The position numbers and the translations under genes were made by a program. A stretch of DNA of 64,000 bases from positions 310,001 to 374,000 of the forward strand of contig NZ_CP043430.1 of the NCBI RefSeq assembly GCF_008271365.1, written 5' to 3'. Below the pieces are notes generated by a model. That model ran no database searches, was not told the DNA's origin, and was given only the letters and a program-made list of their open reading frames with translations. Below, piece after piece: positions 1-64,000 of the stretch (position 1 is the first letter of the stretch; the number at the start of each line of letters is the position of its first letter). The DNA is from Microbacterium sp. 1S1 (lineage in GTDB: Bacteria > Actinomycetota > Actinomycetes > Actinomycetales > Microbacteriaceae).

Positions 1-747
1 TCCGTAGATCTCCATCACCTCGGCTTTGGAGAGTCCGTCCGTCGGGGTGTCCAGGACGACCTCGCCGTGCCGGAGACCGACGATCCGGTCGGCCCATCGG
101 ATCGCGAGGTCGACCTGGTGCAGGCTGCACACGACGGTGAGCCCTTCGTCCGCGGCGATCTCGCGGATGAGCGCCATCACCTGCTCGCTCGACTCCGGGT
201 CGAGGGAGGCAACGGGCTCATCCGCGAGCAGGATCGCCGGCTTCTGCATGAGCGCCCTGGCGATCGCGACGCGCTGCTGCTGTCCGCCGGACAGCGTGTC
301 GCTGCGCTGGTAGGCGCGGTCGAGCAGGCCGACGCGGTCGAGGTGCTCCAAGGCGGTGAGCTTCGCGGCCCGCGGATAGCTCCACAGCCCGAGCCGCGGC
401 CCGCGCATCCGGGAGAGCGATCCGGTCAGCACGTTCTCCAGCACGGTCAGTGAGGGGACGAGCTCGAACTGCTGGAAGATGAAGCCCACGCGGCTGCGGA
501 GCCGACGCAGCCCGCGGCCGTTCATCGCGGGGACGGCCGCGCCGAGCACCTCGACAGCGCCGGAGCTGGGCAGCTCCAGGCCGTCGAGGTGCCGCAGCAG
601 GGTGGACTTACCGGAACCGGAGAGGCCGAGCAGCACGACGATCTCGCCGCGCGCCACCTGGAGTGAGACATCCTTCAGGGCGGTGGTGCTGCCGAAGGTC
701 TTGGTGACGCCGTCGAGGCGGATGAGGGTATCGGGTGCCGCGGTCAT
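1..747 (-). CDS. phnC: Phosphonate-type ABC transporter ATP-binding protein (3' end outside window)
   Basis: ATPase that would power uptake of phosphonate, phosphite or a related anion with the PhnD protein encoded just upstream. About 249 residues are visible and the C-terminus lies beyond the left edge. Walker A is GLSGSGKST near residue 40, the Q-loop follows FIFQQF, the signature is LSGGQQQR, and Walker B is ILLADEPVAS. The start is the ATG at 747, which leaves 28 bases to the phnD stop, so the two genes form one minus-strand operon. A permease (PhnE) would be expected further left. The PhnC assignment rests on general sequence similarity plus the adjacent PhnD; the true substrate is unknown. 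Confidence 0.9.
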   Translation of the reverse strand, partial: MTAAPDTLIRLDGVTKTFGSTTALKDVSLQVARGEIVVLLGLSGSGKSTLLRHLDGLELPSSGAVEVLGAAVPAMNGRGLRRLRSRVGFIFQQFELVPSLTVLENVLTGSLSRMRGPRLGLWSYPRAAKLTALEHLDRVGLLDRAYQRSDTLSGGQQQRVAIARALMQKPAILLADEPVASLDPESSEQVMALIREIAADEGLTVVCSLHQVDLAIRWADRIVGLRHGEVVLDTPTDGLSKAEVMEIYG

Positions 748-775
748 GGCTTCTCCTGTCGTCAGGCGCGGGGCG

Positions 776-1699
776 TCAGCCCTGGCACTGCTCGGCGTCG
801 GTCTCGGCGCAGATGTCGCGGATGAGGTCGTAGTACGCGTCGTCCACCGGCTTGGTGGCGAAGAACACACTGCGGAACGCGTCAGAGTCGGCGCTGTCGA
901 TGCCGGCCGCGATGATGTCGTCGATCGTGACCTCACCGAGACCGTCGACGAGCTGCTGCGCGACGTCATCCGGAAGGGACGAGGAGTACACGAGCGGGGC
1001 ACCGGGAACCATGGTCTCGGCGATGACCTTCACCTTGTCGGACTTCTCGACCTCGGAGTCCTCGGCGAAGCCGGCCTCGCACTCGACGCCCTCGCCGACC
1101 TTCTGCACGCTGACGTCGTGCTTGCCCGCGAACACCGGGGTGATGTCGGTCTTCGGGTCGACACCGGCCTCGATGAGGTTGTACGACGGGAAGAGGTAGC
1201 CGGACGTCGAGGACGGGTCCACGAAGCAGATCTTCTTGCCCGCGAAGTCCTCGAGGCGGGTGATGTCGCTGTCCGCCGGGACGATCGCCTGCGAGTAGTA
1301 GCCCGGCTCCTGACCCTCCTCGGTGACGATGGAGGAGATCGGGGTGAGCTTCGCGCCGTTGTTGGTCGCGGTGACGTAGGTGAAGCCCGAGAACGAGGCG
1401 ACGTCGACCTTCCCGGCCACGGCCGCCTCGATGAGCGCGGCGTAGTCGGTGGACTCGTGGTACTCGACGGTCTTGCCGGTGACCTCGGCGATGTAGTCCA
1501 TCAGCGGCTGGTAGTTCGTCTCGGTGTCCACCGAGTCCGGTACGACGCCGAAGACGAGCGTGTTCTCGTCGACGGCGTAGCCGTCGGCCGACGGTGCATC
1601 GCCCGGGGCGTCGGTGGCGTCGGCCGATCCGGAGCAGGCGGCGAGACCGAGCGCGAGGATCGCAGCGCCGGCGAGGGCGGGGAGAGCGCGGAGCTTCAT
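776..1699 (-). CDS. phnD: Phosphate/phosphonate ABC transporter substrate-binding lipoprotein
   Basis: Periplasmic-binding-type protein, 307 residues from the ATG at 1699. It starts MKLRALPALAG and has a lipobox ending in LAAC near residue 20, so it should be a membrane-anchored lipoprotein in this Gram-positive cell. The mature part carries PhnD-family features: an early LVFGVVPDS segment, then DYAALIEAAVAGKVDVASF and KICFVDPSSTSGYLFPS. An upstream in-frame ATG at 1732 would add residues before the signal peptide and is rejected. First gene of the phnD-phnC operon, divergent from the GntR gene at 1870. Confidence 0.92.
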   Translation of the reverse strand: MKLRALPALAGAAILALGLAACSGSADATDAPGDAPSADGYAVDENTLVFGVVPDSVDTETNYQPLMDYIAEVTGKTVEYHESTDYAALIEAAVAGKVDVASFSGFTYVTATNNGAKLTPISSIVTEEGQEPGYYSQAIVPADSDITRLEDFAGKKICFVDPSSTSGYLFPSYNLIEAGVDPKTDITPVFAGKHDVSVQKVGEGVECEAGFAEDSEVEKSDKVKVIAETMVPGAPLVYSSSLPDDVAQQLVDGLGEVTIDDIIAAGIDSADSDAFRSVFFATKPVDDAYYDLIRDICAETDAEQCQG

Positions 1700-1757
1700 G
1701 AGGACCTTTCGGAGGTGGGAGGGGTGATCCACGGATGACTCTCTCAGTCCGCTCGGC

Positions 1758-1775
1758 GAGATGTATACCTATCTC
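1758..1775. promoter_or_regulatory. Candidate GntR/HutC operator in the phnD promoter
   Basis: Sequence GAGATGTATACCTATCTC: 5-bp inverted arms (GAGAT/ATCTC) around a GTATAC core, the GT-N-AC type of half-site known for HutC-subfamily GntR proteins. It lies 59 bases before the phnD start, where a phnD -10 element could be (TATACA on the minus strand). The related palindrome GTGTACAC lies at 1882-1889 in the first codons of the divergent regulator. Binding is inferred. Confidence 0.5.
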
Positions 1776-1857
1776 GGAAGAGTTCAGGCGGCGTTCACCC
1801 GCCATTCGCTTGGGTGAATACGGTCGGAACACCGTGCCGAGACGGCGCGTGACGAAG

Positions 1858-1870
1858 TAATGTACCTATG
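1858..1870 (+). promoter_or_regulatory. Leaderless promoter of the GntR gene
   Basis: TAATGT at 1858-1863 fits the actinobacterial -10 form TAnnnT and lies 6 bases before the GTG at 1870. No Shine-Dalgarno sequence precedes that GTG, so the transcript probably starts at or next to the start codon. This spacing supports choosing GTG 1870 as the start. Confidence 0.5.
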
Positions 1871-2613
1871 TGGCCGAAGCTGTGTACACCCAGATCGCCG
1901 ACGACCTGCGCACGCGGATCGTCGGCGGCGTCCTCCGTCCGGGAGATGCGGTCCCCACCGAGGCGGAGTTGGCGCACTTCTGGCGGACGTCCCGCGGCCC
2001 GATCCGCAACGCGCTGGCCGCGCTGCGTGCCGAAGGCCTGATCGAGACGAGCCGCGGGCGACCCGCTCGGGTGGTGGCGCGCAAAGCGAACCAGGCCGTG
2101 GACGTCTCGGTGCCGTTCACCCGCTGGGCGAGGGAACTCGGTGTCACGCCGGGCGCGCAGACGCAGGAACTGAGCTTGCGGCGGGCGGGCGATCTCGGCC
2201 CGGCTCTCGGCGTGGCGCCGGACGACACGATCGTGAGCGTGGTGCGGTTGCGGCTCCTCGACGGGCGACCCACCATGTTGGAGCGCCTGTTCTACACCGA
2301 GGACGTCGGTCGGCGGCTGTTCGAGGTCGACCTCGACGCGGTATCGATCACGGAGCACCTCGCGTCCGTCGGTCACCCGATCGTCACGCTGCAGCACGTG
2401 ATCGACGCGGTGGCCGCCGATGAGCAGGACTCCGCGCTCCTTCGCGTCCCGCGAGGGACGCCGATCCTGCGCCTGACGCGGACATCGAGGGACGCCGATG
2501 GGCGCATCTTCGAGGCGTCGGAGGACCGCTACCTCAGCGAGGTGGTCCGGTTCACGGTGGCCGCTTCCGGGATCTCGACGGACGGGCACTACATGCGTGC
2601 GGTCGGCGGCTGA
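1870..2613 (+). CDS. GntR-family regulator with UTRA domain (HutC subfamily)
   Basis: Transcription factor of 247 residues starting at GTG 1870. The N-terminal winged helix-turn-helix (about residues 5-70) includes YTQIADDLRTRIVGGVLRPGD, and the rest is a UTRA effector-binding domain ending in EVVRFTVAASG. Divergent orientation to phnD-phnC and the palindromes in the shared 170-bp spacer suggest it controls the transporter and itself. Similar regulators (PhnF-like) respond to phosphonate or phosphate-related ligands, but the ligand here is not determinable from sequence. Confidence 0.9.
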   Translation: MAEAVYTQIADDLRTRIVGGVLRPGDAVPTEAELAHFWRTSRGPIRNALAALRAEGLIETSRGRPARVVARKANQAVDVSVPFTRWARELGVTPGAQTQELSLRRAGDLGPALGVAPDDTIVSVVRLRLLDGRPTMLERLFYTEDVGRRLFEVDLDAVSITEHLASVGHPIVTLQHVIDAVAADEQDSALLRVPRGTPILRLTRTSRDADGRIFEASEDRYLSEVVRFTVAASGISTDGHYMRAVGG

Positions 2614-2764
2614 GGCCGGAGACAGATTCGCGACCGCGGGCGCGGGAGTTCAAGAAGCCAGAAAGATCGCGCCCGCGATCGCAGCGCTGGGGACGCTTTA
2701 TCTGGGGAGCCTTCAGGATATGTCGGCGCGGCGGAGGCGCTGAAGTGCCGAATGTCGAGACGCT

Positions 2765-2782
2765 CGTAGACTTTCGTCTACG
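2765..2782. terminator. Hairpin between convergent genes
   Basis: CGTAGAC and GTCTACG form a perfect 7-bp stem with a TTTC loop, between the GntR gene (ends 2613) and the convergent histidine kinase (ends 2828). There is no T tract. A 12-bp perfect palindrome GTCGATATCGAC follows at 2790-2801. The rest of 2614-2827 shows no gene. Confidence 0.4.
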
Positions 2783-2827
2783 GTCCGGCGTCGATATCGA
2801 CGGGCGTCGTCTCAGGATACGCGGCGG

Positions 2828-3970
2828 TCACACCACCGGCAACACCGCGGAGACGAGCCAGGAGCCCTCCACCTCTCCGGCGCTGAACTCGCCGCTGGCT
2901 CCCATGACGCGCTCCGCCATGCGCCCCAGTCCGGTCCGGCTGGACGACAGCTCACGACGGGGCGTCGTCGGCAGCGGGCTGCGGAGGGACAGGTGGGCTT
3001 TGTCGTCGTCGACCGTGAGACGGATCTCGACGGTGCCGGGGCCGGCGTACTTCAACACATTCGTTGCCGACTCCCGCACGATGCGCGCGAGGACGATCTC
3101 GACCGCTCGTGGGATCCGCTCGTCGCCGGGGTCACCGTCGACGATCACGGTGTGCCCGGCGGCCTCGAACTCGGTCTGCGCTTCCTCGACCGCAGCGATG
3201 AGGTCGCCGGTCGGCATACCCGCAGCGCGCGGTCCGTCGTCGGCGAGGTCGATCACGAAGCGGAGGTCGGTCATGGCCTTGCGGGCGGCGACGCGGATCG
3301 CCTCCCGGGAGCCATCGCTGGTTTCGGGGTCTTCGAGCATCTGCACGTGCAACGACACCACCGTGAGGTGGTGCGCGATGCTGTCGTGCAACTCGCCGGC
3401 GATCCATCGTCGCTCGGCGAGGACGGCTTCCTTCTCCTGCTCAGCCGCAGCCTCCAGCTGACGTTCGAGCCTGCTGCCGCGGGCGAACGCCACTCGAAGG
3501 GCGAAGCCCACGGCACCGGACACGGCAGCGAAGACCAGGAAGAGCGCCACGTTGACGCCGGAGCCACCGTCACCGAAAGCGACGAGGGCGGCGGCGACGA
3601 GAAAGGCACCGGTGTACGACAGGATCAACGCGGTCCACCCGAGTCGCATGACCAGCCCGGCCGCGACAGCGGCGGCGGTCAGGACCTGGGATTCGGTTCC
3701 TGCCAAGAAAGAGAGTGCGAACACGACGCCGAGGGCGCATGTCGCGATAAGGGGTTTCCAGAGGTAGAGGGCGAAGACGGCCGATGACGCGATGCTCACC
3801 AGCACGGCCGCCGGGTTCGCACCCGGGGCGACGATGAGTCCGATCACGTCGACGGCGACGGGGATGGAGATGATCACCAGAACGACGATGCGTTCGACGG
3901 CGGTGAGCTTCTCGCCTCGACCGAGCCGGAGCGAATCCGCGGAACCGCGGATCGAATGGTCGAAGGCCAT
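2828..3970 (-). CDS. DesK/NarX-like sensor histidine kinase
   Basis: Membrane sensor kinase of 380 residues. Residues about 25-160 form several hydrophobic segments, followed by a short coiled region (RLERQLEAAAEQEKEAV). The HisKA_3 dimerisation segment has ELHDSIAHHLT, with phosphoacceptor His near 195. The C-terminal ATPase domain is divergent: an N-box (RESATNVLKYA) and a G-box-like GLGRMAERV are visible, but the usual DNG is not obvious. The ATG at 3970 has AGGAG upstream. It follows a 15-codon peptide gene by 29 bases and probably shares its transcript. The likely partner is the divergent NarL-type regulator at 4197. The stimulus is unknown; the peptide is a candidate. Confidence 0.93.
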   Translation of the reverse strand: MAFDHSIRGSADSLRLGRGEKLTAVERIVVLVIISIPVAVDVIGLIVAPGANPAAVLVSIASSAVFALYLWKPLIATCALGVVFALSFLAGTESQVLTAAAVAAGLVMRLGWTALILSYTGAFLVAAALVAFGDGGSGVNVALFLVFAAVSGAVGFALRVAFARGSRLERQLEAAAEQEKEAVLAERRWIAGELHDSIAHHLTVVSLHVQMLEDPETSDGSREAIRVAARKAMTDLRFVIDLADDGPRAAGMPTGDLIAAVEEAQTEFEAAGHTVIVDGDPGDERIPRAVEIVLARIVRESATNVLKYAGPGTVEIRLTVDDDKAHLSLRSPLPTTPRRELSSSRTGLGRMAERVMGASGEFSAGEVEGSWLVSAVLPVV

Positions 3971-3999
3971 GGTTCACTATCTCCTATTCGCCAGGTACT

Positions 4000-4047
4000 C
4001 TAGCGGACGAGACCAAAGAACTTGCCAACCTGCTGCCAGAAAGTCAT
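4000..4047 (-). CDS. 15-residue peptide gene upstream of the sensor kinase
   Basis: Translates as MTFWQQVGKFFGLVR followed by TAG. A near-perfect Shine-Dalgarno GGAGGTGA (4053-4060) lies 5 bases before the ATG, stronger than the kinase's own. The stop is 29 bases upstream of the kinase start on the same strand. The peptide is amphipathic and aromatic, net positive (K9, R15), with no cysteine and no signal peptide. It could be a secreted or membrane-active signal sensed by the kinase, a phenol-soluble-modulin-like peptide, or a leader peptide that couples translation to the kinase. I recognise no named family. Its existence as a translated unit is well supported by the ribosome binding site; its function is not. 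Confidence 0.65.
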   Translation of the reverse strand: MTFWQQVGKFFGLVR

Positions 4048-4133
4048 TACATTCACCTCCGATTTAGTGCCGTTTGTCGATGTCTGTATTCATCTTCTCG
4101 GCGGCGCGCGGAGCGCACATCTGGCCTTCGTCC

Positions 4134-4155
4134 AGACCTCGATAGCCAAAGGTCT
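4134..4155. promoter_or_regulatory. Inverted repeat upstream of the response regulator
   Basis: AGACCT (4134-4139) and AGGTCT (4150-4155) form a perfect 6-bp dyad with 10-base spacing, 42 bases before the regulator start and inside the spacer shared with the peptide/kinase unit. Size and position suit a NarL/LuxR-type dimer site. Binding is inferred. Confidence 0.4.
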
Positions 4156-4196
4156 ACATCCTCAGAGCGCCTGCTTCACGCGGTTAGGCTTCCTCC

Positions 4197-4850
4197 ATGC
4201 AGGAAATCCGCGTCGTGATCGTCGATGACGATCCTCTGGTCCGCTCCGCGTTGTCGCACTTCGTGTCGCGCGCGCCCGAGATCACCGTCGTGGCGCAGGC
4301 GGAGGACGGCGCGGAGGCCCTCACGACTGTCGAGCGCGAGAAGCCGGACGTCGTCATGATGGACGTTCAGATGCCCGAGATGGACGGCATCGCGGCCACC
4401 GCAGCGATCGCCGAGCGCTGGCCCGACGTCCGGGTGCTCGCCGTGACGACGCTGGACGGCAGCGACACCGTGCTCCCCATGCTGAGCGCGGGCGCATCCG
4501 GTTATCTGCTCAAGGACTCCAGTGCGGAGGAGATCGTCACCGGCGTGCGCGAGGTGTTCGCCGGCGCCAGTTCCCTGTCGCCGCGCATCGCCTCGATGCT
4601 GATCCGCCACGTGCGCGACTCGACTCCTGCCGCCGCCACCGAACCCCTCGAACCGCTCACCGAGCGAGAGGAAGAAGTGCTTCAGTGCCTCGCGAAGGGC
4701 ATGTCGAATGCCGAGATCGCCAAGGCGCTCATCGTGTCGGAGGGCACCGTGAAGGCCCACCTCGGCCGCATGATGTCGAAGTGGCACCTGCGGGACCGCG
4801 TCCAGATCCTCGTCACGGCGGCGCACGCGGGTCTCGTCACCTTCCGTTGA
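4197..4850 (+). CDS. NarL/FixJ-family response regulator
   Basis: Receiver plus LuxR-type DNA-binding protein of 217 residues. The receiver has the acidic cluster VDDDP at 10-12, phospho-acceptor Asp56 in MMDVQMPEMDG, a Thr in VTTLDG and Lys in YLLKDSS. The C-terminal helix-turn-helix begins LTEREEEVLQCLAKGMSNAEIA and continues with SEGTVKAHLGRMMSKW. Divergent from the peptide-kinase unit, with which it should form a two-component system. The start ATG 4197 is preceded by a weak CTTCCTCC-type context, so a short or absent leader is possible. Confidence 0.95.
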   Translation: MQEIRVVIVDDDPLVRSALSHFVSRAPEITVVAQAEDGAEALTTVEREKPDVVMMDVQMPEMDGIAATAAIAERWPDVRVLAVTTLDGSDTVLPMLSAGASGYLLKDSSAEEIVTGVREVFAGASSLSPRIASMLIRHVRDSTPAAATEPLEPLTEREEEVLQCLAKGMSNAEIAKALIVSEGTVKAHLGRMMSKWHLRDRVQILVTAAHAGLVTFR

Positions 4851-4859
4851 GGCGCGCCC

Positions 4860-5723
4860 TCAGAGGGCGAGCAGCACGATGCCGGTGAGAACCACCAGTG
4901 ACGCGGCGATCCGCCACCCGGGCCGCGACTCCCGCAGCACGAAGGCACCGAACAGACTCACGAGCACAACGCTGACCTCGCGCAGGGGCGCCACGAGAGC
5001 CACCGGCGCGAGCTGGATGGCCGTCAGCACGAGGATGTAGGACAACGGCGACAGGATGCCGAACGCCAGGATGCGCCGCCATTGTGTGCGCCCCAACGCC
5101 AGGACCGCACCCCATCGGCCGCGCACCGCCACCGAGTAGAACGGAACCTGCAAGAGGGTCGTGCCGACCATGAACGCGACCGGCGAGAGCCCCCACTCCC
5201 GCACCGCGTGCGCGTCCCAGATCGTGTAGACGGCGATCGCCACGCCGGTGAGGGCGCCGAACAGCAGCCCGGGGTCGATGCGACGCCCGCTCCCCGCGGG
5301 CCGACGGTCGACGAACCCGATCGCGACCACGCCGACGATCACCGCGGCGACACCGAGCAGCGCGAGAGCGGACGGCCGCTCCCCCAGCAGCAGCACGGCG
5401 ACGATGACCGAGAGGAACGGGCCGGTGCCCCGCGCCGTCGCATAGACGGTCGACAGGCTGCCCTCCCGATAGCCGCGTTGCAGCACGGCCATGTAGCCGA
5501 CGTGCAGGACGGCGGACACCGAGACCCCGAGCGCGAACGAGGGCAGGTCGGCGGCACCGATCCCTCCGGTGAACGGTACGACCCCGACCCACACCACGGT
5601 GCTGGCGACGGCACCCCACCACAGGAACGGGGAACCGGCGCGGCTGATGCCGTGCGCGATGACGTTCCACGAGGCGTGGGCGACGGCGGCAGCCAGGACG
5701 AGTGCGAGAGCGACAGCGGACAC
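4860..5723 (-). CDS. EamA/DMT-family transporter under a ykkC-family riboswitch
   Basis: Integral membrane protein of 287 residues with about ten hydrophobic segments arranged as two EamA halves, typical of small-metabolite exporters of the drug/metabolite superfamily. The start is GTG 5723, preceded by GGAGGAAAGG; the longer reading frame to 5873 runs through the riboswitch and lacks membrane features at its start, so it is rejected. It begins VSAVALALVLAAAVAHASWN. The leader RNA at 5763-5866 strongly suggests that a guanidine-type or nucleotide ligand controls expression. The substrate is not known. It ends 10 bases beyond the convergent response regulator gene. Confidence 0.85.
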   Translation of the reverse strand: MSAVALALVLAAAVAHASWNVIAHGISRAGSPFLWWGAVASTVVWVGVVPFTGGIGAADLPSFALGVSVSAVLHVGYMAVLQRGYREGSLSTVYATARGTGPFLSVIVAVLLLGERPSALALLGVAAVIVGVVAIGFVDRRPAGSGRRIDPGLLFGALTGVAIAVYTIWDAHAVREWGLSPVAFMVGTTLLQVPFYSVAVRGRWGAVLALGRTQWRRILAFGILSPLSYILVLTAIQLAPVALVAPLREVSVVLVSLFGAFVLRESRPGWRIAASLVVLTGIVLLAL

Positions 5724-5762
5724 GGCAGACCCTTTCCTCCGCCGCGGGCGCGACGAATGGGG

Positions 5763-5866
5763 TCCTCCGGGCTTTTGTCCTGTCAGATGACGGTCCTCCT
5801 CTGGAGGGGGACCGTGGCGCCGCTCGGACCAGACGGGTGCGGACCCCGGAACCCTAGGCGCTATCG
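5763..5866 (-). ncRNA. ykkC-family riboswitch (guanidine-I type most likely)
   Basis: On the minus strand the leader of the EamA gene contains the hallmark blocks of ykkC RNA in the right order: CTAGGGTTCCG (about 5862-5848), a GGGT/ACCC hairpin, CTGGTCCGAG, then a long hairpin whose 12-base arms (5790-5801 and 5804-5815) pair with one G-U wobble, then GGACAAAAGCCCGG. The last block ends about 40 bases before the GTG start, close to the GGAGG ribosome binding site, so translational control is plausible; I see no clear T-run terminator. Known ykkC subtypes bind guanidine, ppGpp, PRPP or nucleotide diphosphates. An exporter downstream favours guanidine, but the subtype cannot be fixed by eye. 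Confidence 0.82.
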
Positions 5867-5952
5867 TCACCACCCTATCCCCGACCGAGGTCCGGGACCG
5901 GCCTCGGAGCGCGACTACGCTCGAAGGACATCCCGCGCAGGAAGGTCATGCC

Positions 5953-7236
5953 ATGCCCGTCACCCCGGACGCCCTCGCCCACGCCGAAGACCTCGCCGAC
6001 TTCGTCGCCGCCTCCCCGTCGAGCTACCACGCCGCCGCGGAGGTCGCCCGTCGCCTGGAGGAGGTCGGGTTCACGCGGCTGCAGGAGGAGGACGCCTGGC
6101 CCGCGCAGCCCGGGGGCCGGTACCTCGTGGTCCGCGATGGCGCGGCGATCGCGTGGGTGGTGCCGCCGGACGCGACCGCCACGACGCCCGTGCAGGTGTT
6201 CGGCGCGCACACGGACTCCCCCGGCTTCAAGCTCAAGCCCCAGCCCACCACCGGAGCCCGCGGCTGGCTGCAGGCCGCGGTCGAGGTGTACGGCGGTCCG
6301 CTGCTGAACTCCTGGCTCGACCGGGAGCTGCGGCTCGCCGGCCGACTGGCGCTCGCCGACGGGAGGGTCGTCCTCGCCGACACCGGAGCGCTCCTGCGCC
6401 TGCCCCAGCTCGCCATCCACCTCGACCGAGGGGTGAACAACGGCCTCGCGCTCGACAAGCAGACGGAGACTCAGCCGGTCTGGGGTCTCGGCGACCCGAC
6501 CGAGGCCGACCTACTGGCGGAGCTCGCGACCTCCGCAGGAGTGGACGCCGCCGAGATCCGCGGGTACGACGTCGTCGTCGCCGATGCCGCGCGGGGCGCC
6601 GTGTTCGGCAAGGATGACGCGTTCTTCGCCTCCGGGCGGCTCGACGATCTCGCTTCCGTGCACGCGGGCGTCGTCGCCCTCGCGGCGCACGAGGCGGCGT
6701 CGGGTGCTCCGATCGCGGTCCTCGCCGCGTTCGACCACGAAGAGCTCGGCTCCGAGTCGCGCTCCGGCGCTGCGGGCCCCTTCCTCGAGGACGTGCTGGA
6801 GCGGCTGTACGCCGGCCTGGGTGCCGACGGCTCCGCCCGCCGCCAGGCCTACGCGTCGTCGTGGTGCCTCTCCAGCGATGTCGGCCACTCCGTGCACCCG
6901 AACTATGTCGGCCGGCACGACCCGGTCGTCCAGCCGGTCCTCGGCTCCGGCCCCATCCTCAAGCTCAACGCCAACCAGCGCTACGCGACCGATGCGGTCG
7001 GCGCCGCGTCCTGGCGGGATTGGTGCGACCGGGCCGGGGTGGTGACGCAGGAGTTCGTCTCGAACAACAGCGTGCCGTGCGGCTCGACCATCGGCCCGAT
7101 CACGGCGACGCGGCTCGGCATCCGTACGGTCGACGTCGGCATCCCGATCCTCTCGATGCACTCCGCCAGGGAACTCGCCGGGGTCTCGGACCTGCACGAC
7201 CTGACCCGCGTGACCGGGGCGTTCTTCGCGGGCTGA
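5953..7236 (+). CDS. M18-family metallo-aminopeptidase
   Basis: Cytosolic zinc aminopeptidase of 427 residues, the usual length for bacterial M18 enzymes (aspartyl-aminopeptidase-like, ApeB/DAP2). Metal and catalytic motifs visible: GAHTDSPGFKLKP near residue 90, GRLDDLASVHAG, DHEELGSESRSGA, and SSDVGHSVHPNY. The C-terminus has the family segment with a final metal-binding His (PILSMHSARELAGVSDL). ATG 5953 is chosen over the out-of-frame ATG 5948. Likely role: peptide turnover. It stands alone between the riboswitch leader and the permease gene. Confidence 0.93.
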   Translation: MPVTPDALAHAEDLADFVAASPSSYHAAAEVARRLEEVGFTRLQEEDAWPAQPGGRYLVVRDGAAIAWVVPPDATATTPVQVFGAHTDSPGFKLKPQPTTGARGWLQAAVEVYGGPLLNSWLDRELRLAGRLALADGRVVLADTGALLRLPQLAIHLDRGVNNGLALDKQTETQPVWGLGDPTEADLLAELATSAGVDAAEIRGYDVVVADAARGAVFGKDDAFFASGRLDDLASVHAGVVALAAHEAASGAPIAVLAAFDHEELGSESRSGAAGPFLEDVLERLYAGLGADGSARRQAYASSWCLSSDVGHSVHPNYVGRHDPVVQPVLGSGPILKLNANQRYATDAVGAASWRDWCDRAGVVTQEFVSNNSVPCGSTIGPITATRLGIRTVDVGIPILSMHSARELAGVSDLHDLTRVTGAFFAG

Positions 7237-7280
7237 GACCCGCGGCGCGGAGTGCGGTCGCGGAGTGCCAGGATGTGAGG

Positions 7281-8720
7281 ATGACCGACATCAGGCCGGC
7301 TCTCATCGAGCGTGCAGGCATCGAGATCATCCCCGAGTCCGAGCGGATCGCCCAGCCCCGTGACCTGTTCTGGCCGTGGTTCGCGGCGAACGTCTCCGTC
7401 TTCGGGATGTCGTACGGCTCGTTCGTGCTCGGCTTCGGCATCTCCTTCTGGCAGGCGACCCTGGTCTCGGTCATCGGCATCGTCGTGTCGTTCCTGCTCT
7501 GCGGGCTCATCGCGATCGCGGGCAAGCGGGGGTCTGCGCCGACGATGGTGCTCTCCCGGGCCGCATTCGGCGTGCAGGGGCAGAAGGTCCCCGGCATCGT
7601 GTCCTGGCTGACGTCGATCGGCTGGGAGACGTTCCTCGCGATCATGGCCGTGCTCGCAACGGCGACCGTCATCACGCAGCTCGGGGGCGACGGCGACAGC
7701 CTCTGGCTGAAGATCCTCGCGACCGTGATCGTCGCCGGTCTCATCGTCGCCGCGTCCGTTCTCGGCTACCACACGATCATGCGGCTGCAGTCGGTGCTCA
7801 CCTGGATCACCGGTGTCGTCACGATCCTCTACATCATCCTCGCGACACCCGCCATCGACCTCGCCACGGTGCTGGCCCGTCCCGACGGCGGCATCGGCCA
7901 GGTCGTCGGCGCGCTCGTGATGGTCATGACCGGGTTCGGGCTGGGGTGGATCAACATCGCCGCCGACTGGTCGCGCTACCAGAAGCGCACCGCGTCCGAC
8001 GGCGCGATCGTCGCCTGGAACACGATCGGCGGCTCGGTGGCGCCGGTCATCCTCGTCGTGTTCGGTCTGCTGCTCGCGGGCTCGGACGACGACCTCATGG
8101 CCGCGATCGCCGCCGATCCGATCGGCGCACTCGCGAGCATCCTGCCGCTGTGGGTGCTCGTGCCGTTCCTGCTCACCGCGGTGCTCGCCCTCGTCTCCGG
8201 CGCCGTGCTCGGAATCTACTCCTCGGGCCTGACACTGCTCAGCCTCGGCATCCGCATCCCGCGGCCGTCCGCGGCGGCGATCGACGGCGCGATCCTCACC
8301 GCCGGCACCATCTTCGTGGTGTTCTTCGCGACCGACTTCCTCGGCCCGTTCCAGAGCTTCCTCATCACCCTCGGTGTGCCGCTCGCCTCGTGGGCCGGCA
8401 TCCTCATCGCCGACATCCTCCGTCGCCGCAAGGACTATGACGAGGAGGCCCTGTTCGACAGCCGCGGGCGGTACGGCGCCTGGGACTGGACGTCGATCGG
8501 CACCATGGTCGTCGCGAGCGTGATCGGCTGGGGTCTCGTGCTCAACGGCTTCGCCGACGCGGCGCCGTGGAACAACTGGCAGGGATACCTGCTGTTCCTC
8601 GTCGGCGGGGCGGACGGGGACTGGGCGTACGCGAACCTCGGGGTGTTCGTGGCGCTGGTGCTGTCGTTCCTCGTGACCTGGTTCGCGCGGGCCGGGAAGA
8701 TCCGGCGGCAGGAGTCGTGA
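7281..8720 (+). CDS. NCS1-family nucleobase:cation symporter-like permease
   Basis: Membrane protein of 479 residues with about twelve hydrophobic segments, matching cytosine/purine permeases (NCS1). The N-terminus has PRDLFWPWFAANVS, and the mid-region has MTGFGLGWINIAADWSRY, both typical of the family. The start is ATG 7281 (GTGAGG just upstream); a longer in-frame reading begins inside the M18 gene and is a shadow. It overlaps the following cysteine hydrolase gene by four bases (GTGA), so the two are co-translated and probably serve one pathway, such as uptake and hydrolysis of a nucleobase, hydantoin or amide. The substrate is unassigned. Confidence 0.9.
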   Translation: MTDIRPALIERAGIEIIPESERIAQPRDLFWPWFAANVSVFGMSYGSFVLGFGISFWQATLVSVIGIVVSFLLCGLIAIAGKRGSAPTMVLSRAAFGVQGQKVPGIVSWLTSIGWETFLAIMAVLATATVITQLGGDGDSLWLKILATVIVAGLIVAASVLGYHTIMRLQSVLTWITGVVTILYIILATPAIDLATVLARPDGGIGQVVGALVMVMTGFGLGWINIAADWSRYQKRTASDGAIVAWNTIGGSVAPVILVVFGLLLAGSDDDLMAAIAADPIGALASILPLWVLVPFLLTAVLALVSGAVLGIYSSGLTLLSLGIRIPRPSAAAIDGAILTAGTIFVVFFATDFLGPFQSFLITLGVPLASWAGILIADILRRRKDYDEEALFDSRGRYGAWDWTSIGTMVVASVIGWGLVLNGFADAAPWNNWQGYLLFLVGGADGDWAYANLGVFVALVLSFLVTWFARAGKIRRQES

Positions 8721-9304
8721 GCCCGTCGGCAGGCTCCGCTGCACCTCGGCCTGCGGGGCCGGGCGACGCCTGGCTCGTGGTCGTCGATCCGCAGGTGATC
8801 TTCGCGTCACCGGACTCGGCCTGGGGCTCGCCCTTCTTCGCCGACGCCATGGTGAACATCCGGCGGCTCGCGGACGCCTTCGGCGAGCGCGTGATCGTGA
8901 CCCGGTGGCTCCCGACGGCCGACCGTTCCACCTCCTGGGGCGAGTACTTCGCCGCATGGCCGTTCGCCGACCGCCCCGCCGACGACCCGCTGTACGCGCT
9001 GGTTCCGGAGGCGGATGGCCTGTCTCCGGAACCTCCCGTGGACCTCCCGACGTTCGGCAAGTGGGGCCCGGAGCTGGAGACGATCGTGGGTCGCGGTGGC
9101 CGGATCGTGCTGGCGGGGGTGTCGACCGATTGCTGCGTCGTGTCCACCGCCCTCGCCGCAGCGGATGCCGGAGCACGGGTGACGCTCGCCGCCGACGCCT
9201 GCGCCGGCTCGACGGCCGAGAACCACGCCGCCGCCGTGCAGGTCATGAGCCTCTATCCCCCGCAGATCACCGTGACCGACACGGCCACGCTCCTCTCCCC
9301 CTGA
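8717..9304 (+). CDS. Isochorismatase-like cysteine hydrolase
   Basis: Cytosolic hydrolase of 195 residues from GTG 8717, which overlaps the permease stop as GTGA. The family triad is visible: Asp in VVVDPQVIF, Lys in TFGKWGPE and the nucleophilic Cys in STDCCVVST. Members hydrolyse isochorismate, nicotinamide, carbamoyl compounds or peroxyureidoacrylate. Coupling to an NCS1 permease suggests a nucleobase-derived or amide substrate brought in by that permease; this is inference. The longer in-frame upstream extension starts within the permease gene and is not used. Confidence 0.88.
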   Translation: MSPSAGSAAPRPAGPGDAWLVVVDPQVIFASPDSAWGSPFFADAMVNIRRLADAFGERVIVTRWLPTADRSTSWGEYFAAWPFADRPADDPLYALVPEADGLSPEPPVDLPTFGKWGPELETIVGRGGRIVLAGVSTDCCVVSTALAAADAGARVTLAADACAGSTAENHAAAVQVMSLYPPQITVTDTATLLSP

Positions 9305-9687
9305 CCCCTCCGCGGCAGCGCTCGCACGGGGCGGGATGGATCCCGCCCCTCGCAAGCGCCCGTCAGGCAAGGTTTCGATCCCCCACGGGACCTCCCCTCG
9401 GTCGCGGGACGCGAAACGCGCCTCGCGAGCCCCACGCAGGCGCGATTCTGATCCCGCACCGGGATCGTGCCACCGACACTCGCGCCGCGGGCGGGCGGTG
9501 TCGGGCACACTCGCGGGACGGACATCGAACCTCCGCCGCGCGTCTACGGTGCGTTCTCGGTCCGGCACCGCGGGATGACCTTCGGGCAGGGCGGAAAAGA
9601 CACCTCGGGGGCCGCGGGGAGGCGCGTTCTTGAACTCGGCCGGTGCGAACGAGCACTCGGGCGAGGGGAAGGACGGACGGAGAACGG
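9305..9687. other. 383-bp gap without a recognisable gene
   Basis: Between two convergent genes. Open frames here have no start with a ribosome binding site and no family resemblance. It holds the strong hairpin at 9328-9349 and several short GC-rich dyads. I see nothing else interpretable. Confidence 0.6.
9328..9349. terminator. Strong hairpin after the cysteine hydrolase gene
   Basis: GGGGCGGGAT and ATCCCGCCCC are perfect complements separated by GG (in practice an 8-bp stem with an ATGGAT loop), 24 bases after the stop at 9304. There is no T tract, as is common in high-GC actinobacteria. It probably ends the permease-hydrolase transcript. Confidence 0.55.
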
Positions 9688-10398
9688 TCAGGAGTGGGCG
9701 CGGACGGCTGCCGCGATGTCACCGGGAGTACCGCGCCACGGAGCGCCGTGGCCGGGGAGGACCCACGCGGCGTCGAGCGCTGCGAGACGGTCGAGCGAGG
9801 CCAGGGCCTGCGCCGGGTCGTCGGTGAACGGGGCAGACTGCGCCCCCGTCTCCCCGGTGAGCACGTGCCGCGTGGTCAGGGCGTCGCCGACGAACACCGC
9901 GTCCACCGCAGGGACGTGCACCGCGATGCTCCCCGGCGAGTGCCCAGGGAGAGCCACGACGACCGGGGCCCCCGGAAGATCGAGCACGTCGCCGTCCGCG
10001 ATCTCCGACACCTCGGCGACATGACGCGTGCGCAGCGCGCTCTTGCGGAGGCCGTAAGCGAGGAAGCCGAGCGTGGGGCCGAGCCGGGCAGCACCCATCG
10101 GAGTCTTCGGCTTCTCCCCCGTCCGCACGCGGTGGGCGTCAGCATGGTGGATGAAAACCGGGACCCCGGCCTCGCCGCGCAGTCGTTCCGCGAACCCGAT
10201 GTGGTCGCTGTCTCCGTGGGTCAGCACGAGTCCGCGAACGTCGGACAGCGGGCGGCCGATGCCGTCGAGCTCCCGCAGCAGGTCATGCCAGTGTCCGGGC
10301 AGCCCCGCGTCGACGAGGGTGACGCCCTCCGGGAGGTCGATGAGGTACGAGGCGACGATGTCGTTGCCGAGGCGGTGGAGATGCGGGGCGAGCTTCAT
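9688..10398 (-). CDS. Metallo-beta-lactamase-fold hydrolase
   Basis: Protein of 236 residues with the MBL-fold metal motif THGDSDHIG, a later His in ALPGHSPGS, Asp in FVGDALTT and the final His in VLPGHGAPW, so a binuclear zinc hydrolase is expected. The substrate is unknown; members of this branch include lactonases, thioesterases and glyoxalase II-like enzymes. It is divergent from a TetR gene with a perfect operator in the 79-bp spacer, so expression is probably repressed by that TetR protein. Confidence 0.9.
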   Translation of the reverse strand: MKLAPHLHRLGNDIVASYLIDLPEGVTLVDAGLPGHWHDLLRELDGIGRPLSDVRGLVLTHGDSDHIGFAERLRGEAGVPVFIHHADAHRVRTGEKPKTPMGAARLGPTLGFLAYGLRKSALRTRHVAEVSEIADGDVLDLPGAPVVVALPGHSPGSIAVHVPAVDAVFVGDALTTRHVLTGETGAQSAPFTDDPAQALASLDRLAALDAAWVLPGHGAPWRGTPGDIAAAVRAHS

Positions 10399-10444
10399 GG
10401 CGATTCCTCTCGGGCGATTGCGATGGCTACGTTACATAGCTATC

Positions 10445-10465
10445 ATGGCTATTGTCAATAGCCAT
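10445..10465. promoter_or_regulatory. TetR operator between MBL hydrolase and TetR genes
   Basis: ATGGCTATTG and CAATAGCCAT are perfect 10-bp inverted arms around a single central T. The site lies 13 bases before the TetR start and 47 bases before the MBL start. A related ATGGCTAC half-site lies just to the left. Typical for an autoregulated divergent TetR pair. Confidence 0.75.
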
Positions 10466-10477
10466 CGAGGAGGTCCG

Positions 10478-11002
10478 ATGCCCACCCCTGAACGCACCTC
10501 GACCGACGCCATCGTCGCGGCAGGTCGGGAGATCCTCGAGGCGAACGGCCTGGCAGGGCTCACGATGCAGGCGGTCGCCCAGCGGGTTGGAGTTCGCGCC
10601 CCCTCCCTGTACAAGCGCGTGCGCGACCGTGAGGCCCTGCACGTCGCCGTCGCCACGGCGTCCGTCGACGACCTCACCACCCGTCTCGAGGGTGCGGGCG
10701 ACGACCTCTCCGCCCTCGCCAGGACCTACCGCGCCTTCGCCCACGCGCACCCGGAAGGGTTCCGCCTCCTGTTTCTCACCGCGGTTCCCCAGGAGGCTCT
10801 CGAACGCTCCGCCGCGCCCGTCATCCGGGCCTGCGCCGCCGCCGTCGGCGAGAAGGACGCGCTCGATGCCGCCCGCCTCTTCACCGCCTGGGCCACCGGC
10901 TTCCTGCAGATGGAACTGTCCGGGGCGTTCCGACTCGGTGGCGAGGTGGACCGCGCCTTCGACTACGGCCTTCGGCACCTCATCGCGAGCCTGACGACCT
11001 GA
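10478..11002 (+). CDS. TetR/AcrR-family repressor
   Basis: Regulator of 174 residues starting at ATG 10478 with GAGGAGGT just upstream. The N-terminal helix-turn-helix reads LTMQAVAQRVGVRAPSLYKRV, followed by a TetR_C-type (WHG-like) ligand domain. The perfect palindrome directly upstream and the divergent MBL hydrolase point to control of that enzyme and of itself. The inducer is likely the hydrolase substrate or a related compound. Confidence 0.92.
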   Translation: MPTPERTSTDAIVAAGREILEANGLAGLTMQAVAQRVGVRAPSLYKRVRDREALHVAVATASVDDLTTRLEGAGDDLSALARTYRAFAHAHPEGFRLLFLTAVPQEALERSAAPVIRACAAAVGEKDALDAARLFTAWATGFLQMELSGAFRLGGEVDRAFDYGLRHLIASLTT

Positions 11003-11051
11003 CATTCCGTCACACCCTGCTCGGCCCGACGGATGGTGGCACACTGAGGCC

Positions 11052-12104
11052 GTGGAAGACTCCAGGAGCATCGACGCCCCCGCCCTCGCGACGAGCGGTC
11101 GGAGGCCCTGGCGCCGCACGAAGATTGCCCTGGGCATTCTCGCCGCCGCCGCCGCAGCGGTCGCGATCGTCGGAGCGCTCACCCCGTGGCCGTCGGCGAT
11201 GATCATCCGGTCGGTGTTCACGAAGGGCGGTGACGAGACCGCGGCCGAGATGATGAAGCACGTCCCGGACACCGTGCTCGACGAGCGGAAGGACGTCGCG
11301 TACGCAGGCGCCGGTGCGGACACGACCATGGACGTCTTCCGCCCCGCCACCGCGGATGGCCCATTGCCGACCGTGGTGTGGATCCACGGCGGCGCGTGGA
11401 TCTCCGGTTCCAAGGAGGACGTCGACCCGTACCTGCGCATCCTCGCCGCCGAGGGGTACACGACCATCGGCGTGAACTACACCCGCGGGCCGGAAGGCGT
11501 GTACCCGCTCGCGGTGCATCAGCTCGACGAGGCGCTCGCGTACATCGACGCCCACGCGGAGGAGCTGGGCGTCGACCCGCAGCGGATCGTGCTCGCGGGA
11601 GACTCCGCCGGAGCCCAGCTCGCCAGCCAGATGGCCACTCTCATCACGAGCCCGGAATACGCCGGGATCCTCGGCATCGAGCCCTCCCTCCGGGCGGACC
11701 AGCTCGTCGCGACGGTGCTGCACTGCGGCGTCTACGACCTCGCCGCCCTCGCGGAACTCGACGGCGTCGCCGGCTGGGGTTTCAAGTCCGCGATGTGGGC
11801 CTATTCCGGAACCAAGACGTGGGCGGAGGACTCCACGGGGGCCACGATGTCGACGGTGGACTGGGTCACGGCCGACTTCCCCGCGACCTACATCTCCGGC
11901 GGCAACGGCGACGGGCTGACCTGGCTCCAGTCGATCCCGATGGCGAAGCGGTTGGAGGAGCTCGGGGTCGATGTGACCCCGGTGTTCTGGCCGGTCCCCC
12001 ACGAGCCCGCCCTCCCGCACGAGTATCAGTTCCACCTCGATATGCCGGAGGCCCGGAAAGCCCTCGCCGACACCCTGGACTTCCTCGACACCCACACCCG
12101 TTGA
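11052..12104 (+). CDS. Membrane-anchored alpha/beta hydrolase (HSL-type esterase)
   Basis: Protein of 350 residues from GTG 11052. A hydrophobic segment at about 26-45 forms a signal anchor, so the catalytic domain should be outside the membrane. The hormone-sensitive-lipase pattern is clear: the oxyanion motif IHGGAW, nucleophile Ser in GDSAGAQLA, and a C-terminal His in PHEYQFHLDMPEA. Likely an esterase or lipase with a short acyl or aryl substrate. It follows the TetR gene by 49 bases, which may or may not make it part of the same transcript. Confidence 0.88.
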   Translation: MEDSRSIDAPALATSGRRPWRRTKIALGILAAAAAAVAIVGALTPWPSAMIIRSVFTKGGDETAAEMMKHVPDTVLDERKDVAYAGAGADTTMDVFRPATADGPLPTVVWIHGGAWISGSKEDVDPYLRILAAEGYTTIGVNYTRGPEGVYPLAVHQLDEALAYIDAHAEELGVDPQRIVLAGDSAGAQLASQMATLITSPEYAGILGIEPSLRADQLVATVLHCGVYDLAALAELDGVAGWGFKSAMWAYSGTKTWAEDSTGATMSTVDWVTADFPATYISGGNGDGLTWLQSIPMAKRLEELGVDVTPVFWPVPHEPALPHEYQFHLDMPEARKALADTLDFLDTHTR

Positions 12105-12106
12105 CC

Positions 12107-12309
12107 CACCAGCACGATCTCGGCACGCATGCACGACTCATTCCCGCGGGTGCCCGTCCGTCCGTTCTCCGATCGTGCAGGTGGGTCCCAGGGAAGGATG
12201 CACGACCCGGGCACGGAGGCACGACCCGGGCACGGAGGCACGACCCGGGCACGGAGGCACGAGCGAATCGGGCGGAGGACTGTGCGAGGGTCGCCGGATC
12301 GTGCAGGTG
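12107..12309. repeat. Repeat cluster upstream of kynA
   Basis: Three exact head-to-tail copies of the 19-bp unit GCACGACCCGGGCACGGAG occupy 12200-12256, with a broken fourth start. They are bracketed by two direct copies of GATCGTGCAGGTG (12171-12183, 12297-12309) and one inverted copy with a single mismatch (12107-12119). No convincing gene lies here. It could be a regulatory array for the kyn operon or a small non-coding repeat element. Confidence 0.6.
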
Positions 12310-12368
12310 CGCGGAGAGCCGACATGACATTACTGTGACGACCGGCACGGAAGTGATATGTTCACGGG

Positions 12369-13220
12369 ATGCACCCCGCGAACGAACGCGCCCTCGAGTC
12401 CGGCATCGTCACGGACCTCTCCGGCCGCATGACCTACGGCTCGTATCTCGCGCTCGACCAGCTCCTCACGGCGCAGCACCCGGTGAGCGTCCCGGAGCAC
12501 CACGACGAGATGTTGTTCATCGTCCAGCATCAGACCACGGAGCTCTGGCTCAAGCAGTTGCTGCACGAACTCAGCTCCGCACGGGAACTCCTCGCGGCCG
12601 ACGATCTGCGTGAGGCCCTCAAGCGCATCGCCAGAGTCAAGCGCATCCAGGACGTGATGACGCAGCAGTGGTCGGTGCTCGCGACCCTGACCCCGACGGA
12701 GTACGCCCAGTTCCGCGGCGCCCTCGGCAACTCGTCCGGCTTCCAGTCCGTGCAGTACCGCGCCGTCGAGTTCGCACTGGGCAACAAGAACGAGAAGATG
12801 CTGAGCGTCTTCCGCGACCACCCCGCGAACCTCGCGCTCCTCACCGCCGAGTGGGAGAAGCCCACACTGTACGACGAGTTCCTCCGGTACGCCGCCCGCC
12901 GCGGGCTCCCCGTCCCGCGCGAGATCCTCGACCGCGACGTGCGGGAGCCCTACCGCGAGACGCCGGCCCTCGTGCCCGCGATCCGCGCGATCTACCAGGA
13001 CCCGCGCACGCACTGGGACCTCTACGAGGCCTGCGAGGACCTCGTCGACCTCGAGGACAATTTCCAGTTCTGGCGCTTCCGTCACCTCAAGACCGTGTCG
13101 CGCACCATCGGGATGAAGGTCGGCACGGGCGGCTCGAGCGGCGTCGGCTTCCTGCAGCGCGCCCTCGACCTCACGTTCTTCCCCGAGCTGTACACCGTCC
13201 GCACCGAGATCGGCGCCTGA
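12369..13220 (+). CDS. kynA: Tryptophan 2,3-dioxygenase
   Basis: Haem enzyme opening the indole ring of L-tryptophan to N-formylkynurenine, the first step of the kynurenine pathway. At 283 residues it matches bacterial KynA. Family signatures visible: MTYGSYLALDQLL, HHDEMLFIVQHQTTELWLKQLLHE (haem-pocket region), and the C-terminal GTGGSSGVGFLQ. First gene of the kynA - amidohydrolase - kynU - paaX-like operon; its stop overlaps the next start as TGATG. The upstream repeat cluster and the PaaX-like regulator are candidate control elements. Confidence 0.97.
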   Translation: MHPANERALESGIVTDLSGRMTYGSYLALDQLLTAQHPVSVPEHHDEMLFIVQHQTTELWLKQLLHELSSARELLAADDLREALKRIARVKRIQDVMTQQWSVLATLTPTEYAQFRGALGNSSGFQSVQYRAVEFALGNKNEKMLSVFRDHPANLALLTAEWEKPTLYDEFLRYAARRGLPVPREILDRDVREPYRETPALVPAIRAIYQDPRTHWDLYEACEDLVDLEDNFQFWRFRHLKTVSRTIGMKVGTGGSSGVGFLQRALDLTFFPELYTVRTEIGA

Positions 13221-14239
13221 TGTTCCGGGCGACGTTCTACGACCGGGACCGCTGGCGCGAGGGCGTCGTCGGACTCGGCACGGACGGCCGTCCGCAGCTC
13301 CGCGATGAGACGCCGTCGCCCGGCGCCCGTCGCCTCTCCGGCCGCGTCGTCGGGGGCTTCACCGACCATCACGTGCACCTCCAGCTCGTCGATCACACGC
13401 TCCTGGCCTCATCGCGACTCGGGCAGGTGGTCGACCTCGGCGGCGACCCGACGACGGTCGCACGGATCGCCGTGCACAACTCAGGAGAAACCGCCGCCGG
13501 AGTCGCCGCCCGGGCGGTCTCGGGAGCGGGGGAGCCGGATTCTCCTGAGTTGCGGACAGTGAGCTACGCCGGCGCCTTCCTCACCCCTCCCGGCGGCTAC
13601 CCTTCGGACCGCGCCTGGGCTCCGGCGGGCTCGGTACGAGAGATCCCCGACTCCGGCGCGGCGGAGGCCGCGGTGGCGGAGATGGCGTCGGCGGGCGCAT
13701 CCTGCATCAAGGTCGCGAGCAACAGCACCGCAGGCCCGGTGTTCTCCGACGCCCTGTTCCGCACGATCGTCGAGCGCGCCACGGCGCACGGCCTGCCCGT
13801 GGTCGCCCATGCCGAAGGCCCCGGCGAGGCGCAGCGCGTCGGAGTCCTCGGGGCGGCCCGGCTCGCCCACGCCCCGTTCACCGAGCACCTGGACGACGAG
13901 GAGATCGCCTACCAGGCCGCTCACGTGTCCTGGATCTCCACGCTCGCCATCCACGATGCAGCCGCCCGAGCGGTCGCGGTCGACAACGTCGCCCGTTTCC
14001 ACGCGGCCGGCGGCACCGTCCTCTACGGCACGGACATGGGCAACGGACACACCCCGGTGGACCTGAACCCCGCCGAGGTCACCGCCCTCCGCACCGCCGG
14101 GCTCGATGACGACACCCTGCTGCGCGCCCTCGCACCCACTGACCCGCTCGACCACCGCTCCCTCCTCCTGCTGCTGCCGGAGGGATCCGTGGACCCCCTC
14201 TCCGCCCGTCCCCTCTCCCCCGCCGACCTGAAGGTGTGA
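13220..14239 (+). CDS. Amidohydrolase-superfamily enzyme in the kyn operon (putative N-formylkynurenine hydrolase)
   Basis: Metal-dependent hydrolase of 339 residues from ATG 13220, overlapping kynA by one base. Amidohydrolase features: TDHHVHL with the His51-x-His53 pair, Lys164 in CIKVAS, His197 in VVAHAEG and Asp in LYGTDMGN. No classic formamidase (KynB) is present between kynA and kynU, so this gene sits where the missing N-formylkynurenine deformylation step belongs; that role is inferred from context. Residues about 86-111 are encoded by a palindromic repeat (13477-13552) inserted in frame between VARIA and SYAGAF, probably a surface loop. Confidence 0.85.
   Translation: MFRATFYDRDRWREGVVGLGTDGRPQLRDETPSPGARRLSGRVVGGFTDHHVHLQLVDHTLLASSRLGQVVDLGGDPTTVARIAVHNSGETAAGVAARAVSGAGEPDSPELRTVSYAGAFLTPPGGYPSDRAWAPAGSVREIPDSGAAEAAVAEMASAGASCIKVASNSTAGPVFSDALFRTIVERATAHGLPVVAHAEGPGEAQRVGVLGAARLAHAPFTEHLDDEEIAYQAAHVSWISTLAIHDAAARAVAVDNVARFHAAGGTVLYGTDMGNGHTPVDLNPAEVTALRTAGLDDDTLLRALAPTDPLDHRSLLLLLPEGSVDPLSARPLSPADLKV
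13477..13552. repeat. In-frame palindromic repeat inside the amidohydrolase gene
   Basis: CAACTCAGGAGAA (13477-13489) and TTCTCCTGAGTTG (13540-13552) are perfect 13-bp inverted arms around a 50-bp GC-rich spacer. The 76-bp element is translated in frame as a low-complexity Gly/Ala/Glu stretch that interrupts otherwise family-like sequence. This looks like a small mobile or regulatory repeat captured within a coding gene. Confidence 0.6.
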
Positions 14240-14240
14240 C

Positions 14241-15485
14241 ATGACCGACCGCTCCGCCGACACCGCCCTCCTCGACGCCGCTCGCGCCCTGGACGCCGCC
14301 GATCCGCTCGCCTCCCACCTCGACGCCTTCGCCGAGGCTCCCGGCGTCACCGCGTACCTCGACGGGAACTCGCTCGGCCGCCCGTTGCGCGACGTGCCCG
14401 AGAAGCTCGCCGCGTTCGTGCGGGAGGACTGGGGTACGCGGCTGATCCGGTCTTGGGACGAGCAGTGGATGACCCTTCCGCTGGAGCTCGGCGACCGCAT
14501 CGGTGCCGTCGCCCTCGGGGCGGCCGCCGGGCAGACGGTCGTGTCGGACTCCACCAGCGTCCTCCTCTACAAGCTCATGCGAGCAGCCCTTCGACAGGCT
14601 CAGGGACCCAGGACGGAACTGGTGATCGAGGAGGGGAACTTCCCCACGGACCGCTTCCTCGCGGAGGGCGTCGCGGCGGAGATGGGGGCCACGCTGCGGT
14701 GGATCACGCCCGACCCCGTGCACGGGGTCACGGTCGACGACGTCGCCGCTGCGGTCTCCGAACGGACCGCGTTGGTGTCGCTGAGCCACGTCGACTACCG
14801 CTCCGGCGCCCTCGCGGACATGGCAGGCATCACCGCCGTCGTCCACGACGCCGGCGCCCTGATGATGTGGGACCTGTGCCACTCGGCGGGCGTCGTGCCG
14901 ATGCAGCTCGACGCCTGGGGCGTCGACATGGCGGTCGGCTGCACCTACAAGTACCTCAACGGCGGCCCCGGTTCGCCCGCGTTCGCCTACCTCCGGCGCG
15001 ACCTGCAGGGCGTGCTCCGTCAGCCGATCCAGGGCTGGTGGAGCGCCGCCGACATCTTCGCCATGGCTCCGGAGTACGTCCCGGCCGACGGCATCCGTCA
15101 GCTCCTGAGCGGCACGCCGCCGGTGACGTCGATGCTGGCGATGCAGGGCATGATCGACCTCATCGAGCAGTCGACGATCGCGGGGGTGCGGGCGAAGTCG
15201 GAGTCGCTCACGGCCCTTGCCGTCCGCGCCTACGACGAGGTGCTCGCCTCGCTCGGCGTCCGGCTGCTCAGCCCACGCGACCCCGCCCGGCGCGGTGGTC
15301 ACATCACGATCGGACACCCGGACTTCCGCGAGGTGACCCGACGGCTCTGGGCCGACGGAGTCATCCCCGACTTCCGCTTCCCCGACGGGATCCGGCTCGG
15401 GCTGTCCCCGCTGAGCACCTCGCATGTCGAGACGGTCACCGGCGTACTGGCGGTCCGGGACGCGGTGGAGTCCGGTGTCTCCTGA
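14241..15485 (+). CDS. kynU: Kynureninase
   Basis: PLP enzyme cleaving kynurenine to anthranilate and alanine; 414 residues, normal for the family. Visible: YLDGNSLGRP near 39-48, the Asp of VVHDAGALMMWDLCHSAG that holds the cofactor ring nitrogen, and the Schiff-base Lys237 in CTYKYLNGGPGSP. One base separates it from the preceding stop. Residues 117-124 (LRQAQGPR) come from a dispersed repeat at 14587-14608 and replace or extend a loop before ELVIEEGNFPTD. With kynA and the amidohydrolase it would convert tryptophan to anthranilate. Confidence 0.97.
   Translation: MTDRSADTALLDAARALDAADPLASHLDAFAEAPGVTAYLDGNSLGRPLRDVPEKLAAFVREDWGTRLIRSWDEQWMTLPLELGDRIGAVALGAAAGQTVVSDSTSVLLYKLMRAALRQAQGPRTELVIEEGNFPTDRFLAEGVAAEMGATLRWITPDPVHGVTVDDVAAAVSERTALVSLSHVDYRSGALADMAGITAVVHDAGALMMWDLCHSAGVVPMQLDAWGVDMAVGCTYKYLNGGPGSPAFAYLRRDLQGVLRQPIQGWWSAADIFAMAPEYVPADGIRQLLSGTPPVTSMLAMQGMIDLIEQSTIAGVRAKSESLTALAVRAYDEVLASLGVRLLSPRDPARRGGHITIGHPDFREVTRRLWADGVIPDFRFPDGIRLGLSPLSTSHVETVTGVLAVRDAVESGVS
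14587..14608. repeat. Dispersed 22-bp repeat captured in kynU
   Basis: CCCTTCGACAGGCTCAGG followed by GACC. From general knowledge this motif (reverse form GGTCCCTGAGCCTGTCG...) is a frequent intergenic repeat in Microbacterium and other high-GC bacteria, and it gives the peptide LRQAQGP when read through. Here it is in frame near residues 117-123 of kynureninase. No second copy was noticed in the window. Confidence 0.6.
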
Positions 15486-16296
15486 GCCCGTGGCGCCGGT
15501 CGTGCTCGATGACATCGATGCCCGGCCCGGCAGCACCGCCTCGCTCCTGCGCACGCTGATCGGTCTCTACCTGCGCCCCGTCGGCGGCTGGATCTCGACG
15601 GCCGCCCTGGTGACGCTCGCGGGCGACCTCGGCATCGCGCCCGCACCCGCCCGGACCGGCATCGCCCGGCTCAAGCAGAAGGGCCTGATCGTCCCCGAGC
15701 GCCGTGACGCGATCGGCTATCGGCTGAGTCCCGCTGCGGTGCCGATGCTGGAGCGCGGCGACCGGCGGATCTTCCGGATGCGCGAGATGACCGACGACGA
15801 TCCGTGGTGCCTCGTGTCGTTCTCCATCCCGGAGAGTGCGCGCAGCGTGCGGCACCAGCTACGCCGACGGCTGCACTGGATCGGCGCGGGAGTGGTGTCG
15901 CCTGCGCTGTGGATCTGCCCCGGTCACCTCCGCGACGAGGCCGTGCAGATCCTCGTCGATCTCGATGCCCGCCGGTGGGCGACCCTGTTCGAGGCCTCGG
16001 CGCCCGCACCGGCCGGCACGCTGCCGGAGGCCGCCGCCGAGTGGTGGGACCTCGCTGCGCTGCGCGCCGACCATGAGGCGTTCCAGGAGTCGCTCGACGC
16101 ACTGCCCGCTGCACCGTTCCCGGCGTACGTCCACCTCATCGACCGGTGGCGGGTGCTGCCTTACACCGATCCGGGGCTGCCCCCGGCGATGCTCCCGCCT
16201 GACTGGCCGGGGCGACGCAGTTTCGAGGCGTTCGCCCGGCTGTCGGCGGAATGGGCGGCACCCGCCCTCGCGCACGTGCGCGCCGTGACGGCCTAG
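15475..16296 (+). CDS. PaaX-family transcriptional regulator of the kyn operon
   Basis: Protein of 273 residues from GTG 15475, overlapping the kynU end by 11 bases, with GGTGGAG four bases before the start. The N-terminal winged helix (residues about 15-75, GWISTAALVTLAGDLGIAP through ARTGIARLKQKGLIV) and the C-terminal PaaX-type domain (FRMREMTDDDPWCLVSFSIPE) are clear. Known PaaX represses phenylacetate genes by sensing a CoA ester. Here the operon position suggests sensing of kynurenine, anthranilate or a CoA derivative; that is inference. It overlaps the convergent FBP-domain gene by four bases (CTAG). Confidence 0.88.
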   Translation: MSPEPVAPVVLDDIDARPGSTASLLRTLIGLYLRPVGGWISTAALVTLAGDLGIAPAPARTGIARLKQKGLIVPERRDAIGYRLSPAAVPMLERGDRRIFRMREMTDDDPWCLVSFSIPESARSVRHQLRRRLHWIGAGVVSPALWICPGHLRDEAVQILVDLDARRWATLFEASAPAPAGTLPEAAAEWWDLAALRADHEAFQESLDALPAAPFPAYVHLIDRWRVLPYTDPGLPPAMLPPDWPGRRSFEAFARLSAEWAAPALAHVRAVTA

Positions 16297-16787
16297 CGGT
16301 TCCGACCGGCGACCTCGCGGACGAATCCCGTCACGTGCTCCTGCAAGCGCACGATGCGCATCTCTCGTGCGAGTTCCCGGTCGTACCCCGGGTAGGCCAG
16401 CGGTGGCAGCTTCCGCACCGCCTCGTTGCAGCCGAACTCCGCACACGCGAGCACGCCGACCGTGTCGCCCTTGCGGCCGGCGGCCCCGGCACGTCGGGCG
16501 ACGTACAGCTGGACGTCGTTGCGGAGCGTCACGTCCTCGCACCAGGAGCACTGTGCGCGGGCGAGCACGCGCTGTTCGGCGCGCTGGAGCACGACGCCGA
16601 CCGGCTCGTCGTCGATCCAGGCGACGACGTAGGAGCGGCGGGGCAGCTTGGGGTCGACCCAGCCGAGGTAGTCGAGCCGGTCGAAGTCCGTCTCGGCGAA
16701 GCCGGGCGGCAGGGTGAGGTCGGAGACCTCCTTGCGGGAGGCGTTGCAGAAGGAGGCGCGCAGCGCGCGCTCGTCGATGGGACGCAT
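16293..16787 (-). CDS. FBP-domain (FusB-like) zinc-binding protein
   Basis: Protein of 164 residues with an N-terminal segment MRPIDERALRASFCNASRKEV and a four-cysteine zinc finger made of CSWC near 80 and CAEFGC near 115. This matches the FBP domain found in proteins related to FusB, which bind elongation factor G on the ribosome. A role in translation rescue or EF-G release is plausible, but no resistance phenotype can be claimed. It is convergent with the PaaX-like gene. Confidence 0.8.
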   Translation of the reverse strand: MRPIDERALRASFCNASRKEVSDLTLPPGFAETDFDRLDYLGWVDPKLPRRSYVVAWIDDEPVGVVLQRAEQRVLARAQCSWCEDVTLRNDVQLYVARRAGAAGRKGDTVGVLACAEFGCNEAVRKLPPLAYPGYDRELAREMRIVRLQEHVTGFVREVAGRNR

Positions 16788-17079
16788 GAGGGATGAGCTT
16801 TCGGTGTGATCGCCGGACGGCGAGACGGATCGGAGGATCGCCCGGACGGACGCCGGGGTACGACGCGGTGCCGGGGACGGGTGTTCCGCCTCCGGCCGGT
16901 CCTCAGCCTCTGTCTGCGGCGCTGAACGCGCCTGCAGCTCCGCTCCGCGCCCCGAGGGCGCTCATCGACGACAGCACCCGGCGAGCCTACACCCGTTTGT
17001 TTCGTCGCGTGTCGGGGCGGCTGCGGGATCGTGCCGCGGTCGACGTACGCTGGCCGGACGCCGATCCGAAGGAGACCCC

Positions 17080-17427
17080 GTGTCCACGCCGCTGCACCGC
17101 CGTCCGCCCCTCGAGGTGCGTGAGCGTGCGGCGTGCATGTGTGTACGCGGCGGCCGCTGCTCCTCGTCGGCGCCGGGCCACGCGCTGCATCTGATCCAGG
17201 AGCGCCTCGCCGCGACGACGCCGTCCGGGTGGGCGGACGGGTTCGTGACGGCGGCGGATCCGGTGTCCGGCGACCTTGTCGTCCGCACGCTCGACGGTAC
17301 GACGCATGCGCTGTGGAACGGCTCGGGAGCGGCTCTGGAGGCCGGGATCGGCAGTCCCGTGGCTCTCCACCGAGACTACGGCGTGCTCGCCATCGGCCGT
17401 ACGCGCTTCAACGTCGCGTCCGTGTGA
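17080..17427 (+). CDS. Hypothetical protein
   Basis: 115 residues from GTG 17080 with AAGGAGA upstream. No family recognised. The N-terminal half has a Cys cluster (CMCVRGGRC), and the C-terminal half looks like a small beta-rich fold (GDLVVRTLDGTTHALW). It stands alone after a 292-bp spacer (16788-17079) in which I see no gene or strong dyad. It could be a regulator of unknown type. A clear ribosome binding site and typical codon use support it being real. Confidence 0.6.
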   Translation: MSTPLHRRPPLEVRERAACMCVRGGRCSSSAPGHALHLIQERLAATTPSGWADGFVTAADPVSGDLVVRTLDGTTHALWNGSGAALEAGIGSPVALHRDYGVLAIGRTRFNVASV

Positions 17428-17448
17428 CGGCGTCCTGATCACACCGGG

Positions 17449-17850
17449 TCAGGCACTCGCCATCATCATGTCGCGGACGGCCATGCAGGCGTTCATGCAG
17501 GCCTGGCACGCCTGAGCACACAGCCGGCAGACGTCACTGTGCTCGGCGTGCTGCATGCACTCGTCCATGCACATCTGGCACATCGCGATGCAGGCGTCCA
17601 GCATCGCCATCAGGGTCGCCGGCGTCATGCCCTGCATGCGGAGCATCGACCGCATCATCGTGTGACACATGTCCGCGCAGTTCATGCACGCCGGAGCGCA
17701 GTCCATCTCCTGCGTCGCGCACACGGTACACGCCTGCTCGCAGGCGGCGCATGCGTCCATGCAGGCCTGGAGCACCGACATGTCCATCATCGCCATGTCC
17801 GGCATCGACTCCATGTTCTTCGACATGGCCCCCATCATCATCGCGTCCAT
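17449..17850 (-). CDS. Cys/Met-rich four-helix-bundle copper-storage protein (Csp-like)
   Basis: 133 residues from ATG 17850 with AAGGGAG upstream; a longer upstream frame begins with Pro/Arg-rich sequence and is rejected. It has 18 cysteines spaced CxxxC, CxxC and CxxxxC along helical stretches (for example ACMDACAACEQACTVC), plus many Met and a few His. This matches the cytosolic copper-storage family Csp3 (DUF326), whose cysteines line the core of a four-helix bundle and bind many Cu(I) ions. There is no signal peptide, hence cytosolic. Role: buffering Cu(I). It is monocistronic. Confidence 0.88.
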   Translation of the reverse strand: MDAMMMGAMSKNMESMPDMAMMDMSVLQACMDACAACEQACTVCATQEMDCAPACMNCADMCHTMMRSMLRMQGMTPATLMAMLDACIAMCQMCMDECMQHAEHSDVCRLCAQACQACMNACMAVRDMMMASA

Positions 17851-18041
17851 CGTGCTCGGCTCCCTTCGTCGCGGACGACGGGCCGACCGCCCGTCTGGCG
17901 CCAGGCTAGCCCCTGGCGGGGCAGGAGTCGATGGGGGCGGAACGCTGACACGCCCTTCGGCGAATGTCAATCCCGTGGACGGGCCTCTGGCCCGGTGCGA
18001 TGCTCGAAGAGCAATCGATCCGTCAAGGAGAGGAGCCTCAT

Positions 18042-18248
18042 ATGAGTGGCGCAGATGACATGAAGAACTCCGCCGAGAAGCTGGGTGGCAAGGCCAAGGA
18101 AGGCTTCGGGAAGCTCACCGACAACGAGAAGCTCGAGGCCGAAGGCCAGGCGGATCAGGTGAAGGCCGACGCCAAGCAGGCCGGAGAGAACGTGAAGGAC
18201 GCCGCCGGCAAGGCCGGCGACAGCATCAAGGACGCGTTCAACCGCTGA
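18042..18248 (+). CDS. CsbD-family stress protein
   Basis: 68 residues from ATG 18042 with AAGGAGAGGAG upstream; a longer in-frame extension is not needed. Sequence is Lys/Glu/Ala-rich and helical (KNSAEKLGGKAKEGFGKLTDNEKLEAEG), the pattern of CsbD proteins, which are induced in the general stress response of other bacteria. The biochemical role is unknown. It ends 23 bases before a strong terminator hairpin. Confidence 0.9.
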   Translation: MSGADDMKNSAEKLGGKAKEGFGKLTDNEKLEAEGQADQVKADAKQAGENVKDAAGKAGDSIKDAFNR

Positions 18249-18271
18249 TCGCCCACCCGCTGATCCCACGA

Positions 18272-18302
18272 AGGGGAGGCTCGCCGGTGGCGAGCCTCCC
18301 CT
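18272..18302. terminator. Bidirectional terminator hairpin
   Basis: A 14-bp perfect stem (AGGGGAGGCTCGCC pairing with GGCGAGCCTCCCCT) with a GGT loop. It separates csbD (ends 18248) from the convergent small membrane gene (ends 18315). No T run, but stability is very high. Confidence 0.8.
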
Positions 18303-18314
18303 CCGCACTCCGGG

Positions 18315-18479
18315 TCAGACCTTGCGGTTGCCCGAGATCGATCGGATCAGCCACGCGATCACGGCGATGGCCAGGAGCACCAGACCGACCCACAGCAGGA
18401 ACTGGAGCGACTGCACCAGTCCTCCGGTGATCGCGAGGATCACGGCGATGACGATGACGATGATCAGGAGGATGTTCAT
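18315..18479 (-). CDS. Small membrane protein, 54 residues
   Basis: Starts at ATG 18479 with a purine-rich GAAGGGAAAG upstream. Starts MNILLIIVIVIAVILAITGG, then a second hydrophobic stretch (FLLWVGLVLLAIAVIAWLI) and a basic tail (RSISGNRKV), so two membrane-spanning helices with a cytosolic C-terminus. It resembles the short two-helix hypothetical proteins common near stress genes in Microbacteriaceae. It is convergent with csbD across the shared terminator. Function unknown. Confidence 0.75.
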   Translation of the reverse strand: MNILLIIVIVIAVILAITGGLVQSLQFLLWVGLVLLAIAVIAWLIRSISGNRKV

Positions 18480-18600
18480 CGGTCTTTCCCTTCTCTGGGG
18501 GCGCGGGCGCCCGACTGCGGTGAGCCCACGCTAGCCCCGGACGGCCCCCTCGTCGGAGGGGGTTGACTTCCACCCTCCCGATGCGCGAAGGAGCAGGACA

Positions 18601-18867
18601 ATGCCAGGACGACGCAACAATTCCCTGAAGGACCCGGAGCTGTACGAAGAGCTCCGGGAGGACGGCGCCTCAAAGGAGAAGGCCGCCCGTATCTCGAACG
18701 CCGCAGCGCGTGACGGCCGGAGCAACGTCGGCCGACGAGGCGGGAAGCACGGGGACTACGAGGACTGGACCGTCCCCGAGCTGAGGAAGCGCGCCAAGGA
18801 GCTCGGCCTCACCGGATACAGCGGCAAGCGCAAGGCCGAGCTCATCTCCGACCTGCGAAACCACTGA
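18601..18867 (+). CDS. Small protein with Rho-termination-factor N-terminal-like domain
   Basis: 88 residues starting at ATG 18601 (AAGGAGCAGGACA upstream). The first half is basic (MPGRRNNSLKDPELYEELREDG and KEKAARISNAAARDG), and the C-terminal half is a Rho_N/SAP-like helical module (DWTVPELRKRAKELGLTGYSGKRKAELISDLRNH) that usually binds nucleic acid. Known from many actinobacteria next to csbD-like genes. Probably a DNA- or RNA-binding stress protein; no direct evidence of its target. Five bases before the GCS2 gene, possibly one transcript. Confidence 0.82.
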   Translation: MPGRRNNSLKDPELYEELREDGASKEKAARISNAAARDGRSNVGRRGGKHGDYEDWTVPELRKRAKELGLTGYSGKRKAELISDLRNH

Positions 18868-18872
18868 ACCGG

Positions 18873-19949
18873 ATGACGTGCTTCGGGATCGAGGAGGAGT
18901 TCCTCCTGCTCGATGAGGATTCGCTCGTTCCCGTCGCCCTGAGCGGTGACGTCCTGGAGCGCATCGGCGGCGCGGTCGTCGCCGGGCGCCTGACCACGGA
19001 GTACCTGGCCTCGCAGATCGAGGCACTCACCGACCCGGTGCGGTCCGGAGCCGAGGCCGCGGGACAGCTCACCGCCCTGCGTGCGCTCGTCGGCGCGGCC
19101 GCCCGCGCCCGGGGAGCGATCGCGGCACCGACCGGTTCCCCGTACACGACCCTCCGCTCGCCCCGGCTGTCCCCGTCCGCGCACTACGACGACGTGGCGC
19201 GGCGCCTAGCTCACCTCACCCGCGAGCACGAGGTGAACGGGCTGCACGTCCACGTGGAGGTGGTGGACGAGGAGGACCGCGTCAAGGCCCTGAACCGCCT
19301 CCGGGCGTGGCTCCCGCTCCTGCTCGCCCTCAGCTCGAACAGTCCCTTCGGCAACGGCATCGACACCGGGTTCGCGAGCTGGCGCAGCATGCTCATCCGA
19401 CGGCTTCCCTCTTCCTGGTGCCCGCCCCGTTTCGCCGACGTCGACGACTACCGCACACGCGTCGATCAGCTCCTCGACCTCGGGACCATCGGCGAGGCCA
19501 CCTCCCTCTCGTGGGCGGTCCGCCTCTCGGAGCGCTACCCGACCGTCGAGGCACGGGTCGCGGACACGCAGCTCACTGCCGAGGACGCCGTGTTCTCCGC
19601 GCTGCTGACCCGCGGGATCGCGCTCGCCTCCGAGCAACAGATCGTCGCCGATGAGACGGACGCGATCGACGCCTCCCTCTGGATGGCGTCGAGGGCGGGG
19701 GTAGAGGCGCGGATCGTCGACCCGCTCACGGGCGAGGTCGCGCCCGCCCGGAGCGTGGCGATGCATCTGTTCGACGACATCGCCCCGGTGCTGAGCGAGC
19801 TCGGCGATGAGGAGACGGTGCGGGCGGGACTCGAGCGCATCGGAGCGGACGGTCCGGGCGCCACGCGGCAACGCGCCGCGTACGCGAACGGCGGGATCGC
19901 AGGCCTCGGCGCGTTGCTGCACGACGGCACCCGCGCGACCGGAGACTGA
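18873..19949 (+). CDS. Carboxylate-amine ligase / glutamate-cysteine ligase family 2 (YbdK-like)
   Basis: 358 residues, standard for GCS2-type enzymes. Motifs: FGIEEEFLLLDE at the N-terminus, NGLHVHVEVVDEEDRV in the middle and SSNSPFGNGIDTGFASWRS. Enzymes of this fold form gamma-glutamyl or other amide bonds using ATP. Actinobacteria use mycothiol rather than glutathione, so the physiological product is uncertain. It follows the Rho_N gene by 5 bases. Confidence 0.88.
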   Translation: MTCFGIEEEFLLLDEDSLVPVALSGDVLERIGGAVVAGRLTTEYLASQIEALTDPVRSGAEAAGQLTALRALVGAAARARGAIAAPTGSPYTTLRSPRLSPSAHYDDVARRLAHLTREHEVNGLHVHVEVVDEEDRVKALNRLRAWLPLLLALSSNSPFGNGIDTGFASWRSMLIRRLPSSWCPPRFADVDDYRTRVDQLLDLGTIGEATSLSWAVRLSERYPTVEARVADTQLTAEDAVFSALLTRGIALASEQQIVADETDAIDASLWMASRAGVEARIVDPLTGEVAPARSVAMHLFDDIAPVLSELGDEETVRAGLERIGADGPGATRQRAAYANGGIAGLGALLHDGTRATGD

Positions 19950-19987
19950 CCCGCCCCGACGTCGCCGCCCGGGAGTAGGGTCGGCCT

Positions 19988-21394
19988 GTGTCATCCTTCG
20001 CCCCACTCCAGCGACTCGTCATCGCGATCGCTGTGCTCGCGTCGTTCGTCACCTTCCTCGACGGCACCGTGGTCAACGTCGCCCTGCCCGCCATCAGCGA
20101 GGAGCTCGGCGGCGGCATCACGACGCAGCAGTGGGTCGTCGACGCCTACCTCATCACGCTCAGCGCGCTGATCCTCCTCGCCGGATCGCTCTCGGACGCC
20201 TACGGCCGGGTCGTGGTGATGCGGATCGGCCTCATCGCCTTCGGCATCTCGTCGATCGCCGTGGCCGCCGCCGTCGATCCCCTGATGCTGATCGTCGCCA
20301 GGGCGGCGCAGGGCGCCGCCGGCGCGCTGCTGGTCCCGAGCTCCCTCGCCCTCATCACCGCCACCATGCGCGGCGATGTGCAGGCCAGGGCCATCGGGGT
20401 CTGGACGGCCTTCACGACGGCAGCTCAGCTCGTCGGCCCGCTGCTCGGCGGAGTCTTCGTCGACTTCCTCTCGTGGCGGTTCGTCTTCCTCATCAACGTG
20501 GTCCCGATCGGCATCACGCTGCTGCTGTTGGCCCGCCTTCGCCTCCCCGAGCACCCGCGGGGCATCCGGGTGGACTGGTGGAGCGGTGCCCTGTGCGCGC
20601 TCGGCCTCGGCGCGGTCGTCTTCGCGCTCATCGAGCAACCGAACCTCGGTTGGGCCTCCCCCGCCATCTGGATCCCCGCGATCGTCGGAGCCGCCCTCTT
20701 CATCGCCTTCCTGCTGCGCCAGCGCCGCTCCGCCGCTCCCCTCATGCCGCTCCGGCTGTTCCGGGTGCGGGACTTCGGCTGGGGAAACCTCGCGACGCTC
20801 TTCGTCTACGCCGCGCTCTCCCTCAACGGCTTCGTCGTCGGCGTGTACCTCCAGCAAGGGGCCGGATTGAGCGCGACGGCGGCGGGCCTGGCGAGCCTGC
20901 CGATGACCATCCTCATGATCCTGCTGAGTTCCCGTGCCGGAGGATGGGCGGGACGGTGGGGTCCTCGCATCTTCATGACGATCGGCCCGCTCGTCATGGC
21001 GGTCGGCGCGCTGATGCTGCTCACCGTGTCCGCAGACTTCGACTACTGGTGGCAGGTGCTCCCGGCCATGATCGTGATGGGCCTCGGCCTCTCACTCACG
21101 GTCGCTCCGCTGACAGCCGCGATCCTCGGTGCCATCGACGAGAACCACTCGGGTATCGCCTCCGCCGTGAACAACGCCGTCTCCCGCGTCGCCGGACTGC
21201 TCGTGGTCGCGATGCTGTCGACCATCGTCGGCGGCACCCTCGACCTCGACGGCTTCCACAGCGCCGCCTGGGTCACGGCCGCTCTCCTCATCCTCGGCGG
21301 AGTCGTGTCGTGGATCGGCATCCGCCGGAACCCCGCGGAGGACACCTCCGCCCCCGCCGACGCTCCGGCAGGCCCGACGTCGGAGCCGCGGTGA
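19988..21394 (+). CDS. MFS multidrug transporter, DHA2 (EmrB/QacA) type
   Basis: 468 residues from GTG 19988 with about fourteen hydrophobic segments. Motifs: FLDGTVVNVALPAI in helix 1, WVVDAYLITLSALILLAGSLSDAYGR (motif A), and a motif C-like glycine-rich stretch in helix 5. Proton-driven drug export is the family role; the substrate is unknown. It overlaps the following GH114-like lipoprotein gene by four bases (GTGA), suggesting co-translation. Confidence 0.92.
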   Translation: MSSFAPLQRLVIAIAVLASFVTFLDGTVVNVALPAISEELGGGITTQQWVVDAYLITLSALILLAGSLSDAYGRVVVMRIGLIAFGISSIAVAAAVDPLMLIVARAAQGAAGALLVPSSLALITATMRGDVQARAIGVWTAFTTAAQLVGPLLGGVFVDFLSWRFVFLINVVPIGITLLLLARLRLPEHPRGIRVDWWSGALCALGLGAVVFALIEQPNLGWASPAIWIPAIVGAALFIAFLLRQRRSAAPLMPLRLFRVRDFGWGNLATLFVYAALSLNGFVVGVYLQQGAGLSATAAGLASLPMTILMILLSSRAGGWAGRWGPRIFMTIGPLVMAVGALMLLTVSADFDYWWQVLPAMIVMGLGLSLTVAPLTAAILGAIDENHSGIASAVNNAVSRVAGLLVVAMLSTIVGGTLDLDGFHSAAWVTAALLILGGVVSWIGIRRNPAEDTSAPADAPAGPTSEPR

Positions 21395-22281
21395 CGCGGT
21401 CACCGCGGACGAGTCTCCCGCACCCTCGGCCGCCGCGACCCGCACGCACGTCCGCGGTCGTCGCACTGCTCCTCGGTGCCGCCCTCGCCGTCGCCGGCTG
21501 TGCGGCTGCGCCGCCCGCTCCCGGCCTCCCCGCCGCGGGATCGGGGCCGAGCGCCGACGTGGCACTGCCCCCGGCGGGTGCCGTTCCGGACTACCAGCTC
21601 GGCGGTGCCTACGGCCCGCCCGGGGGCGTGGAGATCGTCGCGCGCGACCGGGGCGCGCCCCCGGCCCGAGGCCTCTACTCCCTCTGCTACGTCAACGGTT
21701 TCCAGACGCAGCCGGGCGAGCTCGCCGACTGGCCGGACGACCTGCTCCTGCGAGCGGACGGTGCTGTGGTGTTCGACCCCGACTGGCCCGACGAAGCCCT
21801 TCTCGACACCGGGAGCGCGGCGCAGCGATCCCGAATCGCCGAGATCGTCATCCCGTGGATCGATGGCTGTGCGGAGTCGGGTTTCCAGGCCGTCGAGTTC
21901 GACAACCTCGATTCCTTCTCGCGCTCGGGCGGCGCGCTCACGCTCGACGACAACCTCGCCCTCGCCGAGCTCCTGGTCGCCGCGGCGCACGGCGCGGGTC
22001 TCGCCGCCGGTCAGAAGAACGCCGCGGAGCATGCCCCCGCCCTGCGGGAACGCGCGGGGTTCGACCTCGCCGTCGCCGAGGAGTGCGCCGCCTACGGCGA
22101 GTGCGGCGCCTACGAGGCGATGTACGGGGAGCACGTGATCGACATCGAGTACACGGACCACCTGCCCCGATCCTTCGCAGAGCTGTGCGACGACCCGGAA
22201 GCGCCGGGATCGATGGTGCTCCGCGACCGTGAGCTCGTCACACCGGACGACGAGGGATACGTGTTCGCCGCGTGTCCGTGA
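21391..22281 (+). CDS. GH114 endo-alpha-1,4-polygalactosaminidase-like lipoprotein
   Basis: 296 residues from GTG 21391, which overlaps the MFS stop (GTGA). A basic N-terminus, a hydrophobic stretch and the lipobox VAGC near residue 39 indicate a secreted, lipid-anchored protein. The catalytic-like region has LYSLCYVNGFQTQPGE, then FQAVEFDNLDSF and GQKNAAEHA, features of GH114 (TM1410-like) barrels. Family members cleave galactosaminogalactan-type polysaccharides. It could act on a surface polymer of the cell or of competitors. Why it is coupled to an exporter is unclear. Confidence 0.85.
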   Translation: MTRSPRTSLPHPRPPRPARTSAVVALLLGAALAVAGCAAAPPAPGLPAAGSGPSADVALPPAGAVPDYQLGGAYGPPGGVEIVARDRGAPPARGLYSLCYVNGFQTQPGELADWPDDLLLRADGAVVFDPDWPDEALLDTGSAAQRSRIAEIVIPWIDGCAESGFQAVEFDNLDSFSRSGGALTLDDNLALAELLVAAAHGAGLAAGQKNAAEHAPALRERAGFDLAVAEECAAYGECGAYEAMYGEHVIDIEYTDHLPRSFAELCDDPEAPGSMVLRDRELVTPDDEGYVFAACP

Positions 22282-22380
22282 CGGGGCGCTTGCCTGCCGG
22301 GCGCCTCGGCGTCAAGTCCCTGGCGGCCCCCGCGCGCGCGGGTGAGGATGACGGTGATCGATCCGATGGGAGCCCTCCTC

Positions 22381-23427
22381 ATGACCGTTTCCACCCTCGA
22401 CGCCGACACCGCCGTCGCCTTCTCACCCCGCGGTCCCGTGTCGAGCGCCGTCCTCTCCGTGCTGACCGGGCGCGGCGAGGATGCCGCCGCCCTTCCTGAC
22501 CTCGCCACCGCGGCCGTCGCCGCGACCAGTGACGCGGTCCGTGACGACGACATCCAGCTCGCCCTGTTCGTCCTCTACGCCTCGTCGTACGGGTCGCTGC
22601 CGCAGCTCGATGCGGCGCGGGAATGGGATGCCGGCGTGGTGACCGCGCGTCGCATCCTCGAAGACGCCTTCGAGGCGGCGCTCAGGGAGACCGTGCCGGT
22701 GCCCGACCTTCCGGAGCCGACCGTCGACGCCGTGGGCCGCGCCCTGTTCGCCCTCGCCGCCGCGGACACGGGTCCCAGCCTGTCGCGGCACATCGCCAGG
22801 AAGGCGACGCGGGACCAGGCCGAGGAGTCTCTCATCCTCCGCTCGGTGTACACGCTGCGCGAGGCCGACCCGCATTCCTGGGCCATCCCGCGGCTGACCG
22901 GACGACCCAAGGCCGCACTCGTCGAGATCCAGTCCGACGAGTACGGTGGCGGTCGCCCGCAGCGTGTGCACGCGGAGCTCTATGCCTGCGCCCTCCGCGC
23001 CGCCGGTCTCGACGACACGTACGGCGCCTATGTCGACGATGCGCCCGCGATCACCCTCGCCTCGCACAACATGATGAGCCTGTTCGGCCTGAACCGTCGC
23101 CTCGTCGGAGCGATCGTCGGTCACCTCGCCGCGTATGAGATGACCTCATCGATCCCCTGCCGCTTCTACGCCGATGGCCTGCACCGCCTCGGGTTCGCCG
23201 ACGAGGTCGCCGCGTACTTCGAGGAGCACGTCGAGGCCGACGCGGTGCACGAGCAGATCGCCGCCCGGGACCTCGCCGGAAGCCTGGCCGAAGATCGCCC
23301 TGAGCTGCTGGCCGACATCCTGTTCGGCGCGGCCGCGTGCCTCACGGTCGACGGCTGGGCGGGTGCTCACACCCTCGACGCGTGGGCGGCGGGCGGCTCC
23401 GCGCTGCGGGGAAGGGCGTCAGCGTGA
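22381..23427 (+). CDS. Iron-containing redox enzyme (haem-oxygenase-like fold)
   Basis: 348 residues from ATG 22381 (GGGAG eight bases upstream); an in-frame GTG at 22342 would add a poorly conserved stretch. The C-terminal half carries the haem-oxygenase-like di-iron or iron-redox pattern (EIQSDEYGGGRPQRVHAELYACAL and YFEEHVEADAVHEQIAARDL). Enzymes of this superfamily perform unusual oxidations. It overlaps the CDGSH gene as GTGA; these two often travel together in actinobacteria, and the CDGSH protein may pass electrons to it (inference). Confidence 0.85.
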   Translation: MTVSTLDADTAVAFSPRGPVSSAVLSVLTGRGEDAAALPDLATAAVAATSDAVRDDDIQLALFVLYASSYGSLPQLDAAREWDAGVVTARRILEDAFEAALRETVPVPDLPEPTVDAVGRALFALAAADTGPSLSRHIARKATRDQAEESLILRSVYTLREADPHSWAIPRLTGRPKAALVEIQSDEYGGGRPQRVHAELYACALRAAGLDDTYGAYVDDAPAITLASHNMMSLFGLNRRLVGAIVGHLAAYEMTSSIPCRFYADGLHRLGFADEVAAYFEEHVEADAVHEQIAARDLAGSLAEDRPELLADILFGAAACLTVDGWAGAHTLDAWAAGGSALRGRASA

Positions 23428-23630
23428 GCCGGCGGGACGAGCCCGTCACCGTCACGGCCTATCCGGACGGGCCGCTGCTCGTGCGCGGGGAGGTCGAGCT
23501 GCACGCGAGCGACGGCACCGTCATCGATCCGCGGCGACGGACCGTGGCGTTGTGCCGTTGCGGGCTCTCGGCACTCAAGCCCTTCTGCGACGGCACGCAC
23601 AAGGCTGCCGGCTTCCGCACGGAGGACTGA
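23424..23630 (+). CDS. CDGSH iron-sulfur domain protein
   Basis: 68 residues from GTG 23424, overlapping the preceding stop. The CDGSH motif is intact: CRCGLSALKPFCDGTH, matching C-x-C-x2-S-x3-P-x-C-D-G-T-H, which binds one [2Fe-2S] cluster through three Cys and one His. Cytosolic electron-transfer or cluster-transfer protein, likely paired with the upstream iron redox enzyme. It ends 6 bases before the convergent yggS remnant. Confidence 0.95.
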   Translation: MSRRDEPVTVTAYPDGPLLVRGEVELHASDGTVIDPRRRTVALCRCGLSALKPFCDGTHKAAGFRTED

Positions 23631-23636
23631 GCGAAG

Positions 23637-24417
23637 TCAGCCCTCCGGCCAATAGTGGCTGTCCGGGACCGCGCGTGCGCCGAAGATCGCCTGCCCGACG
23701 CGCACGCACGTCGCGCCCTCCTCGACGGCGATCTCATAGTCGCCGGACATGCCCATCGACAGCTCACCGTCGCCGATGAGGTCGGGCGTCTCCTGGCGCG
23801 CCTCGTCGCGGAGGGCGCGCAGCAGCGCGAAACACTCGCGTACCCGCGCGGTGTCCGGGGTGAGCAGCGCGAGCGTCATCAGCCCGCGCACGCGGAGAGA
23901 GGCATACGCGGGCAGCGCCTTCAGGAAGGCCGGCACCTCCTGCGGAGGCATACCGAACTTCGAGTCCTCGGCAGAGGTGTTCACCTGCACGTACACGTCG
24001 AGGCTGCGCCCGGCGGCTTGCAGCCGCCGGTCCAGGGCCTCCGCCACCCGCAGCCCTGTCGAGCGCCTGGAACTCGGTGGCGAACGCGGCCACGTCCCTG
24101 GCCTTGTTGGTCTGCAGGTGCCCGATGATCACCCAGTCCACGTCGAGGTCGGCCGTCTCCCGGTTCTTGCGCACCGCTTCCTGCACCTTGTTCTCACCGA
24201 GACGGCGCAGCCCGGCACCGATGGCCGCCCGCACCCGGTCGGTCGGAACCGTCTTGCTCACGGGGAGCAGCCTCACCTCGCGCGGATCGCGACCCGCGCG
24301 CTCCGCGGCCGCATCGATGCGCGTCCGCACGGCCGTGACGTTGGCCCGGAAGTCCTCCGCGCTGAACGCCGTCGGATAGCGATCGGAACGGCCTCCGGCA
24401 AACCCAAGTTTTGACAT
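23637..24417 (-). pseudogene. YggS/PLPBP-family PLP homeostasis protein, frameshifted
   Basis: The N-terminal half is read from ATG 24417 (including DPREVRLLPVSKTVPTD, with the PLP Lys, and RLGENKVQEA) down to FQALDR, then the frame breaks. The C-terminal half continues in another frame from LRVAEALDRRL through VYVQVNTSAEDSKFGMP to the stop at 23637. Removing one base from the CCC run at 24054-24056 restores a single protein. Either a real null mutation or a base-calling error. The ATG lies 7 bases after TAGATT with no ribosome binding site, so a leaderless transcript is likely, and the shared operator (24409-24426) covers the start codon. Intact YggS proteins bind PLP and keep its level balanced. 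Confidence 0.8.
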
Positions 24418-24426
24418 AGGCCAAAA
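24409..24426. promoter_or_regulatory. Operator A between yggS and gabT (TTTTGACATAGGCCAAAA)
   Basis: Imperfect palindrome TTTTGRC-N4-GYCAAAA. It is the exact reverse complement of the site in front of the MocR gene (32679-32696). It overlaps the yggS start and its TAGATT -10 box on the minus strand, and the TTGACA -35 box (24411-24416) of a plus-strand promoter whose -10 is TAGCTT (24434-24439), spacer 17. One bound dimer could control both genes. Confidence 0.72.
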
Positions 24427-24487
24427 TCTAACATAGCTTCAGGGCACGTCGCTCAACCAGCGACGCCCCTGACGAAGGAGCCCGCCC

Positions 24488-25831
24488 ATGTCCGCTTCCG
24501 GTCTGTTCTCCGGCGCCGTCCTATCGAGCCCCCTCCTGCGCACCGAGGTCCCCGGGCCGCGGAGCCGGGCGCTGCACGAGCGTCGGCAGCGGGTCGTCCC
24601 GCGCGGTGTCGGCAGCGTCCTCCCCGTCTACATCGCGCACGCCGACGGCCCCTGGATCACCGACGTGGACGGCAACCGCTTCCTCGACCTGGGCAGCGGC
24701 ATCGGCGTGACGACGATCGGCCACACCAACCGCGCGGCCGTGACCGCGGCGGCGGAGCAACTCGACCGGGTCACGCACACCCTGTTCACCGTCACCCCGT
24801 ACGAGGGCTACGTGCGCCTCGCCGAGCTGCTCGCGGAGAAGGTCCCCGGCACCCACGAGACCCGGACGGCGTTCGCGAACTCGGGCGCCGAAGCCGTCGA
24901 GAACGCGGTCAAGATCGCGCGGAGGCACACAGGGCGACGGGCGGTCGCGGCCCTGGACCACGCGTTTCACGGGCGCACGAATCTCGCGCTGGCGATGAAC
25001 CACAGGGCCGCGCCGTACGGCTCCGGCTTCGGCCCGTTCGCGCCCGATGTCCATCGCGTCCCCAACTCGTACCCCTACCGCGACGGGCTGGACGGCGCGG
25101 AGGCGGCAGCACGCACGATCGCGTATCTCGAGCAGCGGATCGGCGTGCGCGATCTCGCTGCCGTCATCGCCGAGCCGATTCAGGGCGAGGGCGGTTTCGT
25201 GGTCCCGGCAGACGGCTTCCTGCCGGCCCTGCAGGAGTGGTGCACGCGAAACGGCGTGGTCTTCATCGCCGATGAGATCCAGACGGGGCTGGGCCGTACC
25301 GGGGCGTGGTTCGCCAGCACCCACTTCGGCCTCGTGCCCGACCTCGTGCTCACGGCGAAAGGTATCGCCGGCGGGCTGCCCTTGGCCGCGGTGACCGGTC
25401 GCGCGGAGATCATGGACGCTCCGGACCCGGGGGGCCTGGGCGGCACGTTCGGCGGCAACCCCGTGTCCATCGCGTCCGCGCTCGCGGTGTTCGACGAACT
25501 CGAGAACGGGACCTTCTTCGCCGACGCCCACCGCATCGGCGCGCACCTGTCCGCGCGTCTCGACGGTCTGCGCACCCGCCACCCTGTCATCGGCGACGTC
25601 CGAGGCATCGGGGCCATGCAGGCCTTCGAGGTGAGCGCTCCCGGGACGACGCAGCCGCTCGCCGGAGCCGCCACCATGATCGCGGAGTTCGCCGCTCAGC
25701 GCGGCATCCTGCTCCTGACGGCCGGCAGCGACGGCAACGTGATCCGCTTCCTTCCCACCCTCACGACGACCCAGGAGCAGCTCGACCTCGCGGTGGATGT
25801 CATCGACGAAGCCCTCAGCACGCTCCGCTGA
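24488..25831 (+). CDS. Class III aminotransferase (4-aminobutyrate aminotransferase-like)
   Basis: 447 residues from ATG 24488, with AAGGAG upstream. PLP signatures: [16 protein letters not shown] (cofactor phosphate region), [19 protein letters not shown], the Asp in [14 protein letters not shown] and Schiff-base Lys in [14 protein letters not shown]. GabT enzymes move an omega-amino group from GABA to 2-oxoglutarate; related enzymes use other omega-amino acids. Promoter elements overlap operator A, so the MocR protein is the expected regulator. The end overlaps the convergent HAD phosphatase gene by 17 bases. Confidence 0.9.
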
Positions 25832-26495
25832 GCACGCGGAGGCGCAGTGCCTCCCCGTCCCATCGCACCCGGGCCAGGTCATGCACGATCAGGTCCGGGG
25901 CGGCGGAGGCGGAGCACGCGCCCACCCCGACGACGAGCCCCGCGCCGGCCGCCCTGGCGGCGCGGATTCCCGGCGACGAGTCCTCGAAGACCACGCAGTC
26001 CCCCGGTTCCCGGTCGAGGAGGTCCGCGGCGCGGAGGTAGGGATCCGGCGCCGGTTTACCGCGGTCCACGTCCTCCGCAGCGACGAGCACGGTGGGCACG
26101 GGGACGCCCGCGCCGCGCATCCGTGCGGTCGCGACCTCCCTGTTGCTGCTCGTCGCGACCGCCCAGAGCTCGTGCGGCAGCGCGGTGAGCAGATCGGCAG
26201 CGCCGGGCATCTCGATCGTCGAGGCCGCGACGGCGAGCTCGCGCTCGAACAGGTCTGCCGTCGCCTCGCCCACGTGCTCGGGACTCACGACGGCCGCGAC
26301 CACGTCGCTCGGCCGCATGCCGTGCGGCGCGTCGCGGAGGAAGTCGAACTCCGGGGCGTAGCGCCGCGCCCAGGTCTCCCACGCGATCGCCGCCGTCGGG
26401 ACGGAGTCCACGAGCACCCCGTCGCAGTCGAACAGCAGTCCGGCCGCTCGGACCACCACCTCGGCACCTTCCCGTGCGTGTGCTAACTTTGGCAT
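25815..26495 (-). CDS. HAD-superfamily phosphatase (beta-phosphoglucomutase-like subfamily)
   Basis: 226 residues. HAD motifs in order: [12 protein letters not shown] (nucleophile Asp), ATSSNREVA, Lys in [11 protein letters not shown], and [14 protein letters not shown] 26495 lies 6 bases after TAGATT and lacks a ribosome binding site, again suggesting a leaderless transcript; alternatives are the GTG codons before VRAAGLLFD. Operator B overlaps this start. Its substrate is probably a small sugar or PLP-type phosphate, the latter suggested only by its shared operator. Confidence 0.88.
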
Positions 26496-26504
26496 AGGTC
26501 AAAT
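26487..26504. promoter_or_regulatory. Operator B between HAD phosphatase and glutamine amidotransferase genes
   Basis: CTTTGGCATAGGTCAAAT, matching operators A and C with small changes and the same TTTGRC-N4-GYCAAA symmetry. It covers the HAD start codon and -10 (TAGATT) on the minus strand and lies about 24 bases before the plus-strand amidotransferase start. Confidence 0.65.
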
Positions 26505-26527
26505 CTAGCCCAGGAGGCAGCGCCATC

Positions 26528-27235
26528 GTGTCGACCCCGCCCAGAACAGCGATCGCCCTTCGCCACGTCCCATTCGAAGATCTCGGGATCCTCGCGCCCC
26601 TGCTGACGGCGCGTGGCTATCAGACCACCATGCTCGACGCCGGCATCGACGACGTCGACCCGGATGCCCTCACCGCCGCGGACCTGCTCGTCGTCCTCGG
26701 CGGACCGATCGGCGTCTACGACGACGACCGGTATCCGTTCCTGCGCACCTCGAAGGCAGCCGTCACCGCTCGCCTCGACAACGGCGGCGCGACCTTGGGC
26801 GTCTGCCTCGGCGCGCAGCTCCTGGCGGAGGCCCTGGGCGCGCACGTGCGGCCGACCGGCGCCGTGGAGATCGGTTACGCCCCGCTCAGCCTCACCCCGG
26901 CGGGCAGGGACTCCGTTCTCGCACCGCTCGACGGTGAGCCCGTGCTCCACTGGCACGGAGACGAGTTCGCGATCCCCGCCGGCGAGCTCTCGCTCGCGAG
27001 CACTCCCGGGTTCCCCCATCAGGCGTTCGCGGTCGGCCGCACCCTCGGCCTGCAGTTCCACCTCGAGGCCGATCACCGGGCTATCGAGCGCTGGCTCATC
27101 GGCCACGCCCACGAACTCCACCACAACGGTATCGACCCGCGAACCATCCGCCGGCAGGCGCAGACCCACGGGCCGCGGCTCGAGACCCTCGCCACCCGCG
27201 TGCTGAACGACTGGCTGGACGCCGTCGAGGCCTAG
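26528..27235 (+). CDS. Class I glutamine amidotransferase-like protein
   Basis: 235 residues from GTG 26528, with AGGAGG upstream. Class I triad: Cys in LGVCLGAQLLAEA and a His-x-Glu motif in LQFHLEAD. Similar stand-alone proteins act as gamma-glutamyl hydrolases or donate ammonia to a partner ligase. The shared operator with gabT-type and PLP genes suggests a role in amine or amino-acid metabolism, for example removing a gamma-glutamyl group; this is inference. A terminator follows. Confidence 0.87.
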   Translation: MSTPPRTAIALRHVPFEDLGILAPLLTARGYQTTMLDAGIDDVDPDALTAADLLVVLGGPIGVYDDDRYPFLRTSKAAVTARLDNGGATLGVCLGAQLLAEALGAHVRPTGAVEIGYAPLSLTPAGRDSVLAPLDGEPVLHWHGDEFAIPAGELSLASTPGFPHQAFAVGRTLGLQFHLEADHRAIERWLIGHAHELHHNGIDPRTIRRQAQTHGPRLETLATRVLNDWLDAVEA

Positions 27236-27253
27236 ACGACACCGGGCAGCGGA

Positions 27254-27284
27254 AGAGGCCGGACCCCCAGCGAATCCGGCCTCT
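27254..27284. terminator. Terminator between convergent genes
   Basis: AGAGGCCGGA and TCCGGCCTCT pair perfectly (10 bp) with an 11-base loop, between the amidotransferase stop (27235) and the convergent AhpD-like stop (27298). Confidence 0.7.
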
Positions 27285-27297
27285 GCTCCCCTCGACC

Positions 27298-27843
27298 TCA
27301 GGCGGCGCGACGCAGCGGCACCGTCGGGAAGTCGATCGGCACATCGAGCGCGATGTTCACGTAGTTCGTGAACAGGTTCAGCGCCACCTGACCGATCGTC
27401 TCGACGATCTGCTCGTCGGTCCAGCCGTGGGCACGGAGAGCATCGACGTCGGCCGAGGTCACCTGGCCCCTTTCCTCGACCAGCTTGAGGGCGAACGCGA
27501 GCAGGGCCGCCGTGCGCGGGTCGTCGGACTTGCCGTCCTGCGCCTCCGCCAGGACGTCCTTCGACAGACCGGCCTTCTTGCCGAGCGCCGTGTGCGCGGC
27601 GAGGCAGTAGCCGCACGAGTTGCGGTTCGCGACGGCGACGGCGATCTGCTCACCGAGTGCGGCGCCGAGCGTCCCCCCGCCGTAGGCACCGAAGGCGCTC
27701 CACATGCTGGTGAGGGCGGCGGGCGAGTTCGCCACCGCACGGAACATCGCCGGGACGGCGCCGAAGGCCGAGCCGATCTGCTCGAGCTGGTCCTTGACGG
27801 GGCCGGTGGCGGTCTCACGGTCGACGAGAGGGACGTTGGGCAT
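27298..27843 (-). CDS. Carboxymuconolactone decarboxylase/AhpD-family protein
   Basis: 181 residues from ATG 27843 with AAAGGAG upstream; a longer upstream frame is not used. Contains the AhpD-type redox motif CGYCLAAH (CxxCxxxH) in a helical CMD fold. Such proteins reduce peroxides or act as peroxidase partners. It is divergent from an AraC regulator at 27966, its likely controller. Confidence 0.9.
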   Translation of the reverse strand: MPNVPLVDRETATGPVKDQLEQIGSAFGAVPAMFRAVANSPAALTSMWSAFGAYGGGTLGAALGEQIAVAVANRNSCGYCLAAHTALGKKAGLSKDVLAEAQDGKSDDPRTAALLAFALKLVEERGQVTSADVDALRAHGWTDEQIVETIGQVALNLFTNYVNIALDVPIDFPTVPLRRAA

Positions 27844-27965
27844 GGGATGCTCCTTTGTTTCGAGATGAGCCGTGTTCGGCTTCCCCTCCAGTGTTCCCGC
27901 TTCTGCCGCACTTTGCGCATCATATGGTCTTGCTTTCATTGCAGATCGTCCAGAAGAATGGAGGC

Positions 27966-28817
27966 ATGCCACCGCTCGATCGCCTCACCCCGTTGCTCGA
28001 CCGCTTCCGCGTGCGCAGCCGCCTGTTCCACACCGGCCCCCTCTGCGGCACCACGGTCTTCGCGGCCAGCGCGGGGCACGGCTTCCTCCACGTGCTGCGA
28101 CGCGGGGAGATGGAGGTGACGCACCAGCGCCCCGACGGCAGCATCGAGCGCGAGACCATCACGCGACCGAGCCTGCTCTTCTTCCCGCGCCCCCTCGATC
28201 ACACCTTCCTCAACGCACCGACGGACGAATCGGACTTCGCCTGCGCGACGATCGACTTCGACGGCGGCGCGACGCATCCGCTCGTCCGCACCCTCCCCGC
28301 CGTGATCGTCCTGCCCCTCGATGAGGTCTCCACCCTCGAGCCGGCACTGGACCTGCTCTTCGCAGAGGTGGACAACGTGCGCTGTGGTCGCCCGCTGCTC
28401 GCGGACCGCCTGTTCGAGGTGGTGCTCATCCAACTCCTGCGCTGGATGCTCGATCACTCCGAAGAACTCACCCTGCCGCCCGGGCTGCTGCCCGGCCTGG
28501 CCGACGAACGCCTCGCGCCCGCCCTCGTCGCGATGCACGAAGCGCCCGGGAATCCGTGGACGCTCGATGCCCTCGCCCGGACCGCGGCGATGTCGCGCAG
28601 TGCCTTCGCGGCGCGTTTCAAAGAGGTGGTGGGCCGCGCACCCGGCGACTACCTCACGGAGTGGCGGCTCACGATCGCCCAGGAGCAGCTCCGCGCCGGG
28701 ATGTCGGTGAGCGCCGTCGCCGCAGACCTGGGTTATGCGAGCGCCTCCGCGTTCTCCCGGGCGTTCGCCCAGCGGCTCGGCCGCTCCCCACGCGCCTGGC
28801 TCGGACTGGCGGCCTGA
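27966..28817 (+). CDS. AraC-family regulator with cupin-type N-terminus
   Basis: 283 residues from ATG 27966; AGAAG lies eight bases upstream. An in-frame ATG at 27927 is possible but adds sequence unlike this family. The N-terminal half is an AraC_binding cupin (CGTTVFAASAGHGFLHVLRRGEMEV). The C-terminal double helix-turn-helix reads WTLDALARTAAMSRSAFAARFKEVVGRAPGDYL and VSAVAADLGYASASAFSRAF. It is divergent from the AhpD-like gene, with a 122-bp spacer carrying the promoters. Members of this branch often respond to redox or reactive compounds. Confidence 0.9.
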   Translation: MPPLDRLTPLLDRFRVRSRLFHTGPLCGTTVFAASAGHGFLHVLRRGEMEVTHQRPDGSIERETITRPSLLFFPRPLDHTFLNAPTDESDFACATIDFDGGATHPLVRTLPAVIVLPLDEVSTLEPALDLLFAEVDNVRCGRPLLADRLFEVVLIQLLRWMLDHSEELTLPPGLLPGLADERLAPALVAMHEAPGNPWTLDALARTAAMSRSAFAARFKEVVGRAPGDYLTEWRLTIAQEQLRAGMSVSAVAADLGYASASAFSRAFAQRLGRSPRAWLGLAA

Positions 28818-28819
28818 GC

Positions 28820-29932
28820 CTAGCCCCCCGCCGACATCACCGCGGCGACCCCCCTCACGATCCGGTCGAGGTGGCCGGCCGAGAGCGCGGGGTGGACGGG
28901 GAGCGAGAGCACCTCCCGTGCCGCTCTCTCGGTCTCCGGCAGCGCATCGGCCGGGGCATAGCGGGCCAGCGAGGGGAGCCGATGGTTCGGGATCGGGTAG
29001 TAGACCCCGGAGCCCACGCCGTGCTCGTCACGGAGAGCTTCGCGCACCCGATCGCGCTCACCCGCGGCGATCCGCACCGTGTACTGGTGGTACACGTGCA
29101 CGGCCCCGTCGGCGACCGCCGGCACGGTGAGCCCGTCGATACCCCTCAGGGCGGAATCGAGGAAGGCGGCGTTCCGCTGCCGCTGCACGGTCCAGGCGGC
29201 GACCCGACGAAGCTGCACCCGGCCGACGGCGGCATGCACCTCGCTCATCCGATTGTTGTAACCGACGACCTCGTTCGCGTACTGGGTCTCCATTCCCTGA
29301 TTCCGGAGCAGACGAACCCTGCGCGCGGTCTGCTCGTCGGCGCACGTCACCATGCCGCCCTCGATCGCGGTCATGTTCTTCGTCGGATACAGGCTGAACA
29401 TCCCGAAAGCACCGATGGTGCCCACGGGGCGCCCTCGCCACGAGGCGCCGTGCGCCTGCGCGGCGTCCTCGTAGACGTCGAGCCCGTGCTCACGGGCGAC
29501 CTCCTCGATACCGTCCACGAGGAACGGATGCCCGTACAGATGCACCGGCATGATGCCCTTCGTACGGGCGGTGACGGCAGCGCGGACCCGCGCCGGATCC
29601 AGGGTGAAGTGCGTCGGCTCGATGTCGACGAACACGGGCGTCGCACCGGCCAGCACCACCGAGTTCGCGACGGCCGCGAAGGTGAAGGACGGCACGATCA
29701 CCTCGTCGCCGGGACCGACACCGGAGGCGAGGAGCCCGAGGAGCTGACCGCTCGTCCCGGAGTTCACGGCGACGGTCGTGCGGCCGTCGGCGAACTGCGC
29801 CGCGAACTCCTCCTCGAACGCCGCGACCTCGGGCCCTTGCGCGAGCATTCCGCTGCGGAGCACCCGTTCGACGGCCGCCACTTCCTCGTCGCCGATGAGC
29901 GGCGCGGCGGCGGGGATGAGGTCCTTGTGCAT
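28820..29932 (-). CDS. DegT/DnrJ/EryC1-family sugar aminotransferase
   Basis: 370 residues from ATG 29932 (GAAGGG upstream); an in-frame extension would run through the tRNA gene and is rejected. PLP features: NSGTSGQLLGLLA, EDAAQAHGASW and Schiff-base Lys in LYPTKNMTAIEGG. These enzymes aminate keto-sugar nucleotides for cell-surface glycans or antibiotics. No sugar biosynthesis genes surround it, so the substrate is unknown. The convergent AraC gene ends three bases away. Confidence 0.92.
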   Translation of the reverse strand: MHKDLIPAAAPLIGDEEVAAVERVLRSGMLAQGPEVAAFEEEFAAQFADGRTTVAVNSGTSGQLLGLLASGVGPGDEVIVPSFTFAAVANSVVLAGATPVFVDIEPTHFTLDPARVRAAVTARTKGIMPVHLYGHPFLVDGIEEVAREHGLDVYEDAAQAHGASWRGRPVGTIGAFGMFSLYPTKNMTAIEGGMVTCADEQTARRVRLLRNQGMETQYANEVVGYNNRMSEVHAAVGRVQLRRVAAWTVQRQRNAAFLDSALRGIDGLTVPAVADGAVHVYHQYTVRIAAGERDRVREALRDEHGVGSGVYYPIPNHRLPSLARYAPADALPETERAAREVLSLPVHPALSAGHLDRIVRGVAAVMSAGG

Positions 29933-29975
29933 GGAGATGCCCTTCGTCGGGGAGGCTCGGAGCGAGCCGGATCGG

Positions 29976-30046
29976 AGGTGGAGGCAGGATTCGAACCTGC
30001 GTACGCGGTCTTGCGGGCCGCGACCTGGCCACTCGGTCACTCCACC
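29976..30046 (-). tRNA. tRNA-Cys (GCA) with non-canonical anticodon loop
   Basis: A 71-base cloverleaf including the discriminator base. Acceptor stem GGTGGAG/CTCCACC is perfect, the T-arm is GCAGG-TTCGAAT-CCTGC, and the discriminator is U (tRNA-Cys identity base). Anticodon arm GCGGC-CCGCAAG-ACCGC places GCA in the middle. Odd points: C at position 33 where almost all tRNAs have U, G at 38, and a C31-A39 mismatch. The variable loop is GTAC. It sits alone rather than in a Gly-Cys-Val cluster. It may be a second, divergent tRNA-Cys; a recent mutation or an assembly error is not excluded. Confidence 0.8.
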
Positions 30047-30059
30047 GGGTCGGATATCG

Positions 30060-31307
30060 TCATGCCCCCGGCGGCGAATACCCCTGCAGGAAGCGACCGA
30101 AGCGCTGCACCGCGTCGACCAGGGTGCCCACCTCGGGGAGGAAAGCGATGCGCACGTGGTCCGTGTCCGCACCGTTGAAGGCGCGGCCGTGCACGAGGAG
30201 GATGCGCTCGGCGTCGAGGAAGTCGAGCACCAGCCGCTCGTCGTCGACGATGCCGAAGACCTCCGGGTCGAGGCGCGGGAAGAGGTAGAGCCCGCCGCCC
30301 GCCTCCTGCACCTCCACGCCCGGAATCGCTCGGAGCGCCGCCGTGGCGGCGTCGCGCTGCACGGTCAGCCGCCCCTGCGCCGAGACGAGGGCGTCCAGCG
30401 AGGTGTCCTGGTTCAGCGCCACGGTGATCGCGTGCTGCGCGGGCACCGAGGCGCACATCCGCATCGACGCGAGCAACCGCACCCCGGAGAGGAAGGGGTC
30501 GTCGCGGGCGAACCCGGTCGTGAGCGCCCATGCCGCGCGGTACCCCGCGACGCGGTGGGTCTTCGACAACCCGGCGAAGGTGACACAGGGCACATCGGGT
30601 GCGACCTGCGCCATCGACACGTGCGCGAAGCCCGGATACACGACGCGATCGTAGATCTCATCCGAGAGCAGCAGCAGCCCATGGCGGCGGGCCAGCTCGG
30701 CGATGCCCTCGAGCGTCGCGCGGTCGTACACGGCTCCGGTCGGGTTGTTCGGATTGATGACGACGATCGCGACCGTCCGCGGGCCGATCGCCGCCGCCAT
30801 GGCTTCGAGGTCGGGGAGCCAGCCCGACTCCTCGACACAGGGGTAATGCACCGGCGTGCCCCCGGCGAGCACCGTCGACGCCGTCCACAGCGGATAGTCG
30901 GGGCTCGGGATGAGCACCTCGTCACCGGGCTCCAGCAGCGCCTGCAGGGTGAGGCCCACGAGCTCGGAGACGCCGTTGCCGACGGTCACCGCGTCGATCC
31001 CGAGGGCGGGGAATCCGGGGCGGCGCGCATAGTGCGCGCGGATGGCCTCCCGCGTCTCCGGCAGGCCGGGGGACTCGGAGTACCCGTGGGCGTGCGGCAG
31101 GGCCGCCCGGAGCGCCTCGACGATGACCGGCGGCGCCTCGAAGCCGAAGGGGGCCGGATTGCCGATGTTCAGCCGGAGGATCTCCTCACCCCGGGACTCC
31201 AGCTCTGCGGCCCGCTCCGCCACCGGCCCGCGCAGGTCGTAGAGGACACCGTCCAGCCGGGACGAGCGCCCGATGCGAATCGCCTCCCGGACGTTCCTCT
31301 CGGTCAT
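30060..31307 (-). CDS. Class I/II aminotransferase (alanine aminotransferase-like)
   Basis: 415 residues from ATG 31307, which overlaps the MocR stop as ATGA; the longer frame upstream is a shadow of MocR. Fold-type I signatures: VGNGVSELVGLTLQALLEPGDEV, VINPNNPTGAVY, DEIYDRVVY, and the Schiff-base Lys in GLSKTHRVAGYRAAW. Closest by eye to AlaA-type alanine:pyruvate aminotransferases. Co-transcribed with the MocR regulator, so it belongs to the same regulon. The tRNA-Cys gene lies just downstream. Confidence 0.9.
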   Translation of the reverse strand: MTERNVREAIRIGRSSRLDGVLYDLRGPVAERAAELESRGEEILRLNIGNPAPFGFEAPPVIVEALRAALPHAHGYSESPGLPETREAIRAHYARRPGFPALGIDAVTVGNGVSELVGLTLQALLEPGDEVLIPSPDYPLWTASTVLAGGTPVHYPCVEESGWLPDLEAMAAAIGPRTVAIVVINPNNPTGAVYDRATLEGIAELARRHGLLLLSDEIYDRVVYPGFAHVSMAQVAPDVPCVTFAGLSKTHRVAGYRAAWALTTGFARDDPFLSGVRLLASMRMCASVPAQHAITVALNQDTSLDALVSAQGRLTVQRDAATAALRAIPGVEVQEAGGGLYLFPRLDPEVFGIVDDERLVLDFLDAERILLVHGRAFNGADTDHVRIAFLPEVGTLVDAVQRFGRFLQGYSPPGA

Positions 31308-32659
31308 ACGTCCGCCTCCGTGGCCGCAGGGCCGGCCGACGCCGCCACGTCGTCGGCGAGTCGCCGCAACTCGGCGTCGTCGAGATCGTGCACGGTGAGA
31401 CGGAGGTGGTGCGCACCGGCGGAACCGGGCTCCAGCGCGAACTCCGACCCCGCTCGGACGAGCCAGCCACGCCGCGCGAGCCGGGCGGCGACGTCGGGAG
31501 CCTCGTCGCGGACGTCGACCCACACGTTCAGGCCGCTCTCCGCACGGACGTCCAGGCCGCGCGCGGACAGAAGGGCCGCGAACGAGCGATTGCGGACGGC
31601 GTACCGGCCGCCCGCCTCCGCGATCAGGCGATGCACCTCGTCGTCGCGCAGCATGGCCGCGGCGAGCTGCTGCATGACATGACTCACCCACATGGTGCCG
31701 GGGCTCAGCCGGAGGGCGAGCCGCTCGGCGGTGACCGGATCGGAGGCCGTGAGGGCCAACCGCATGTCGGGGCCGAGGAACTTGGACACCGACCGCACCA
31801 GAGCCCAGCGCTCCTGGGCGGGCCCGATGATGCTCGCGTACGGAGTGGGCGCCAGCAGCGAGAAATGGTCGTCCTCGATCACGAGGACGTGCGGATACGG
31901 CGCGAGCACCTCACGCAGCTCGGCGGCCCGGGCGGGGCTGATGCTGACGCCGGTCGGATTGTGTGCGCGGGGCGTGCAGACGACCGCGCGCACGCCGCTC
32001 TCCAGCGCCTCGCGCAGCCCGTCCACCGTGATCCCCTCGGCATCGACCGGGATGGCGACGGGGGTGTAGCCGGCCAGACGCGCGGTCTGGATGCTGGAGA
32101 GGAAGCAGGGGTCCTCGAGTCCGACCCGGTCGCCGTGCACCAGCGTCTGGGCGAGCAGCCGCTCCACCGCGTCGACGGCACCGGCCGTGACGGACAGCCG
32201 GAAGGGACGCGCCTGATCTTCGGCGATCCACCGCGTCGCCCATTCGGCGAGCCCGGCGTCGATCACGGACTCGCCGTAGAGGACCGGCGTCGGCTGGACC
32301 GCTTTCAGAGCGGCCGCCAGATCGGGGAGCAGCGCCGGCTGCGGGTTGCCGCTGCCGATGTCCCGCAGGGCGGTCCCCGGGGTGAAGCCCTCGTCGTGGG
32401 TGGCGGCCGGACCGAGCACCGTCGTCCCGGTTCGCCCGCCGGTGGTCGCGATGCGCGCGTTCACGAGCGAGCGGTACGCGGCGAGCACCGTGTTGCGGTT
32501 GACACCGAGCCGCTCGGCGAGGGTGCGGACCGGCGGCAGACGATCACCGGCGACGAGGGTCCCCCGCTCCACGAGGTCGCGCACGCTCTCCGTAATCTCC
32601 GCAGCGGTGACACCGCGGATCGCCTCGGTCCCACCGTCTCTGCTCTCCGCCGTGCCCAT
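31304..32659 (-). CDS. MocR-family regulator (GntR DNA-binding domain fused to aminotransferase fold)
   Basis: 451 residues from ATG 32659. Residues about 10-75 are a GntR winged helix (VERGTLVAGDRLPPVRTLAERLGVNRNTVLAAYRSL). The rest is an aminotransferase-like domain with NPTGVSISP and the conserved PLP Lys in VRSVSKFLGPDMR, so cofactor binding is likely. ATG 32659 follows TACCGT by 6 bases without a ribosome binding site (leaderless); the farther ATG at 32704 would start upstream of the promoter. Operator C precedes the promoter, implying autoregulation. GabR, PdxR and TauR are relatives. Predicted to control yggS, gabT, HAD, the amidotransferase and the adjacent aminotransferase. Confidence 0.9.
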   Translation of the reverse strand: MGTAESRDGGTEAIRGVTAAEITESVRDLVERGTLVAGDRLPPVRTLAERLGVNRNTVLAAYRSLVNARIATTGGRTGTTVLGPAATHDEGFTPGTALRDIGSGNPQPALLPDLAAALKAVQPTPVLYGESVIDAGLAEWATRWIAEDQARPFRLSVTAGAVDAVERLLAQTLVHGDRVGLEDPCFLSSIQTARLAGYTPVAIPVDAEGITVDGLREALESGVRAVVCTPRAHNPTGVSISPARAAELREVLAPYPHVLVIEDDHFSLLAPTPYASIIGPAQERWALVRSVSKFLGPDMRLALTASDPVTAERLALRLSPGTMWVSHVMQQLAAAMLRDDEVHRLIAEAGGRYAVRNRSFAALLSARGLDVRAESGLNVWVDVRDEAPDVAARLARRGWLVRAGSEFALEPGSAGAHHLRLTVHDLDDAELRRLADDVAASAGPAATEADV

Positions 32660-32678
32660 GTCTCGACGGTAGGGGAGA

Positions 32679-32696
32679 TTTTGGCCTATGTCAAAA
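32679..32696. promoter_or_regulatory. Operator C in the MocR promoter (TTTTGGCCTATGTCAAAA)
   Basis: Exact reverse complement of operator A; identity extends to 20 bases with the flanking GA. On the minus strand the embedded TTGACA serves as -35 and TACCGT as -10 (17-base spacer), so binding would block the MocR promoter. Confidence 0.72.
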
Positions 32697-32708
32697 TATC
32701 CCACCCCG

Positions 32709-32858
32709 TCAGGGACGGTCGTCGACCTCCACGCCGTCCTCGATCTCCTCCGGCTCCAGGTCGGTCACGTCGACCTCGGGGGTGTCGCCCTCGCCGTTGT
32801 TCGCCGTCGGCGGCTCCCCGTGGAACCCGGTCGTCTCGTCCTGTCGCGGATCGCTCAT
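32709..32858 (-). CDS. Small acidic protein, 49 residues
   Basis: Starts at ATG 32858 with AGGAGG upstream. The sequence opens MSDPRQDETTGFHGEPP and is rich in Asp and Glu (DVTDLEPEEIEDGVEVDDRP), so it is likely intrinsically disordered. Function unknown. It resembles the 54-residue protein at 48052 in start (MSDP) and composition, so both may belong to one family of small acidic proteins. It follows the permease operon on the same strand by 83 bases. Confidence 0.6.
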   Translation of the reverse strand: MSDPRQDETTGFHGEPPTANNGEGDTPEVDVTDLEPEEIEDGVEVDDRP

Positions 32859-32941
32859 GATGCCTCCTCGGTTGGTGTGCCCCCAGGATCGCGGAGGACC
32901 GGTGGGGCCGGCGAGCGCCTTGACAACGCCCATACCGTCCG

Positions 32942-33754
32942 TCAGTCCCTCTCCCCCACCTCCCGCCCCAGGCGCTGCGTGATCCACACCGGGATGAAGG
33001 ATGCCAGGATCACCACGGTCGCGACGACGTTGACGACGTTCGCCTCGTTGGGCCTGGCCATCTGGTTCATGATCCAGAGCGGAAGCGTGTCCACGCCGGG
33101 AGGCGCGGTGAAGATCGTCACGTACACCTCGTCGAAGCTCAGGGCGAAGGCGAGGATGGCGCCCGCGATGAGCGCGCTGCGGAACTGCGGCAGCGTGATC
33201 AGCAGGAACGTCTGCCACGGCGTGGCCCCCAGGTCGCGTGACGCCTCCTCGATTCCGGGGTTCATGCGACGCAGGCGCGCGAGGACGTTGTTGAAGACCA
33301 TCACGATGCAGAACGTCCCGTGCGCGATGATCATCCCGAAGAACCCGACCTGGATGCCGATGGGTTCGAGCAGGCGGTTGTAGGTGTTGTTCAGCGCGAC
33401 ACCCGTGACGATTCCGGGGAGTGCGATCGGCAGCACGACGAGGAGGTTCACCGCTCGCTGCCCGAAGAACGAATAGCGCTGCAGCGCGAAGGCGACGAGC
33501 GTGCCGAGCACGACCGCGATCACGGTGGCGCCGGCCGCGACGAGGACCGAGTTGAGCAGTGCCGCGCGCACCGCGTCGCTCGTGAAGGCCTTGCCCCACC
33601 ACTCGAGGGAGAAGCCGGGGACGGGCCAACTCGCGATCCGTGCGGCGTTGAACGAGTTCAGCACCACGAGTGCCAGCGGGATGTACAGGAACGCGAGGAC
33701 GATCGCGACGACGACCCCGAGGACGATCGTGGAGGTGCGGGAGAGTCTCAGCAT
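32942..33754 (-). CDS. ABC transporter permease (PotC-like)
   Basis: 270 residues with six hydrophobic segments. The EAA loop that docks on the ATPase is EEASRDLGATPWQTFLLITLPQF. It belongs to the spermidine/putrescine-type permeases. Last transporter gene of a minus-strand operon (ATPase, binding protein, permease, permease); it follows the PotB-like gene by 7 bases. Confidence 0.92.
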   Translation of the reverse strand: MLRLSRTSTIVLGVVVAIVLAFLYIPLALVVLNSFNAARIASWPVPGFSLEWWGKAFTSDAVRAALLNSVLVAAGATVIAVVLGTLVAFALQRYSFFGQRAVNLLVVLPIALPGIVTGVALNNTYNRLLEPIGIQVGFFGMIIAHGTFCIVMVFNNVLARLRRMNPGIEEASRDLGATPWQTFLLITLPQFRSALIAGAILAFALSFDEVYVTIFTAPPGVDTLPLWIMNQMARPNEANVVNVVATVVILASFIPVWITQRLGREVGERD

Positions 33755-33761
33755 GGCGGCC

Positions 33762-34589
33762 TCACATCCTTTCCAGAGCCCCGGTGCGCTGGACGCTCAC
33801 GAGGTAGACGATGACGAAGGCGATGGGCACCAGCGAGTACGCGGCGGCCAGCGGCGGGTTGAGGTTGATGTTGGAGGCGATCACGCTGCCGATCATCTGC
33901 GTGTCACCGCCGACGAACCGCGCGACCAGGTAGTCGCCGAGGCTCAGGGAGAAGGTGAACACGGAGCCGGCGATGAGCGCGGGGCGGATGAGCGGGAGCA
34001 CCACGGTGACGACGGTGCGCAGCGCTCCGGCCCCGAGATCGGCGGACGCGTCGAAGAGGTTCGGTGGCAGTTGACGGATCGCGGTGTACACGGGCACCGC
34101 CATGTACGGCAGCCACAGATAGGTGAGAGTGAGCACGACCGTGACGATCGTGAAACCCGGCCCCGAGATGCCGAACGGTGCCAGCGCCCAGTTCGCGAAA
34201 CCCTGCTCCGTGAAGGTGATGCGCATCGCGAGCACCTTCACGAGATACCCGGCCCACAGCGGCAGCGTGATCGACACCGCGAGCAGCGCACGCAGCCACG
34301 GAGAGGCGACCTTGGCCATGAAGATGCCGAGCGGAACCGACACGAGCACGGCGAGGACGGTCACGGCGAGCGCGATGCCGAGGGTGCGCAGCGACGTGGA
34401 GAGGTAGGCGGGGTTCACGAAGAGCTGTTCGAAGTTGCGCAGCGTGAACCCCGGCTTCACCTTCGACGTGAACGGATCGGTCACCCAGAACGCCGTCACC
34501 AGCAGCATGACGAGGGAGAAGATGTAGATCCCGACGAGCCAGGTCAGCGGGAGGGCCAAGAGTCCGGCGATGCGGAGACGACGCTTCAT
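33762..34589 (-). CDS. ABC transporter permease (PotB-like)
   Basis: 275 residues with six membrane segments and an EAA-type loop (FDASADLGAGALRTVVTVVLPL). Partner of the PotC-like permease, with which it would form the channel. It is preceded by a 58-base spacer holding a hairpin after the binding-protein gene, which may lower permease expression relative to the binding protein. Confidence 0.92.
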   Translation of the reverse strand: MKRRLRIAGLLALPLTWLVGIYIFSLVMLLVTAFWVTDPFTSKVKPGFTLRNFEQLFVNPAYLSTSLRTLGIALAVTVLAVLVSVPLGIFMAKVASPWLRALLAVSITLPLWAGYLVKVLAMRITFTEQGFANWALAPFGISGPGFTIVTVVLTLTYLWLPYMAVPVYTAIRQLPPNLFDASADLGAGALRTVVTVVLPLIRPALIAGSVFTFSLSLGDYLVARFVGGDTQMIGSVIASNINLNPPLAAAYSLVPIAFVIVYLVSVQRTGALERM

Positions 34590-34618
34590 TTCGGTCCCGT
34601 TCTATGAGGAGGAGGCGA

Positions 34619-34637
34619 GGGGCGGGAAGCCCGCCCC
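34619..34637 (-). terminator. Intra-operon hairpin between binding protein and permease genes
   Basis: GGGGCGGG and CCCGCCCC pair over 8 bp with an AAG loop, immediately after the binding-protein gene. Hairpins at this position commonly protect the upstream message or attenuate read-through. There is no T tract. Confidence 0.5.
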
Positions 34638-34647
34638 CCGCGGCGGA

Positions 34648-35829
34648 TCAGCCCTTCACCGAGAGCCAGGCGTCCGTCCACTGCTGGAAGTTCGTGCACG
34701 TGACGTCGGTGCGACCGTCGATGCACTGTTCGATCGGGGTGGTCCAGAACCACACCTTCTCGAAGTACTCCTCGTCGGTGGCGTTGTAGTAGTCGCAGTG
34801 CGCCTGCGCTTCCTCGCTCGTGTCGCAGAACGCAGCATTCGCGGGGGCCATGCCGAAGTTCATCGCGATGGCGCCGTTGACCTCGGGCGAGGAGGCGTAG
34901 TCCATCCAGGCATAGGCGCAGTTCGGGTTCTTCGACTCCGCGGCCAGCATCCAGGCGTCAGACCACCCGGTGGAGCCCTCCTCAGGCAGCACGCTCTTGA
35001 ACTTGTCGTCCTCGGCGAGCTTGCGCAGCACCTCCCAGGAGGTGCCGACGACCGTGGTGCCGCCGGCGAACGAGGTGATCTGCGCCGCGGGGTCGGACCA
35101 GTACTCCGACACGATGTCGTTCTGCTGCTTGAGCAGGTCGACCGCGGCGGCGAGCTGCTCCTCGTCGAGCGCGTACGGGTTGGTGATGCCCAGGTCGGGC
35201 TCGTGCGCCATCAGGTACACCGCGGCGTCGGCGATGTAGATCGGGGCGTCGTAGGCGATGACCTTGCCCGCGTAGGGGCTGTCCTTCTCCCACGCGATGT
35301 CCCAGCTCGTGGGCTCTTCGGTGACGACCTCGCTGTTGTACTGGAGGATGTTGGCGCCGCGGCCGATCGGGATGCCGTACGACTTGCCGTTGATGGTGTC
35401 GTAGATCTGGCCCTTCATCCCCTCGACGATGTCGTCGCCGAAGTTGGGGATGAGGTCGAGGTTCAGCGGCTGCACGTCGCCACCCGCGATGAGCCGGAGA
35501 CTCGCGTCGCCGGAGGCGGACACGAGGTCGTAGTCGCCGGTGCGCATGAGCTGGACCATCTCGTCGCTCGTGCCGGCGACGCGGCGGTTGACGACGCACC
35601 CCGTCTCGGCCGTGAACGCATCGCTCCATGCGGGCTCGACGAACCCGCTCCACGCGATGATGTTCACCTCCTTCTCGTTGTCGCCGAGCTCGTCCATCAT
35701 CGCGATGTCGGGGACGTCGATCTGGATCTCGCCGTTCCCTTCCGGGGCGGCCTCGCCGCCGGAACAGGCGGAGAGGGTGAGGGCGGCGACGGCCGCCAGG
35801 GCCGAGGCGGCCAGGGTCTTGGTACGCAT
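34648..35829 (-). CDS. Spermidine/putrescine-type substrate-binding lipoprotein (PotD-like)
   Basis: 393 residues. Signal peptide and lipobox (LSAC near residue 22) predict a lipid-anchored extracellular protein. Binding-protein family features: VNIIAWSGFVEPAWSDAF, GDYDLVSASGDASLRL, GIPIGRGANILQYN and LPEEGSTGWSDAWMLA. Four Cys near the C-terminus (CAYAW, FCDTS, HCDYY, CTNF) may form disulfides. Polyamines are the default guess, but other amine or amino-acid ligands fit this family. Confidence 0.92.
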   Translation of the reverse strand: MRTKTLAASALAAVAALTLSACSGGEAAPEGNGEIQIDVPDIAMMDELGDNEKEVNIIAWSGFVEPAWSDAFTAETGCVVNRRVAGTSDEMVQLMRTGDYDLVSASGDASLRLIAGGDVQPLNLDLIPNFGDDIVEGMKGQIYDTINGKSYGIPIGRGANILQYNSEVVTEEPTSWDIAWEKDSPYAGKVIAYDAPIYIADAAVYLMAHEPDLGITNPYALDEEQLAAAVDLLKQQNDIVSEYWSDPAAQITSFAGGTTVVGTSWEVLRKLAEDDKFKSVLPEEGSTGWSDAWMLAAESKNPNCAYAWMDYASSPEVNGAIAMNFGMAPANAAFCDTSEEAQAHCDYYNATDEEYFEKVWFWTTPIEQCIDGRTDVTCTNFQQWTDAWLSVKG

Positions 35830-35870
35830 GGATCGCTCCTTCGTGATCGGTGCTGAGGGGGACGGGTGTT

Positions 35871-36935
35871 TCAGGGCAGCCGCGCCGCGTGGTCGGGAGA
35901 CCAGACGGCGCGGACGTGGTCGCCGCGGCGGATGTCGGCGGCGTCGGGGAGGGCGTTCGGCCGCTCGACGATCAGGTCGAGACCGGCGTCGGCGGAGACC
36001 AGGTAGCGCGTTGCCGGTCCGGTGTAGATCACTTCACGGACGGTGCCTGCGAGCGCGACCTCACCGTCACGGAGCACGGCGTCAGGGGCGACGAGCCGCA
36101 GCCGCTCCGGGCGGACGCTCATGGTGACCTTCTCCCCCGTGAGCTGAGCGGTGACATCGGCCTCGATGAGGTTGGACAGCCCGAGGAAGCGCGCGACGAA
36201 GGCGGTCTGCGGCGCCTCGTAGACCTCCCGCGCCGTCCCGATCTGCTCGATGCGGCCGCCGTTGAACACGGCGACCCGGTCGCTGAGGGTCAGGGCCTCC
36301 TCCTGATCGTGCGTGACGAAGATGAAGGTGATGCCCACCTCGCGTTGGATCTGCTTGAGCTCGATCTGCATCTGTTCGCGGAGCTGCTTGTCGAGCGCCC
36401 CCAGCGGCTCGTCCAGCAGCAGCACCTGCGGGCGGAGGATCAGTGCCCGCGCCAGGGCGATGCGCTGCCGCTGCCCCCCGGAGAGCTGATGCGGGAGTCG
36501 GTCAGCGACGTGGTCGAGGCGCACCTGCTCCAGCGCCCGCTGCACGCGCTCCTGACGCGCCGTCTTCCGCTCCCTGCGGATGCGCAGCCCGTACCCGACG
36601 TTCTCGGCGATGGTCAGATGCGGGAAGAGCGCGTAGTCCTGGAACACGGTGTTCACGGCCCTGGCATGCGGCGGGGTGCGCGTGACGTCGGCCCCGGAGA
36701 GCCGGATGATTCCCGTCGTGACGTCCTCGAAGCCGGCGATCATCCGGAGCACCGTCGTCTTCCCCGACCCCGAAGGTCCGAGCATCGACAGGAACTCCCC
36801 CGGCGCGACGTCGAGGTCCAACCCCTGCACCGCGGTGACGTCGCCGAAGGATTTCGTGACCCCGGAGAGCGTGACCGCACCGGCGACGGATACCGGATCG
36901 GAAGGGGCGGGGTCGGGCAGGGCCGTGGCGATCAT
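35871..36935 (-). CDS. ABC transporter ATP-binding protein (PotA-like)
   Basis: 354 residues. Walker A GPSGSGKTT, Q-loop VFQDYALFPHLT, signature LSGGQRQRIALARAL, Walker B VLLLDEPLGALD, switch His in VTHDQEEAL; the C-terminal part is a TOBE domain. First gene of the polyamine-type operon, with a strong promoter upstream (36975-37003). It is divergent from an FCD-GntR regulator. Confidence 0.95.
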   Translation of the reverse strand: MIATALPDPAPSDPVSVAGAVTLSGVTKSFGDVTAVQGLDLDVAPGEFLSMLGPSGSGKTTVLRMIAGFEDVTTGIIRLSGADVTRTPPHARAVNTVFQDYALFPHLTIAENVGYGLRIRRERKTARQERVQRALEQVRLDHVADRLPHQLSGGQRQRIALARALILRPQVLLLDEPLGALDKQLREQMQIELKQIQREVGITFIFVTHDQEEALTLSDRVAVFNGGRIEQIGTAREVYEAPQTAFVARFLGLSNLIEADVTAQLTGEKVTMSVRPERLRLVAPDAVLRDGEVALAGTVREVIYTGPATRYLVSADAGLDLIVERPNALPDAADIRRGDHVRAVWSPDHAARLP

Positions 36936-36974
36936 GTCGCTCCTCGGGTCGTCGTCGAACGGGAGAGTTCCCTA

Positions 36975-37003
36975 AACGTATAAAACTAGATGTAATAGTT
37001 CAA
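36975..37003. promoter_or_regulatory. potA promoter with GntR/FadR-type operator
   Basis: On the minus strand: -35 TTGAAC (36998-37003), 17-base spacer, -10 TACGTT (36975-36980). The palindrome AACTAGATGTAATAGTT (36984-37000) fills the spacer, so a bound regulator would block the promoter. The adjacent FCD-GntR protein is the obvious candidate. The segment is unusually AT-rich. Confidence 0.6.
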
Positions 37004-37047
37004 TAACGAATTATCACGACTCGCCAACGGAGGGGCAGAATCGCACC

Positions 37048-37839
37048 ATGGGATCGAGCACCGCGCCGCACACGGCCACCGATTCCGCAGTCGCGACGGC
37101 GCCGGACGATCTCCCGCACCCCCACCGCCTGCAGGGCGCTCTCTTCCAGCCGATCGGCGACGAAGGGCGCGCCGAGCTCGTCGAACGACGCCTCGTCGAC
37201 GCGATCACGCGCGGTCACATCCGTGCCGGTGAGCGCCTCCCCTCCGAGGCAGACCTGGCCAAGAGCCTCGGCGTCGCCCCGGTCACGGTGCGGGAGGCAC
37301 TGCTCGCCCTTCGCGGGCGTGGCCTGGTCGTCACCCGCCGCGGCCGCAACGGCGGCAGCTTCGTCGCTCCGCACGCCGACCCGCTGTCGTTCGCCGAGGA
37401 GGCCCTGCGCTCGACCTCGCGCCTCGCCCTCCGTGACCTCGGCGCCCACTACGCCGCGATCACCGGAGCGTGCGTCCGCCTCGCGGCGAAGCGGGCCGAT
37501 CCGAGCGAGGCGCAGCAGGCGCGGGACCGCCTGCAGCGCCTGGACGGACTCGGCGGCGAGCAGCAGCGACGTCTCCTCGACGACGTGCAGATCGAGGTCG
37601 TCGCCCTGAGCCAGTCGGCGCGGCTCACCAGGGAGCAGATGAAGCTGCAGGCCGAGCTCTCGCCCTACCTGCGGCTGATCGCGCACGGCACGGACGACCT
37701 GCGACGGCAGGCCACGCACCTGCGCGCCGTCATCGACGCTGTGGAGGCCGGCGACGCCGACGCCGCGGGAGCGCGAACGGAACGGATGGTCACGGAGACC
37801 ATCGACGCACTGATCCGGCTGCAGTCCGCGGCCGGATAG
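37048..37839 (+). CDS. GntR-family regulator with FCD domain (FadR-like)
   Basis: 263 residues from ATG 37048. A ~35-residue extension precedes the winged helix (VERRLVDAITRGHIRAGERLPSEADLAKSLGVAPVTVREAL), followed by the all-helical FCD domain, ending in AGDADAAGARTERMVTETIDAL. It is divergent from the polyamine-type ABC operon and probably represses it. The ligand is likely the transported compound or a catabolite. Confidence 0.92.
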   Translation: MGSSTAPHTATDSAVATAPDDLPHPHRLQGALFQPIGDEGRAELVERRLVDAITRGHIRAGERLPSEADLAKSLGVAPVTVREALLALRGRGLVVTRRGRNGGSFVAPHADPLSFAEEALRSTSRLALRDLGAHYAAITGACVRLAAKRADPSEAQQARDRLQRLDGLGGEQQRRLLDDVQIEVVALSQSARLTREQMKLQAELSPYLRLIAHGTDDLRRQATHLRAVIDAVEAGDADAAGARTERMVTETIDALIRLQSAAG

Positions 37840-37876
37840 CCCAGAGCATCACCATCGACGTGCACAGGAGGACGCG

Positions 37877-38584
37877 ATGAGCATTGCCACAGACACCGCC
37901 ATCCAGGCCGCGGCCCGGATCGTCGAAGAGTACTTCGCCGACCCCGTCCGCACGCTCCGCGGCTGGGTCGACCCCTTCGCCGCCGAAGTCGCCGCGACCC
38001 GCAGGATGGGACCGCTCACGATGGCGAAGATCGACGCGCTCGTGGAGCCGTACGCCCTCGCCACCCTCGACCTGCGCACCGTCCCCGTGTACGGCGCCGG
38101 ATTCATCGCCGCCATCGACCTGGTCTCCGATGCCCGGAGCCACCTGTCGTGGTGGCAGGGCGACGAGCGGCGTCAGCTCGTGCTCGCCTCGCAGTCGGTG
38201 AACAAGGAGAACATCGACTACAGCGCCCTCGAGTGGTATCGCGTGCCCATGACGAGCGGGATGCCGCACGTGGCCGGCCCGTACGTCGACTACCTCTGCA
38301 GCGACGAGTACACGATCACCATCGCCGTACCGGCCGAGGTCGACGGGACCCGCATCGGCGTCGCGGGGCTCGATCTGCTCGTCTCCGCCGTCGAGCGCGA
38401 CCTCACCCATCGGTTCGCCGCGTTGGGGCGAGACGTCACGCTCACCAACGGCGTCGGCCGCGTCGTCGTATCCACGGATCCACGGTGGGCGACCGGGGAC
38501 TCCGTCCGCGGCAGTCGTCTCGCCGAACTGCCGCGGGTGGCGTGCGCCGGCGTCGCGCTGGACGTCATCGTCGACCCCTCGTGA
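37877..38584 (+). CDS. Cytosolic Cache-domain protein
   Basis: 235 residues from ATG 37877 (CAGGAGG upstream), 37 bases after the GntR gene. No signal peptide or membrane segment is visible, unlike most Cache sensors. The core has WQGDERRQLVLASQSVNKENIDYSALEWYRVPM and VDYLCSDEYTITIAVPAEVDG, which resemble dCache ligand pockets. It may bind the polyamine-type substrate and act with the GntR regulator, possibly as a sensor or enzyme. Placement next to GntR and the transporter suggests a shared ligand; this is inference. Confidence 0.72.
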   Translation: MSIATDTAIQAAARIVEEYFADPVRTLRGWVDPFAAEVAATRRMGPLTMAKIDALVEPYALATLDLRTVPVYGAGFIAAIDLVSDARSHLSWWQGDERRQLVLASQSVNKENIDYSALEWYRVPMTSGMPHVAGPYVDYLCSDEYTITIAVPAEVDGTRIGVAGLDLLVSAVERDLTHRFAALGRDVTLTNGVGRVVVSTDPRWATGDSVRGSRLAELPRVACAGVALDVIVDPS

Positions 38585-38708
38585 CACGCCCTCGTCGGCG
38601 CACGCAGGGAGGGTCCAGGTACGCCGGATAGCGTACAGACGCGGCCGGCCCTCACGGACCGGGTTCCCGCACCCCACACGATCACCGCGATCCCCCACAG
38701 AGGACACG

Positions 38709-39398
38709 ATGACCCCCGGCTCCCCGCCCCTCGCCGCTTCCGCTCCCGGCTACGACGGCTTCATCGGCTGGGTGCTCAGCCTCATCGAGACCCTCGGCGA
38801 GGTGGGCGTCGGTCTCGCCGTGCTCATCGAGACGTTCGTCCCGCCGATCCCCTCCGAGGCGATCCTTCCCGCGGCCGGATTCCTCGCCTACGACGGGCGG
38901 ATGAACGCCTGGGGCGCCTGGGCCGCGGCCACCATCGGCGGACTGGTGGGGGCCTGGATCTGGTACGCACTCGGCGCCGCGGTCGGCCGGGACCGCACGC
39001 GGCGCATCGTCGGACGCATCCCTCTCCTCGACCACGACGACTTCGACAAGGCCGAGGCGTTCTTCGCGCGGTGGGGTGGCGGCGCCGTGCTGTTCGGCCG
39101 CTGCGTCCCGCTCGTGCGCTCGTTCATCTCGATCCCGGCCGGCATCGAGCGCATGCCCCTGTGGAAATTCACGCTGTACACGCTGCTCGGCTCAGCGGTC
39201 TGGAACGGCATCTGGATCGGCCTCGGCTTCGCTTTCGGCCCTGCCATCCGGCCGATCCTCGAACAGTGGAGCGGCGTGCTCTCCGACGTGGTCGTCGGCC
39301 TGCTGATCCTGCTGCTGCTCGTCTTCATCGTCCTGCGCATCCGTCGCCGGATGCGGGAGGCGGCGGCACGCCGCGCGGAGGACAACGGCCCGGCCTGA
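38709..39398 (+). CDS. DedA-family membrane protein
   Basis: 229 residues with four to five hydrophobic segments. DedA signatures: IETFVPPIPSEAILPAAGFLA and the arginine-containing FGRCVPLVRSFISIPAG. Members flip lipids (undecaprenyl phosphate or phospholipids) and are needed for membrane potential and envelope stress tolerance. The C-terminus is basic and cytosolic. Monocistronic. Confidence 0.92.
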   Translation: MTPGSPPLAASAPGYDGFIGWVLSLIETLGEVGVGLAVLIETFVPPIPSEAILPAAGFLAYDGRMNAWGAWAAATIGGLVGAWIWYALGAAVGRDRTRRIVGRIPLLDHDDFDKAEAFFARWGGGAVLFGRCVPLVRSFISIPAGIERMPLWKFTLYTLLGSAVWNGIWIGLGFAFGPAIRPILEQWSGVLSDVVVGLLILLLLVFIVLRIRRRMREAAARRAEDNGPA

Positions 39399-39455
39399 GT
39401 GCCCTCCGTCCGGCGGCTTCACAGAGAAGTCCGCCGAGACGAAGAGCACCGGGAG

Positions 39456-39938
39456 TCAGTCCCTCGGAGCGACAGAACGAGCGGCGGCGGCGTCGGAGGG
39501 GATGACCAGCGTCGGCCTCGTGGCATGGTGAAGGACGTTCGCGGAGGTGCTGCCGAGGACCGTCGCGGCGAGCCCCCGTCGGCCCCGCGATCCGAGGACG
39601 ATGAGCGTGCTGTCGCGTTCCTCCGCGGCGGCGATGATCGCCTCCGACGCGGAGACGACGCTGGACGACACCAGCGGTTCGGCGCGGAGGCCGAGCGTGC
39701 GGGCGAACTCCGCTCCTTCAGCCGCGACCTGCTCCGACGCGTCGAGGAGCGCCGCGTCCACGCCCTCCAGTCTCTCGAGCACCGGGTGCCCCTGAAGGTG
39801 CGCCGCAAGACCCTCCATCGGCTGCCGGGCGAAGAAGATCACGGCCTCCGCCCCCGGGAACAGGGCCGCAGCGGCCTCCACCGCTGCGCGGGAGTTCGGG
39901 GATCCGTCGTAGGCGATCAGGACTCTCGGAATGGACAT
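39456..39938 (-). CDS. Universal stress protein (UspA family)
   Basis: 160 residues from ATG 39938, start MSIPRVLIAYDGSPNS. The ATP-binding glycine pattern is present (VLGSRGRRGLAATVLGSTSANVLHHATRPTLVI). It lies 44 bases downstream of the MFS gene on the same strand and may be co-transcribed. General stress role; partner unknown. A longer upstream frame is a shadow of the MFS gene. Confidence 0.93.
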   Translation of the reverse strand: MSIPRVLIAYDGSPNSRAAVEAAAALFPGAEAVIFFARQPMEGLAAHLQGHPVLERLEGVDAALLDASEQVAAEGAEFARTLGLRAEPLVSSSVVSASEAIIAAAEERDSTLIVLGSRGRRGLAATVLGSTSANVLHHATRPTLVIPSDAAAARSVAPRD

Positions 39939-39982
39939 GGTGGTCTCCTTCGTTCGGCGGGGCAGTTCCGGTTCCGCGGTGT

Positions 39983-41428
39983 TCACAGCGTGCGGGTGGA
40001 GATCGTCTCCACCGTCCGGTCGGGTCGGCGGGTGCGGAAGAGCACCGCGACGAGCAGGGCGCCCACCAGGGCGATCCCACCGGCCGCGACGAACGCAGCC
40101 GAGTATCCGGCAGTGAGGGCCTCGGCGTCGCCCAGGTGGCTCGCGCCGAAACCCGCGGCGACCGCCGACACCGCCGCGAGGCCGATCGCCGAGCCGACCT
40201 GATAGCTCGTGTTGACGATGCCGGAGGCGAGCCCGCCCTCCTCCGGCGGCGCAGCCGAGATGGCGACCTGCAGGGACGGGATGAACGCGAGGGCCTGCCC
40301 GAATGCGACGACCAGAGACGGCCCGAAGGCATCGACCCAGTAGTTCCCGTCCGGGCGGATGAAGGCCATCCACCCCAGGCCGGCGGCGAGGACGATCAGC
40401 CCGAGCACGATGGGCACCTTCGGCCCGAAGGCGGCGATCACCCGCGGGGCCAGCACGATCATCCCGATCATGATGAGGGCGGTCATCGGCAGCAGCGCAG
40501 CCCCGGCGGGGAAGGCACTGAAACCGAGCACCTGCTGCAGGTAGAGGTTGAGGAAGAACCACAGGGGGATCCACGCGGCGCCGAGCAGGACCTGCGCGAG
40601 GTTCGCGGCACCGAGGTTCGGGGATCGGAAGATCGACAGGCGCATGAGCGGCTCGCGCTTCACGCGCTGGATGAGCAGGAACAGCGCCAGCAGGGCGACA
40701 CCCGCGCCGATCGCGATCCAGGTCTCACCGGCACCCCACCCGACGACCTCGGCGCGGACGATGCCGTAGACCAGGGCGGCGAGGCCAAGAGTCACCGTCA
40801 GAGCGCCGATCACGTCGACGGAGCCCTTCGCTCCGAGCTTTCCTCCGGGGAGGGAGGGCCACATCACCGCGAGGACGAGCACCGCGATCGGGACGTTGAT
40901 GAAGAAGACCCACGGCCACGAGGCGAACTCGGTGATGACGCCACCGAGGAACACACCGGCGGTACCACCGGCCGGGGCGGCCGCGCCGTAGAACGCCATC
41001 GCCTTCGTGAGCTCGCGCGGGTCGCGCGCGAAGAGCATCATGAGCAGCGTGAGCGCGGCCGGAGCGATGAGGGCCGAGCCAGCCCCCTGCAGCACCCGGC
41101 CGACGAGCTCGGTGGCGACATCACCCGCGAACCCCGCGACCAGGGAACCCGCCCCGAGGATGACCCAGCCCGTGGCGAACATGCGCCGCGGCCCGAACAG
41201 GTCGGACAGGCGCCCACCGAGGAGCAGCAGGCCGCCGAGGGCGATCACGTAGGCGTTGAAGACCCAGGAGAGGGTGTTCGGGGTGAACCCGAGATCCTCC
41301 TGCATCCGCGGCAGCGCCACGCCGATGATGGACGCGTCCATGATGACCATGAACTGCGCCAGGGCGATGAGCGTCAGCCCCCACCATCGCGCGGGACTTC
41401 TCGTTGACGATGACACGTCGTGCTCCAT
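39983..41428 (-). CDS. MFS transporter, DHA2 type, with CsoR-like upstream site
   Basis: 481 residues and about fourteen membrane segments. Motifs: LAQFMVIMDASIIGVALPRM in helix 1 and a motif A-like GRLSDLFGPRRMF. Drug or metabolite exporter; the substrate is unknown. The start ATG 41428 lies 40 bases below the palindrome at 41469-41485, which resembles operators of the CsoR/CstR family (copper, persulfide or related stress), so expression may respond to such a signal. The downstream universal stress protein may be in the same transcript. Confidence 0.92.
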   Translation of the reverse strand: MEHDVSSSTRSPARWWGLTLIALAQFMVIMDASIIGVALPRMQEDLGFTPNTLSWVFNAYVIALGGLLLLGGRLSDLFGPRRMFATGWVILGAGSLVAGFAGDVATELVGRVLQGAGSALIAPAALTLLMMLFARDPRELTKAMAFYGAAAPAGGTAGVFLGGVITEFASWPWVFFINVPIAVLVLAVMWPSLPGGKLGAKGSVDVIGALTVTLGLAALVYGIVRAEVVGWGAGETWIAIGAGVALLALFLLIQRVKREPLMRLSIFRSPNLGAANLAQVLLGAAWIPLWFFLNLYLQQVLGFSAFPAGAALLPMTALIMIGMIVLAPRVIAAFGPKVPIVLGLIVLAAGLGWMAFIRPDGNYWVDAFGPSLVVAFGQALAFIPSLQVAISAAPPEEGGLASGIVNTSYQVGSAIGLAAVSAVAAGFGASHLGDAEALTAGYSAAFVAAGGIALVGALLVAVLFRTRRPDRTVETISTRTL

Positions 41429-41468
41429 TTCCGTCGGGAAGAGACGCCGGTCGGCGTCTCTCGTGTTA

Positions 41469-41485
41469 ATACCCTAGGGGGGTAT
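41469..41485. promoter_or_regulatory. CsoR-family-like operator ATACCCTAGGGGGGTAT
   Basis: An ATACCC...GGGTAT dyad with a run of G on one side, the shape of CsoR/RcnR/FrmR/CstR operators. It lies about 40 bases upstream of the MFS start on the minus strand. No CsoR-like gene is in the window. Confidence 0.55.
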
Positions 41486-41557
41486 GGTATTCCCAGCAAG
41501 AGGCGAGCTCCGTCGGCGACAGTGCCCGATGTCGGCGGGGCCGGGCACGATGGAGGC

Positions 41558-42343
41558 ATGACGGATGGCTACGACCCCGACTTCCTCGGCATCCCGGTGC
41601 CGTTGCCCGTGCCGCCGATGCCCGTGCGCTCACTGCCGGCACCGCGGTTCACGGTCCTGCTGGATCCGGAGCGGCGCCTCGCCGCGGTGACCGCCGTCAC
41701 CATCGACGGCAGCCGCCTGCGGGAACTGCCGCGAACGGGTGAGTGGCGGCTCGACCCGCGAGTGCCCGCGGAGGAGCAGACGGGTCCGACGGTCTACGCC
41801 CGGAACGACCTCGACCGCGGACACCTCGTGCGCCGGCGCGACCCGGGATGGGGCGAGCTCGACGAGGCACGCATCGCGGCGGAGGCGACCTTCACCTATC
41901 CGAACGCCGCCCCCCAGGCGGCGGGCTTCAATCAGTCGAAGGATCTCTGGCTCGGGCTCGAGGACCACGTGCTCGCGTATGCCGAGACCACGGCGGAGCG
42001 TGTCTCGGTGTTCACCGCCCCCGTCCTCGCTGAGACCGATCCGCCGTACCGAGGCATCCGGGTGCCCCTGCGGTACTGGAAGATCGCAGCCTGGCGCGCG
42101 GAGGACGGGCTCGCGGCCGCCGCTTTCGTCCTCGACCAGTCCGAGCTCGTGGACACCCGGGAGGGCAGCCTCGCCCTCCCACCGCTCGGAGCTTTCCGCA
42201 CCTTCCAGGTGCCGGTCGCCGCGGTCGCCGCCCTCACCGGTGTCGACCTCGGCCCGCTGCCCGACGCCGACGTCCTCCCCCGACGCGGGGTGCGCGAGAC
42301 CGGGTGGCGCCCGCTGCACACGGCCGACGACATCGTCGTGTGA
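41558..42343 (+). CDS. DNA/RNA non-specific endonuclease (NUC1/Serratia-nuclease-like)
   Basis: 261 residues from ATG 41558 (GGAGG upstream). Catalytic DRGH motif: ARNDLDRGHLVRRRDPGWGE, followed by FTYPNAAPQAAGFNQ with the metal-binding Asn region. No signal peptide is evident, so cytosolic or released by an unknown route. Role could be DNA scavenging or defence; neither is shown. Divergent from the MFS gene, with which it shares the spacer containing the CsoR-like site. Confidence 0.9.
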   Translation: MTDGYDPDFLGIPVPLPVPPMPVRSLPAPRFTVLLDPERRLAAVTAVTIDGSRLRELPRTGEWRLDPRVPAEEQTGPTVYARNDLDRGHLVRRRDPGWGELDEARIAAEATFTYPNAAPQAAGFNQSKDLWLGLEDHVLAYAETTAERVSVFTAPVLAETDPPYRGIRVPLRYWKIAAWRAEDGLAAAAFVLDQSELVDTREGSLALPPLGAFRTFQVPVAAVAALTGVDLGPLPDADVLPRRGVRETGWRPLHTADDIVV

Positions 42344-42359
42344 CAGCGGGCGCTCCGCG

Positions 42360-43448
42360 TCATTCGCCGGCGCGCGCGACCTCCAGGGACGGGTAGTCGA
42401 CGTATCCCTCCGCCGTCGAGCCGTAGAACAGCTCCGGGCGCGGCTCGTTCAGCTCGGCGCCGGTCCGCCAGCGCTCGACGAGATCCGGATTGGCGATGAC
42501 GGGACGGCCGGCCGCGACCGCGTCGGCCCAGTCCTCCGCCACCAGCTCCTCGGCCGCGGCGCGCGTGGTCTCGACGCCGAAGCCGGTGTTGACGATCAGC
42601 GGCGCGCCCGCCGCCCGACGGATGGCCTGGACGAGCTCTCCCGCGGGCTCCGCGTGCAGCACGTCGACGAAGGCCAGACCCAACGGCGCCAGCCCCTCGG
42701 CGAGCGCGGTGTAGGTGGCGAGCACGTCGGTCGGGTCGTCCTCGATGACGCCCTGGATGCCGTGGGCGGGCGAGAGGCGGATGCCGGTGCGGTCGGCGCC
42801 CACGGCGTGGGCGACGGCCGTGGTCACCTCGATCGCGAAGCGAGCGCGGTTCTCCGGCGAGCCGCCGTACCGGTCATCGCGGACGTTGGAGACCGGGGAC
42901 AGGAACTCATGGACGAGGTAGCCGTTGGCACCGTGCACCTCGACGCCGTCGAAGCCCGCTGCGATCGCGTTGCGCGCGGCTTGGACGAACTGCTCGACGA
43001 CCACGGGGATCTCCGCGAGGGTGAGGGCGTGCGCGACGGGCAGATCGGCCTTGCCCGCGAGCGTGCGTGTCTGGCCGGGGGCCGCGAGGGCGCTCGGCGC
43101 GACGACGCGAGGCTCCCCCGAGATGTCCGGGTGGCCCACCCGACCGCCGTGCATGAGCTGCATGACGATGGTGCCGCCCTCCGCGTGCACGGCGTCGGCC
43201 ACGCGTCGCCATCCCTCGAGCTGAGCGGGGGTGACGATGCCCGGCTGCCCCGGGTACGACTTGCCCTCGAGAACGGGCCAGACGCCCTCCGAGATGATCA
43301 GCCCCTGTCCCGCACGCTGACGGTAGTACTCCTCGACCATCGCGGTCGGCACGCCGTCGGCGTCCGCGCGCGTGCGGGTGAGCGGCGCCATCACGACGCG
43401 GTTGGACAGGTGCAGCGAGCCGAAGTCGGCGGGATCGAAGAGAGTCAC
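42360..43448 (-). CDS. Old Yellow Enzyme-family NADH:flavin oxidoreductase
   Basis: 362 residues from GTG 43448 (VTLFDPADFGSLHLSNRVVMAPLTRTRA), matching the usual family start. TTG 43493 overlapping the MarR stop (TTGA) and GTG 43475 are alternatives. FMN/substrate features: MAPLTRTRAD, EEYYRQRAGQGLIISEG, MHGGRVGHP, EVHGANGYLVHEFLSP and NTGF. OYEs reduce activated alkenes, quinones or nitro compounds. It follows a MarR regulator, the probable repressor. Confidence 0.92.
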   Translation of the reverse strand: MTLFDPADFGSLHLSNRVVMAPLTRTRADADGVPTAMVEEYYRQRAGQGLIISEGVWPVLEGKSYPGQPGIVTPAQLEGWRRVADAVHAEGGTIVMQLMHGGRVGHPDISGEPRVVAPSALAAPGQTRTLAGKADLPVAHALTLAEIPVVVEQFVQAARNAIAAGFDGVEVHGANGYLVHEFLSPVSNVRDDRYGGSPENRARFAIEVTTAVAHAVGADRTGIRLSPAHGIQGVIEDDPTDVLATYTALAEGLAPLGLAFVDVLHAEPAGELVQAIRRAAGAPLIVNTGFGVETTRAAAEELVAEDWADAVAAGRPVIANPDLVERWRTGAELNEPRPELFYGSTAEGYVDYPSLEVARAGE

Positions 43449-43489
43449 AGAGGGACCAAGGCCCCCGCCCGCCACTGTATTCCCGTGAA

Positions 43490-43981
43490 TCAACCGCCGA
43501 GGTCGGCGACGAGGTTCGCGAAGTGGTCGAGGTCGGCGGCGGTCCAGCCGCGCAAACGCTCGCCGATGCGCCCCTCGTACCGGGAGCGGGCGAGGGCCAC
43601 ACGCTCCTCGGCCAGTGGCGTGGCGACGAGGACGCGAGCCCGGCGGTCCTCGGGATCCGGGATGCTCTCGACGAGCCCGAGCTGCTCGAGTTGACGCACC
43701 TGCCGGCTCACGGCGGACTTGTCGGTCTGCAGCCGCTCGATGAGAGCTCCCGCCGTCGTCGCCCGCCCGGTGAGGATGGAGGTCAGCACCTGGTACCCGA
43801 GCGGCTGCAGATCCGGGTGCACAGTGGCGGCGGCCTCCCGCCAGCCGACGCGGATGCGGGCGAACAGGCGCCCGAGCTCATGCTCGACGCGGGCGACGGC
43901 CTGGTCGAGATCGTCGATCGCGGCGCCGTCCGTCGGGTCGGACGCCTCGGCGCCGGCGGGGTCGACGGTCGAGGCACTCAT
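43490..43981 (-). CDS. MarR-family regulator (upstream of OYE)
   Basis: 163 residues. Winged helix: TTAGALIERLQTDKSAVSRQVRQLEQLGLVESIPDPEDRRARVLVATPLAE. Similar in layout and sequence to the second MarR gene at 44034 (shared VHPELQ/VHPDLQ region), so probably a tandem duplicate. It should control the downstream OYE gene. A terminator hairpin separates the two MarR genes. Confidence 0.92.
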   Translation of the reverse strand: MSASTVDPAGAEASDPTDGAAIDDLDQAVARVEHELGRLFARIRVGWREAAATVHPDLQPLGYQVLTSILTGRATTAGALIERLQTDKSAVSRQVRQLEQLGLVESIPDPEDRRARVLVATPLAEERVALARSRYEGRIGERLRGWTAADLDHFANLVADLGG

Positions 43982-43995
43982 GCCGCCAGTGTACG

Positions 43996-44033
43996 GCGAA
44001 GCCCCGCGGCCGGTTGCGGCGGCGGGGCTTCGC
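43996..44033. terminator. Terminator between the two MarR genes
   Basis: GCGAAGCCCCGC and GCGGGGCTTCGC form a perfect 12-bp stem with a 14-base loop, directly after the stop of the second MarR gene (44034). Very stable; it ends the MFS-MarR transcript before the MarR-OYE unit. Confidence 0.8.
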
Positions 44034-44489
44034 TCAGACCTCGGCGAGGAGCCGGAACACCTTGGATGCGGCCTCGACCTCGGTGGGCGTGAGCTGGTCG
44101 ATGACCGCGCGGAGCCGCGTGCCGTACTCGCGACGGACGGCCGTGAGCGCGGTGCAGGCGGCGGGCGTCGCGGTGAGCACCCGCAGCCTGCCGTCGCGCT
44201 CGTCCGGCACCGAGGCGATCAGACCGAGATCCTCCAGCATGCGCACCTGGCGGCTGACGACCGACTTGTCCATCTCGAAGCGCTCGGCGAGCTCGTGCGC
44301 GCTGGCCGAGCCCGCGCGATCGATGAACGTGAGCAGCTTGTACCCGGCGACCTGCAGCTCCGGGTGGACCCGGGACGCCGATTCCTTCCACAGCGACCGG
44401 GTCCGCGCGAAGATCAGGTTGAGATGCGCCTGGAGGTCGCTGAGGGCGGTGTCGACGTCGGGGGTGACGACCGCCTCGGACGAGATCAT
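44034..44489 (-). CDS. MarR-family regulator of the adjacent MFS pump
   Basis: 151 residues. Winged helix SAHELAERFEMDKSVVSRQVRMLEDLGLIASVPDERDGRLRVLTAT. It starts one base after the MFS stop (TGACATG), so it is translated from the same message. The perfect palindrome upstream of the MFS gene (46248-46271) is its likely operator, giving an autoregulated pump operon. Confidence 0.92.
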   Translation of the reverse strand: MISSEAVVTPDVDTALSDLQAHLNLIFARTRSLWKESASRVHPELQVAGYKLLTFIDRAGSASAHELAERFEMDKSVVSRQVRMLEDLGLIASVPDERDGRLRVLTATPAACTALTAVRREYGTRLRAVIDQLTPTEVEAASKVFRLLAEV

Positions 44490-44490
44490 G

Positions 44491-46218
44491 TCAGCGCTCC
44501 CGCTTCCGATCCTCGCGCTCGAGCACGCTCACCGCACCGGTGGTGGCGGCCGGCTCGGCCTGCCCGGTCCGGATCGTCCCGGTCGAGAGGTTCGCCCCGA
44601 CTTCCGCCTCGGAGACCTCGATGACGGACTCCTCGGCCTGCTCGCGCAGCTGCTCCGCGGCGTTTTTGGTCGACAGCGGCTTGTTCTTGATGAACGTGAT
44701 CGCGATGATCGCGATCACGGCCAGCGGGATGGCGAGGATGAACGCGTCCGCGATGCCGTGCCCGTAGGCGCTCTCGACGATCGTGCGGATCGTGTCGGGC
44801 AGCTCGCCCACCTTCGGCACGTCACCCGAACCCAGTCGCTCCAGGGCGCTGATCTCGTCGGGCGTGGTCGGGGTGAAGCCCTTGAGGCCGTCCTTCATGA
44901 AGTCGGCGACGCTCGTGGAGAGCAGCGACCCCATCACCGTCACACCGATGGTGCCGGCGATCGTGCGGAAGAAGTTGACGTTCGACGAGGCCGCGCCCAG
45001 CTGCTGCGGAGCCGTGTCGTTCTGCACGATGAGGGTCAGGTTCTGCATGACCATGCCGAGCCCCGCGCCGAGGACGAACATGTACACGGCCACCAGGGTG
45101 AACGGGGTGTCGTAGCGCAGGGTCGCCATCAGGCTCACGCCGATCGTGGCGAGGATCGAGCCGGTGACCATCCAGCCCTTCCACTTGCCGAAGCGGCTCA
45201 CGAGCTGGCCGATGATGATGGACGCGCCCATCTGACCGATGATCATCGGGATGGTCATCAGACCGGACTCGGTCGGCGTGGCGCCACGGGCCAGCTGGAA
45301 GTACTGCGCGAGGAAGACCGAGGTCGCGAACATCGAGACGCCGATCGCGATCGACGCGATGACCGACAGCGTGAAGGTGCGGTTGCGGAACAGCGACATC
45401 GGGACGATCGGTTCCTTGACGAAGAACTCGACCGCGACGAAGGCGGCGATCGCCACACCCGCGGTCACGGCGAGCGCGATGCTCGTGCCGGAGTCCCAGT
45501 CGAACTGGTTGCCGCCCATGGAGACCCAGATCAGCAGCGTCGAGACGCCGACGGCGAGGAGGACGATGCCGAAGTAGTCGATGGACACCTTGGTGTCGCG
45601 CTGCGGCTTGGGCAGGTGCAGCGTGAACTGCAGCAGGACGAGGGCGACGATCGCGAACGGGACGCCGACGAAGAAGTTGGCGCGCCAGCCCCACGCATCA
45701 GTGATCACGCCGCCGAGCAGCGGGCCGCCGATGGTGCCGAGGGCCATGATGCCGCCGACGACACCCATGTACTTGCCGCGCTCGCGCGGGGAGATGATGA
45801 GGGCGACGGCGATCATGACGAGCGACATCAGGCCGCCGACACCGATGCCCTGCACGACGCGGACGGCGATGAGCATGTTCGTGTCGGTGGAGAAGCCGGC
45901 GATGACGGTGCCGACGGTGAAGAGGATGAGCGAGATCTGGATGAGGACCTTGCGGTCGACGAGGTCGGCCAGCTTGCCCCAGATCGGGGTCGAGACGGCG
46001 GTCGCGAGGAGGCTCGCGGTGATGACCCAGGTGTACTGCGACTGGGTGCCGCCGAGGTCGGCGATGATGACGGGCATCGAGGTCGAGACGACCGTGCCGG
46101 AGAGCACGGCGACGAACATGCCGACGATGAGGCCGGAGATCGCGGTGAAGACCTCGCGGGCCGAGCGCGCGGTCTCGGAAGAGGATGAGGTGTGTGTCAC
46201 GGGGGAATGCTCCTGCAT
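44491..46218 (-). CDS. MFS multidrug exporter, DHA2 (14-helix) type
   Basis: 575 residues from ATG 46218 (TTTCT upstream; ATG 46242 is an alternative that would place the start inside a palindrome). About fourteen membrane segments, with TVVSTSMPVIIADLGG near helix 1 and WGKLADLVDRK (motif A). The C-terminal ~70 residues are a soluble acidic tail (NAAEQLREQAEESVIEVSEAEVG), longer than in many relatives. Operon with the downstream MarR repressor. Confidence 0.93.
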   Translation of the reverse strand: MQEHSPVTHTSSSSETARSAREVFTAISGLIVGMFVAVLSGTVVSTSMPVIIADLGGTQSQYTWVITASLLATAVSTPIWGKLADLVDRKVLIQISLILFTVGTVIAGFSTDTNMLIAVRVVQGIGVGGLMSLVMIAVALIISPRERGKYMGVVGGIMALGTIGGPLLGGVITDAWGWRANFFVGVPFAIVALVLLQFTLHLPKPQRDTKVSIDYFGIVLLAVGVSTLLIWVSMGGNQFDWDSGTSIALAVTAGVAIAAFVAVEFFVKEPIVPMSLFRNRTFTLSVIASIAIGVSMFATSVFLAQYFQLARGATPTESGLMTIPMIIGQMGASIIIGQLVSRFGKWKGWMVTGSILATIGVSLMATLRYDTPFTLVAVYMFVLGAGLGMVMQNLTLIVQNDTAPQQLGAASSNVNFFRTIAGTIGVTVMGSLLSTSVADFMKDGLKGFTPTTPDEISALERLGSGDVPKVGELPDTIRTIVESAYGHGIADAFILAIPLAVIAIIAITFIKNKPLSTKNAAEQLREQAEESVIEVSEAEVGANLSTGTIRTGQAEPAATTGAVSVLEREDRKRER

Positions 46219-46223
46219 AGAAA

Positions 46224-46271
46224 GTTGATCGAGATCAACCATACGCCGATAGTTGCTGTTTCGCAACTATC
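46224..46271. promoter_or_regulatory. MarR operators upstream of the MFS pump
   Basis: Two dyads: GTTGATC-GA-GATCAAC (46224-46239) and GATAGTTGC-N6-GCAACTATC (46248-46256 and 46263-46271), both perfect. The second has the size and symmetry of MarR sites and should overlap the promoter; the first lies just before or at the start codon region. Confidence 0.7.
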
Positions 46272-46344
46272 GTTGCGTCTACCTCACCGCGGGGATGCGG
46301 TCAAGGACATCGCCCCGACTGGCCGAGCGGACGACGCTGACCCC

Positions 46345-46806
46345 ATGACCACGGAAGTCCGCTCCCGCCTCGACCGGCGCCTGCTGCTCTCGGGCTTCCT
46401 GTTCGGCTGCGGAATCGCCGCCTCGATGATCGACCTCTTCGTCTTCCATCTCGTGCTGCACTGGCACCACTTCTACGACCTGTCGACCTCCGAGATCGCC
46501 CTGGTCTCCGACGGCTTCTTCCACGCGTTCGGCTGGTTCATCACGATCCTCGGGGCCTTCCTCCTCGCCGACGTCCGCCGCCGGGAACCGGTGCGGTGGA
46601 CGCGGTGGGCCGGTGCCGTGATCGCCGGTGTCGGGTTCTTCCAGCTCTTCGACGGCGTGGCCGACCACAAGCTCCTCCGGATCCATCAGATCCGCTACGG
46701 TGTCGAACTCCTGCTCTACGACACCGTGTGGATCGTGTCCGCCATCGTGCTCCTCGCGATCGGCAGCCTCCTGGTGTGGCGGACCCGATCCGTCCGGACG
46801 GAGTGA
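46345..46806 (+). CDS. DUF2243 membrane protein
   Basis: 153 residues from ATG 46345 with four hydrophobic segments. His-rich conserved region: FVFHLVLHWHHFYDLSTSEIALVSDGFFHAFGW, and FDGVADHKLLRIHQIRYGV, typical of DUF2243. The stop overlaps the CtaG-like start by one base (TGATG), a pairing seen in other actinobacteria. The His residues suggest metal or haem handling linked to cytochrome oxidase, but the function is unknown. Confidence 0.88.
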   Translation: MTTEVRSRLDRRLLLSGFLFGCGIAASMIDLFVFHLVLHWHHFYDLSTSEIALVSDGFFHAFGWFITILGAFLLADVRRREPVRWTRWAGAVIAGVGFFQLFDGVADHKLLRIHQIRYGVELLLYDTVWIVSAIVLLAIGSLLVWRTRSVRTE

Positions 46807-47693
46807 TGACCGTGCGCGAAGGGCACGACGGGCACCACGACCCGCCCCGGCTTCCGGGCCTCGACGCCGACGCGAGCGGTGGGGGAATGGACGTCCTCCC
46901 CCTCCTCGCGCTCGTCGTCCTCGTCGGTGCCGCTGCGCTGTATCTCGGCGGACTGCGGCTCGCGCGGGATCGCAGCCCCTGGCCCCGGCCCCGGACGGCC
47001 GCGTGGATGGCCGGCCTGCTGTGCGCCGGGGTCGGCATGGTCGGCCCGTTCGCCGCTCTGGCCCACAGCAGCTTCCCGGTGCACATGGCCGGCCACGTGA
47101 TGGTGGGGATGCTGGCGCCGCTCCTCCTCGTGCTCGGGCGTCCGGTCACGCTGGCCCTGCGCGCCCTGCCGGTGACCGCAGCGCGCGCTCTCTCCCGGGT
47201 ACTGCGCAGCGATCCGATCCGGGTGCTCACGCATCCGGTGGTCGCCGGGATCCTCTCGATCGGGGGCCTGTGGCTGCTCTACACCACTCCCCTCTTCCCC
47301 CTCCTGCACGCTTCGCCCTGGCTGCATGCCGCCGTGCACCTGCACGTGCTGCTGACGGGGTATCTGTTCACCGCGAGCATCGTGCGACTCGACCCCGATC
47401 CGCATCGCGCGTCGGTCGCCGTCCGCGCCCTCGTCCTGATCGTCTTCGTCGCGGCGCACTCGATCCTCGCCAAGTGGGTGTGGGCACACCCGCCCCTGGG
47501 TGTCGACGTCGGGGACGCGCGGATCGGGGCGGAACTGATGTTCTACGCCGGAGACGCCGTCGACGTACTGCTGATGGTGCTATTGCTCCGGCAGTGGTAC
47601 GCGGCGACGCGACCGCGCGCGTCGGCTCAGCCGCAGAACGAGGAGAATCCGTCGTGGAGGCGCTCGATCGCCTCGACGGCCTCCGGCGCCTGA
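46806..47693 (+). CDS. Cytochrome c oxidase assembly protein (CtaG_Bacillus/caa3 type)
   Basis: 295 residues from ATG 46806, coupled to DUF2243; GTG 46803 is an alternative. About seven membrane segments with conserved His (ALAHSSFPVHMAGHVMVGMLAPLLLVLGRPV and LHAAVHLHVLLTGYLF). Family members help insert copper into oxidases. The last 22 codons overlap the convergent lipoprotein gene. Confidence 0.88.
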   Translation: MTVREGHDGHHDPPRLPGLDADASGGGMDVLPLLALVVLVGAAALYLGGLRLARDRSPWPRPRTAAWMAGLLCAGVGMVGPFAALAHSSFPVHMAGHVMVGMLAPLLLVLGRPVTLALRALPVTAARALSRVLRSDPIRVLTHPVVAGILSIGGLWLLYTTPLFPLLHASPWLHAAVHLHVLLTGYLFTASIVRLDPDPHRASVAVRALVLIVFVAAHSILAKWVWAHPPLGVDVGDARIGAELMFYAGDAVDVLLMVLLLRQWYAATRPRASAQPQNEENPSWRRSIASTASGA

Positions 47694-47995
47694 AGGTCGG
47701 TCATGCCGCCCAGCTGATCGGCACCGGAGCGGATGAGGTCGCCGAGCTGGCCCTCCGTTCCGTCCGCGACGTCGTCGAGCGTCGCGACGAGGTCGTCCCG
47801 CGCCGCATCGAGCTGCTCCGCGGAGACATCGCCCTGGGCGAGCAGCGCCTGGTACTGCGCGTAGGCGTCGTCGATGGCCGTGCAGGTCTCCGCCACCGGC
47901 ACACCGAACGCGTCACCGGCGGCCTGGGTGACCTGGGCACAGCCGGCCAGGAGCCCGGCGGTGAGCAACAGGGGGACGAGAGCGATTCGGCGCAT
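47627..47995 (-). CDS. Small secreted lipoprotein
   Basis: 122 residues from ATG 47995. A classic lipoprotein signal (MRRIALVPLLLTAGLLAGC) is followed by a helical acidic domain (SAEQLDAARDDLVATLDDVADGTEGQ). Two later cysteines (ETCTAI and SSFCG) could pair. No family recognised. It overlaps the convergent CtaG end by 67 bases. Confidence 0.8.
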   Translation of the reverse strand: MRRIALVPLLLTAGLLAGCAQVTQAAGDAFGVPVAETCTAIDDAYAQYQALLAQGDVSAEQLDAARDDLVATLDDVADGTEGQLGDLIRSGADQLGGMTDLQAPEAVEAIERLHDGFSSFCG

Positions 47996-48006
47996 GACCC
48001 GAGAGT

Positions 48007-48030
48007 AGCCGCGCCAGCTGGGGCGCGGCT
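48007..48030. terminator. Hairpin terminator upstream of the lipoprotein gene
   Basis: AGCCGCGCC and GGCGCGGCT pair perfectly (9 bp) with a 6-base loop, between the acidic small gene (stop 48052) and the lipoprotein start (47995), both on the minus strand. Confidence 0.5.
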
Positions 48031-48051
48031 GACCCTCGGTCGGTGCGGCGG

Positions 48052-48216
48052 TCAGCCTCCGGACGGGTTCTCGAGGGGCTTGCCGTCGTCGTCCGTCGTC
48101 TCACGCTCGAGCACGTCCTCGGTGCTCTCGCCGCTGTCGTCGGGAGCGCCGCCGGATGCCGTGTCGGCCTCCTCGTCGGCACCGGGGGTACCCTGCGTGT
48201 TCTGGGGGTCGCTCAT
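48052..48216 (-). CDS. Small acidic protein, 54 residues
   Basis: Starts at ATG 48216 with GAGGAGAGC upstream; the frame extends to 48327 but lacks a good start there. Begins MSDPQNTQGTPGADEE and is acidic and disordered throughout (STEDVLERETTDDDGKPLENP). It shares the MSDP start and composition with the protein at 32709. Function unknown. Confidence 0.62.
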   Translation of the reverse strand: MSDPQNTQGTPGADEEADTASGGAPDDSGESTEDVLERETTDDDGKPLENPSGG

Positions 48217-48323
48217 GCTCTCCTCCTCTGTTCGGTCCGACGAGCGTATGCGTGCGGAACGCGCCTGACGCAGGGGGTTGACCGGGCGCGCGACGACGAT
48301 CACACTGCCGCCGTCGCCGCGAC

Positions 48324-49649
48324 TCACTCCGCCGTCCAGAGCCGCTCGATCGGCACAGGGCGCCCGAGAATGCGTTCCGCCGCGCGATGCCCGGAGAACA
48401 GGGCCGCGGGCACCGTCGCCGGGTCGTCGGTCCAGGTGGCCTCGCCCGCGAGGTGCAGCACGCCGCCGACCGGGGTCGCGATGTCATCGTGGTCCGCGGT
48501 GGTCGAGCCGACCGTCATGTAGGCGTAGGAGCCGTGCGCGTACGGATCGTCCTGCCAGGCCGTGCGGTGCATCCGCACCGGAGCCGGGATCCCGTCGCCG
48601 TACAGCCGCCGGAGCTGGGTCATGATCGATTCCTGCACCTGCCCGTCGCTCCAGTCGCGCGTCGCGATCGCCGCGGGGCCGGCGGCGAAGGTGAGCAGGA
48701 GCGGCTCGTCGTGCAGCGGGGTCAGGTCGTACCAGGAGTGCCACCACCGCGCTTCGGGGCCTTGCTGCCGGACGGCGTAGACGCCGTCCGCCCAGAACCG
48801 CTCGGGGAACCGGAGGAAGACCTTCTCGAACGCATTCATCCGCAGCCGCGCGAGCGCCTCGGCATTGACGGCCGGCAGGGGCGGGACGATCTCCAGGGTC
48901 CCGGCGTGCAGGACGCCGACGGGAACCGTCACCACGACGGTGTCGCCCGCGAAGTCTCCGCCCGAGGTCCGCGCCCAGATGCCGTCCTCGCTCCAGTCGA
49001 TACGGGTGACGACATGCTGCAACCGGACGTCGAGCCCGTCGGCGAGGCGTTCCGGGAGGACGCCATAGCCGTCCGGGAACACCACCTCGTCGCCCTCGAT
49101 CGCGTCGTCATCGAGGCCGTGGGCCGCGAGGTCCTCGATCCACGCGCCGTACTGCTCCTCGGCGCGGTGCTCCAGGTATTCGCGCACCCGCTGCGTGCGA
49201 TCGGCGCTCCATCCCTGGCGTGAGAGGGCCTCCTCCGTGACGTCGCGGTAGGAGGCGTCAGGAGCAGAGACGGAGACGACCTCGGGCAGCACCGCGTCCA
49301 CCGCGTGGACATCGTCCGCGAAGGCTCGCGCTTCCTCGGCAGAGAGGGGGCGGCCGTCGGGCCCGTGGTACGCGATCGGTCGGCTGTCCACCTGGAACCC
49401 GCCGACGGTGAACTCCACCGTCCGCATGCCGAACGCCTCCGCCGCGGCGGCCACGGGACTGCCCTCGATGCCGTGGATCCAGGAGGCGCCCAGGTCGAGA
49501 GCACCGTCCGAGCGGTCCGTGTGCACCCGTCCGCCGACCCGGTCCCGCGCTTCGAGCACCGCCACCGTCCGCCCCGCGTCCTGCAGCAGCCGCGCGGCGG
49601 TGAGCCCCGCGACCCCGGCTCCGACGACGATCGTGTCGACGTGCTCCAT
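48324..49649 (-). CDS. FAD-dependent amine oxidase
   Basis: 441 residues from ATG 49649; a longer upstream frame lacks the domain. FAD-binding start DTIVVGAGVAGLTAARLLQDAGRTVAVLEARDRVGGRVHT, a second motif LDLGASWIHG, and the C-terminal FAD segment GGVLHLAGEATW. Flavin monoamine oxidases deaminate amines to aldehydes with release of hydrogen peroxide. The substrate could be a polyamine or aromatic amine; nothing nearby decides this. Monocistronic. Confidence 0.92.
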   Translation of the reverse strand: MEHVDTIVVGAGVAGLTAARLLQDAGRTVAVLEARDRVGGRVHTDRSDGALDLGASWIHGIEGSPVAAAAEAFGMRTVEFTVGGFQVDSRPIAYHGPDGRPLSAEEARAFADDVHAVDAVLPEVVSVSAPDASYRDVTEEALSRQGWSADRTQRVREYLEHRAEEQYGAWIEDLAAHGLDDDAIEGDEVVFPDGYGVLPERLADGLDVRLQHVVTRIDWSEDGIWARTSGGDFAGDTVVVTVPVGVLHAGTLEIVPPLPAVNAEALARLRMNAFEKVFLRFPERFWADGVYAVRQQGPEARWWHSWYDLTPLHDEPLLLTFAAGPAAIATRDWSDGQVQESIMTQLRRLYGDGIPAPVRMHRTAWQDDPYAHGSYAYMTVGSTTADHDDIATPVGGVLHLAGEATWTDDPATVPAALFSGHRAAERILGRPVPIERLWTAE

Positions 49650-49774
49650 GCTGCCTCCCGCGGCCGCAGCGGCGCGGCCTCGGTCCGACGATATCCGAGT
49701 GCGGATGACGACCACAGCCCGCTCCGAATCTCAACCCCCTGGGCGCCGCACGCGGGACAGCGCATCGTGGGGTC

Positions 49775-49981
49775 ATGAGCCACCACCCCGATGACATCAA
49801 GCAGCCCCTGGACCATCTGCCCCCGGCGGACGAGCGGGACAAGGCCGTCGAGATCGACGAGCCGCACTACCCGACCTCCGGCGCACCCGTCGACAGCCCT
49901 GACGTGTCGCCGGAGACCGCGGCAGAGCCCGACAAGCCGAACCGCCACGGCGTGGACAAGCTTCCCCCGACGTCGCGCTGA
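49775..49981 (+). CDS. Small hydrophilic hypothetical protein
   Basis: 68 residues starting MSHHPDDIKQPLDHLPPADE; Asp/Glu/Pro-rich and probably disordered (SPDVSPETAAEPDKPNRHGVDKLPPTSR). No family recognised. It has an acidic low-complexity composition like the proteins at 32709 and 48052. It ends 14 bases before the SoxR box. Confidence 0.5.
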   Translation: MSHHPDDIKQPLDHLPPADERDKAVEIDEPHYPTSGAPVDSPDVSPETAAEPDKPNRHGVDKLPPTSR

Positions 49982-49994
49982 CCGCTCCGCCGTC

Positions 49995-50012
49995 CCTCAA
50001 CTATTGTTGAGG
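49995..50012. promoter_or_regulatory. SoxR-type operator CCTCAACTATTGTTGAGG
   Basis: An 18-bp perfect dyad (CCTCAAC-TATT-GTTGAGG) that matches the shape of known SoxR boxes (CCTCAAG...CTTGAGG). It lies 18 bases before the SoxR start, so autoregulation is expected. Confidence 0.75.
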
Positions 50013-50030
50013 TCTACGGAAGGGCGGCGG

Positions 50031-50465
50031 ATGGAACCGGACGATCTCCTCCCGATCGGGGAGGTCACCCGACGCACGGGAGTCGCGCCCTCCGCGCTGC
50101 ACTTCTACGAACAGCTCGGTCTCATCGCCTCGACGCGCACGCCCGGCAACCAGCGACGGTACCGCCGACACATGCTGCGACGGATCTCGATCATCGTCGT
50201 GGCGAAGCGCATCGGCATCCCGCTCAGTGAGGTGCAGGAGCTCTTCCAGACGCTGCCCGTGGACGCCCCGCCCTCGCACGCGGACTGGCGACGCGTGGCC
50301 AAGCGCTGGCGCGCCGAGTTGGAAGAGCGACGCACCCAGCTCGAGCACCTGCAGCGCGAGTTGGCGGGCTGCATCGGCTGCGGCTGCCTCTCCCTCAAGG
50401 CGTGCCGTCTGCTGAATCCCGAGGACACCCTCGGCGAGAGCGGCCCCGGCCCCCGCCGTATCTGA
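50031..50465 (+). CDS. soxR: Redox-sensing MerR-family activator SoxR
   Basis: 144 residues from ATG 50031. MerR helix-turn-helix (LPIGEVTRRTGVAPSALHFYEQLGLIASTRT), dimerisation helix, and the four-cysteine [2Fe-2S] motif CIGCGCLSLKAC (C-x2-C-x-C-x5-C), which identifies SoxR. It activates genes when its cluster is oxidised, often by redox-cycling compounds; in actinobacteria targets include exporters and monooxygenases. The only SoxR box seen here is its own. Confidence 0.95.
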   Translation: MEPDDLLPIGEVTRRTGVAPSALHFYEQLGLIASTRTPGNQRRYRRHMLRRISIIVVAKRIGIPLSEVQELFQTLPVDAPPSHADWRRVAKRWRAELEERRTQLEHLQRELAGCIGCGCLSLKACRLLNPEDTLGESGPGPRRI

Positions 50466-50489
50466 CCTTCGAAGCCGGTGCTGGACGAA

Positions 50490-50592
50490 GGTGGGGTGTT
50501 GCGACGCCCCCATCGGTGAGACCGTGGAGGTATCCCCACCAGCGATCAGCGAGGTTGCGCCTCTTGGCAACGGGTTCCTGTGGAGATGGAAC
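50490..50592 (+). ncRNA. Structured 5' leader of the DUF7882 gene (putative)
   Basis: The 141-base spacer (50466-50606) contains nested dyads: GGTGGGG (50490-50496) with CCCCACC (50534-50540), inner hairpin CGGT-GAG-ACCG (50514-50524), then GTTGC/GCAAC (50554-50571) and GTTCC/GGAAC (50574-50592). It could be a regulatory RNA or only promoter-region structure. I recognise no known riboswitch class. Confidence 0.35.
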
Positions 50593-50606
50593 GAAGGGTC
50601 CATCGA

Positions 50607-50945
50607 ATGGGCAAGTTCATCTATGAGGGTGGTCCGAAGATCGAGATCGAGGACCGCGCTCTCACGCACATCAAGCTCGTCATGATGACGAAGCTCCGCC
50701 GCGGCGAACCGATGCCGTTCTCCTGGAAGGAAGACGCGTCCGTCGGCGGCGGACGCACGACCGTCTGGGTGCACGCGCACTCCAACATCGTGTTCACGTT
50801 CTTCGGCAGCAGGCCCCCGGCGATCAACCGGCGGTGGGTGGACGCGTTGGCCTTCACAGCCAACTCGCCGACGGGCCTCTATCTGGTGCCCGAGCCGAAC
50901 GAGTCGAGCAGCGCCTCCGCGCAGCTCGCCGACCTCGCCGTCTGA
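50607..50945 (+). CDS. DUF7882-family protein
   Basis: 112 residues from ATG 50607 (CGAAGGG upstream). Starts MGKFIYEGGPKIEIEDRALTH and has SWKEDASVGGGRTTVWVHAHSNIVFTFFG and PPAINRRWVDALAF, the pattern of a small Microbacteriaceae family sometimes mislabelled as ATP-dependent DNA ligase. It has no ligase motif (no KxDG). Function unknown; the long structured leader hints at regulated expression. Confidence 0.85.
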   Translation: MGKFIYEGGPKIEIEDRALTHIKLVMMTKLRRGEPMPFSWKEDASVGGGRTTVWVHAHSNIVFTFFGSRPPAINRRWVDALAFTANSPTGLYLVPEPNESSSASAQLADLAV

Positions 50946-50980
50946 CAGGGGAGCAGCGGAGCGGAGCGTGACGGCGGCTC

Positions 50981-52423
50981 TCATTCCGGGGAATCGTCGC
51001 CGTCTTCGTCGCGCTCGGCCTTCTCCGCTTCCTTCTCTGCGCGCTTCTGAGCCTCCTCAGCACGCTTCTGCGCATCCTGCTCGGCCTTCTTCTGCGCTTC
51101 GGCCGCTTTCTCGGCTGCCTTCTCCGCGTCCTTCTGTGTCTTGTCCGCCTTCGTGTCCTCCTCCGGACCGGGCGCAGGCGCGGGAGCCTCGGCCGGGGTC
51201 ACCGGCTCCTCCGCCTCCTCCGGAACGGTCACGGGAACGACGGCGGGCGACGGCGTCGAGCTCGGCGTCGTTTCCGTGTCGACCGGCGTCACCCCCGGGT
51301 CCGGAGCGAAAGCGCCCGCCGCCCAGAGCGTCCCGGCGACCGTGACCGCGACCGCGGCCGCGACAAGGCCCGCCAGCCGCCCCCGACGGCGCCGCGTCCC
51401 TCGCTGTCGGCCGCTCTCGGGCAGGGGTACCGCCGCTCCGGTCCGGGCTGCCGTCTCGTCGGCGGCGAGAGACGGCCCCACGGGCAGCACGAGCGTGCGC
51501 GTCGCCCCGGACGGAGTCGCAGCCGCCTGCTCTGCGTAGGCCGCGGCGGCGATCGGAGCCGGGATGCGGGGCCGCGGGGGCTTCGCGGGGTCGTGCGAGA
51601 GTTCGGACGCCGCCGCGTAGACGCCGGCCGCACTCGGCCGCTCGTCGGGGTTCGTCGCGGTCATCCGCCGGAGCAGGGCACCCCACTCGGGACCCACCGA
51701 TGCGGGGATCTCCGGCGCCTCGATGAGGCGGGCCAGCGTCGCCCCAATGCCCTCGGCCCCGGCGAACGCCCGCTCTCCCGTCAGCGCTTCCCGCAGCACC
51801 AAGCCCAACGCGTAGATGTCGGCGGCGGGCGCCGGCGGGGCGCCGTTCAACTGTTCCGGGGCGAGGTAGGCCGCGGTCCCGATGACCGTGCCGGGGGAGG
51901 TCAGCCGCGCCGCGTCCACGAGCACGGAGATCCCGAAGTCCGCGAGCTTCGCGCCCGAGCGGCTTCCAGCGAGTGCGCTACCGGTGAGCAACACATTGGA
52001 GGGCTTGATGTCGCGGTGCACGATGCCCGCGCTGTGCACGACGTGCAGCGCCTCCGCCAGATCCGCGGCGAGCGCAGCCACCTCGGTCGGGGGCAGCGGT
52101 CCCTGAGCGATCCGCGCCGCGAGGGTCGGACCCTCGACGAACTCCATCACCAGGTACTCGGCGCGTCCGGGACGGAGCTGCGCGTCGTACAGGGTGACCA
52201 GCGCCGGGTGGTTGAGTGACGCGAGCACGGTCATCTCGCCGCGGGCCCGCTCGGAGGCCGCTCCCTCCTCCGTCTCGGCGCGGAGCATCTTGATGGCGAC
52301 GGTGCGCCCCAGAAGGGAATCCTCCGCGCGGTACACCCGGGCCATCCCGCCCTGCCCGACGCACTCCCGGAGGTGGTAGCGACCGTCGAGCAGCGCCTCC
52401 GTGGGAAGCGAGTCATCCGTCAT
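50981..52423 (-). CDS. Membrane Ser/Thr protein kinase (Hanks type, no PASTA)
   Basis: 480 residues from ATG 52423 with AGGAGG upstream. Kinase domain: glycine loop CVGQGGMARVYRA, Lys45 in VAIKML, catalytic HRDIKPSN with Asp138, LADFGIS and YLAPEQ. A single membrane helix at about 350-371 is followed by a Pro/Glu-rich stretch and a Lys/Glu/Ala coiled coil (KAAEKAAEAQKKAEQDAQKRAEEAQ) outside the membrane. There are no PASTA repeats, unlike PknB, so its extracellular sensor is a repetitive charged stalk of unknown ligand. Confidence 0.93.
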   Translation of the reverse strand: MTDDSLPTEALLDGRYHLRECVGQGGMARVYRAEDSLLGRTVAIKMLRAETEEGAASERARGEMTVLASLNHPALVTLYDAQLRPGRAEYLVMEFVEGPTLAARIAQGPLPPTEVAALAADLAEALHVVHSAGIVHRDIKPSNVLLTGSALAGSRSGAKLADFGISVLVDAARLTSPGTVIGTAAYLAPEQLNGAPPAPAADIYALGLVLREALTGERAFAGAEGIGATLARLIEAPEIPASVGPEWGALLRRMTATNPDERPSAAGVYAAASELSHDPAKPPRPRIPAPIAAAAYAEQAAATPSGATRTLVLPVGPSLAADETAARTGAAVPLPESGRQRGTRRRRGRLAGLVAAAVAVTVAGTLWAAGAFAPDPGVTPVDTETTPSSTPSPAVVPVTVPEEAEEPVTPAEAPAPAPGPEEDTKADKTQKDAEKAAEKAAEAQKKAEQDAQKRAEEAQKRAEKEAEKAERDEDGDDSPE

Positions 52424-52557
52424 CGTCGAATCCTCCTGCCGCGTCATCGGGCGCTGCACGGCGAAGCCCACTCTAGAGGTCCGATCGGAGCTGCCGCCGG
52501 GCCTTGACACGCGGCCTCCGGACGGGGGCGGCTTCGCACCGCGGGAGAATGGGACTC

Positions 52558-53958
52558 ATGTCCGCGCGTTCCTCCCAGCGACTGCTCCTCTCCGTCCGCC
52601 GGCTGCTGCACACCGATCCGTCCGCGGTCGCTCACACCGAGGCGATGCCCGTGATCGACGAGCACACCGTGCCGCGCGTGCTCGACCTGGCGACGCGCAT
52701 CGGCGAGTCGATGTTCGCGGTCGGGGCGTCCGCTCACGAGGTCACTCTTGCGATCACACGCGTGTGCGAGGCGTACGGCCTGAAAGGTGTGCAGGTCGAT
52801 GTCACCTACAACTCGATCACCGTCTCTTTCCACCTGAGCGGCGAGGTCTGGCCGGAGACGCTCGTGCGCGTCGTGCGGGTCGCCGCCCCTGACCACGCCA
52901 AGCTGCAGCGGGTGCAGGCGCTCGTCGCCGACATCGACGGCGGACTGGACCTGGAGTCCGCGCGCACCGCGTTCCGAGTGATCCGCCGCGTGCCCTTCCG
53001 CTATCAGCAGCCCGTGGTGATCGTCGCCAGGGCGCTCCTCGCGGTCGGGGTGAGCATCATGCTCGGGGCATCTCCGCTCATCGTCGGTCTCACCTTCGTC
53101 GCCGCCCTCGGCGCGGCGCTCACCCAGGCGGGCCTGGCCCGACTCCGGGTGCCGCTGTTCTTCAGCCAGATCGCGGGAGGCTTCGTCACCACGGTGGTCG
53201 CGGTGGCGGTGTCGGCTCTCGGAAGCGCGGGTGTCGAGCCGTTCGTCGGCATCCGCCCGTCCATCATCGTCGCCTCGGGCATCGTGCTCATGCTCGCCGG
53301 ACTCACCGTGGTGGGCGCCGCGCAGGATGCCATCGACGGCTTCGCGCTCACCGCGGGCGGACGCATCCTCGACCTCACGATGCAGACCCTCGGGGTCGTG
53401 ATCGGCATCCTCGTCGGGTTGGAACTGGGCGGAGTGCTCGGGTTCACGATGGGGCTGCCGGACGACCCGGCTCCGTTCGGGCCGCTCCTGGGCCAGTTCG
53501 CCGGAGCGATCATCATCGCGGTCGCCGTGGCGGTGTTCAACGGGGCGGGGCTCCGCATCATCCTCGTGAGCGCCCTGCTCAGCGCCGTGACCCTCGCCGG
53601 CTATGCGGGCACCGTCGCCGTCGGGCTGCACCCTGCCGCGGCGAGCGCGGTCGGAGCGCTGCTGGCGAGCTTCATCGGCATGCTCATCGCGCACAACCTG
53701 CACGTGCCCTCCGTCGCGGTGACCACGGCGGCGATCGTCCCGCTCGTGCCCGGTGTCGCGGTGTTCCAGGGCCTGCTCGAGGTCGTGCACGCGGCGGGCA
53801 GCTCCACCGGCATGCTCACCGTCGGCGGATCGCTCATCGACGCGGCGGTGATCGGCATCGTCCTCGCCTCCGGCGCTTCCCTCGGCCTGTACCTCGGGAC
53901 CCCCGTGCGGGCGACGCTCGCCGGTGTCGCGAAGGCCAGGGCCCGCGTACGCCGCTGA
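52558..53958 (+). CDS. Threonine/serine exporter-like membrane protein (ThrE family)
   Basis: 466 residues from ATG 52558 (GGGAGAA upstream); an in-frame ATG/Arg-rich extension from 52504 is rejected. The N-terminal soluble part (VLDLATRIGESMFAVGASAHEV... VTYNSITVSFH) is ThrE_1-like, followed by about ten membrane segments. ThrE exports threonine and serine in relatives. It is divergent from the kinase gene. The substrate is inferred from the family. Confidence 0.9.
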   Translation: MSARSSQRLLLSVRRLLHTDPSAVAHTEAMPVIDEHTVPRVLDLATRIGESMFAVGASAHEVTLAITRVCEAYGLKGVQVDVTYNSITVSFHLSGEVWPETLVRVVRVAAPDHAKLQRVQALVADIDGGLDLESARTAFRVIRRVPFRYQQPVVIVARALLAVGVSIMLGASPLIVGLTFVAALGAALTQAGLARLRVPLFFSQIAGGFVTTVVAVAVSALGSAGVEPFVGIRPSIIVASGIVLMLAGLTVVGAAQDAIDGFALTAGGRILDLTMQTLGVVIGILVGLELGGVLGFTMGLPDDPAPFGPLLGQFAGAIIIAVAVAVFNGAGLRIILVSALLSAVTLAGYAGTVAVGLHPAAASAVGALLASFIGMLIAHNLHVPSVAVTTAAIVPLVPGVAVFQGLLEVVHAAGSSTGMLTVGGSLIDAAVIGIVLASGASLGLYLGTPVRATLAGVAKARARVRR

Positions 53959-54032
53959 GCGCCGCTCCTCCCGGCGCCGGAGAGGACGATGCGCCCGCCC
54001 GGACGGAGCCTCGACGGACGCAGCGGGTGGAG

Positions 54033-54524
54033 TCAGTGGCCGCCGAGGTCTCTGATGAGCTCGGCCTCGTCTTCCTTGGACAGCGAGGTCTGCACCACGG
54101 TGCCGTTGTAGGGGGCAAGGGCTTCGGCGAACTTGTCCTCCGTGAGCTTGAGCGCGTAGATGACGACGGCGGACTTCCCGGCCGTCACGGTGGACTTCAC
54201 GCGGTCACGGAACTCGGCGTCGATGCCGGTCTTGTCGAGACCGGAGAAGAGGGCCCCGAGCAGGCCCCCGAACACCAGACCGGCGACCGGGATGAAGAAC
54301 AGGATGCCGATCAGCGCACCGAACAGCGCGCCGGACGCGACGCCGAGGCCGATCCTGCTCCCGGCGCCCGGGTACTCCACTTTGGTCTTGCCCTCGCCGT
54401 CGACCTTCACGAGGGCGAGGCCGGCGAGTTCGACGACGAGGTCGTCCTGCAGCGCCTGGACGCGGTTGTAGGCGCCCTCCGCGTCGCTCTCGGTGTCGTA
54501 GGAGATGACGATCAGTTCAGCCAT
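54033..54524 (-). CDS. DUF1269 membrane protein
   Basis: 163 residues from ATG 54524. Begins MAELIVISYDTESDAEGAYNRV, has a glycine-rich hydrophobic hairpin (LGVASGALFGALIGILFFIPVAGLVFGGLLGALFSG) in the middle and a charged C-terminus. DUF1269 proteins are stress-associated membrane proteins of unknown function. Monocistronic; convergent with thrE. Confidence 0.88.
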   Translation of the reverse strand: MAELIVISYDTESDAEGAYNRVQALQDDLVVELAGLALVKVDGEGKTKVEYPGAGSRIGLGVASGALFGALIGILFFIPVAGLVFGGLLGALFSGLDKTGIDAEFRDRVKSTVTAGKSAVVIYALKLTEDKFAEALAPYNGTVVQTSLSKEDEAELIRDLGGH

Positions 54525-54793
54525 GGTTGTCCTGCTTTCGATTGCGTTCGGAGATGCTCTCCACGCGCGCAGAGGCACCGGTCTCGCCACCGACATTAGG
54601 CGCGGCCTCGGCACGTGACGAGGACGTCCGCGTGGATTCACCCGGGTGACTCTTACGCCGGGATCCGAGCCAGGCGCCCCGATCGATCGTGCGATCCGCG
54701 ACAGGGGGTATCCGAGAGCCTCGCTGACCTGGTGTACTGAGCCGTATCGGCCCGGCGCAGGGGGTGCCGGGCATTCGCGAGAGGGCCCCGCTC

Positions 54794-57700
54794 ATGGCCG
54801 AACACGCTCATCCGACCCTCCGGCGCGTCGCCGCGTTCGTCACGGCCGCCGTGCTGGCCGCCACGGGTGCGGTCGCGATGGCGGTGTCCTCCCCTGCTCC
54901 CGCCGCTGCCGACTTCCCGGAATCCGTGAACCCGTTCGCGGTCGGGGGTGGCTTCACCGTCTACGCCCGCGACGACGCGCTGATCCGGAACCAGGAGACC
55001 GAGGGCAGCATCGCCGTCGGCCGGACCGCGACGGTCGCCCCGGCGAACGCGAGCCAGTACACGATCATCCACGTCTCCGCAGGGACCGGCGACTACGACC
55101 TCCCCGTGGTCGACGGCGATCCGACGCGCTTCCTCGTCGGTCGCTACAGCCCGGACAGCACCGGCATCCTCGCGATCACGAGCGCCGGCACCACCGATCC
55201 TGACCTGCTGGGCGACCTGAAGATGGTCCAGCGGGACGGCCCCTGGCAGGCCTTCCCGCGTGCCGACTGGCTGCGGCTGAACGAGAACCCGGCGAACCCC
55301 GATCAGACACCGCTGATCGATGCCACCCACCAGCGATACCCGGCGGACGCGGCTCCCCCCACCGGCACCGCGGGCGGCGGGAGCATCTACACGGTCGACA
55401 CCTCCGCCACCGCCGTCGCCGACTACGTCGAGGCGAACCGAGACGCCTCCTGGCAGGAGGCGCAGACTTGTCTCGCCGACATCGCGGACCCGGCCGCCGG
55501 CCTGGGCTCCCCGGTCACCGTCGCCGAAGACGCCGGCAGTCGTGTGGTGCTCGCGCCGCTGAGCGCCGACCAGCCGAACGTCCTGGACTACGCCGACATC
55601 GCCGGCACCGCGCTCATCCAGTTCTCCCCTGGGCCCACGCCGGGCGCCTCCAACCCGCTGATCATCCGTGTGCCGGCGGGGACGACCGAGGTGATCGGAG
55701 CGCGCGCCGATCCGCAGGGCGCCTTCTCGCCGTACATCATGTGGGATCTGTCCTCGCTCTCGGGCGATGTCACGGTGCGCGCGGCGGAGGCGAGGATCGA
55801 CGGCTCGATCTACGCTCCCGACGCATCGGTGACGGTCAACGCCGCCCCCCTCGACGGGCAGGTCATCGGGAGGAACGTCGTCCTCGACGGCGGCGAGACG
55901 CACTCCTTCCTGTTCGCCGGGGAAGTCCCGTGCGCGGCGGATCAGGGGACCTTCGCCGTGCGCAAGGAGCTGTCCGGCATCACGGCCGCGGACCTCCCGG
56001 AAGGCGCGACGTTCACCGTGAACTATCTCGCGACCGATCCCGACGGCGAGACCACGGTGGGTACCCTGGAGGTGCCGGCGGACGGCAGCCCGGTGCTCGC
56101 GGGCGAACAGTTCCCGCTGGGCACGGTCGTCGAGTTCGAGGAGATCGAGGCGGAGAGCGTCCCCGGGTGGGAGTGGGGCGAGCCGGTGATCGACCCGGAC
56201 CCGCTGACCATCGGTACCGGGACCGCGCAGGTCGTCGTGACCAATACCGCCACCGCGCAGACCGGCACCTTCAGCATCGTCAAATCGATCGACGACGTCT
56301 CCGGCGGTCAACCGGGACCGCCGTCTCAGGCCACCGTCCCCGTCTCGTGGACGGCGACGTTCCGTGGCGAGCAGATCGGCGCGGGGACCCTCGACGTGCC
56401 GGTCGACTCGACGGTCGTCGACGTGGGCGTCGCCTTCCCCGTCGGCACGGTGATCGTGCTGTCCGAGGACCTGTCGGGCATCGATCCGCCCGACGGCTAC
56501 GAATGGGCGGGATCGCACTGGTCACCGCGGCGGGTCTTCGTCATCAGGGACACCGGCACGGTCGCGGTCGAGCTGGTCAACGCCGTGACCCCTGCTGCTT
56601 CCGAACGATCCATCACGATCGTCAAGTCCGCGGAGGGCGGGGCGTCGGACGCGGGCTACGAGTACGCGATCTCGTACAACACGGACCCGCCCGGAACCCG
56701 CACCCAGCTCACGCTCCCGGTGGGCGAACCCGCCGCTCTCGACGACATCGAGTCCGGGGCCGACACTCTGCGTCTCGCCGAACTCATCCCGACTTTCGAG
56801 GGCGAACCCGTCGACCCTGCCGGGTGGCTCCCCCCGGTCGTCTCCGTGACCTCCGGCGGCGAGACGACGCAATACCGCCCCGCGAACTTCGAGGGGGCAG
56901 GACCGCTGGAGACAGCCATCGTCGAGATCCCGCTGCCCGCCACCGGCGACATCCTCATCGACATCGACAACGAGCTCCGTCAGGGGACGTTCGAGGTGTC
57001 CAAGGCCTTCGCCGGCATCCCGCCCGAGAGCGTGCCGAGCGGCCTGCAGTTCACCATCCGCTGGACCGCGACGCTCCCCACCGGTGAGGTCCAACGCGGA
57101 ACCATGCGGGTGCCGGGCGACGGCACTCCGCGTGCCCCGCGGGACGACGCCGGCGAGCCGATCCTCTTCCCTGCGGGGACGACTGTGACGTTCGAGGAGC
57201 TGCCCGCCCCGGCGCTCCCCCGGATGAGGTGGGGGGCGGCGGCGTTCGAACCCGCGCAGGTGGTGATCGGACAGAACGGCGCAGCTGTCGTCTCGACGAC
57301 CCTCCGGAACAGCGGCACTCTCCTCACCAACACGTTCACCGTGGTGAAGGACCTCGCCGGGATCGACGCCGATGAGCTTCTGGTCGACTCGTTCACCGTC
57401 GAGTACACCGCCCGGATCCCGGGACAGAGCGAGCCGGTCACCGGCACCATGACGGTTCCCGCCGACGGCACTCCCGCGACGCCGCTCGACGACGCGGGCG
57501 AACCGGTCATGTTCCCCTTGGGGACGACCGTGGAGCTGACCGAGCCCGCTCCGGACGACGCCGCGCTCCCGCCCAACTTCGACTGGAGCGAGGTGACCTG
57601 GTCGCCTCAGAGCAGTCTGGTCATCGGATTCCGCGACGCGCCCGCACTGCAGGTCACCAACTCCGCGGTGGAGCTGACCCGCTGGGCGCTCACGAAGCGG

Positions 57701-58182
57701 GTCGAGGGGACCGATTCCCTCCCGCCCGGCACGGCCTTCGCCTTCGACTGGTGGGCCAACGAGGTGCCCCAGTCCCGCGTCGAGATCGAGCCGGGCGCCA
57801 CCATCCTCTCGCCGTACTTCCCCGTCGGGACGATCCTCAAGGTGCGGGAGGCGGCACCACCCTCCGTGCCGGGCCTCGCCTGGTCAGAACCGCAGTGGAG
57901 CGTCGACGGCGAGGTCCTGCAACCCGACGCGGATGGGCGGGTGGCGCTCCCGACCACGGTCTCCCGCGATGTCGGTGTCGCGGAGCTCCTCCTCACGAAC
58001 ACGGCGAACGGGGAGGCGGCGACCCCGACGGCGGGGGTGGCGACGACGGCGGAGGCGGCGGGTCCGGTGGGGCGCTGCCCTCGACCGGCGGGCAGCCGGT
58101 GTCGCCGCTGGTGCTCCTCGGCGCTCTGGCCGCGGTCCTGCTGGGCGCCTTCCTCGCCTCGCGTCGGCGCCGCCGCAGCTGA
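54794..58182 (+). pseudogene. Large LPxTG surface protein (choice-of-anchor A domain, DUF5979-like repeats), frameshifted near its C-terminus
   Basis: From ATG 54794 (GAGAGG upstream; GTG 54764 possible) about 1,072 residues read in one frame: signal peptide, a choice-of-anchor A-type domain (SVNPFAVGGGFTVYARDDAL), then six DUF5979-like repeats starting GTFAVRKELSG, GTFSIVKSIDD, RSITIVKSAEG, GTFEVSKAFAG, NTFTVVKDLAG and TRWALTKRVEG. The wall-sorting tail (DDGGGGGSGGALPSTGG, a hydrophobic helix, then RRRRRS) is in another frame, ending 58182. Adding one G to the GGGG run at 58010-58013 joins them into a sortase substrate of about 1,130 residues. Without that, the protein runs on in a non-coding frame. 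Confidence 0.8.
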
Positions 58183-58229
58183 GGGACCCGGGGGTTCGTC
58201 GCGTCGCCCTCGGACGCGCGGGAACCGCG

Positions 58230-59090
58230 ATGTCGGTGGCGGCGTCTACCGTCCCTGTCGTGCCGGAGCCCGTGCAGCAGTGGTGGTCGAGACGTCAGTT
58301 CTCGCGGGGCCTCGACGTGCCCTACGCCGTCGGGACGTACCGGGCGGCGTGGGCGGCCTATCCCGAGCTGATCCGGCAGTACCACCCCGAGCTCAATCAG
58401 GGGATCGCGCTCTCGCAGATCCCGCTCGCGGCCGACGTGCTGCTGTGCTGGGAGTGCGGCGTCGGGCATCTGTTCGCCGCGACCCCGACGGAGCAGCGCG
58501 AGCGTCCCGGCCGGGTCCGGCGCCGCTCGTCGTGGTGCCCGGAGTGCTCCGCGCTCGCCCGGCCGCAGCCCGTCGTCCTCGGCGAGGCACGCGCGATCCC
58601 GGCGCGGCCCAAGAAGGCACCACGCGCCGTCTGCAGCAAGACCCCCGATCTGCCGACCGGCACCGCCTTCCTGAGCACCTGCGCACCGGCTCCCGCCTCC
58701 GCCGCCGAGGCCCGGCTCCGCCACGCGCTGGGAGAACACCTGCTCTTCACGGGCGGGGTCAACGCCATCAAGGTGGCGCGGCCCTTCTTCCAGCACACGG
58801 AGGTGTGGCCGGACATCCTGCTCCCGGAGCTGCGGATCGCGATCGAGTACGACACCGTCGGCCGGCACGGCCTCGAGCACGTGGGCAGACGGCAGCAGAC
58901 CGACCTCCGGAAGGACCGGGCGGTGCGCGGCGCGGGATGGGAGGTCGTGCGGGTGCGGCTGGGGCCGCTCGAGCCGCTCGGTCCGTTCGACCTTCAGCTC
59001 GCCACCGTCGGCGCCGCGGGCGTGACCCGGATCATCGACCGGCTCCGCGACATCCGCGGAGCACTCATGGTCGACGCGTACCTGCGCTGA
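58230..59090 (+). CDS. Zinc-ribbon protein with endonuclease-like C-terminal domain
   Basis: 286 residues from ATG 58230. The N-terminal half has a treble-clef-type zinc ribbon (CWECGVGHLF ... CPECSALA). The C-terminal half (residues about 170-270) looks like a VSR/DUF559-type PD-(D/E)xK nuclease: VWPDILLPELRIAIEYDTVG then TDLRKDRAVRGAGWEVVRVRLGPLE. It may cut or bind DNA; no partner methylase or restriction system is present. Its end overlaps the convergent aztA gene by 26 bases. Confidence 0.75.
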   Translation: MSVAASTVPVVPEPVQQWWSRRQFSRGLDVPYAVGTYRAAWAAYPELIRQYHPELNQGIALSQIPLAADVLLCWECGVGHLFAATPTEQRERPGRVRRRSSWCPECSALARPQPVVLGEARAIPARPKKAPRAVCSKTPDLPTGTAFLSTCAPAPASAAEARLRHALGEHLLFTGGVNAIKVARPFFQHTEVWPDILLPELRIAIEYDTVGRHGLEHVGRRQQTDLRKDRAVRGAGWEVVRVRLGPLEPLGPFDLQLATVGAAGVTRIIDRLRDIRGALMVDAYLR

Positions 59091-59739
59091 CGGAGCCCTC
59101 GTCTGCCGGGACGACTGCGCCGTCACGGAGGGCGAGTTCACGTGCGGCATCGGCGACCAGCGCCCCGTCGTGCGTGACACAGAGGACGACAGCACCCCGT
59201 TCCGCCTCCGCGCGCAGGACCCCGCGGACCCGCGCGACGGAGTCCGCGTCGAGCGCGGATGTCGGCTCGTCGAGGAGAAGGATGTCGGCTTCGCCCGCGA
59301 GCCCCTGGGCGAGGAGCACGCGCTGTTGCTGCCCGCCCGACAGCGCGGCGAACGGGATCCGCTCCAGGGAGGAGACGGCCGTCCTGTCCATCGCCTCGTC
59401 CACGCTCCGCCGCGATCGCCGACCGCTTCTCCGCCGCCCCCAAGTGCCGACTTCCACCACGTCTCGCGCGGTCAGGGGGAGGCGAGGCGAGACTGCGGCC
59501 CGCTGGGGCACGAACGCGATCCGGCCGTCCACGAGTCGCCGGCCCCGTGTGGGGGCGCGAACGCCCGCGACCACCTCGAGGAGCGTGGACTTTCCGGCAC
59601 CGTTCGGGCCCGTGATGGCGACGAGCTCGCCCGGTCCGATGTCGAGGTCGACGCCGCGCAGCGCTTCCCGCCGTTCGTAGAGGACGTCGACCGCGTCCAG
59701 CCGGATGCGGGCGTCGAGGGTCCCTGTGGTCGTCTGCAC
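59065..59739 (-). CDS. aztA: Zinc ABC transporter ATP-binding protein AztA
   Basis: 224 residues, short for an ABC ATPase. Walker A GPNGAGKSTLLE, Q-loop FVPQRAAV, signature LSGGQQQRVLLAQGL, Walker B ILLLDEPTSALD, and His in VTHDGALV. Divergent from aztB across a 55-bp spacer with the Zur-like box. It powers the zinc importer formed with AztB and AztC; naming follows the neighbours. Confidence 0.9.
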   Translation of the reverse strand: MQTTTGTLDARIRLDAVDVLYERREALRGVDLDIGPGELVAITGPNGAGKSTLLEVVAGVRAPTRGRRLVDGRIAFVPQRAAVSPRLPLTARDVVEVGTWGRRRSGRRSRRSVDEAMDRTAVSSLERIPFAALSGGQQQRVLLAQGLAGEADILLLDEPTSALDADSVARVRGVLRAEAERGAVVLCVTHDGALVADAARELALRDGAVVPADEGSVSAGTRRP

Positions 59740-59756
59740 GACTCCAGTTTATGAAT

Positions 59757-59773
59757 TTGATAATCATTCTCAA
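59757..59773. promoter_or_regulatory. Zur-type box TTGATAATCATTCTCAA
   Basis: A palindromic 17-bp site matching the TGATAATnATTnTCA shape of actinobacterial Zur boxes, in the AT-rich spacer between aztA (start 59739) and aztB (start 59795). Zinc-replete repression of both directions is expected. Confidence 0.8.
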
Positions 59774-59794
59774 AAACGCATAGGCTCACCTCTC

Positions 59795-60673
59795 GTGACC
59801 GCACCCTCCGTCGCCCTGATCAGCCCGTTCACGCTCGACTTCGTCCAGCGCGGGCTGATCGGCGGCGCCCTCGTCGCGATCCTCTGCGGGGTCGTGGGCA
59901 CCTGGGTCGTGGTCAGGGGGATGGCGTTCCTCGGCGAAGCCCTGGCCCACGGGATGCTGCCGGGCGTCGCCCTCGCCACGGTGCTCGGAGCCCCCGTGCT
60001 CGTCGGCGGGGCGCTCAGTGCCGTCGCCATGAGCATCGGTATCGGGGCGCTCCAGCGCCGCGCGAAGCTCTCCTACGACACGAGCATCGGACTGCTCTTC
60101 GTCTCGATGCTGGCGCTCGGCGTGATCATCGTCTCCCACTCCGGCAGCTTCGCCACGGATGCGACGGCCATCCTCTTCGGCGACATCCTCGCGATCACCG
60201 CAGCCGACCTGCTTCTACTCGCCGCCGCCGCGGCCATCGGCGTGACCGTGACGGTCGTCGCCCACCGACCGCTCGTCGCTCTCGCGCTCGACGGGCGGAT
60301 CGCCTCGGTGCTCGGCCTCCGCCCGCGGCTGGCTCAGGCCACCCTCGTCGGTCTCGTGACCCTGGCGGTCGTCGCCTCCTACCAAGCCGTCGGCTCCATG
60401 CTCGTGGTCGGTCTCCTCCTCGCCCCGGCGGCCGCTGCCGGTCCGTGGACGTCTCGGATCCCGTCCCGCATGATCCTCGCCGCCGCGTTCGGCGTCGTCG
60501 CGGTCCTGCTCGGCCTCCTCGTCTCCTGGTATGCGGCCACCGCCGCCGGGGCCTCCGTCGCCGCCGCGGCGATCGGCCTCGCGGTCCTGTCCTGGGCGGC
60601 GCGCACCACGGTGACCGCGCTGAGACCGTCCGCACGCGACGGCTCGCGCCCCTCTTCCGTCCCCGCTTCCTGA
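59795..60673 (+). CDS. aztB: Zinc ABC transporter permease AztB
   Basis: 292 residues from GTG 59795 with seven to eight hydrophobic segments. ABC-3 family features: FLGEALAHGMLPGVALATVLGAP and SYDTSIGLLFVSMLALGVIIVS. First gene of the plus-strand azt operon (permease, beta-propeller, binding protein, beta-propeller), under the Zur-like box. A longer upstream frame runs through the Zur box and is rejected. Confidence 0.92.
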   Translation: MTAPSVALISPFTLDFVQRGLIGGALVAILCGVVGTWVVVRGMAFLGEALAHGMLPGVALATVLGAPVLVGGALSAVAMSIGIGALQRRAKLSYDTSIGLLFVSMLALGVIIVSHSGSFATDATAILFGDILAITAADLLLLAAAAAIGVTVTVVAHRPLVALALDGRIASVLGLRPRLAQATLVGLVTLAVVASYQAVGSMLVVGLLLAPAAAAGPWTSRIPSRMILAAAFGVVAVLLGLLVSWYAATAAGASVAAAAIGLAVLSWAARTTVTALRPSARDGSRPSSVPAS

Positions 60674-60692
60674 CTCCTCTCGAAAGGCCCCC

Positions 60693-61916
60693 GTGCGCTC
60701 CCCATTCGTCCCCGTCACCGCCCTCGCCGCGCTGGCGTTCGCTCTCGCCTCCTGTGCCGGACCCTCGACGTCCCTCCCGACCGGCTCCTCCCCGGCAGCC
60801 GACGGTCACGGCGCGATCGCCGGAGCAGAGGAGGTCGCCGAACCGCCGCTCGGCCTCACCACGATCGATCCTGCGGGCGTGGTGACGCACCTGGACCTCC
60901 TCGACGAGACCATCAGCGAGCTCGGCACGGTCGATGCTCCGACCGGGATGACCACCGATGGCCGGTACCTGTTCGCGGACACCGGCGACGGCGTCGACAT
61001 CGTCGACAGCGGCGTGTGGACCTGGGACCACGTCGATCACTTCCACTACTACCGGGCGGAGTCCGCACTGCTCGGCACGGTGTCAGGAGACGGCGCTGCG
61101 ACGATCGCCACGACGAACAGCTCCACGACGGGCGGGACGGGCATCTTCTTCGCCGGCTCCGGAGCCGCCGTCCTGCTGGACACCGAGGCTCTGTCGAAGG
61201 GCGAGATCCGCGAGTCCTTCCGGCTGCAGCGCGAACCGCACGACGGGCTCGTCGTCCCGGTGGGCTCCTTCGCCCTCGTGACGGACGGCGAGCAGGGTAC
61301 GGCGACGAAAGTCGTCGGCTACACCTCGACCGGGGAGCCGACCGGTCTCGAGGAGCCCTGCGCTGCACCCTCGGGCTCCCGGACGACCCGCGTGGGCGCC
61401 GTGATCGGCTGTGCGGACGGCGCCCTGCTCGCAGTCGTCGAGGACGGCGAGCTGGCCGTCGAGCGCGTCCCCTTCCCCCATGGAGCGACGGGAGGGGTCA
61501 CGGCGTTCGACAACCGCGAGGGCCGGCCGACGGTCGCCGGCCTGGCCGGCCCCACCGACATCCGGCTCCTCGACACCCGGCAGCGCGCGTGGACGCTGCT
61601 GACGGCGCCGTCGCCGGTGGTGCAGGTGACCGCGGTCCACGACGAGGACGGACACGTGCTCGCCCTCACCGAGGACGGCCGCGTGCTGGTGCTCCGCGCC
61701 GCCGACGGGGCCGTGCTCGCCGAGACCGCCCCCCTGGTCGCCGAGTCGCTGTCCGCGGGAGCCTCTCCGACACTGATCGCCGATCAGCACCGCGCGTACC
61801 TCAGCGGCCCGGTCGAGCATCGGCTGTTCGAGATCGACTATGCGGACGGCGCGAGAGTCGCCCGCACGTTCGACACCGCCACCGAGCCGGCCTTCATGGC
61901 CGAGACGGGACGCTGA
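60693..61916 (+). CDS. AztD-like beta-propeller lipoprotein (first copy)
   Basis: 407 residues from GTG 60693. Lipobox LASC near residue 21. The rest shows repeated beta-strand patterns (TVDAPTGMTTDGRYLFADTGDGVDIVDSG, and similar blade-like stretches) and a His-rich motif HVDHFHYYR that could bind zinc. Placed between aztB and aztC. Similar in layout to the AztD gene at 62865, so likely a paralogous zinc-chaperone. Its precise role is not known. Confidence 0.8.
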   Translation: MRSPFVPVTALAALAFALASCAGPSTSLPTGSSPAADGHGAIAGAEEVAEPPLGLTTIDPAGVVTHLDLLDETISELGTVDAPTGMTTDGRYLFADTGDGVDIVDSGVWTWDHVDHFHYYRAESALLGTVSGDGAATIATTNSSTTGGTGIFFAGSGAAVLLDTEALSKGEIRESFRLQREPHDGLVVPVGSFALVTDGEQGTATKVVGYTSTGEPTGLEEPCAAPSGSRTTRVGAVIGCADGALLAVVEDGELAVERVPFPHGATGGVTAFDNREGRPTVAGLAGPTDIRLLDTRQRAWTLLTAPSPVVQVTAVHDEDGHVLALTEDGRVLVLRAADGAVLAETAPLVAESLSAGASPTLIADQHRAYLSGPVEHRLFEIDYADGARVARTFDTATEPAFMAETGR

Positions 61917-61917
61917 C

Positions 61918-62835
61918 ATGCGACTCCTCCGTCCCCTCGCCGTCGCCGCCCTGGCCGGTCTCGCCGTGGCCGGTCTGACGGCCTGCACCGCCCCCGCCGA
62001 CGACCGGCCGGTGGTCGTCGTCTCGACGAACATCCTCGGCGACGTGGTCGACGAACTCGTCGGCGACCAGGCACGGGTCGTCACCCTGATGAAGCCCGAC
62101 GCCGATCCGCACTCCTTCGAGATCTCGGCGCAGGAGGCGGCCACGCTCCGCGACGCCGACCTCCTGGTGTCCAACGGTCTCGGCCTCGAGGAAGGGCTCC
62201 AGCAGCATCTCGAGGCCGCCGTCGATGCGAACGTGCCGTCCTTCGTCGCTGGCGAGGCGATCGAGGTCCTGGACTACCGCGAGGGCGATGCCGCCGGGAT
62301 GCCGGACTCGCACTTCTGGACGGATCCCGGTCGCATGATCGACGTCGTGGATGCCCTCGAACCCGCACTCCGCGAGATCGACGGCATCGACGCCGATGCC
62401 CTCGCCGAGAGCGTCGCCGCGTACCGCGGGCAGGTGGAGGAGCTCGACGCCGAGATGACGACCGCGTTCGCGAGCATCCCGGACGATCGCCGGGCGCTGG
62501 TGACCAATCACCACGTGTTCGGGTACCTCGCCGACCGCTTCGACTTCGAGGTCGTCGGCGCGGTGATCCCCGGCGGCACGACGCTCGCCGCCCCCTCGGC
62601 ATCCGATCTCGCCGACCTCGTCGACGCGGTGGAGGAGACGGGCGTCCCCGCGATCTTCGCGGAGTCCTCCTCCCCCGACCGTCTCGTCCAGGCGCTCGCC
62701 GACGAAGCCGACATCCACGTCGACGTCATCGAGCTGTTCACCGAGTCGCTCACCGCCGACGGCGGCGACGCCCCCGACTACCTGACCATGATGCGCGTCA
62801 ACACCGAGCGCATCACCTCCGGTCTCACGCGCTGA
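61918..62835 (+). CDS. aztC: Zinc-binding lipoprotein AztC
   Basis: 305 residues from ATG 61918, one base after the preceding stop. Lipobox LTAC near residue 23. Cluster A-I metal-binding protein: VVVVSTNILGDVVDELVGDQ, DADPHSFEISA with a zinc-ligand His, DSHFWTDPGRM, TNHHVFGYLADRF and an Asp/Glu C-terminal ligand region. It binds zinc outside the membrane and hands it to AztB. Followed by AztD. Confidence 0.93.
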   Translation: MRLLRPLAVAALAGLAVAGLTACTAPADDRPVVVVSTNILGDVVDELVGDQARVVTLMKPDADPHSFEISAQEAATLRDADLLVSNGLGLEEGLQQHLEAAVDANVPSFVAGEAIEVLDYREGDAAGMPDSHFWTDPGRMIDVVDALEPALREIDGIDADALAESVAAYRGQVEELDAEMTTAFASIPDDRRALVTNHHVFGYLADRFDFEVVGAVIPGGTTLAAPSASDLADLVDAVEETGVPAIFAESSSPDRLVQALADEADIHVDVIELFTESLTADGGDAPDYLTMMRVNTERITSGLTR

Positions 62836-62864
62836 GACCATCCCTCACAAGAAAGAAGCACCAG

Positions 62865-64000
62865 ATGAAGACACTCCCCCTGCGCCGAGCGTTGGTCGGG
62901 GCCGTCGCCCTCGGCGCCGCCGTCACGCTCGCCTCCTGCTCGACCACGGCGGGCGGCGGCTCCGCGCCGAGCGACGCCCCGGCCGCGGACGCCGGCCCCC
63001 GCGTCGCCATCTCGTATGACGGGGGCATCGTCGTCCTGGACGGCGAGACCCTCGACACCGTTGCCGACTTCGACTCCGAGCCCTTCACGCGGCTGAACCC
63101 GGCCGGCGACGGTCGCCACGTCATGGTGACCATGAGCGAGGGCTTCCAGGTTCTGGACACCGGTGCCGGCTCGACCGACGAGGCCGAGCTGACCGACACG
63201 GTGTTCGAGGCCGACACCCCGGGGCACGTCGTCCGGCACGGCGGCAAGACCATCCTCTACGCCGACGGCACCAGCGACACGACGATCTTCGACACCGCCG
63301 ACCTCGGCTCCGGAGAGCTCCCGGAGGTCGAGACCGTCGACGGCGTCGAAGCCCATCACGGGGTCTCCGTGCTCCTGGAGGACGGCACATTCCTCACCAC
63401 GGTCGGCGATGCCGACGGACGCACCGGCATCGTGGTGCGTGACGCGGAGGGGAACGAGGTCGCGTCCTCCGACCAGTGCCCCGGCGTGCACGGCGAAGGC
63501 ACTGCGGCGGGCGAGGTCGTCGTGTTCGGCTGCGAGGACGGCGCCCTCGTCTACAAGGACGGCGAGATCACCAAGCTCGCCGCCCCGGACCAGCCGTACG
63601 GCCGCATGGGCAACGCCTACGTGAGCGAGACGAGCCCGATCGTCGTGGGCGACTACAAGAACGACCCGGACGCCGAGGGCTACCTGCTCGACGCGGTCAC
63701 GCTCATCGACACCGACGCGCTGACCTCGAAGGTCGTATCGCTGCCCGAGGGCGCGGAGTACACGTTCCGCGACGTCGTCCGCGGTCCGGGCGACCTCGCC
63801 TACATCCTGGGCGCTGACGGAGCCATCCACGTGCTCGACCCGGAGTCCGGCGAGGTCACCGACTCCTACCCGGTCATCGACGCGTGGGAGGGGCCGGCCG
63901 AGTGGCAGGATCCGCACCCCGCCATCGTCGTCGCCGGCGACATCGCGTACGTGACCGAGCCCGCCGCGAAGAGCGTGCACGCGGTCGACCTCACCACCGG
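62865..64000 (+). CDS. aztD: Zinc metallochaperone AztD (3' end outside window)
   Basis: At least 378 residues from ATG 62865 (AAGAAAG upstream), cut by the right edge. Lipobox LASC near residue 25. Beta-propeller-type repeats and His pairs (GHVVRHGGK, EAHHGVS, GVHGEG) match AztD, a periplasmic zinc chaperone that passes zinc to AztC in the studied Paracoccus system. Here it would be membrane-anchored outside the cell. Confidence 0.9.
   Translation, partial: MKTLPLRRALVGAVALGAAVTLASCSTTAGGGSAPSDAPAADAGPRVAISYDGGIVVLDGETLDTVADFDSEPFTRLNPAGDGRHVMVTMSEGFQVLDTGAGSTDEAELTDTVFEADTPGHVVRHGGKTILYADGTSDTTIFDTADLGSGELPEVETVDGVEAHHGVSVLLEDGTFLTTVGDADGRTGIVVRDAEGNEVASSDQCPGVHGEGTAAGEVVVFGCEDGALVYKDGEITKLAAPDQPYGRMGNAYVSETSPIVVGDYKNDPDAEGYLLDAVTLIDTDALTSKVVSLPEGAEYTFRDVVRGPGDLAYILGADGAIHVLDPESGEVTDSYPVIDAWEGPAEWQDPHPAIVVAGDIAYVTEPAAKSVHAVDLTT

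Follow-up and report, generated by a model that had tools for sequence, protein, structure and literature searches.

A conserved short peptide gene, a DesK-type sensor kinase and a candidate small RNA in a putative autoregulated module of Microbacterium

Introduction

In staphylococci, the agr locus brings together a peptide (AgrD), a kinase (AgrC), a regulator (AgrA) and an RNA (RNAIII). Two-component systems may also act through small RNAs, as GacS/GacA does through RsmY and RsmZ with their GGA loops, and small peptides such as MgrB and SafA act on sensor kinases. Actinobacteria possess the 6C RNA (RF01066), which has C-rich loops. To our knowledge, little has been described of peptide signalling or of target-binding small RNAs in non-model actinobacteria. 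Genes as short as the one described here are, as far as we know, usually missed by annotation, and for this reason the peptide and RNA families presented below would both be new.

According to one source, a UCCC motif binds the targets of RNAIII, RsaE, SprD and FsrA, Gac is said to act ‘exclusively’, and LisRK of Listeria is needed for LhrC, an RNA in which UCCC motifs occupy loops as well as an unpaired region, while LisR controls a series of other genes too (PMC4132741). In another, the short hydrophobic peptide Dcr acts directly on the kinase PmrB (PMC7790251).

Here we compare these systems with a locus of Microbacterium sp. 1S1, found in a window of 64 kb, i.e., the whole stretch of DNA analysed (C1:310001-374000, from a genome of 3.40 Mb). 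Within approximately 2.2 kb, the locus combines a two-component system with what may be its own signal and its only output. It resembles agr in that it gathers the genes for a peptide, a membrane kinase and a regulator in one place, with a promoter that is probably autoregulated and an RNA containing C-rich motifs. For a co-regulated effector RNA such as that of agr, what is seen here is a predicted operator and a structured RNA. However, the kinase is of the HisKA_3/DesK type and the regulator of the GerE type rather than of the AgrC/AgrA (LytTR) type, the peptide is cysteine-free and has no leader, and no third gene recurs among 17 loci; the likeness is one of logic and does not imply homology to agr. 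With GacS/GacA it shares a two-component system with a small-RNA output, here a candidate one, but the loops here are C-rich, the kinase architecture differs and a peptide is added. Dcr, UgtL, MgrB and SafA resemble the present peptide in that a short peptide acts on a sensor kinase, as is proposed here, whereas the present peptide is natural, has only 13-15 residues, which is short for a membrane helix, and is encoded beside the kinase with which it co-varies. LisRK/LhrC likewise couples a two-component system to a UCCC-motif RNA, but LisR has further targets, no peptide is mentioned in the available part of the source (PMC4132741), and the RNA described here has no Rfam match in the stretches scanned. 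No report of the peptide, the module or the RNA was found in the open-licence PMC literature.

Materials and methods

The genus alignment comprised the locus of strain 1S1 and 29 of the other 33 orthologue loci. For the wider comparison, genome contigs were scanned and the best 80 of 122 candidate loci were considered, 64 of which (L066-L129; 48-94% identity) were taken as orthologues; the remaining sixteen (L130-L145), which match only from residue 115 onward and at no more than 36% identity, were left out. Loci L066-L129 and L006-L034 overlap partly in genomes. Three divergent kinases (G009, G053 and G055) were excluded from the orthologue counts.

Of 65 stretches of 400 nt behind the kinase, 52 were folded first and the other 13, which fell outside the rule, were folded separately; RNAalifold was run on an alignment (A2) of 29 chosen sequences. 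For the analysis of co-variation, peptide distances were compared with those of two parts of the kinase, its membrane part and its core, in 62 of 65 loci, leaving out L128 (peptide missed by the rule), L126 (kinase split) and L127 (short match).

Results and discussion

Sensor kinase and response regulator

The locus encodes a sensor histidine kinase (2828..3970, minus strand) with six predicted membrane helices and a DesK-related HisKA_3 core. PF07730 matched at 38.8 bits (cut-off 24) and DesK chains were the best matches over the core; the kinase is of the DesK type in that it combines a HisKA_3 dimerisation domain with a DesK-like core. Its structure model (pLDDT 72.7, pTM 0.41) contains six predicted helices, including those at residues 53-68, 73-90 and 93-110. 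The divergent gene on the plus strand (4197..4850) encodes a NarL/LuxR-type response regulator with Response_reg and GerE domains, and a related regulator was found in 30/30 genus loci as well as in 17/17 loci of a neighbourhood survey. Leaving aside the kinase, the regulator and any frames that overlap with these two, genes of at least 100 aa were each present in no more than four of these 17 loci, and no exporter, processing or immunity gene recurred nearby. Identity with MadRS was rejected, as the NCBIfam equivalogs scored far below their cut-offs (regulator 155.6 bits against 300, kinase 38.3 bits against 500).

Peptide gene and its conservation

On the minus strand, the ribosome binding site GGAGGTGA (4060-4053) precedes an ATG at 4047, which opens a 15-codon frame encoding MTFWQQVGKFFGLVR; the frame ends with TAG (gene 4000..4047 including the stop), and 29 nt then separate it from the kinase ATG at 3970. 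A single match to GGAGGTGA-N4-8-ATG in the 64-kb window, with 0.10 expected, is not striking on its own, since 10 of 100 shuffles also gave at least one.

It is the conservation of the frame that makes the case. With a threshold of E 1e-60, the kinase was matched in 38/149 genomes of the genus, comprising 34 full-length orthologues including that of strain 1S1 (61-100% identity), one damaged copy (G034) and the three divergent kinases (42-44%). A peptide frame of 13-15 codons occupied the same place in 30/30 aligned genus loci, and across the wider set it lay upstream of the kinase in 64/64 orthologue loci (the rule caught 61, L108 and L125 were recognised by eye, and L128 has an array). The preliminary description had set the retention of a short frame and its ribosome binding site upstream of orthologous kinases as the check to be made, and both were retained, with GGAGGTGA itself in 43 loci and close variants of it in the remaining 21. 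Among the 64 scored peptides, F3 is present in 61, W4 in 63 and G12 in 62, with lengths of 15 (55 peptides), 14 (seven) and 13 residues (two). The ratio pN/pS was 0.48 across 47 distinct 15-codon peptide genes, consistent with conservation at the amino-acid level over seven actinobacterial groups. Judged by this conservation, the 15-codon frame is a genuine gene, equipped with a strong ribosome binding site and tied to the kinase, as had been supposed.

Other parts of the earlier account fared less well. The nearest named locus among the best 80 of 122 belongs to Microbacterium (kinase 94%), yet the peptide is not limited to Microbacteriaceae, because records among those 80 under the names Actinomyces, Propionibacterium, Ruaniaceae, Ancrocorticia and Tessaracoccus also carry the peptide, alongside those of Microbacterium and Leucobacter; several of these records are metagenome bins. 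Nor does the peptide bear out its description as amphipathic, which is unproven because the helical moment exceeded that of 95% of shuffles in only 3/45 distinct peptides, that of strain 1S1 not being one of them. About 20% of shuffles matched or exceeded the moment of the strain 1S1 peptide, and a helix like that of the phenol-soluble modulins was rejected on this ground. The peptide contains no signal sequence.

Operators and promoters

A candidate operator lies before the peptide gene (4130..4156, minus strand), consisting of site A TAGACCTTTGGCTA, a gap of 6 nt and site B TCTGGAC. A second candidate with the same A-6-B layout and no mismatches lies between the kinase stop and the RNA described below (2754..2780, minus strand), and both would be bound by the response regulator. 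The consensus reads TAGAC-N4-GNCYA for site A, followed by TCTSGAC for site B. The form TRGAC-N4-GNCYA was found upstream in 57/64 loci, with TCTGGAC 6 nt further in the genome of strain 1S1, which supports the earlier proposal that a site for the regulator, able to close the loop, may plausibly lie in the spacer. The perfect AGACCT/AGGTCT dyad that had been named as this site does exist in strain 1S1, but it recurs in only 21/64 loci (spacer 9-11) and was rejected as the operator.

The two operators were the only good A+B matches in the genome of strain 1S1, where six further matches with three mismatches compare with 11 in a reversed control. Perfect matches in the 149 genomes numbered 18, from 13 genomes, and all lay at the peptide-kinase locus; with one mismatch allowed, the locus was matched in 20/35 module genomes. 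A wider regulon was rejected, as no perfect match was found elsewhere and single-mismatch matches elsewhere occurred at about the frequency of the reversed control. Two single-mismatch words do recur away from the locus, one shared by G128 and G144 and the other, with nearly the same letters, by G062, G116 and G139.

Presumed -10 boxes follow both operators. Before the peptide, GAGAAGAT (4092..4099, minus strand), a conserved word that would form the weak -10 of the peptide and kinase promoter, or a word like it, stands at a distance of 57 nt, counted from where site A starts, in 44/53 loci. Behind the kinase, the corresponding distance to a -10-like box is 60-61 nt in 35/45 loci, and in strain 1S1 TATCCT (2715..2720, minus strand) is, by this spacing, the presumed -10 of the RNA promoter. 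The response-regulator transcript seems to be leaderless, the presumed -10 TAGGCT (4185..4190, plus strand) ending six bases before the ATG of its gene (4185-4199); such a box was counted in 63/64 loci, which is weak support because the pattern is loose.

A candidate regulatory RNA downstream of the kinase

The second operator and the RNA that follows it were absent from the preliminary description. The putative RNA (2623..2713, minus strand), which has UCCCCAG motifs, carries CCCCAG both unpaired and in loops and then a long terminator-like stem, and its fold lies 3.8 sd below shuffles. Between the second operator and the convergent GntR gene there is no fitting minus-strand gene, and no short frame with a ribosome binding site was found within the RNA in 53 loci. 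From its arrangement, the module appears to activate a small regulatory RNA of its own.

CCCCAG was present in 56/65 stretches behind the kinase. Most of the 52 stretches folded first formed a GCG/CGC stem capped by a CCCCA loop, together with a long closing stem, although a few have a different best fold (L099, L112 and L123 among them). By eye, L110, L113, L117, L118, L121, L126 and L128 have an RNA of similar layout with different letters, and in six distant loci (L116, L120, L122, L124, L125 and L127) no clear RNA was seen in the folds. One to three CCCCA hairpins were found in 54/65 loci, and CCCCA was enclosed by a stem of at least five pairs in 68/146 cases behind the kinase, as against 84/1020 elsewhere in the same loci. 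The small hairpins are supported in that the stems around CCCCA differ yet pair (AGCG/CGCT, GGCG/CGCC, AGCA/TGCT, GACG/CGTC and GTGGA/TCCAC). RNAalifold gave 16 pairs, five of which, all within the long stem, changed on both sides.

The RNA model R1 scored at least 42.8 bits in 35/149 genomes, i.e., the 34 with a full-length kinase and G034, at one place each and beside the kinase, some of these matches arising by construction because the genomes concerned supplied R1 sequences. Elsewhere it gave only weak matches (31 bits or less) in nine genomes, and 105 genomes were without any; no RNA was found by R1 in the three divergent genomes. No Rfam family was found in the stretches scanned. Identity with the 6C RNA was rejected, with no match to RF01066 at the gathering score in these stretches or in the genome of strain 1S1. 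One stretch (L102:4059-4178) resembles the Guanidine-I riboswitch at 41.5 bits, below the Rfam cut-off of 63. As to targets, CTGGGGA-N4-11-ATG occurred at approximately 9.0 per Mb in 10 module genomes and 7.8 per Mb in eight without the module, and targets defined by CTGGGGA before ATG were dropped for want of clear enrichment.

Co-variation of the peptide with the kinase

With the kinase core and the regulator held constant, peptide distances correlated with those of the kinase sensor across 62 loci (partial r 0.43; 0/2000 permutations as high), the correlation being 0.46 by rank and 0.58 among 456 close pairs. On the 52 loci with a recognised RNA stem the same partial r was 0.58, compared with 0.25 for the RNA and 0.28 for the leader DNA as controls. 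Permutation counts overstate significance here, because the sequences are related, and since both controls also beat all 1000 permutations it is the size of the difference that counts. The peptide against the kinase core, with sensor and regulator held constant, gave -0.09 (52 loci), and these values suggest that the peptide co-varies with the membrane domain of the kinase more than with its core. By windows, values were highest at kinase residues 51-120 (0.24 to 0.42, best at 61-80), with 0.25-0.29 at residues 11-60 and 0.25-0.27 in two core windows (291-310 and 321-340). Contact mapping from single columns was abandoned as not clean, the best columns including core residues 337, 338 and 226.

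Proposed circuit and alternative explanations

At the level of sequence comparison, the peptide, the operators and the RNA are conserved and occur together, and the peptide is most likely, on these grounds, a dedicated ligand or accessory of the kinase in an autoregulated loop with RNA output. We consider it reasonably probable that the peptide, the six-helix DesK-type kinase, the NarL-type regulator and the small RNA make up one autoregulated four-part module. The peptide would be produced in quantity from its near-ideal ribosome binding site and, as linkage and co-variation suggest, would act on the membrane domain of the adjacent kinase, serving as its dedicated ligand or as a small accessory subunit; it might do so from the membrane or cytoplasmic side or, once released, as an autoinducer. 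The phosphorylated regulator would bind sites A and B at two promoters, that of the peptide and kinase, which would provide feedback, and that of the small RNA behind the kinase. The CCCCAG of the RNA, placed in loops and unpaired stretches, may then pair with G-rich targets, ribosome binding sites for instance, a step proposed from the anatomy of the RNA and by analogy with known UCCC-motif RNAs; given such pairing, the output would be post-transcriptional. This would amount to peptide-linked two-component signalling with RNA output, built from unrelated parts and similar in logic to agr, Gac/Rsm and LisRK/LhrC.

A more far-reaching reading, which we hold only tentatively and think rather doubtful, is that of an undescribed actinobacterial form of cell-cell signalling, in which a leaderless peptide of 13-15 residues leaves the cell without a dedicated transporter and acts through a six-helix DesK-type kinase to drive a dedicated C-loop small RNA, which reprogrammes translation, like agr and RNAIII but with unrelated parts. 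A secreted autoinducer lacks a route here, because there is no recurrent exporter or processing gene, no signal sequence and no AgrB match, although the search for the last (PF04647 at E 0.01 in the genome of strain 1S1) also found nothing above the cut-off in any of 14 control genomes.

Whether the short frame matters as a product or as a leader can be judged from its copies and its spacing. A single copy 29-32 nt before the kinase is the usual state (52/64 loci) and the spacer is well kept within the genus, as would suit a cis-acting leader whose translation, through stalling or coupling, sets the expression of the kinase while the peptide itself is inert. In the divergent relatives, moreover, a peptide ending IW-x-x-LC-x-LLGLCS precedes the kinase (3/3; L276, L274 and L275 for G009, G053 and G055) and is separated from it by a strong terminator-like GC hairpin, as an attenuator would be. 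The coupling leader that the preliminary description had offered as one option is nevertheless unlikely, because of these same hairpins, because gaps range from 19 to 104 nt (starts extrapolated) and because the peptide gene is found in tandem arrays. In an uncultured Leucobacter MAG, whose kinase has no clear RNA behind it, five tandem 100-bp units each code for the identical peptide MTFWNALAYFLGFR (L116:5448-5945), and in Tessaracoccus caeni an array of peptide-like frames lies approximately 0.5-1 kb upstream of the kinase, with one unit interrupted by an N run (L128:1050-1900); this array also includes degenerate copies and one frame that seemingly starts with TTG. A leader or attenuator in single copy and fixed place was rejected on these arrays and variable gaps, and the constraint on the amino acids (pN/pS 0.48) and the lack of an association between peptide and leader DNA when the kinase is controlled for (-0.02) also speak against it. 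A cis leader with an inert peptide is thus probably not the explanation, and we regard it as quite improbable. Arrays, variable gaps and linkage to the kinase are, as far as the compared loci tell, the behaviour of a product belonging to the kinase. Such a product might instead be a secreted or membrane-active effector, modulin-like or bacteriocin-like, made by the circuit while the kinase senses membrane damage or senses the peptide indirectly. Its aromatic, hydrophobic and short sequence, its tandem amplification and the probable feedback operator ahead of it would fit, but the helical moment of most peptides does not exceed that of shuffles, genes for export or immunity do not recur, and the peptide sequence is tied to the kinase sensor, so that we think an effector unlikely.

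Two further explanations concern the RNA. A short hydrophobic peptide, found in arrays and beside a structured RNA, recalls a type I toxin silenced by a small RNA; however, the RNA lies behind the kinase and is not antisense to the peptide, strict linkage to a kinase would be unexpected, and pairing between the C-rich part of the RNA and the peptide leader did not surpass that of shuffles (12 loci, z -1.4 to +0.9, the stretch taken from L081 being much longer than intended). We judge a toxin of this kind very improbable. The stretch behind the kinase might also be a terminator with repeat-like hairpins, which would reduce the module to peptide, kinase and regulator. The long stem scores on the opposite strand too, a T run ends the stretch in a few relatives (L100 and L104) and the changes on both sides are confined to this stem, all of which a terminator would explain. 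It would not account for an operator and a -10-like box ahead at near-fixed spacing, for CCCCA kept in loops while the stems differ yet pair, or for the presence of the stretch together with the kinase in 35/35 genomes, and we give it a low probability.

Distribution of the module

The kinase is patchily spread, with matches in 2/249 genomes of the family (at 1e-50), both belonging to the genus, and in 7/396 genomes of the order (at 1e-75), and none on plasmids at 1e-40. A search with the peptide pattern gave hits in 37/149 genus genomes and none with the reversed control, although it missed the orthologues in G075, G128 and G144, whose peptides are seen at their loci. In 32 of the 37 genomes the peptide adjoins the kinase (31 orthologues and G034), and the other five share one unrelated-looking sequence. 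In G034 (L065) the peptide and kinase frames look damaged, and possibly that of the regulator also, through decay or assembly errors, while the operator and the RNA are kept.
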